Below are positions 1 to 20,488 of a stretch of 20,488 nucleotides of DNA, piece after piece. The stretch is from a virus. The translations under genes were made by a program, and so were the position numbers. Under the pieces are notes generated by a model. The model worked only from the letters and a program-made list of their open reading frames with translations. It did not search any database and was not told where the DNA came from. The stretch's first letter is position 1. Each line of letters opens with the position of its first letter. The DNA is taken from positions 1-20,488 of IMG/VR virus record IMGVR_UViG_3300025645_000580. One strand, 5' to 3'.

Positions 1-309
1 GCCACATTTGAGTCGCTCCCACCAGTTTATGGGAGGGTCAGAAGTGACCCACAGCAATGTCACGGGGATTGCACCCTCCCACCAGTTAGGAAAGGACATA
101 ATTTGTACGCTCATCAAGCCGCTACTGTTTCTTCCTTTCCTGTTAATTTATGGGAGCCACCCCCTCTGCGCAGAAATACCAACTGTACCCCGCTCCCACC
201 AGATTTGGGCCACTTCTAAGACTCCGCAAGGACAAAGACAGCTCGCCCAATATAACCAGAGGCCATCGACAACGCGCAGCAATGCCACAACGTAGTCGCC
301 TCGCAACTA
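1..309. repeat. Interspersed short-repeat array, candidate guide-RNA (TIGR-like or bridge-RNA-like) locus
   Basis: This stretch has no convincing gene and holds several exact short repeats. Repeat A, CTCCCACCAG, is at 16-25, 76-85 and 193-202, with weaker copies near 135-144, 250-259 and 300-309. Repeat B, CAGCAATGYCAC, is at 52-63 and 277-288, with weaker copies near 112, 171 and 224. Other pairs are TTTATGGGAG (26-35, 147-156), TAGGAAAG (87-94, 308-315) and GCCACA-N4-AGTCGC (1-16, 284-299). Laid out in rows of about 30 bases, A and B alternate, giving a double period of 57-60 bases with the last units shorter. The intervening segments differ from each other. About 53% of the first 300 bases are G/C, unlike the neighbouring genes. 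CTCCCA (16-21) can pair with TGGGAG (30-35), and GGGTCA (35-40) with TGACCC (45-50). The array may continue left of the window. The exact repeats are seen; the regular alternation and the guide-RNA reading are inference. Confidence 0.55.
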
Positions 310-322
310 GGAAAGAAGTAAA

Positions 323-1030
323 ATGGACACAAGATATGAAGACCCGACTATCGCAATGATTTATCGAACATGGCGCAACCGTCAAAATATGGTTCGCGCT
401 GAAGGTAAATTAGTATTGCAAATTAAAGCTATCTGTAGAGGTTTTGCAGATGGTGAGATTAAAGAAGCAAACAAATTATTTACTGCTTTGAAAAAAGGAG
501 AGGGTTCACTTGAACTCATGGCTGCAACAAAACCATTGTTTGATGCCAGAGAGCCTTTGTTAAAAAGTAGAGCAAGCTTTGAAAAGTGGTTATCTGATTT
601 GGCAAAAGAATTACCTGTTGCAACTTTTGTGGACAAAGTAAAAGGCTTTGGTCACTTGGGCTTGGCAGGTATTGTTGGAGAAGTTGGCGACTTTATGGCT
701 TACGAGAAAGAACTGGACGGTATTTACAAACGTGCAGGACTTGCCGTGATTGATGGAGAACGTCAACGTAAGCACAGCAATGCTGAAATGGCATTGGTTC
801 ACGGCTATAACCCTTCAAGGCATGCGGTCTTCTGGACGATTGGCGACAGTCTTCTCAAGGCTCAAGGCAAAGAAGAGAACGCAGGGCCATACAGAATGGT
901 ATACGATAAGCGTAAGATCATGGAGCGTGAGAGAGTTGAAACAGACGGTCATGCGCATAACAGAGCTTTACGCTATATGACAAAGCGTTTGGTTAAAGAT
1001 TTATACAAAGAATGGAAGGAGGTAGCATAA
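323..1030 (+). CDS. Stand-alone IS110 C-terminal-like / Nop-like helix-hairpin-helix protein (candidate TasA-like)
   Basis: This 235-residue protein resembles the C-terminal (Transposase_20) half of IS110-family transposases. A helical, coiled-coil-like N-terminus (residues 11-45) is followed by a helix-hairpin-helix segment at 107-123 (GFGHLGLAGIVGEVGD), then GLAVIDGERQRK (139-150). The C-terminal half is basic and helical, ending in HAHNRALRYMTKRLVKDL (210-227). The RuvC-like DEDD domain that normally precedes this part in IS110 is absent, and I see no Ser where IS110 has its catalytic serine (around 143-150). This argues against an active transposase. In published TIGR-Tas systems the Tas proteins carry a Nop domain related to box C/D snoRNPs and IS110, and stand-alone forms occur in phages; the upstream repeats fit that reading. 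The start is set by AGGAAAGAAG just upstream (309-318). The family likeness is fairly clear; the Tas-like role is inference. Confidence 0.6.
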   Translation: MDTRYEDPTIAMIYRTWRNRQNMVRAEGKLVLQIKAICRGFADGEIKEANKLFTALKKGEGSLELMAATKPLFDAREPLLKSRASFEKWLSDLAKELPVATFVDKVKGFGHLGLAGIVGEVGDFMAYEKELDGIYKRAGLAVIDGERQRKHSNAEMALVHGYNPSRHAVFWTIGDSLLKAQGKEENAGPYRMVYDKRKIMERERVETDGHAHNRALRYMTKRLVKDLYKEWKEVA

Positions 1031-1407
1031 TGTCTATTGCAGATGATACGATGTGTATGCATTACACACTTGAGCGGTTGGGCGGTATTAAGACCGAAAC
1101 TGACTTACGAGAGTTTATGGAAGAGATCAGGCATAACATTGGCGTGAACGATGAATGGCGTGAAGCTAACCCAGATGGCGATATGCCCGATGGTTCGTTT
1201 GTTGATGATCCTGATGATTTTGATATGAACTCTGCGCTTGAGAGGGTTAAGCGTAACTATATTGAGAGAGCTTTAACTAAAACCAAAACGTTATCTGAGG
1301 CTGCTGAATTGCTTGGCTTCTCTAATTACCAGACTTTGCAGAACTGGATTGACCGATTGGAGAAGGCTCAATACGAGGCTGAAGACAAAAGAATGGGAGT
1401 GAGTTGA
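1030..1407 (+). CDS. Fis-type helix-turn-helix (HTH_8-like) DNA-binding protein
   Basis: This 125-residue protein has an acidic middle (about residues 45-66, rich in Asp) and a C-terminal helix-turn-helix of the Fis/HTH_8 kind at about 70-111: an ERVKRNYIERAL helix, then LSEAAELLGFSNYQTLQNWI. The recognisable core is AAELLGFSNYQTLQNWI. This fold usually binds DNA as a dimer, as in Fis or the C-termini of NtrC-type activators; no AAA+ or receiver domain is present. I chose the ATG at 1030 over an in-frame ATG at 1012 because AAGGAGGT (1016-1023) is a near-perfect ribosome site for it. It overlaps the upstream stop by one base (TAATG), so the two genes are translationally coupled. It may regulate the array/operon or tether the upstream protein to DNA; that part is speculation. 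Confidence 0.7.
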   Translation: MSIADDTMCMHYTLERLGGIKTETDLREFMEEIRHNIGVNDEWREANPDGDMPDGSFVDDPDDFDMNSALERVKRNYIERALTKTKTLSEAAELLGFSNYQTLQNWIDRLEKAQYEAEDKRMGVS

Positions 1408-1619
1408 TGATTAAATACTTTACGTTTATGGTGCTGACTTATTTCGTGCAAGGCGAACAAGTTACGCATAACATACTATTTAAAAGCTATGACGATTGTA
1501 GTCACAGCAAAGAAGCCATGTACTTTATGATGGAGCATCAACATGACGATGTGCATATTTATTGTAAGGGCACAGCGGTTGCTTCTAATGAACTTGTTAA
1601 GCCGAAAGCGAGGCCATGA
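1407..1619 (+). CDS. Small exported or membrane-anchored protein with two cysteines
   Basis: This 70-residue protein opens with a hydrophobic stretch (MIKYFTFMVLTYFVQG) that could be a short signal peptide or membrane anchor. The hydrophilic remainder has cysteines at 31 and 53 and His-rich EHQHDDVHIYCK (43-54). I do not recognise a family. Its layout, a hydrophobic N-terminus then SYxxC and a second Cys about 20 residues later, resembles the small protein encoded at 19734-19910. The ATG at 1407 overlaps the previous stop by one base (TGATG) and follows GGGAG with 7-base spacing; a TTG one codon earlier is less likely. It belongs to the coupled operon that starts at 323. Confidence 0.6.
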   Translation: MIKYFTFMVLTYFVQGEQVTHNILFKSYDDCSHSKEAMYFMMEHQHDDVHIYCKGTAVASNELVKPKARP

Positions 1620-1774
1620 AAGATAGAACTAACAAAAAGTGGACTGAGGCAGAGAAGGAGTGGATGGGTTATAAACGTAAATTAGCAAACTTTAAAAAAG
1701 AAAGCGTTAGTTTATCCAAACCTCCTTGGGAAAAAGAAGCCGAACAAATTGAAGAAGATAAAGAAAAAAATTAG
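1616..1774 (+). CDS. Small charged protein of unknown function, last gene of the operon
   Basis: This is a 52-residue protein rich in Lys and Glu, reading MKDRTNKKWTEAEKEWMGYK at its start and ending EQIEEDKEKN. It has no recognisable domain; most of it is probably helical and highly charged. Its start overlaps the preceding stop as ATGA, which supports translational coupling. Its stop codon touches the stem of a strong terminator, so it closes the operon. Too little is visible to assign a role. Confidence 0.5.
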   Translation: MKDRTNKKWTEAEKEWMGYKRKLANFKKESVSLSKPPWEKEAEQIEEDKEKN

Positions 1775-1798
1775 CGGGAATAAATCCCGCTTTTTTTT
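1774..1798 (+). terminator. Rho-independent terminator, probably bidirectional
   Basis: GCGGGA (1774-1779) pairs perfectly with TCCCGC (1785-1790) across a 5-base loop and is followed by eight T (1791-1798). On the other strand the same stem is followed after three bases by seven T (A-run 1764-1770). It sits between the rightward operon and the leftward replication operon and could end both. Confidence 0.85.
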
Positions 1799-1885
1799 GT
1801 CCCCTGGTTGATAACCCGAACAAATGTTTGTATTATTTGCCTGGGGCAAGTTTTGAGGCGGGTTTCTCTTCTTGTCCCACGACTA

Positions 1886-2041
1886 CTATTTTTGGATTTT
1901 TCTTTCTAACATTTCCAACAAAGTTACTATTTCTTCACCCTGCTGTTTTACATTAAAAAAGCCCATCTGTTCTGTGTGACTAACTAACAAACGGGCTTTT
2001 CTTTTAAGCTGATTTAATATCGCTTGTGTTTCTACGTCCAC
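1886..2041 (-). CDS. Small helical protein of unknown function, last gene of the replication operon
   Basis: This 51-residue protein is predicted mainly helical, with a basic segment (QLKRKARLL) and a Leu-rich acidic/basic C-terminus (EEIVTLLEMLERKIQK). I read it from the GTG at 2041, because AAGGGAG lies 7 bases upstream and the gene then overlaps the upstream gene by only 10 bases. A much longer in-frame reading to 2161 would run antiparallel in character to the DUF3846-like gene and is unlikely. No family is recognised. Confidence 0.45.
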   Translation of the reverse strand: MDVETQAILNQLKRKARLLVSHTEQMGFFNVKQQGEEIVTLLEMLERKIQK

Positions 2042-2259
2042 AAAGCATCTCCCTTGAGGATGATAGCATGCCCGACAATACCTGTCCCGCATAATTCTGT
2101 GGCTTCTGCGTTGAACGGCAAGCCCGTAAGTAAACCTTCTTCGTTTACCAAGATTTGCCAATCGGGTTCTGATGGAGAATGTACCATCTCCACTAAACCC
2201 CCGACAATCTTCTGCGCCTCTTGTAGCGTTGGTTGATTATCTTCAAATACTGTAATCAT
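2032..2259 (-). CDS. DUF3846-like phage protein
   Basis: This 75-residue protein has the pattern of the DUF3846 family, common in phages and mobile elements: a short lead, IVGGLVEMV (17-25), ILVNEEGLLTGLPFNAEAT (35-53), then GIVGHAIIL near the end. The molecular function of this family is not known to me. The ATG at 2259 is preferred over an upstream codon at 2298 because GGAAA precedes it at suitable distance and the family pattern begins there. It lies downstream of the primase-helicase gene. Confidence 0.6.
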   Translation of the reverse strand: MITVFEDNQPTLQEAQKIVGGLVEMVHSPSEPDWQILVNEEGLLTGLPFNAEATELCGTGIVGHAIILKGDALWT

Positions 2260-2283
2260 AATATTTCCTTTTTCTAAAGTAAT

Positions 2284-2307
2284 TGGGATAAGTAGCACAC
2301 TATCCCA
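2284..2307 (-). other. Intercistronic hairpin before the DUF3846-like gene
   Basis: TGGGATA (2284-2290) pairs perfectly with TATCCCA (2301-2307) across a 10-base loop, just after the primase-helicase stop. No T-run follows on the minus strand, so it is more likely an mRNA processing or stability element than a terminator. Confidence 0.4.
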
Positions 2308-2309
2308 CG

Positions 2310-4493
2310 CTAGTCAAGTATATCTTCCTCTTGATTTAATTGACCCCCAACAACACCAAGCCATTTACGAGGGCCACTTCTGTTTCTTTTAAACTGGTCA
2401 ATACGCCCATCGTTTTGCAACGTAGTCACAGCCTTTTTAACTGTGCTTTCTCCTACATTTCTAAGGTTGCCTGCGTTTATGTCATCATTTGGCGCTGTTC
2501 TGATAGCATCAAAAATACCATCATGCATACCGCCCTTAGTAACGGGAATACCGCGATCCTCTCGCATTCTAATAAAATTAAAGACATATTCTATTCTTTC
2601 CCGAACGGCTTGAGACATAGCAAAATTTCGTATGTCTATACTCTTATCTTCTAACAGACCAGTATCTGGATTACGGATAAAGTGTCTTATTTCCCGATTT
2701 GCAGGGCCGTTTGCTTTTACCACCGCACCGTCAAAAACAGCATTTCTTGTGTATGGCACTTGTAAATCTTTACAACGTGACTTAGCCGTAGGCTCATCCA
2801 CTTGCCATACAGAGAACGCACATCTTACACCGTCCACAATCGCAGAAGTACCTCTGATTTTATTACGAGCTTTCTCTGGCGAGTCGATAAAGTCATTGTC
2901 GCTTACCTTCGCCATATGGTGGTTTACGATCACCGTTGCTCCTGTTTCCGTTGCGATCTGAGCCAACAAACCCATAAATGCTGCGCCTGCCGCAGGATCA
3001 GCGTTTACATCTGCGTGAACAAATGATGCCATTGGATCAATAATAACCAATGCGAGGTCTTCAATCTCCAACATTTCTTCGTAAATCTTTTCAAATTCTG
3101 GTGATGTTGCGTATGTATTGTCCACTTTCATCATAATTGGAAACACACCGCCTTCGTTCGGCAGCGGCACAATGATACAATCATGGTCATAACCCGAACG
3201 TTTGTTCAGGGGATCTAGCCTGCTGATCCGTCTGTGGATCTCATCTTTGTCATCTTCTGCTGATAAAATTATTGATGTGCCATGATTAGCAACCAAACCA
3301 CCGAAAGAGCTTTGCATACCATCGCCCGATGCTACCTTCATCGCTAGATCAAGCGTCATCATACCTTTACCGCTATCCCCTGCGGCGGCAAACACCACTG
3401 GCACCCCAAGCGGTATTGTATCTCCGATTAAGAACTTCTGCTCTGGAGCCGACCCAACAAACTGCTGAGTAATAAGCAAGTTCTGGTTTTTAAGAGATAA
3501 TACCTTTTTGACCTTATGCGTAGGTGCATTGAGAAAGTTTGAAATATCAAACCCCTCTTCAATCGCATCTGCGGCATCCCACTTTTTAGGCTTACCCTTT
3601 GGCGGCACGAGCATGGTGATTGATTTTGCACCTGCATTCTGAGCCAGTTCTTGAACTATCCTAGCTAGTTTTTTACCTGCATCGTCATTATCAGGCCATA
3701 TGATTAGCTCTCTGCCTTGCAATGGAGAGAAATCAAACTTGTCTTTTGTATTACGGGATAACATCCCTGCACCACCGATAGTACAGGTAGCTGTATATCC
3801 TTGTTTTGTTAGCTCATCTGCGCACTTCTCACCTTCCACCCATATTACGCGATCTGATTGCGCAATGTCAGGGAGGTTATAAAGCGGTCTGGTTTCAGGT
3901 AAACGTGGAAACTGGCGGAACTCTTTCTTCGTATTCCCGTCCGTATCCCGAACAATTTCACCCGTTGGATCTCTTTCGATATATCTTCGTACCGTTACAA
4001 GGACTTCTCCATCAGTTGATAGGTAGAAATACTCGCCATCGTGTGGCGTGTTAGTATCAATGACCCGCTTTTGTCTAACTTGTTCGGGTTGTTCTTCCTG
4101 GGGCTGCTGTAACTTGTTCGGGTTAATTGGGTTAATCGGCGCTTCTGCCTGGGGACGATCTAAGAACGTAGAGAAATGTTCGGCTACATCTGTGATTTTC
4201 CACCTGTAAGCCTCCATTAGAATCTTGGATATGCCCCCGATCCCATCACCACTATTGAAATCCATGCCGCGCATAAAGTTTGGGCTTGATGGATCAATGT
4301 TTATTTTAAGAGATTGCCCTGCCTCACCTGACAATGAGCCAAGATAAAACTCATTCCGAACAACTCTTCCGTTTGGGTAAGCATTCTTTAGTGCTTCGAT
4401 CTGTACATATGACGGAACTTTTTCCGTAATCTCAGCGACTATATCTTTTTGATTGCTACCATATATTGTATTGCCAACTACTCTTAATGACAT
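2310..4493 (-). CDS. Toprim / RecA-like (AAA_25) primase-helicase
   Basis: This 727-residue protein probably primes and/or unwinds DNA at the phage replication fork. Residues 1-110 resemble the CHC2-type primase lead (GMDFNSGDGIGGISKIL, 76-92) but without zinc-binding cysteines. A Pro/Gln-rich linker spans about 113-142. A Toprim domain covers about 213-320, with WVEGEK (218-223) and WPDNDDAG (266-273) giving the metal-binding acidic residues. A RepA/AAA_25-type RecA fold covers about 345-565. Its P-loop AAGDSGKGM (370-378) lacks the usual Ser/Thr after GK; the Walker B is LVIIDP (482-487), followed by the NHH sensor (524-526). The last ~95 residues look like a winged helix. GAGGA upstream of the ATG supports the start. 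Primase-helicase is the best reading from domain order; which activities it retains cannot be told. Confidence 0.85.
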   Translation of the reverse strand: MSLRVVGNTIYGSNQKDIVAEITEKVPSYVQIEALKNAYPNGRVVRNEFYLGSLSGEAGQSLKINIDPSSPNFMRGMDFNSGDGIGGISKILMEAYRWKITDVAEHFSTFLDRPQAEAPINPINPNKLQQPQEEQPEQVRQKRVIDTNTPHDGEYFYLSTDGEVLVTVRRYIERDPTGEIVRDTDGNTKKEFRQFPRLPETRPLYNLPDIAQSDRVIWVEGEKCADELTKQGYTATCTIGGAGMLSRNTKDKFDFSPLQGRELIIWPDNDDAGKKLARIVQELAQNAGAKSITMLVPPKGKPKKWDAADAIEEGFDISNFLNAPTHKVKKVLSLKNQNLLITQQFVGSAPEQKFLIGDTIPLGVPVVFAAAGDSGKGMMTLDLAMKVASGDGMQSSFGGLVANHGTSIILSAEDDKDEIHRRISRLDPLNKRSGYDHDCIIVPLPNEGGVFPIMMKVDNTYATSPEFEKIYEEMLEIEDLALVIIDPMASFVHADVNADPAAGAAFMGLLAQIATETGATVIVNHHMAKVSDNDFIDSPEKARNKIRGTSAIVDGVRCAFSVWQVDEPTAKSRCKDLQVPYTRNAVFDGAVVKANGPANREIRHFIRNPDTGLLEDKSIDIRNFAMSQAVRERIEYVFNFIRMREDRGIPVTKGGMHDGIFDAIRTAPNDDINAGNLRNVGESTVKKAVTTLQNDGRIDQFKRNRSGPRKWLGVVGGQLNQEEDILD
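4076..4124 (-). repeat. 15-bp exact direct repeat inside the primase-helicase linker
   Basis: TAACTTGTTCGGGTT occurs at 4076-4090 and 4110-4124, 34 bases apart, so the two copies are read in different frames (QPEQV and NPNKL). Each contains the ACCCGAAC word on the minus strand. It lies in the low-constraint Pro/Gln linker of the primase-helicase. Confidence 0.6.
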
Positions 4494-4525
4494 TATATTG
4501 TCCTCATACTCATATTTACCACTTC

Positions 4526-4556
4526 AGGGGTTAGCATTTACACGGTGCTGACCCCT
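4526..4556 (-). other. Strong intercistronic hairpin between nuclease and primase-helicase genes
   Basis: AGGGGTTAGCA (4526-4536) pairs with TGCTGACCCCT (4546-4556) over 11 bp with one G-U pair and a 9-base loop. It overlaps the nuclease stop codon and lies ~30 bases before the primase-helicase start. No T-run follows on the minus strand, so a simple intrinsic terminator is unlikely; it could stabilise or process mRNA, or block read-through ribosomes. Confidence 0.5.
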
Positions 4557-5346
4557 AATTATATTCATCTTTCCAACAAGTCTCCCTAAACTCACAAAAC
4601 TTGCAAAGATAAAAATCTTTGCTCTGAGCTATGCGAGGTAGAATGTCACCTGCTTTTGATGCAGTCAAGATATTTACTGCCTTATCACTTGCTGCCTGTG
4701 CCAACTCCTTATCAAAAGGAACTAATTCGTAGTATATTTCAGACGTATTTTTATTCACGACTGTAAACAATGCAGGGCATTCTGTTAGATCCATGTAAGC
4801 CTGATACAGAGCGATCTGCGTTGCATATGTTGGGTTGGCTTTTGCTACACCCATACGTTGGAATGATTTCCATTTGCTGTCTTTCGCTGACTTGTTTTCC
4901 CACAAAGATGGGTAGCCCATATCAACAGGACCATCACAGATAACCCCATCTATATGTCCTTTGATTTCGTCATCAGCAATTGAAAACCCGAACTGCTCTC
5001 CCATCTTGTCTTCTGTCCTAAGATCAAAGCCTGCATCCTTTATCCACTTGGCTGCGTAATCTTCGATCCCGTGACCAAACTCAAAGATGCGTAATGTCTG
5101 TGCGCTAAAGCCAGAGTTCTCATCTTGAGGGTAATTTAGGTAACGATACTGAATTTTACGGCTGCACTCATCGCCAATACTTGACGCTCCCAGGTACTTC
5201 CGCCGCTTTTTCTTCTCATTAAGCCGAACAATTCCTCGGTCTACAGCCTTTGCTATAGACTCTATTACAGGATCAGAACGGGATACTTGTAGGGGGCCAA
5301 GTGCCCGTTGACTTAAAGTAATTTTCTTCGAGCTTCCCAATTTCAA
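4555..5346 (-). CDS. Cas4/RecB-like PD-(D/E)XK nuclease with a cysteine cluster
   Basis: The protein is up to 263 residues with the motifs of the Cas4/AddB-type nuclease family. H92 lies in EFGHGIEDYAAKWI, D133 in IKGHIDGVI, E150-N-K152 in LWENKS, and QIALYQAYM at 177-185 is the usual motif IV. C61 plus C248, C251 and C257 (CKFCEFRETC) form the four-cysteine set that holds a 4Fe-4S cluster in Cas4 and AddB. It probably processes DNA ends for recombination or replication. No cas1/cas2 or CRISPR is nearby, so a CRISPR-adaptation role is unlikely. The first codon is uncertain: TTG at 5346 gives this span, but TTG at 5340 has better GGAG spacing. It overlaps the upstream gene by about 70 bases, unusually long for this operon. 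Confidence 0.85.
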   Translation of the reverse strand: MKLGSSKKITLSQRALGPLQVSRSDPVIESIAKAVDRGIVRLNEKKKRRKYLGASSIGDECSRKIQYRYLNYPQDENSGFSAQTLRIFEFGHGIEDYAAKWIKDAGFDLRTEDKMGEQFGFSIADDEIKGHIDGVICDGPVDMGYPSLWENKSAKDSKWKSFQRMGVAKANPTYATQIALYQAYMDLTECPALFTVVNKNTSEIYYELVPFDKELAQAASDKAVNILTASKAGDILPRIAQSKDFYLCKFCEFRETCWKDEYN

Positions 5347-5491
5347 TCTCCGATGATATATCTTTTGCTGCCTGTAATCCGAATATAAGTGTGTAGACTT
5401 GATCTTCTGTTAGGTCACAAAACTTGGTGTCCCATCCGAATTTTTCTAATATAAATGCCAATTCTTCTACTGGCTTTCTTTCTTCTATCAA
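5273..5491 (-). CDS. Small protein of unknown function
   Basis: This 72-residue acidic protein is mostly helical in character (EELAFILEKFGW, LTEDQVYTLIFGLQAAKDI) with a Pro-rich end. I do not recognise a family. The start is a TTG at 5491 preceded by AAGGAG at 7-base spacing and overlapping the previous stop by four bases (TTGA), which makes the rare start codon credible. Its 3' end runs inside the nuclease gene in another frame. Confidence 0.55.
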   Translation of the reverse strand: MIEERKPVEELAFILEKFGWDTKFCDLTEDQVYTLIFGLQAAKDISSEIEIGKLEENYFKSTGTWPPTSIPF

Positions 5492-5799
5492 TGTATTGCT
5501 CCTTGTGGTTCTGTTAATAAATCAATTATTTCATCCATTTCATCTCTTGGAAGTTCGCTATTCGTATATTGCAGCATAAGAACTGTAAGATTGTTTATGA
5601 TAACATCTGCTGACCCGAACAAAACTTCGCCTTCTTCTGATTCGCCTATCTCTTCTTTGATAACTTCATTTGCTGTATCTGTAATTTCCTCTAGATCTTT
5701 GAGGTTTTTACAAAAGCACACATATTCAGTTTCTTCTGTATATAATTCGTTATCATCATTACGCTTGGCTAATGATAAAACGAGTTCAAACCTAGCCAT
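5488..5799 (-). CDS. Acidic protein of unknown function
   Basis: This 103-residue protein is strongly acidic (runs such as EEIGESEEGE) and has one FCKNLKDLEEI segment. No domain is recognised. It could be a small regulator or an anti-host protein mimicking nucleic acid by charge, but nothing shows this. The ATG at 5799 overlaps the end of the preceding 50-residue gene by 8 bases and is followed by coupled genes, so it belongs to the replication operon. Confidence 0.6.
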   Translation of the reverse strand: MARFELVLSLAKRNDDNELYTEETEYVCFCKNLKDLEEITDTANEVIKEEIGESEEGEVLFGSADVIINNLTVLMLQYTNSELPRDEMDEIIDLLTEPQGAIH

Positions 5800-5944
5800 C
5801 CTCTTGCCCCTCTTTATCGTTATGTCTTAACCATAACGCCAAATCAGACAAAATGTATTTAAAATCAGATGTTGGTAGAACTGCAATAAGTTTGCCATTG
5901 TCCCAAACTCTTAAACCATCATCATAAACTGCCCAACGTATCAT
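5792..5944 (-). CDS. Small Trp-containing protein of unknown function
   Basis: This 50-residue protein (MIRWAVYDDGLRVWDNGKLI at the start) has a short beta-rich beginning and the helical segment FKYILSDLALWLRHN. Its ATG overlaps the stop of the SF2 helicase gene as ATGA, and its 3' end overlaps the next gene by 8 bases, which supports real translation despite its size. No function can be assigned. Confidence 0.55.
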   Translation of the reverse strand: MIRWAVYDDGLRVWDNGKLIAVLPTSDFKYILSDLALWLRHNDKEGQEDG

Positions 5945-7605
5945 AGGTATTTCTCCACTGCTTGTTCAATTACTGTTTTATTCCACATAAAATTAAGCAT
6001 GCATGCGGCTCTGTATTTAGTCCATGAGAAGTCCATTAAACCAACTTCAATACCTTGCTTGCGTAAATGCTCAATTTGTTTCTCTGTGGCTCTCTGATCT
6101 AGCCATCTCTTTGTTTTCTTGGCGGCACTGCCATCTTCTATCTCACGCAAGAAATCATCTGCGGCTGCTGTAGCCTGTGCGCTACCGCCTACGGCAAGGA
6201 CTTTAAGCTGCACTCTCCCACTTTTTGTCCTACCAAAAGAGATAGATAACCCCGATGTGTTTGCAACCCCGACAAAGCCCTCAAATCCCATCGCCATACG
6301 CAAGCTGCCATCACCAAACAAATCAATCCAACGGAACGGTGACATTTGCATCAAATCGTATTCTGTCATCGTAAATGCGGATAGCTCTTCTTTCTCCTCT
6401 TTTTCGGACTCAAAGAGATGTCCACATATTGGACACTCCTGAGAACCCATAGGAATAAAAGACTCGCACTCTGGACATTCTTTTAAGGGTGCCTCTCCTT
6501 TTTCACGATCATCAAGATTAACTGAGTCTTCAAGCGATCCGTGCGTAAGAACACTCGTACCAAAATCAAGAACCAAACAATCTGTTTTGACAATGCCAGG
6601 GAACTCTTCTGGATCAATCGTGCGTAAACCACGACCAATCATTTGAACCATCGTACCCTTTTGTGAACATGGCCTCATAAGAACGATACAAGACACGGCA
6701 GGAGCGTCAAACCCCTCAGTTAATACTGACACGTTCACAACCACTTTAAGATCACCGTAGGCAAGCTCATGTAGTGTTTCGGCTCTTTCATCCTTTGGTG
6801 TCTCGCCAGTTACAAGCTTGGCATCAACCTCATGCTCTATAAAAGATTCTAATAAATCTTCTGCATGTTTAACTGTGCTACAAAACACAACTGTCTTACG
6901 TCCATCTGCACGATCTATCCACTCTGTTACAACTTTTTCATTGATGACTTTGTGGTTCATAATGGCTTCGACTTGCTCCATGTCAAAGTCGTTACCTCTA
7001 CGAGATACGTTATTAAGCTGTTCGCCTACACCACAATCAATGACGTATGATTTAGGTGAAACCAAAAATCCTTCACGAATTAATGTTGTGATTTCAATCT
7101 GATGTGAGCAATTATTGAAAACGCTGCGTAGCCCTTTGCCATCGCCACGATTCGGTGTTGCAGTAAAGCCAACAATCTCTGCGTTTGGATTGTCATCTTT
7201 TACCGCGTTAATAACTTTTAAGTATGTATCGGCTGCTGCATGGTGGCTTTCATCCACAACAACCATATCAAATTTTGGGCGATCTCTTAGGTTTCTCTCG
7301 CGTGAGATTGTCTGCACCATTGAGAAGATTGTATTACCATCCCAATTCTTAATCGTGCCGTTCACAATGCTTGTTGTAATGTATGGGTTGATGCGTTCAA
7401 ACTTGGACTTGTTTTGATCTACAAGTTCATCGCGGTGTTGCATCACCAAAATCTTTTTACCGTCTTTGTAGCGTTCACCTACGAGCGCGGAGAGCATAAT
7501 CGTCTTACCTGCTCCAGTAGGTGCTACAACAATTGTATTACCGTGTTTATCTAATGCCTTACACGCATCACTAACAGCGGCCTCTTGATAGGGGCGCAGT
7601 AACAT
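5941..7605 (-). CDS. SF2 DEAD/DEAH-type helicase with zinc ribbon
   Basis: This 554-residue superfamily 2 helicase uses ATP to unwind or translocate on nucleic acid, probably in replication, recombination or repair of the phage genome. Helicase motifs in order are Q-like RPYQEAA (4-10), Walker A PTGAGKT (29-35), DESH (118-121), TAT (148-150), LTEGFDAPAVS (295-305) and motif VI QMIGRGLR (321-328). A CPEC...CPIC zinc ribbon sits at 377-394. The C-terminal ~140 residues are an extension ending in a helical EQAVEKYL. The order matches RecG/UvsW/XPB-like phage helicases broadly; I cannot place it closer. GGAG lies 8 bases before the ATG. It follows an unusually long (95-base), structured gap. Confidence 0.93.
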   Translation of the reverse strand: MLLRPYQEAAVSDACKALDKHGNTIVVAPTGAGKTIMLSALVGERYKDGKKILVMQHRDELVDQNKSKFERINPYITTSIVNGTIKNWDGNTIFSMVQTISRERNLRDRPKFDMVVVDESHHAAADTYLKVINAVKDDNPNAEIVGFTATPNRGDGKGLRSVFNNCSHQIEITTLIREGFLVSPKSYVIDCGVGEQLNNVSRRGNDFDMEQVEAIMNHKVINEKVVTEWIDRADGRKTVVFCSTVKHAEDLLESFIEHEVDAKLVTGETPKDERAETLHELAYGDLKVVVNVSVLTEGFDAPAVSCIVLMRPCSQKGTMVQMIGRGLRTIDPEEFPGIVKTDCLVLDFGTSVLTHGSLEDSVNLDDREKGEAPLKECPECESFIPMGSQECPICGHLFESEKEEKEELSAFTMTEYDLMQMSPFRWIDLFGDGSLRMAMGFEGFVGVANTSGLSISFGRTKSGRVQLKVLAVGGSAQATAAADDFLREIEDGSAAKKTKRWLDQRATEKQIEHLRKQGIEVGLMDFSWTKYRAACMLNFMWNKTVIEQAVEKYL

Positions 7606-7648
7606 GTTGGGGACTCCATTTGTCTAGAAAAGAGGGGGAGTATTTGGC

Positions 7649-7690
7649 CCACCGCTCCCCTTCGGTGGTCTAGCAGGTGAAGTAAACCTG
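7649..7690 (-). other. Paired hairpins in the leader of the helicase gene
   Basis: CCACCG (7649-7654) pairs with CGGTGG (7663-7668), and CAGGT (7674-7678) with ACCTG (7686-7690). Both lie in the 95-base gap between the DUF669-like gene and the helicase gene, the largest gap inside this operon. Neither has a following T-run in the minus direction, so processing or translational control is likelier than termination. Confidence 0.4.
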
Positions 7691-7700
7691 TGCCGCTAGA

Positions 7701-8324
7701 TTAGCGATTAGCCCAACTTGGTACTGCACCACTAGCTACGGTCTGTGCCTGTTGCTGTGGTTGCGCCATCTCCTGACTTGAAGCAGGTGTCTGAGACATT
7801 GGCGCTTGACCAGAAGGGATAAAATCCTTTTGGTTAGGTGTCATGGCTGCGGTTAACTTATTCTTATCCGCATATCCATTTGTGCCTTTATCAATTCCAA
7901 CTTTAGCGCAAATCTCCATGCCATTCAAGTCATTTACTCCTGAGATTTGTCTACGATCCTGTGCTTCGGCTGAAGTATCGGTTGGAATAATATTAAATGC
8001 ACTTTCAATAATCATCCTAAGAGTGGACAAACCAATCTCTTTAGTTACTGGAATGCCGTTTGGACTCATCTTATCGCCATCAACAAAGATTTTGTCCCAG
8101 AACTTACGTTTGTCATGCTCACCGCCAATGACGGTAAACTCTAACTCCATCCATTTTGCTTTAGATGTTTGAGATTTCTTAAACCACTGACCTGTTCCAA
8201 ACTCTGGAATTTCCATGTCACCAAGTTTAACATTTACAACTGCACGACATACTGTACCCGCAGGAATTAATGTTCGCTCCATTTGTGGAGCGTCTGATAC
8301 GTTTGCATTATTTAGATTAAGCAT
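7701..8324 (-). CDS. DUF669-like single-stranded-DNA-binding protein
   Basis: This 207-residue protein matches the layout of DUF669-type phage proteins, thought to act as SSBs. IPAGTVCRAVV (21-31) begins an OB-fold-like beta region, followed by MELEFTVIGGEHDKRKFWDKI (59-79) and a conserved-looking KEIGLSTLRMIIESAF. The tail from about 160 is Gln/Ala/Pro/Ser-rich, disordered in character, and ends VPSWANR with an aromatic tip, like the flexible interaction tails of SSBs. It would coat ssDNA for the adjacent Sak4-like recombinase and helicases. Its start overlaps the Sak4-like gene by 8 bases. The assignment rests on pattern and context. Confidence 0.7.
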   Translation of the reverse strand: MLNLNNANVSDAPQMERTLIPAGTVCRAVVNVKLGDMEIPEFGTGQWFKKSQTSKAKWMELEFTVIGGEHDKRKFWDKIFVDGDKMSPNGIPVTKEIGLSTLRMIIESAFNIIPTDTSAEAQDRRQISGVNDLNGMEICAKVGIDKGTNGYADKNKLTAAMTPNQKDFIPSGQAPMSQTPASSQEMAQPQQQAQTVASGAVPSWANR

Positions 8325-9189
8325 TTTCTAATTCTCCTTCGCTAGAATGCTGAGTGTTTGGATCTACAAAATTAAGTGGCCTTTCCGCCTGTGGTGCTCC
8401 AACACTCATTTTATTTAATAGTTTACCAAGATGTGGCTCTTCAAGTGTATCAAGCCTACCAGAGCGATCCTTTGCAGGATAGCCCCATTCATTTAAGGCA
8501 CCGCAGATGAAGGCACGATATGGGCCGTTGTCTCCCGCCATAACAGCCATCGTGATAACTTCATCTACGATCCCTGGTAATTCTCTGCCAGTTTTAGACC
8601 CTTCGATTTGCAACGCATATTGCTTGCGTCCATAATCATCGGTAACTTCATCTAAAATCCCAACAAAGATTACATTCTTTGAGCGAATGTGTTGTAGCTG
8701 TGTAAGCCACCCCATCATTTCGCGCCCATGCAAACCATAAGCTGCACGAGTATCAAGCTTACCTGTTCTATCAGACCTTGAATCTGGTTGCTGCGTACAC
8801 CATTGAAAACACAATCGCCCTGCAACCGTAATCGAATCAATGAACAGAGTTTCATACTTATTGATTGTCTGTTCTGGATCACCAAAATGCTGACACACAT
8901 ACTCATAATGTGCCCCACTATATGGTTGATCGTCTGCCAAGGAAGGGTTTGGCCCCCCTAAATAACAAGCAAAGTCACGACAATCTATCCATGTTTGAGG
9001 ACGAATAACATCAATCTCATATCCTTCGATTGCTGCATCCCCTGCTTCCAAATCCATAAATAGTGTCGAGTGTGGCTCTAATGTTCTAGCCAATGTTGTT
9101 TTGCCTACACCGCTTGCACCGCAGACCACAACCTTGTGACCACGCTTTTCCGCAAGACGCTGTTCAGCAGAAATAATTTGTAAACTCAT
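8317..9189 (-). CDS. Sak4-like RecA-fold ATPase (AAA_24), phage recombinase
   Basis: This 290-residue single-domain RecA-like ATPase is of the Sak4 type, which promotes single-strand annealing with a partner SSB. Walker A is GASGVGKTT (24-32). TLFMDLEAG (42-50) and the Walker B-like TLFIDSITV (about 114-122) follow. Further on come QLQHIRSKNVIFVGILDE (a strand plus sensor-like region) and GSKTGRELPGIVDEV, typical of this family. The neighbouring ssDNA-binding protein gene overlaps it by 8 bases, the usual Sak4-SSB pairing. It lies in the cytoplasm and acts in replication-coupled recombination. Confidence 0.85.
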   Translation of the reverse strand: MSLQIISAEQRLAEKRGHKVVVCGASGVGKTTLARTLEPHSTLFMDLEAGDAAIEGYEIDVIRPQTWIDCRDFACYLGGPNPSLADDQPYSGAHYEYVCQHFGDPEQTINKYETLFIDSITVAGRLCFQWCTQQPDSRSDRTGKLDTRAAYGLHGREMMGWLTQLQHIRSKNVIFVGILDEVTDDYGRKQYALQIEGSKTGRELPGIVDEVITMAVMAGDNGPYRAFICGALNEWGYPAKDRSGRLDTLEEPHLGKLLNKMSVGAPQAERPLNFVDPNTQHSSEGELENA

Positions 9190-9190
9190 A

Positions 9191-9589
9191 TTAATTATCC
9201 ACTTCTACTGTAAATCCACCAACTTCAACGCTACGGCAAGGTTCAAGTAACGATTTGATAGCGGGTGGCGCTGCTGTATACTTACGCTCATCAACTGTAA
9301 TCGTAAGCTTCCCATAGTGCTGTGCGTCTTCTGGAGCCATTGCCTCCAATACACAGCCTAATTCATTCTGATCCCACACGACCTTTTTAGTAACCTTAGC
9401 TTTAAGCTTTTGATTACCTGCAATCATGTGTGTGGTGCCAAAATCTTTACCATCTGCTCGTAACGCATCACGAGCCTGGGTATAAAAAGTGTCTTTGATT
9501 TGCTCTTCAAGATCCTTGAGTTCACTCCTGAGCATATCAATATGCTCTTTGAGTTCATCTCTTTCACTGAGCAGTTTTGTACTGTCCAT
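9191..9589 (-). CDS. Conserved-type phage protein with N-terminal coiled coil, first gene of the replication operon
   Basis: This 132-residue protein begins with a heptad-like coiled coil (about residues 5-35, ERDELKEHIDMLRSELKDLE). A compact C-terminal part includes KKVVWDQNELGCVLEAM and a final VEVGGFTVEVDN. I do not recognise a named family. Its place immediately before a Sak4-like gene (one base between them) suggests a recombination or DNA-binding accessory, perhaps an ATPase or nuclease modulator. It is the first gene after the leftward promoter near 9620-9648. Confidence 0.65.
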   Translation of the reverse strand: MDSTKLLSERDELKEHIDMLRSELKDLEEQIKDTFYTQARDALRADGKDFGTTHMIAGNQKLKAKVTKKVVWDQNELGCVLEAMAPEDAQHYGKLTITVDERKYTAAPPAIKSLLEPCRSVEVGGFTVEVDN

Positions 9590-9619
9590 AATAATACTTT
9601 CTTTAGTTCTAGAAATTTC

Positions 9620-9648
9620 AACTTAGAAAAGTATGGGATCTATGTCAA
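9620..9648 (-). promoter_or_regulatory. Likely sigma70-type promoter for the leftward replication operon
   Basis: On the minus strand, TTGACA (9643-9648) is followed after 17 bases by TAAGTT (9620-9625), a weak -10 match. It lies 30-60 bases before the first gene of the operon. The -35 is perfect and the -10 is partial, so an activator or a shifted -10 is possible. Confidence 0.5.
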
Positions 9649-9683
9649 CAACTTTTTTACATAAATTTTTTTATTTTAGGGGA

Positions 9684-9712
9684 TTGACATTTGGTAAAGT
9701 TTGGGATATTAT
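9684..9712 (+). promoter_or_regulatory. Strong sigma70-type promoter for the gene at 9765
   Basis: TTGACA (9684-9689), 17 bases, then TATTAT (9707-9712): a near-consensus housekeeping promoter. The spacer contains TTTGG twice, a possible operator. It drives rightward transcription about 45 bases ahead of an isolated gene. It is oriented back-to-back with the leftward promoter, the two -35 boxes forming an inverted repeat of TTGACAT. Confidence 0.8.
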
Positions 9713-9764
9713 GGGGTTATCAGTCGAAGTGATTGATTTTATTAATAATTAACGGAGGCTCATT

Positions 9765-10085
9765 ATGAGTAAATTAAAAGCACCTTACATTTTGAACGCG
9801 GAAACTCACGGTCAAGAAGTTATTGACCAACAGCTTGGAAGTCTTATTGGAAAGACGGTTTGTATTTCTTACACGACAACTAAAGTTGGCAACACTGAAA
9901 TTGAGTTAGGAGCAAGAGATAATTTTGATCCACAAATTTCTGTTCAAGCAAAACTTGAAGGAAGTAGGGAAACAGGAAAGTATCGTGTTTTAGTAAATGA
10001 TAATACCTACTCTTACTTTTACAATGATTCGGTTTGGTCTATGGGGCAAGACGTAGGCAAAAGAGCAGTGATTTATTTTCAATAA
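9765..10085 (+). CDS. Small protein of unknown function, isolated early-type transcription unit
   Basis: This 106-residue protein looks soluble and beta-rich (KTVCISYTTTKVGNTEIELG, GKYRVLVNDNTYSYFYNDSVW), with no transmembrane segment and no recognised domain. It has its own strong promoter, a good ribosome site (CGGAGG, 7 bases before ATG) and its own terminator. It therefore forms a one-gene unit facing away from the replication operon. Such units in phages often encode early host-takeover or anti-defence proteins, or late-acquired morons; the sequence alone does not say which. Confidence 0.75.
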   Translation: MSKLKAPYILNAETHGQEVIDQQLGSLIGKTVCISYTTTKVGNTEIELGARDNFDPQISVQAKLEGSRETGKYRVLVNDNTYSYFYNDSVWSMGQDVGKRAVIYFQ

Positions 10086-10086
10086 T

Positions 10087-10117
10087 AAAAAGGGGGCTTC
10101 GGCCCCCCTTACTTTTT
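10087..10117 (+). terminator. UUCG-loop terminator, bidirectional
   Basis: GGGGGC (10092-10097), TTCG loop, GCCCCC (10102-10107), with T5 at 10113-10117 and A5 at 10087-10091 on the other side. The stable C(UUCG)G tetraloop and flanking runs fit termination of the rightward gene at 9765 and of the leftward gene ending at 10109. Confidence 0.9.
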
Positions 10118-10477
10118 AGATAGATAGATATCAATATTATGAACAGCTTTCATAAGCTTCTTTTTTAATTTGAACTCTGGGGTTTCCATACCTTTTGCAT
10201 CTTCGATAATATGTTCCCACTCACCGCTTGCATGTTCTTTATCATATTCAAAATCTGCTATGTATGCACAAATCTTTTGTCCGTTCACAGTAATAAGAAA
10301 CTTGGGTTGCAGAGTAAGATTTTTAATTCGCTCTGCTTTTTCTAAAGATTTTAAATAAAGATACCGTTGTGATTCCCATTTAGAATCAAACTTAATCCCA
10401 TTAACCACAGTTTTCTTGTTGCCGTACTTGGGTCTTGACCTTTTTAGTTTGGGATTATATGTTGGTTTCGAGAACAT
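10109..10477 (-). CDS. DUF1064-like phage endonuclease (PD-(D/E)XK-like)
   Basis: This 122-residue protein resembles DUF1064 proteins, small phage endonucleases thought to act on branched DNA. It has the lead KYGNKKTVVNGIKFDSKWES (18-37), with E35 in the first helix. D75 lies in YIADFEYD and D93-A-K95 in IIEDAKGMETPEFKLK, the usual D...(D/E)XK arrangement with the conserved KG and late basic helix. It could resolve recombination intermediates before packaging. I chose the ATG at 10477 because the upstream extension to 10540 would be antisense to a ribbon-helix-helix gene. It is a separate short transcription unit ending in the shared terminator. Confidence 0.75.
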   Translation of the reverse strand: MFSKPTYNPKLKRSRPKYGNKKTVVNGIKFDSKWESQRYLYLKSLEKAERIKNLTLQPKFLITVNGQKICAYIADFEYDKEHASGEWEHIIEDAKGMETPEFKLKKKLMKAVHNIDIYLSKK

Positions 10478-10487
10478 TATGGGAGTT

Positions 10488-10703
10488 ATGCTAGTGCCTA
10501 AACCATCTAAATACAAGTCTATAGGTGTCAATGTAGACACTTATGAGAAGATCGTACAGATCGCAAACAAAGAAAGACGAAACATATCACAGCAATTATC
10601 TTTGCTTGTTGATGAAGAATACAGAAGTCAGGGTCTTAAAAAGATAACACCACCAATTGCTAGAGCAATGGTCGGGGGGATATCAGCGGTTATAGAAGAC
10701 TAA
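10488..10703 (+). CDS. Ribbon-helix-helix (Arc/MetJ-type) protein, probable regulator
   Basis: The protein is about 70 residues. It has a ribbon strand (YKSIGVNVD) followed by helix A (TYEKIVQIANKE) and helix B (NISQQLSLLVDEEYRS), the plan of Arc/MetJ/CopG repressors, which dimerise and bind DNA. It diverges from the DUF1064-like gene with start codons only 10 bases apart, so it may repress that gene. ATG at 10488 and GTG at 10494 are both possible; GGGAG (10481-10485) has better spacing (8) for GTG. Its 3' end overlaps the convergent structural gene by 4 bases. Confidence 0.65.
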   Translation: MLVPKPSKYKSIGVNVDTYEKIVQIANKERRNISQQLSLLVDEEYRSQGLKKITPPIARAMVGGISAVIED

Positions 10704-13552
10704 AGAAGATCTGCGCTACCAAGACCCCCCAAGAGTGTTGATGCTATTGCGGGGTTTTCTTTTGCTCTCTGTCGAATGTTTGAGGTTTTGTTTATAGAGC
10801 CAGTTTCTATTGGCGGTAATACTTTAGGAACTGGAGTTGGAGGTGGCGTTGTTTTGGTCTGTCTTTGTGCGTTTTGTATTACTGATGATACTTGTTTCGC
10901 AGTTTCCCCAACTGCTTGGTCAATAGATTGCGCTGTTCCTTGCGCTATTAATGATGATACAGCATCAGACAAAAGCTCTCCTGCTATTTGACCACGAGAA
11001 CTTGCATCTTGACCTTCAGATAATCTTTTATACTTTCTAGTGAATGCTTTGTAAAAACGAGGTGATGAAAATAATTGACCAACAATACTCAATCTTGCGA
11101 TTGTGCCTAAATTTTCTAACGGACTAGCTGCGATATTTGCCGCCACAAGATCACCGCCGTTAGCAGATTCACCAAGTAGTTTCATAATTCTACCAAACTC
11201 GTCCATTTCTTTAGCCATTTCTTTTCCATAAATGACCTCTATCTTTGCTTTATTTTTTGTAAGCCTTTCTCCAAACTTTGCAAATTGAGTTCTATCAGTT
11301 AAAAAGTTTGATTGAAAATCACCGATTAAATTATCCATGTAGTAAGCACGAATTTTTCCTATAGCATCAGCATCGTCATCAAAAAATCTTCTTAAAGATG
11401 CAATATCCTCTGCTCTCATAGAATTACTTGAAATTAATTCTGCTGCTTCAGTCGGTGTAATGTTTCCACTTCGTAGTTTTTTAGCTATATTATTTTGGTT
11501 GAACGTAGCGAGATCATCTTGGGCTGTAGATAATTTTTTTAAAAGATTTATTCCTGAATCATCGGCACCCGCCTTAACAAAATCGTCTATTACAGACTGA
11601 TCTACATTTCTTAAAGACAAGGCGCTCAATTGTTCGGCAAATTTTCTTATTTCTCCAACACCATCTCCAAATAATTCATCTGCTGTAGATCCTAATTTAT
11701 CTAATTCATCTTTGAATTTATAACCTGAAAATTTTCCTGTGGATGAATTTTCTGACTTTTGTAAAGTTGATCTTATCCACGAAGACGCTAATCTTTGTTT
11801 TAATGGGTCAAATGTTCCCGCACCCGCAAACTCATCTACAACTTCTTTTGCATCTTTTAATAATTGAGGGTTATTTTTTCTTATCAAAGATCTCATCATC
11901 TCTTGTGCATTTGCAGGCGTATCATTTCTTACAACGTCAATTAATGCTTTCTTGTTTATAGCGGCACTTACTTTTTCAAAACGCTGATTGCCCTCTCTAT
12001 AAAAATTACGAGCTTTGCTTAAATCACGAGCGGCTTCTCTAAGAAGCTTTCTACTGGCTTGGTTTTCTGCCCCTGGCAATGCTCTATTTAAAAAGTTGTT
12101 TCTTCCCTTTGCTGCTAAATCAAGTAAATTATCAATTTGCGGTAAAAAATCATCTACTACGTTTCCGATGGTATCAGATGTAATGTTAAACATTCCCGCA
12201 TCGCGCAAACTTTTTCTTGCATAATACAATTGACCAAAAGATGCTTTATCACCTAATTCAGATATTGTTTTTAAAATCGCGCCTGCCCTAGCAGGGTTTG
12301 TCCCAGGAACAGCGTTTTCAAATTTTTGAGCGGCTCTTGCAGCATCATCAGCTATACCTCTTGTTTTAAAAATAGCACTATCTCCAACACTATCTTCTAA
12401 AGCATTATTAATATTTAAAAACTTGGTTTCAACTAAATCATCAAATGCTTTGTAAGATTCTTGAAATGATTTAAATAAATCATCTGTAATAGCACTGTCT
12501 CTTTGAGAAGCACGACCAAGATTGTCAGCTATCTCTTCCATATGTTTTAAAAGACGAACTTCTTGATCTTTAACTATTGTTTTTAATTTGTTGTTTCCTG
12601 TTTTTGAAGCACTCGTTAGAACTTCTGCGGCACCATCTAAGTCAACTTGACCTGCTTCATTTTTTAACCACTCTAAATCTTTCATAATATTTTCATGGTT
12701 TTTTCTAAGTCTAGCAGATGTTCCTAAAGCTTTTTCTGATATGGCCTGTTGTCGAGCAATAAGAGAAGGAGCGCCTATAGCGCCAAGAGATGGTAAATAA
12801 CCTTTTTTTTCTGCTGCTAAAATATCTTTTACTCTATCATCTGGAAGTCCTTTACCAACTCCACCTGTGCCTGAGACAACACGAAATGCTTTACCTAAAC
12901 CTGCGAATATACCTTCACCTGCCGCAGCTATTAGTCCTTCAACAGCTATATCTTTTGCTATTTCTTTACCTTCTTGGGCTTGTACGCCCTGTAAGGCTTC
13001 TGTGGCTTCTTCTACCGACTTACCACCTGCGCCACCTAAACCCGCACCTATGATTGCGCCTATTGGACCGCCAACTAAAGTTCCTGCTACGGCTCCTGCC
13101 ACACCACCTGCCACGGTTGTTCCAACTCCAGTTAAGTCGGAAAAATCCTGACGGGTAAAACTTTTTTCATCAATGATTACATTTTTATCTGTTTCAATCC
13201 CGAACTTTTGTGCGCCTTCTGGCGTTAAAGCAAGTCTACCTCTATTATCTCTAGTAAATTCTGTTTCTAAAAGACCAAACGCTTCTTTTAATACTTTCTC
13301 TTCATCTCCTCTGGTATCTGCTCTACCCAACATACGACGAAGTTTTCCGTCTTGAATACCAGTTGCGTAATCAAACGTTTGATCTTCACCTTTTATAGAA
13401 GACTTATATGACTGAATTACATTATCTGAAACGTAGTCTTGAGGATTGCTTTTTATATCATCTATTTTGAAAAATTCTTCAAGAGTCGGAGTATCACCTG
13501 CAATCTTAACATCTATGTCTCCAAATCTAGAATTGACAGTTACCGTTCCCAT
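10700..13552 (-). CDS. Large virion protein with glycine-zipper segment, probable internal/ejection or tape-measure-like protein
   Basis: This 950-residue protein is long and mostly helical, Ala/Lys/Glu/Asp-rich, with a single Gly/Ala-rich hydrophobic stretch at about 140-178 (VAGGVAGAVAGTLVGGPIGA...). Such glycine-zipper segments occur in phage ejection and tape-measure proteins that enter or span the host envelope. A Pro-rich stretch comes near the C-terminus, followed by KENPAIASTLLGGLGSADLL. I do not recognise lysozyme or protease motifs. It is the last of four consecutive virion genes (one base after the 631-residue protein gene), with which it probably works during DNA delivery. Function is inferred from size, composition and context. 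Confidence 0.6.
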   Translation of the reverse strand: MGTVTVNSRFGDIDVKIAGDTPTLEEFFKIDDIKSNPQDYVSDNVIQSYKSSIKGEDQTFDYATGIQDGKLRRMLGRADTRGDEEKVLKEAFGLLETEFTRDNRGRLALTPEGAQKFGIETDKNVIIDEKSFTRQDFSDLTGVGTTVAGGVAGAVAGTLVGGPIGAIIGAGLGGAGGKSVEEATEALQGVQAQEGKEIAKDIAVEGLIAAAGEGIFAGLGKAFRVVSGTGGVGKGLPDDRVKDILAAEKKGYLPSLGAIGAPSLIARQQAISEKALGTSARLRKNHENIMKDLEWLKNEAGQVDLDGAAEVLTSASKTGNNKLKTIVKDQEVRLLKHMEEIADNLGRASQRDSAITDDLFKSFQESYKAFDDLVETKFLNINNALEDSVGDSAIFKTRGIADDAARAAQKFENAVPGTNPARAGAILKTISELGDKASFGQLYYARKSLRDAGMFNITSDTIGNVVDDFLPQIDNLLDLAAKGRNNFLNRALPGAENQASRKLLREAARDLSKARNFYREGNQRFEKVSAAINKKALIDVVRNDTPANAQEMMRSLIRKNNPQLLKDAKEVVDEFAGAGTFDPLKQRLASSWIRSTLQKSENSSTGKFSGYKFKDELDKLGSTADELFGDGVGEIRKFAEQLSALSLRNVDQSVIDDFVKAGADDSGINLLKKLSTAQDDLATFNQNNIAKKLRSGNITPTEAAELISSNSMRAEDIASLRRFFDDDADAIGKIRAYYMDNLIGDFQSNFLTDRTQFAKFGERLTKNKAKIEVIYGKEMAKEMDEFGRIMKLLGESANGGDLVAANIAASPLENLGTIARLSIVGQLFSSPRFYKAFTRKYKRLSEGQDASSRGQIAGELLSDAVSSLIAQGTAQSIDQAVGETAKQVSSVIQNAQRQTKTTPPPTPVPKVLPPIETGSINKTSNIRQRAKENPAIASTLLGGLGSADLL

Positions 13553-13553
13553 T

Positions 13554-15449
13554 TTATTCAGATGCTCCTGTTAGATCAACTGTAGCTACCGATTGAGTAG
13601 TGGGGGTTCCATTTTGATTTCTAGCAGATGGATTTATAAAAGGAGATTCTAAACTCTTTTGTAAATATTCCATAGTTCTTCCGTACTCTGTATCATTTAC
13701 ATAAAAATCTCGATCATACATATGTTGTAATGGAAGAACTAAATTTTGTTTTTTACCATTAAAATATTTTAACATTTCATTCAAAGCAAAAATAGTTTGT
13801 TGCGGTGTTGTTGTTAAATTTATTTCTCCAAATGAAGCATCTAACATTTTTCTATCATAATCAGAAACTTGGCTTTCTTGAATAATTAAACGTTTCATTT
13901 CATTAATTACTGATAACCGAGTTGCGTTAAATCTATCTTCAGCACTTGTTCCTTCTTCACCAAAATCAATTTCTGGATCACGAAGACCAAGATTAGCAAG
14001 TTGTTTTTTAACTCTATCGCCAAAAGTTTGAAAGGCAGGAGCTTTAACTTCTCCAAGCTCTTCTGCTATCTTTAACATCTCGTTAATATTATTTTGACCT
14101 GCACTATATTTATTCCAAGCATTAGCAATAGCGGTAGCATCAGCAGAAGGTTTTGCTAATTTAGTATCACCCGCAGATGTTCCGTAATGTATTTTTACAC
14201 CTTGTATGATTTCATTCGGCCCTACATTTTTTAATTCTTTACCTTTTGTTTTGTCTTTCATGGCCTCATAATCAAGCTGCATTATCTTTAGCTTAAACGC
14301 ATCATCAGCAAGTCTTCTTTCTTTTGCAAAAGCGGCGGCTGATGATTCATCAGATCTTACTTGCTCTAGTGCATATTTTCCCGCAGCGAGTTTTGCAGCG
14401 TCTGCACGATCAATTGCCTTACTTAACTCAGGCATAGCGGCTTCACCTGCTTCACCAACTTCACGAAATATTTTTCCAAGATCAACGTTTTTACCCGCAC
14501 GATTCTGCATAAGCTTCAAGCCCAACACCGTTAAAAAACGACTCTTATCAACTTTGCCACTTGCATCAATGCCAGTAACATCTTCAAACTCTTTTTTATA
14601 ACGATCTAATTTTTGTTTTTTAGTTTCACCTTTGACTGCAACATCTTGTTTTCCCGCATCTGCGATAAATTGCTTCATCACTTCCATAAACGAATCAGTA
14701 ACAGGATCTGAATCTGGATCTGGATCTGGTTGGTCAAAGCTTTCTTCTTGCGCTGATAAAGCTTTTTCTTCTGCTTTTGCTTGTGAGATTCTTGTCTGTT
14801 CTTTATTAGCTTCAGCTAATGAAGGGTCAATAAAATCTACATCTGGAATTTTTTTATCTTTAGCCCTGGCTTCTATTTCAGCAAGTTGTCTATATAAATC
14901 AGATTTCCCTTCTACATCTGAAAAGACATTCGCCATTTCTTGTTCAGATAATTTTGGAGCGGGAGGTTTGTCCTTTATGTTATAATTACTTGGGTCTAAT
15001 CCACCGAACTCACCTAAATATTCTGGAGAATTTATTTTATCCTGCAAATTAGCTAACATTTCTGTTTCACTATAGAAAGGCAAGTCTATCATTGGAACTG
15101 CATTTTTTGATGCAGTAACAGATCCTTTTTTATAACCTTCTAAAGCAAGAGGCTTTGCTCTTCTGTATGCTTCGTCAGCAAACTCTTTTAAAGTTGCTGC
15201 ATCTTCAGTAAAAGGGCCACCTAAAAAACCACCAAGACCTCCTGCTAAATCAGACAAACCTCCCGCAACTGTATAACCTGCCGCACTGGTGCCACCCAAA
15301 ATTCTATCAAATATTCTTTCTCCTAATCCAGACTGTAAAGCTACATCGCGTGTAGATTTCTGCCTAGACCTTACCATTCTATCTATAAGATCGCTTGGTA
15401 AGTTTCTATTTTCTAGCTCTTGTCTATACTGCTGTAAGGAACTCGCCAT
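13554..15449 (-). CDS. Virion protein of unknown exact role (probable internal/ejection protein)
   Basis: This 631-residue, mostly helical protein has a Gly/Ala-rich patch at about 50-80 (GGLSDLAGGLGGFLGGPF). A strongly charged middle contains an Asp/Pro run, PDPDPDSDPVTD, encoded by a 6-base tandem repeat at about 14704-14730. Further on it has VRSDESSAAAFAKERRL and a C-terminal region similar in style to phage structural proteins. No enzymatic motif is seen. Lysine/alanine-rich coiled-coil character and the place between two large virion-type genes suggest an internal core protein. AGAGGG precedes the ATG. Confidence 0.55.
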   Translation of the reverse strand: MASSLQQYRQELENRNLPSDLIDRMVRSRQKSTRDVALQSGLGERIFDRILGGTSAAGYTVAGGLSDLAGGLGGFLGGPFTEDAATLKEFADEAYRRAKPLALEGYKKGSVTASKNAVPMIDLPFYSETEMLANLQDKINSPEYLGEFGGLDPSNYNIKDKPPAPKLSEQEMANVFSDVEGKSDLYRQLAEIEARAKDKKIPDVDFIDPSLAEANKEQTRISQAKAEEKALSAQEESFDQPDPDPDSDPVTDSFMEVMKQFIADAGKQDVAVKGETKKQKLDRYKKEFEDVTGIDASGKVDKSRFLTVLGLKLMQNRAGKNVDLGKIFREVGEAGEAAMPELSKAIDRADAAKLAAGKYALEQVRSDESSAAAFAKERRLADDAFKLKIMQLDYEAMKDKTKGKELKNVGPNEIIQGVKIHYGTSAGDTKLAKPSADATAIANAWNKYSAGQNNINEMLKIAEELGEVKAPAFQTFGDRVKKQLANLGLRDPEIDFGEEGTSAEDRFNATRLSVINEMKRLIIQESQVSDYDRKMLDASFGEINLTTTPQQTIFALNEMLKYFNGKKQNLVLPLQHMYDRDFYVNDTEYGRTMEYLQKSLESPFINPSARNQNGTPTTQSVATVDLTGASE

Positions 15450-15460
15450 CTTATGCCCTC

Positions 15461-16597
15461 TTATGATGCTTGGTTGATGCCCTGAAGCGTTGTGTAAGCC
15501 CCAAGACCAGAGAGGAATGGGTTAGCAGGAGGCGCATAACTTGCTTGAGTTTCAGAATAAATACCTGCTGAAGGAGTTCCTGTAAGCGCACCATAGCCAA
15601 ACTGAAACGGTAACAGTGCCTGCTCTGTTGGACGCTGATATTCTTGTCTTGCTGTATCTATCATTTGCTGACGATACGCACGTTCATTTTCACCTACGCC
15701 TGTCATAAATGCAAGATCAGCAGGTTGTAACGCTGAGTACACACGACCAATATCTGCGGTTGTGCCTGCTAAAGTTCCATATTGACCACCAAGACTACCA
15801 AACTGCGAACCAAGCTGACCAACAGATTGACCAAGACCACCCATTAATCGACCCGCTTCTAAATTTCTAGTAGCTCCTTGTTGATACGCATCTTGTGATG
15901 CAGCAAGAGCTTGAGTGTAACTTTTATTTCTTAAATCTGCTGCGGCCTTTGATTTCGCATCAAGAATGCTTCTTTCTATTTCAGCCGCTTGAACACCTTG
16001 TCTTGAACCACCAAAGGCACCCGCACCAACGGCCTTTGCTCTAGCTGTATTTCTAGCCACATTTCCTTGACGCTCAATATCTTTTTCTACTTCATCAATA
16101 ACTTCATCAGTATAAGGAGACATAAACTGTGATACATACTGTGATGGATCATACATACCCCGACCACCAGAAACATACTGTGCCGCAGGTCCAAAGAATG
16201 TCTTTGCTTCTCCTACCGTGCCAAGACCACGACCTAATGCCTCAATACCACCTGTAGCGGCACCCCCCGCTGTTTCAAAGTAAGGACTATAACGCCCCAT
16301 AAAATCTGGAATGCCATCATTATTTGAATCTTGAGAAAGAGCTTGTGCAGCAAATGTTTCTAAGCCAAGTCCCGTAATCGCTCCTGTTTCTGCATCACGA
16401 CCTGTTTGACCTGCCATTTTATATGGAGCTACGCGAAACAAATCAGGATATGCTGCGGCATCTAATATACCACCAGTTAAGGCTCCTGATTCATTTTCAG
16501 TTCCAAATATCTGACCCAATAAGGCTTTTTCTAAACGCTCAATGTATTCTGGGCGGCGTTGTACCGCTTCCGATCTGTTTACTAACTCATCAGACAT
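15461..16597 (-). CDS. Probable virion (ejection-type) protein
   Basis: This 378-residue protein is rich in Gly, Ala and Gln. It has YFETAGGAATGGIEALGRGL near 105-124 and a helical ARAKAVGAGAFGGSRQGVQAA around 186-206. A Gly-rich repeat-like zone (GQSVGQLGSQFGSLGGQYG) follows near 255-275. The alternating Gly/Gln motifs and amphipathic helices resemble P22/T7-type ejection or tail-associated proteins, and similar proteins are usual in uncultured marine phages. No catalytic motif is seen. It overlaps the upstream 256-residue gene by 8 bases, so the products are probably made together. Confidence 0.55.
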   Translation of the reverse strand: MSDELVNRSEAVQRRPEYIERLEKALLGQIFGTENESGALTGGILDAAAYPDLFRVAPYKMAGQTGRDAETGAITGLGLETFAAQALSQDSNNDGIPDFMGRYSPYFETAGGAATGGIEALGRGLGTVGEAKTFFGPAAQYVSGGRGMYDPSQYVSQFMSPYTDEVIDEVEKDIERQGNVARNTARAKAVGAGAFGGSRQGVQAAEIERSILDAKSKAAADLRNKSYTQALAASQDAYQQGATRNLEAGRLMGGLGQSVGQLGSQFGSLGGQYGTLAGTTADIGRVYSALQPADLAFMTGVGENERAYRQQMIDTARQEYQRPTEQALLPFQFGYGALTGTPSAGIYSETQASYAPPANPFLSGLGAYTTLQGINQAS

Positions 16598-17360
16598 AAT
16601 TGTTCGCCTTATTTTCTAACTTGTTCATCATTGAATAAGCTTTTTCAATGCCGCGATTTGAATCGCCGTTGCCAAGACCTTTTACAGCGTCTTTCGTTAA
16701 TACAAATTCACCCGCCATAAGCATAGCAGGAACGTCATCTTTTTGACCTGAACCCTCAGATGGCATAATACCACCGTTACGCCTTGGAAAATATTGGTCA
16801 TCAATATAGCCACCCGCAGCCACTTCAATTGGCCTAATCGCATTTATTGATATGTCACCCGCACCACCAAAAGGTCCACTTACCGATCCTGAAGATCCAC
16901 CACCACCACCAAGTATTTTAGAGCCAATACCAGATGCTAAAGAGGTTGCAATAGCCTCTCCAACAGGAGTGTTTAAAAGATTTGTAAATTTACTATCTGG
17001 ATCAAGAAGATTTGCTTTTACCAAGAAGTCTGCATAACCAAGCGTTCCTTCGCCTTGTTTGAAAACAGGTGCTATGTCTTTGACAACATTAGAAGCTTGA
17101 GCAACTTTTGCTGTAGCATCCGCACTAGGAAATCCAGATGATCCCTTTTGTATAATCGGGTTAGCCGTTTTAGTTACCTGAGTAGCTTGTTTATCAGACC
17201 CACCACCAAACAAACTGTCTAAACTAAAACCGTCTGGGCCAAGTCCCTGTTGAAAAAGTGCAGAACCCGCCGTACCAAGAGCAGCAATGTTACCACCCTT
17301 TTTGCCTCCAAGAATCCTACCAGTAATATAATTAGCTAATAAATTTGAGACAAAAGACAT
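16590..17360 (-). CDS. Virion protein with tail-type C-terminal domain
   Basis: This 256-residue protein has a low-complexity Gly/Ser/Ala-rich body (for example LGGGGGSSGSVSGPFGG near 150-166). The conserved-looking C-terminal stretch RRNGGIMPSEGSGQKDDVPA is followed by MLMAGEFVLTKDAVKGLG. That stretch is widespread at the C-termini of tail or tape-measure-related phage proteins, where it is thought to mediate assembly. No ribosome site is obvious before the ATG. The preceding 72-base gap is A/T-rich (TATATAAA-like on the minus strand) and could hold a phage late promoter, but I cannot show one. Confidence 0.6.
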   Translation of the reverse strand: MSFVSNLLANYITGRILGGKKGGNIAALGTAGSALFQQGLGPDGFSLDSLFGGGSDKQATQVTKTANPIIQKGSSGFPSADATAKVAQASNVVKDIAPVFKQGEGTLGYADFLVKANLLDPDSKFTNLLNTPVGEAIATSLASGIGSKILGGGGGSSGSVSGPFGGAGDISINAIRPIEVAAGGYIDDQYFPRRNGGIMPSEGSGQKDDVPAMLMAGEFVLTKDAVKGLGNGDSNRGIEKAYSMMNKLENKANNYV

Positions 17361-17432
17361 ATTTTAAACAATCCAAAGCAGTTTATATATTTTTAGCATA
17401 CTATTTCCTAATTTCAAAGTGCCACTCTTAAT

Positions 17433-18041
17433 TTATCTTAGCCACTCATAAATCTTCTTAGTTTCTTCTTTTCTGTGTTTTAATCCGTTATAACCACCGT
17501 TTATACGTTTAGTAAGACGTTTGATTGTATCATCATTAACACCTTCATCACATATAGCCCACAATTTGTTTCTGTGAAAGAACCATATGGCGCTTTCCAT
17601 AGGGAACTTTGAGGCCATGAGATCAGGATCTTTCATCACTTCAGGCAGGTCCATATCAGCCGCAAACTGAGAATAGTTGTTTTTGCCAGTACATTGTAAA
17701 AATCCTCGACCACGCCACAGATAGCCCTGTCCATCATTACCCATACGACCACCATAAACACGATCTGCTAGTGCCTGGGGGTTACGAGAACAGCTTTCGG
17801 CTTCACTTTCTGAATCAAAGTATTTACCAAACACTGCCAATATAGACTTAGTGCTATAGTTTAGGTTCTCTTCTGTATAACGAAACGTACCACTCTCATG
17901 CACAAGCTGCCCAAGAAAATGAGATCCGCGCTCTGGATTTAAAGCGTAATGGTCACAAATCTTCTTTGCAGTATTGGGGCCAAATGAACCATCAGGCGAA
18001 GATCCTATCTTTTCCTGTAATGTCTTTAATGCTTCACTCAT
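17433..18041 (-). CDS. GH19 chitinase-like endolysin
   Basis: This 202-residue glycoside hydrolase 19 family enzyme would hydrolyse peptidoglycan glycan strands at lysis. The N-terminal LQEKIGSSPDGSFGPNTAKK (8-27) resembles a short peptidoglycan-binding motif. The catalytic region follows, with E49 in LVHESGTF and a second acidic pair at 57-58 in YTEENLNYS. GRGFLQCTGKNNYSQFA (111-127) is the typical substrate-loop motif, and INGGYNGLKHR (180-190) is usual in lysozyme-like GH19 enzymes. No signal peptide is seen, so release needs the holins nearby. It overlaps the thermonuclease gene by 8 bases (ATGAGTGA) and has GGAAA upstream. Confidence 0.92.
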   Translation of the reverse strand: MSEALKTLQEKIGSSPDGSFGPNTAKKICDHYALNPERGSHFLGQLVHESGTFRYTEENLNYSTKSILAVFGKYFDSESEAESCSRNPQALADRVYGGRMGNDGQGYLWRGRGFLQCTGKNNYSQFAADMDLPEVMKDPDLMASKFPMESAIWFFHRNKLWAICDEGVNDDTIKRLTKRINGGYNGLKHRKEETKKIYEWLR

Positions 18042-18435
18042 TTGGAGCTTTCCTTCTATCTTTTAACGTCTGTAAATCTTTTTCTTTTGTACCACCATCA
18101 TATTCCCAAGCAAAACCTTGCTCTATCATCACTTCATTGATTGAGTATTTAGCCTCTTCGTTGCGGTAAAACCATCCAAGCATTCTACCGTACTTACCAT
18201 CTTTTTCAGTCTTTACGATTAGACGTTCAGAGTGTTCTAGCAAGTCTACAAGATGATCCTTGGCCTCAAGACCCATAGCTTTCTCTTCTAAATCTCTCGT
18301 GCGGCTTTCAGGAGTATCTATGCCTGCAAGTCTGACACGTTCTTTCTTTGTAAGATCAAAGCCAAGATCAATGATAACATCAACTGTGTCACCATCAACA
18401 ACTCTATCTATTTTAGAAACAAAATAAGTATACAC
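18034..18435 (-). CDS. Thermonuclease (SNase-like) nuclease
   Basis: This is a Ca2+-dependent nuclease of the staphylococcal nuclease family. Counted from a GTG at 18435 the catalytic residues nearly match the S. aureus numbering: DGDT at 14-17, R35 in RVRLAGIDTPE, D40, T41 and E43, with R84 in GKYGRML near the place of Arg87. The GTG overlaps the stop of the upstream gene by one base (TAGTG); a longer reading to 18462 would add nine residues and a deeper overlap. No clear signal peptide is seen. It lies in the lysis cluster, so it may degrade host or released DNA late in infection, though a genome-processing role is equally possible. Confidence 0.9.
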   Translation of the reverse strand: MYTYFVSKIDRVVDGDTVDVIIDLGFDLTKKERVRLAGIDTPESRTRDLEEKAMGLEAKDHLVDLLEHSERLIVKTEKDGKYGRMLGWFYRNEEAKYSINEVMIEQGFAWEYDGGTKEKDLQTLKDRRKAPNE

Positions 18436-18701
18436 TAATTTACAACCTCTTTTGATCCACAAACACGTTCATACACCATATCGTCTATGTACGCCTCTGC
18501 CCATTTGTTTTCAGTGAAAGTGCAGAACTCCCACAAATCATTTACATCATCATTAAGTAAGTCGATAATATCTTGTTGTGCCGATACTGTTCCCTCAAGA
18601 TGTTCAATGTCGTGCACCATTCCAGAAATATACCAGACTAACGCTACCAACTGCACAGCCATAGCAAATACTAAAGCCACAGGTATTTTCATATCAGCCA
18701 T
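18435..18701 (-). CDS. Small membrane protein, spanin- or holin-accessory-like
   Basis: The 88-residue product has one N-terminal transmembrane segment (about 6-27) followed by a hydrophilic, coiled-coil-like region (DIEHLEGTVSAQQDIIDLLNDDVNDL) and two cysteines. This N-in anchor plus periplasmic coil is the plan of an inner-membrane spanin (Rz), but no paired outer lipoprotein is seen. GGAGG, 8 bases before the ATG, supports the start; it overlaps the upstream gene by 8 bases. Confidence 0.5.
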   Translation of the reverse strand: MADMKIPVALVFAMAVQLVALVWYISGMVHDIEHLEGTVSAQQDIIDLLNDDVNDLWEFCTFTENKWAEAYIDDMVYERVCGSKEVVN

Positions 18702-18897
18702 TGGACTTGCCTCCTATATAGCCCCCAACAACGCCTATTACACCCGTCATCGACATTTGCAGTAAACCTATAATGTTTTCATCAAGCTCTCCGCCGTGCT
18801 CATTTGCCATTTTAAACTCATCATAAACAATTAAACCAAGTATACCCATGAGTCCTACAGCAAGTACTAATACCACGATGTCTTTCATATACTTCAT
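18694..18897 (-). CDS. Small two-transmembrane protein, possible holin
   Basis: The 67-residue product has transmembrane segments at about 5-24 (DIVVLVLAVGLMGILGLIVY) and 43-62 (IGLLQMSMTGVIGVVGGYIG), separated by a charged loop. Two-TM hydrophobic proteins of this size beside an endolysin gene are commonly class II holins. GGTAATT precedes ATG at 18897, and a second in-frame ATG lies three codons later, as in dual-start holins. Confidence 0.5.
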   Translation of the reverse strand: MKYMKDIVVLVLAVGLMGILGLIVYDEFKMANEHGGELDENIIGLLQMSMTGVIGVVGGYIGGKSNG

Positions 18898-18899
18898 AA

Positions 18900-19280
18900 T
18901 TACCTCTTAAAGAATTTCTGTACGCCTCTGACACCAAACGATGCAGAGATTGCTATACCCAAGCTATAAAAATACCAGTCCGGCGCTTTGGAAAGCTGCT
19001 CAAAACCGCTATCTACCCAACCCTCAGTGCCTGGAACAAACGCCAAAACAAGTGGGATAGACAGGACAATAACGAACCACTCGTCTTTCCAACTCGATTG
19101 AGAACCTTGCGCCATAATGCGTTCCCAATCTGCAACACTTGTTTCTTTACTGAGCATTATCTTAGCTTTGGCTTCAGCCTCAGTAAGTTTCAGTTTAGCA
19201 TTCGCTGTCTGAGCTTGAGTCTTAGCGTCAAGCCAACTACCTGCTAAACCTGCTATCGGTCCAATTATAGCTTGTAACAT
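18900..19280 (-). CDS. Holin of the 3-TM gene-transfer-agent type
   Basis: This 126-residue protein has a weak hydrophobic N-terminus (1-18), a charged Ala/Lys-rich helical region (about 20-60), then WKDEWFVIVLSIPLVLAF (64-81) and WYFYSLGIAISASFGV (102-117) as membrane segments. This resembles the 3-TM holins for gene-transfer-agent release (PF11351-like), with the typical WKDE before the membrane segment and a WY at the next one. It would let the GH19 endolysin reach the cell wall. The start ATG overlaps the upstream stop by one base. The match is by pattern; only two clear TM segments are visible. Confidence 0.65.
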   Translation of the reverse strand: MLQAIIGPIAGLAGSWLDAKTQAQTANAKLKLTEAEAKAKIMLSKETSVADWERIMAQGSQSSWKDEWFVIVLSIPLVLAFVPGTEGWVDSGFEQLSKAPDWYFYSLGIAISASFGVRGVQKFFKR

Positions 19281-19627
19281 TAACTATCCTCCATCTGTAT
19301 ACTGGTCTTCTTGCTCTCAGCCTTTGCGCTGTATGCATTGAATCCCATAAAAGCTGCGACCACTCCAGAAGCTGCTATGACATACACACTTGCTATATCT
19401 GTAATTAAACTTGCTGCCTTGTCAAATCCAAGTACTGAAGCAAGCAAGATGATGAACGGGTAGATCAACATTCCCATCAAAGCAAAACCTGTGAAACGTC
19501 GCTCTGCGTTACGCTTGAGATCCCGGTCAATCATTTCTAATCTGCGATCTTCTAAAGCCAGTTTGTTCCACTCAACACGTTCTATAACACCGTTGTTATT
19601 GGTATCAGCCTTATCAAACTCTGTCAT
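19280..19627 (-). CDS. EF-hand membrane protein
   Basis: This 115-residue protein begins with a complete EF-hand calcium loop, D8-x-N10-x-N12-G13-x-I15-x-x-x-E19 (DTNNNGVIERVE), followed by a charged helix. Two membrane segments lie at about 46-66 and 76-98. An EF-hand fused to two TM segments is unusual in a lysis cluster; it could make pore formation or membrane association depend on Ca2+. It is coupled to both neighbours: its start forms ATGA with the 37-residue gene, and its stop overlaps the next start by one base. Confidence 0.7.
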   Translation of the reverse strand: MTEFDKADTNNNGVIERVEWNKLALEDRRLEMIDRDLKRNAERRFTGFALMGMLIYPFIILLASVLGFDKAASLITDIASVYVIAASGVVAAFMGFNAYSAKAESKKTSIQMEDS

Positions 19628-19737
19628 TTCTTTGACCTCGCATACGCAACTGCTATTCTTTTTTCCCGTGTGATTATAACAACTTTACCAGATTTGTCAT
19701 ATATTATGTATTTTCCACGAAATTCCCTGAGTATCAC
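19624..19737 (-). CDS. 37-residue basic peptide, translationally coupled
   Basis: This is a very short gene (MILREFRGKYIIYDKSGKVV at the start) that is basic and beta-strand-like. It starts at a GTG overlapping the preceding stop by four bases (GTGA), and its own stop overlaps the next ATG by four (ATGA). Double coupling and an intact frame make it likely to be translated despite its size. No function is known. Confidence 0.45.
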   Translation of the reverse strand: MILREFRGKYIIYDKSGKVVIITREKRIAVAYARSKK

Positions 19738-19910
19738 AACTCTATTTGAATACAGACTATTTTTGAATTGTCGTTGGTTACAAGAACTTTAGCTTCTTCT
19801 TTCGCTATCTCACACACTTCTTGCTTGGTGTAGCTGCCAACGTGATAGTGTTGAAATTCATTACCACTAGCTGTGCTAGTTATTAATTGAACCCAAAGTA
19901 AAACCCACAT
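19734..19910 (-). CDS. Small exported protein with two cysteines
   Basis: This 58-residue protein has a hydrophobic lead, MWVLLWVQLITSTASG, which looks like a short signal peptide. A hydrophilic part with cysteines at 33 and 53 follows (EVCEIAKEEAKV, KIVCIQIEL). Its layout is like the small protein at 1407-1619. The start directly follows the upstream stop (TAGATG). It probably acts at or outside the membrane during infection, but its role is unknown. Confidence 0.55.
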   Translation of the reverse strand: MWVLLWVQLITSTASGNEFQHYHVGSYTKQEVCEIAKEEAKVLVTNDNSKIVCIQIEL

Positions 19911-20387
19911 CTACCAACGCCCCTGCCATTTTCCTAAATAATAAAAAGCAATAAACAATATTCCACCACTTAATACAAACACAGTAAACCCTATCAAAAA
20001 GTTTATCAAACTGTCGATCTGTTCTTGCTTGCGATACAGTTCATCTTTTCTCTGTTTACGCATTCTTGCCTCTATAGACAGGACTTCTTTCCACGCGCTC
20101 GGCCCATAGTTCCAAGAGATATGATCTTTTATCTCTTCTCTCATTTGTTCCATTTTTTTCTTATTAGCAAAGATTTCCAGAGCCGTCTCTTCATCGGATC
20201 CCTTAAACGTCTTCTTCCAAAAGGGAGGATTCTTCTCACGTTCTTCAATGTTTGTGAAATCAGAGAAAGCCTTACCCCAATTAGACAATTGACCTGTCAT
20301 ATCTTGGAGATCTTTTCCTGCGGCAATGGCAGACTTTAATCCCTTAAAAGCCCCAGTTGCCATCATGACACAACTGATGGGGTCCAT
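19911..20387 (-). CDS. Membrane-anchored phage protein of unknown function
   Basis: This 158-residue protein begins MDPISCVMMATGAFKGLKSA. A charged helical middle includes EEREKNPPFWKKTFKGSDEE and HISWNYGPSAWKEVLSIEARMRKQ, and a single C-terminal transmembrane segment covers about 128-151. Proteins of this layout are frequent in late-gene clusters of marine phages and may take part in lysis or virion assembly. It overlaps the preceding gene by one base. Confidence 0.6.
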   Translation of the reverse strand: MDPISCVMMATGAFKGLKSAIAAGKDLQDMTGQLSNWGKAFSDFTNIEEREKNPPFWKKTFKGSDEETALEIFANKKKMEQMREEIKDHISWNYGPSAWKEVLSIEARMRKQRKDELYRKQEQIDSLINFLIGFTVFVLSGGILFIAFYYLGKWQGRW

Positions 20388-20488
20388 TATCCCCTCCGTT
20401 GCGCCGCCTGACGCTGCACGTCAATGCGTTCACGGTTTACTTCGTTACGGTTCTGGGCAATATCTTCTTGGCTTTCAATACGGGCGGC
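20387..20488 (-). CDS. C-terminus of a helical late protein, truncated by the window edge
   Basis: Only the last 33 residues are inside the window, reading RIESQEDIAQNRNEVNRERI and ending in QRQAAQRRG. They are hydrophilic, highly helical and coiled-coil-like. The frame is open to the window edge and its stop overlaps the next start as TAATG. Its role is unknown; a structural protein is likely from position. Confidence 0.5.
   Translation of the reverse strand, partial: AARIESQEDIAQNRNEVNRERIDVQRQAAQRRG

What the first reader, a model, noticed from the sequence alone, without database searches (positions are those of the whole stretch)
323..1030. Orphan IS110-C-terminal/Nop-like protein without nuclease domain, next to the array
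The protein keeps the helix-hairpin-helix part of IS110 transposases but lacks the RuvC-like DEDD domain, and no serine stands where the IS110 catalytic serine would be. IS110 enzymes use a bridge RNA encoded next to the gene, and Tas proteins share a Nop-type fold with them. A nuclease-less version placed just after interspersed repeats in a phage suggests an RNA-guided DNA-binding (rather than cutting) system, for example to repress host or competitor genes, or a domesticated IS110 remnant.
Basis: partly seen in the sequence, partly recalled or inferred. Interest (0 to 1): 0.85.

Follow-up and report, generated by a model that had tools for sequence, protein, structure and literature searches.

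The report
Nuclease-less RNA-guided phage DNA-binding system
This marine phage carries a small protein without a cutting domain, next to a row of guide-RNA hairpins, and both match the recently described TIGR-TasA system, which is thought to bind chosen DNA sites without cutting them; what it binds in nature is still unknown.

Summary
The ORF at 323-1030 is real. It is a TasA protein, the solo-Nop, nuclease-less effector of TIGR-Tas systems, not an orphan IS110 remnant. Its AlphaFold2 model (pLDDT 94.9) aligns best to TasR (Z 17.6) and TasH (Z about 16), then to IS621 (13.7), and distantly to Prp31 and Nop5 (about 8). Its best NCBIfam model is TIGR_Tas_endo (82 bits, below the 100-bit cut-off); IS110 scores only 18.5.

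The 'array' at 1-305 is the 3' part of a stem-loop TIGR array. Units are palindromic stem - CA - 9-nt spacer A - 13-nt loop repeat CRCAGNRATGYCA - 9-nt spacer B - C - stem. The loop repeat is a covarying 3-bp mini-hairpin, mostly with a GNRA tetraloop. All 47 related phage loci with at least 1 kb upstream have such arrays. More distant relatives mostly keep the plan with 30- or 36-nt loops.

Natural targets are unresolved. One spacer pair matches a rival lineage's terminase small-subunit gene (17 of 18, the mismatch G.U-compatible), and gap-2 matches are modestly enriched over mispaired controls. This is suggestive only.

The parts
1..21 (+). 3' remainder of TIGR stem-loop unit 1 (box C GCCA 1-4, spacer B CATTTGAGT 5-13, 3' stem GCTCCCA); the 5' half lies beyond the window end
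   Evidence: sequence; complete unit TGGGAGC-CGCTATAGGTACGCATCAATGCCACATTTGAGTC-GCTCCCA in sister contigs L002/L003
30..81 (+). unit 2: 9-bp stem, 34-nt loop; spacer A GAAGTGACC, loop repeat CACAGCAATGTCA, spacer B CGGGGATTG
   Evidence: (fold z -2.8)
88..141 (+). unit 3: 9-bp stem, 36-nt atypical loop without a clear loop repeat
   Evidence: fold z -3.5
151..198 (+). unit 4: 7-bp stem, 34-nt loop; spacer A CCCCCTCTG, loop repeat CGCAGAAATACCA, spacer B ACTGTACCC
205..250 (+). unit 5: 6-bp stem, 34-nt loop; spacer A CTTCTAAGA, loop repeat C-TCC-GCAA-GGA-CA (fully compensated mini-hairpin), spacer B AAGACAGCT
259..302 (+). unit 6 (terminal unit; GAGGC/GCCTC stem also last in most relatives inspected): spacer A TCGACAACG, loop repeat CGCAGCAATGCCA, spacer B CAACGTAGT
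323..1030 (+). tasA: solo-Nop, nuclease-less TIGR-associated protein, 235 aa
1030..1407 (+). downstream gene with Fis-like HTH, overlapping tasA stop; present only in the closest lineage, so probably not a core part
1404..1774 (+). two small ORFs (1404-1619, 1616-1774) of the same run of genes, unknown function
1773..1798 (+). intrinsic terminator-like hairpin plus T run ending the array-tasA-HTH operon
   Evidence: same site scored in sister L003 4451-4469

Best explanation
A TIGR-TasA system of the stem-loop-array type in a marine tailed phage, probably of an alphaproteobacterial host. The array just upstream of tasA is transcribed with it and cut into single hairpin units. Each unit carries two 9-nt spacers, flanked by box C (GYCA) and box D (CRC) at the outer stem and again at a central mini-hairpin. 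A TasA dimer binds one unit through its Nop domains, and the two spacers pair with opposite strands of one dsDNA site (spacer A sense, 0-2 bp gap, reverse complement of spacer B). Lacking a nuclease, the complex holds or bends the DNA instead of cutting it, blocking transcription, replication or packaging, most plausibly of competing phages. Shown here: protein family and fold, absence of a nuclease, array anatomy, covariation, conservation of the pairing array+tasA. Inferred from experiments on other Tas systems (PMC12045711): processing, dimer, RNA binding, tandem-spacer targeting. Speculative: the role and the targets.
For: Sequence: phmmer hit to TasR 9mty E 1.1e-10; profile hits TasR 2.8e-14 and TasH 0.0027; NCBIfam TIGR_Tas_endo 5.9e-23 versus IS110 18.5 bits; 37 of 37 family members hit TIGR_Tas_endo. 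Fold: AF2 pLDDT 94.9; TasR Z 17.6, rmsd 2.2 over 191 residues; TasH Z about 16; IS621 13.7; Prp31/Nop5 about 8. Array: fixed 34-nt loops; 230 distinct loops with two variable 9-nt blocks between invariant motifs. Selected by loop repeat alone, 89% of 317 sites have a flush stem at the expected offset, median 0 at other offsets. Selected by stem alone, the central pairs covary (GC, AT, GT, and TCC/GGA, GCG/CGC, GCC/GGT variants), pairing 95% versus 81% in shuffles at the outer pair; R:Y association Fisher p 3e-20. All 47 loci with at least 1 kb upstream have at least 2 strict units. Most distant relatives keep the plan with 30- or 36-nt loops. [quoted passage not shown]
Against: No RNA data: transcription, processing and binding are not shown for this phage. 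The NCBIfam score is under its 100-bit curated cut-off (that model is named for endonucleases). No target of the window's own units was found, and evidence for targets of relatives is weak. Unit 3 of the window is atypical.
Confidence: 0.9

Rival explanations
1. The phage uses TasA for competition: tigRNAs direct TasA to packaging or other essential sites of related rival phages, blocking them without cutting. (This is a narrower claim about the role, compatible with the best explanation.)
For: In 2.4 Mb of related phage DNA, 4 spacer-pair clusters match with at most 1 mismatch in the predicted geometry at gap 2; 20 mispaired controls average 0.65 (max 3), and the predicted geometry has 0 or 1 at gaps 0-1 and 3-9. 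The clearest: CTACATTCA/TTATGTCTT (owner L036) fits the terS gene of another lineage; all 31 IMG/VR hits of the slightly relaxed pattern lie in terS, and none of the owner lineage's fetched contigs holds that terS. Mismatches sit at spacer 5' edges, where TasR tolerates them.
Against: Few events; other gaps and geometries also show 1-2 hits, and at 2 mismatches there is no excess. The 31 terS hits are homologous, so one event. None matches exactly.
Confidence: 0.3
2. TasA regulates host genes or aids phage integration or replication by RNA-guided DNA bending.
For: Faure et al. suggest bending aid and regulation as options. The window's operon carries a Fis-like HTH gene next to tasA.
Against: The HTH gene is confined to the closest lineage; no own-genome target of the window's units; spacers turn over between close relatives, unlike fixed regulatory guides.
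Confidence: 0.25
3. Decayed or domesticated IS110 transposase that lost its RuvC domain.
For: Shared Nop-type fold with IS621 (Z 13.7); weak IS110 model hit (18.5 bits); PHROG label 'transposase'.
Against: TasR and TasH are closer by sequence and fold; the nuclease-less form is the rule in a large conserved family; multi-unit arrays instead of one bridge RNA.
Confidence: 0.03

Closest known systems
TIGR-TasA with stem-loop arrays (Faure et al. 2025, PMC12045711; Peromyscus gut contig)
   Same: Solo-Nop effector without nuclease; tandem hairpin units with variable palindromic stems, box C/D motifs and two short spacers; many such systems lie in phages
   Different: Here the loop length is strictly fixed (34 nt) and the central linker is a conserved 13-nt covarying mini-hairpin, like the 'intermediate' arrays that paper mentions; marine lineage, relatives in Alphaproteobacteria
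TaTasR (9MTY) and TasH (21KL, 9VZX etc.)
   Same: Nop domain fold (Z 17.6 and about 16), DGHAHNRA-type C-terminal motif shared with TasR
   Different: No RuvC or HNH domain; dual-repeat array replaced by stem-loop units
IS110 family / IS621 recombinase
   Same: Nop-type RNA-binding fold and dual-guide logic
   Different: No DEDD RuvC domain, no single bridge RNA, lower similarity
Nop5 / Prp31 box C/D RNP proteins
   Same: Distant fold similarity (Z about 8) and box C/D-flanked guide logic
   Different: No sequence similarity found, no K-turn/L7Ae seen, DNA rather than RNA target expected

Membership tests
TIGR-Tas, TasA type | Nop-domain protein of the Tas branch | tested here: met
   (NCBIfam score 82 is below the 100-bit curated cut-off for the endonuclease model; no tree was built)
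TIGR-Tas, TasA type | no HNH or RuvC nuclease domain | tested here: met
   235 aa; whole model covered by the coiled coil + Nop part of TasR/TasH; Pfam finds no nuclease
[quoted passage not shown]
TIGR-Tas | array processed to Tas-bound tigRNAs | not testable with these tools
   no RNA data; shown for other TasA systems in PMC12045711
TIGR-Tas | tandem-spacer recognition of opposite DNA strands | tested here: inconclusive
   weak excess of matches in the predicted geometry at gap 2 only
IS110 transposase | N-terminal DEDD RuvC-like domain | tested here: not met
IS110 transposase | NCBIfam IS110 equivalog score | tested here: not met
   18.5 bits versus cut-off 140
IS110 transposase | catalytic serine of the C-terminal Tnp domain | not tested
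   no residue-level mapping onto IS621 was made
Nop5/Prp31 box C/D proteins | Nop fold with L7Ae/15.5K K-turn partner and fibrillarin or spliceosome context | tested here: inconclusive
   fold match only, Z about 8; partners not searched

The most novel reading that the evidence does not exclude
A lineage of TIGR-TasA systems in marine phages that acts as a non-cutting, RNA-guided weapon between related phages, with natural targets that include the rival's terminase small-subunit gene, recognised by two 9-nt spacers across a 2-bp gap.
Probability: 0.2. Interest if true: 0.8.

Novelty: new member of a known kind. Interest (0 to 1): 0.5.

Why it matters
What TasA systems target, and how a nuclease-less guide system helps a phage, is an open question of the 2025 discovery paper. 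This set gives about 230 aligned guide units from some 50 closely related marine phages, rigid 9-nt spacer boundaries, an RNA motif defined by covariation, a link to Alphaproteobacteria with culturable members (Rhizobium, Shinella, Methylobacterium, isolated phage RHph_X2_25), and one concrete candidate target (terS). That makes the target question testable.

Tried and rejected
Dual-repeat TIGR array: no alternating edge repeats; the unit is a hairpin. AlphaFold2 with 20 close relatives gave pLDDT 57.8 and was discarded; the deeper alignment solved it. Rfam: nothing credible. Pfam: no family. Plasmids: no relative. First genome-contig scan found none; the second, with the C-terminal alignment, found five. 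Target searches: exact patterns for a recurrent unit, the window's terminal unit and another recurrent unit gave only hits that look like chance or common codon strings; one Rhizobium unit gave none in 248 Rhizobiaceae genomes. Exact hits counted can be explained by loci that had been fetched with those same patterns, so these loci were removed and the test repeated. Allowing G.U wobble makes the background too high to use. The Fis-like HTH gene as a partner of TasA was rejected as a general feature: only the closest lineage has it.

Full report
Observation. ORF 323-1030 (+) encodes 235 aa. The 320 bases before it hold tandem hairpins: five complete units at 30-81, 88-141, 151-198, 205-250 and 259-302, plus the 3' end of another at 1-21. 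The best non-overlapping chain has 36 bp, against 12.1 +/- 5.3 in 500 shuffles (max 26), and four of five loops are exactly 34 nt. The record is an IMG/VR virus contig of 20,488 bases; its left end cuts the array. The sister contig L003, identical to the window over 4,027 nt, shows 12 units, -681 to -20 from the gene.

Protein. The nearest solved relative is TasR, PDB 9mty (phmmer 1.1e-10; profile 2.8e-14), then TasH (0.0027). NCBIfam gives TIGR_Tas_endo 82 bits (5.9e-23, below the 100-bit cut-off) and IS110 18.5 bits (cut-off 140). Pfam gives nothing. PHROG 4285 'transposase' covers all 37 family members scanned; that label looks like a misnomer. An AlphaFold2 model from 37 relatives has pLDDT 94.9 and pTM 0.87. 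It aligns to TasR at Z 17.6 (rmsd 2.2 over 191 residues), to TasH at about 16, to IS621/ISCro4 at about 14, and to Prp31/Nop5 at about 8; Foldseek gives the same order. TasR residues 106-297 and IS621 residues 121-314 account for the whole model, so the nuclease domain is absent. This is TasA in the sense of Faure et al. 2025 (PMC12045711).

Array. In 56 related marine phage loci (72-100% identity) the region upstream of tasA, where the contig reaches it, carries the same kind of unit. From 230 distinct loops: stem of variable, palindromic sequence; CA; nine variable bases (spacer A); CRCAGNRATGYCA; nine variable bases (spacer B); C; stem. The loop repeat folds as a 3-bp mini-hairpin, mostly with a GNRA tetraloop; R and Y covary (Fisher p 3e-20). 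Two selections guard against circularity. Sites chosen by loop repeat alone have a flush stem at the expected offset in 89% of 317 cases, median 0 at other offsets. Units chosen by stem alone (180 loops) show the mini-hairpin with compensated variants (GCA/TGC, ACA/TGT, TCC/GGA, GCG/CGC, GCC/GGT), and slid pairings do not show it, apart from one (12,22) that pairs no better than its shuffles. All 47 loci with at least 1 kb upstream have at least two strict units. Shuffles keep columns but not relatedness, so the covariation p-value is optimistic; the counted loops, however, are all distinct.

Distribution. More distant relatives (31-57% identity over the alignment) lie in Rhizobium, Shinella, Methylobacterium and an alphaproteobacterial MAG, in Rhizobium phage RHph_X2_25, and in 26 further viral contigs. 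Most have the same plan with a 30-nt loop (9-nt loop repeat of the kind CGAAACCCA or TGACACCCA), two (L336, L337) with a 36-nt loop (CGCCTGAAAAGGCCA). A few show only one or two units or none in the stretch held.

Mechanism. Faure et al. [quoted passage not shown] By homology the window's system should do the same and, without a nuclease, bind and probably bend DNA. From the reported cut geometry I derived the target form as spacer A + 0-2 bp + reverse complement of spacer B; this derivation is mine.

Targets. In 2.4 Mb of related phage DNA, arrays masked and pattern-fetched loci excluded, four spacer-pair clusters match with at most one mismatch at gap 2, none at gaps 0 and 1. Twenty mispaired controls at gap 2 average 0.65 (max 3); three other geometries give 0-2 per gap. 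Two of the four look best. CTACATTCA/TTATGTCTT (owner L036) fits a terminase small-subunit gene (PHROG 51) of another lineage; its single mismatch would be a G.U pair. CTCAAGTTA/TTCTGCCTC (owners L028, L029 and L090) fits a site next to a terminator-like sequence. Owner-lineage contigs held here contain no such terS. The 31 IMG/VR hits of the terS pattern are all terS, which counts as one event. Searches with other units found only chance-like hits. No self-target of the window's own units was found with fewer than 4 mismatches. I treat the competition hypothesis as open.

Comparison and verdict. Membership in TIGR-Tas (TasA, stem-loop array) is met on the sequence, fold, no-nuclease and array criteria; RNA processing and DNA targeting were not testable or inconclusive. 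IS110 membership fails on the RuvC domain and the family score. Novelty: a new member of a known kind. The fixed loop lengths and the covarying central mini-hairpin sharpen what Faure et al. mention as stem arrays with a conserved intervening sequence; I could not see their supplementary figures, so I do not claim this as new.

Noticed in passing
L003 1772-2308 (beyond the window's left end): A 179-aa gene directly upstream of the array, same strand, conserved (38-100% identity) in nearly all marine relatives whose contigs reach it and weakly in L325/L326; no Pfam or PHROG match. Possibly a TasA-associated gene.
   Followed up: partly
window 1030-1407: Fis-like HTH gene overlapping the tasA stop codon, only in the closest lineage.
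   Followed up: partly
arrays of L002-L056: Spacers turn over between close relatives, sometimes one half at a time (same spacer A with a different spacer B), and a few identical spacer pairs occur in divergent lineages, suggesting exchange of units.
   Followed up: partly
L336 and L337 arrays: 36-nt loops with loop repeat CGCCTGAAAAGGCCA, a third loop-repeat type besides 13 and 9 nt.
   Followed up: no
L318-L322, L058: Array units run up to and into the 5' extension of the tasA open frame, so guide units may overlap coding sequence.
   Followed up: no
window 2310-4493 (-): Primase/helicase most similar (about 36%) to a protein of Wolbachia phage WO and to Rhizobium phages, fitting an alphaproteobacterial host.
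   Followed up: no
window 4555-5343 (-): Cas4-domain exonuclease-like protein (PHROG 1990, 1.5e-70), in the same replication/recombination gene block as helicase and Sak4-like genes.
   Followed up: no
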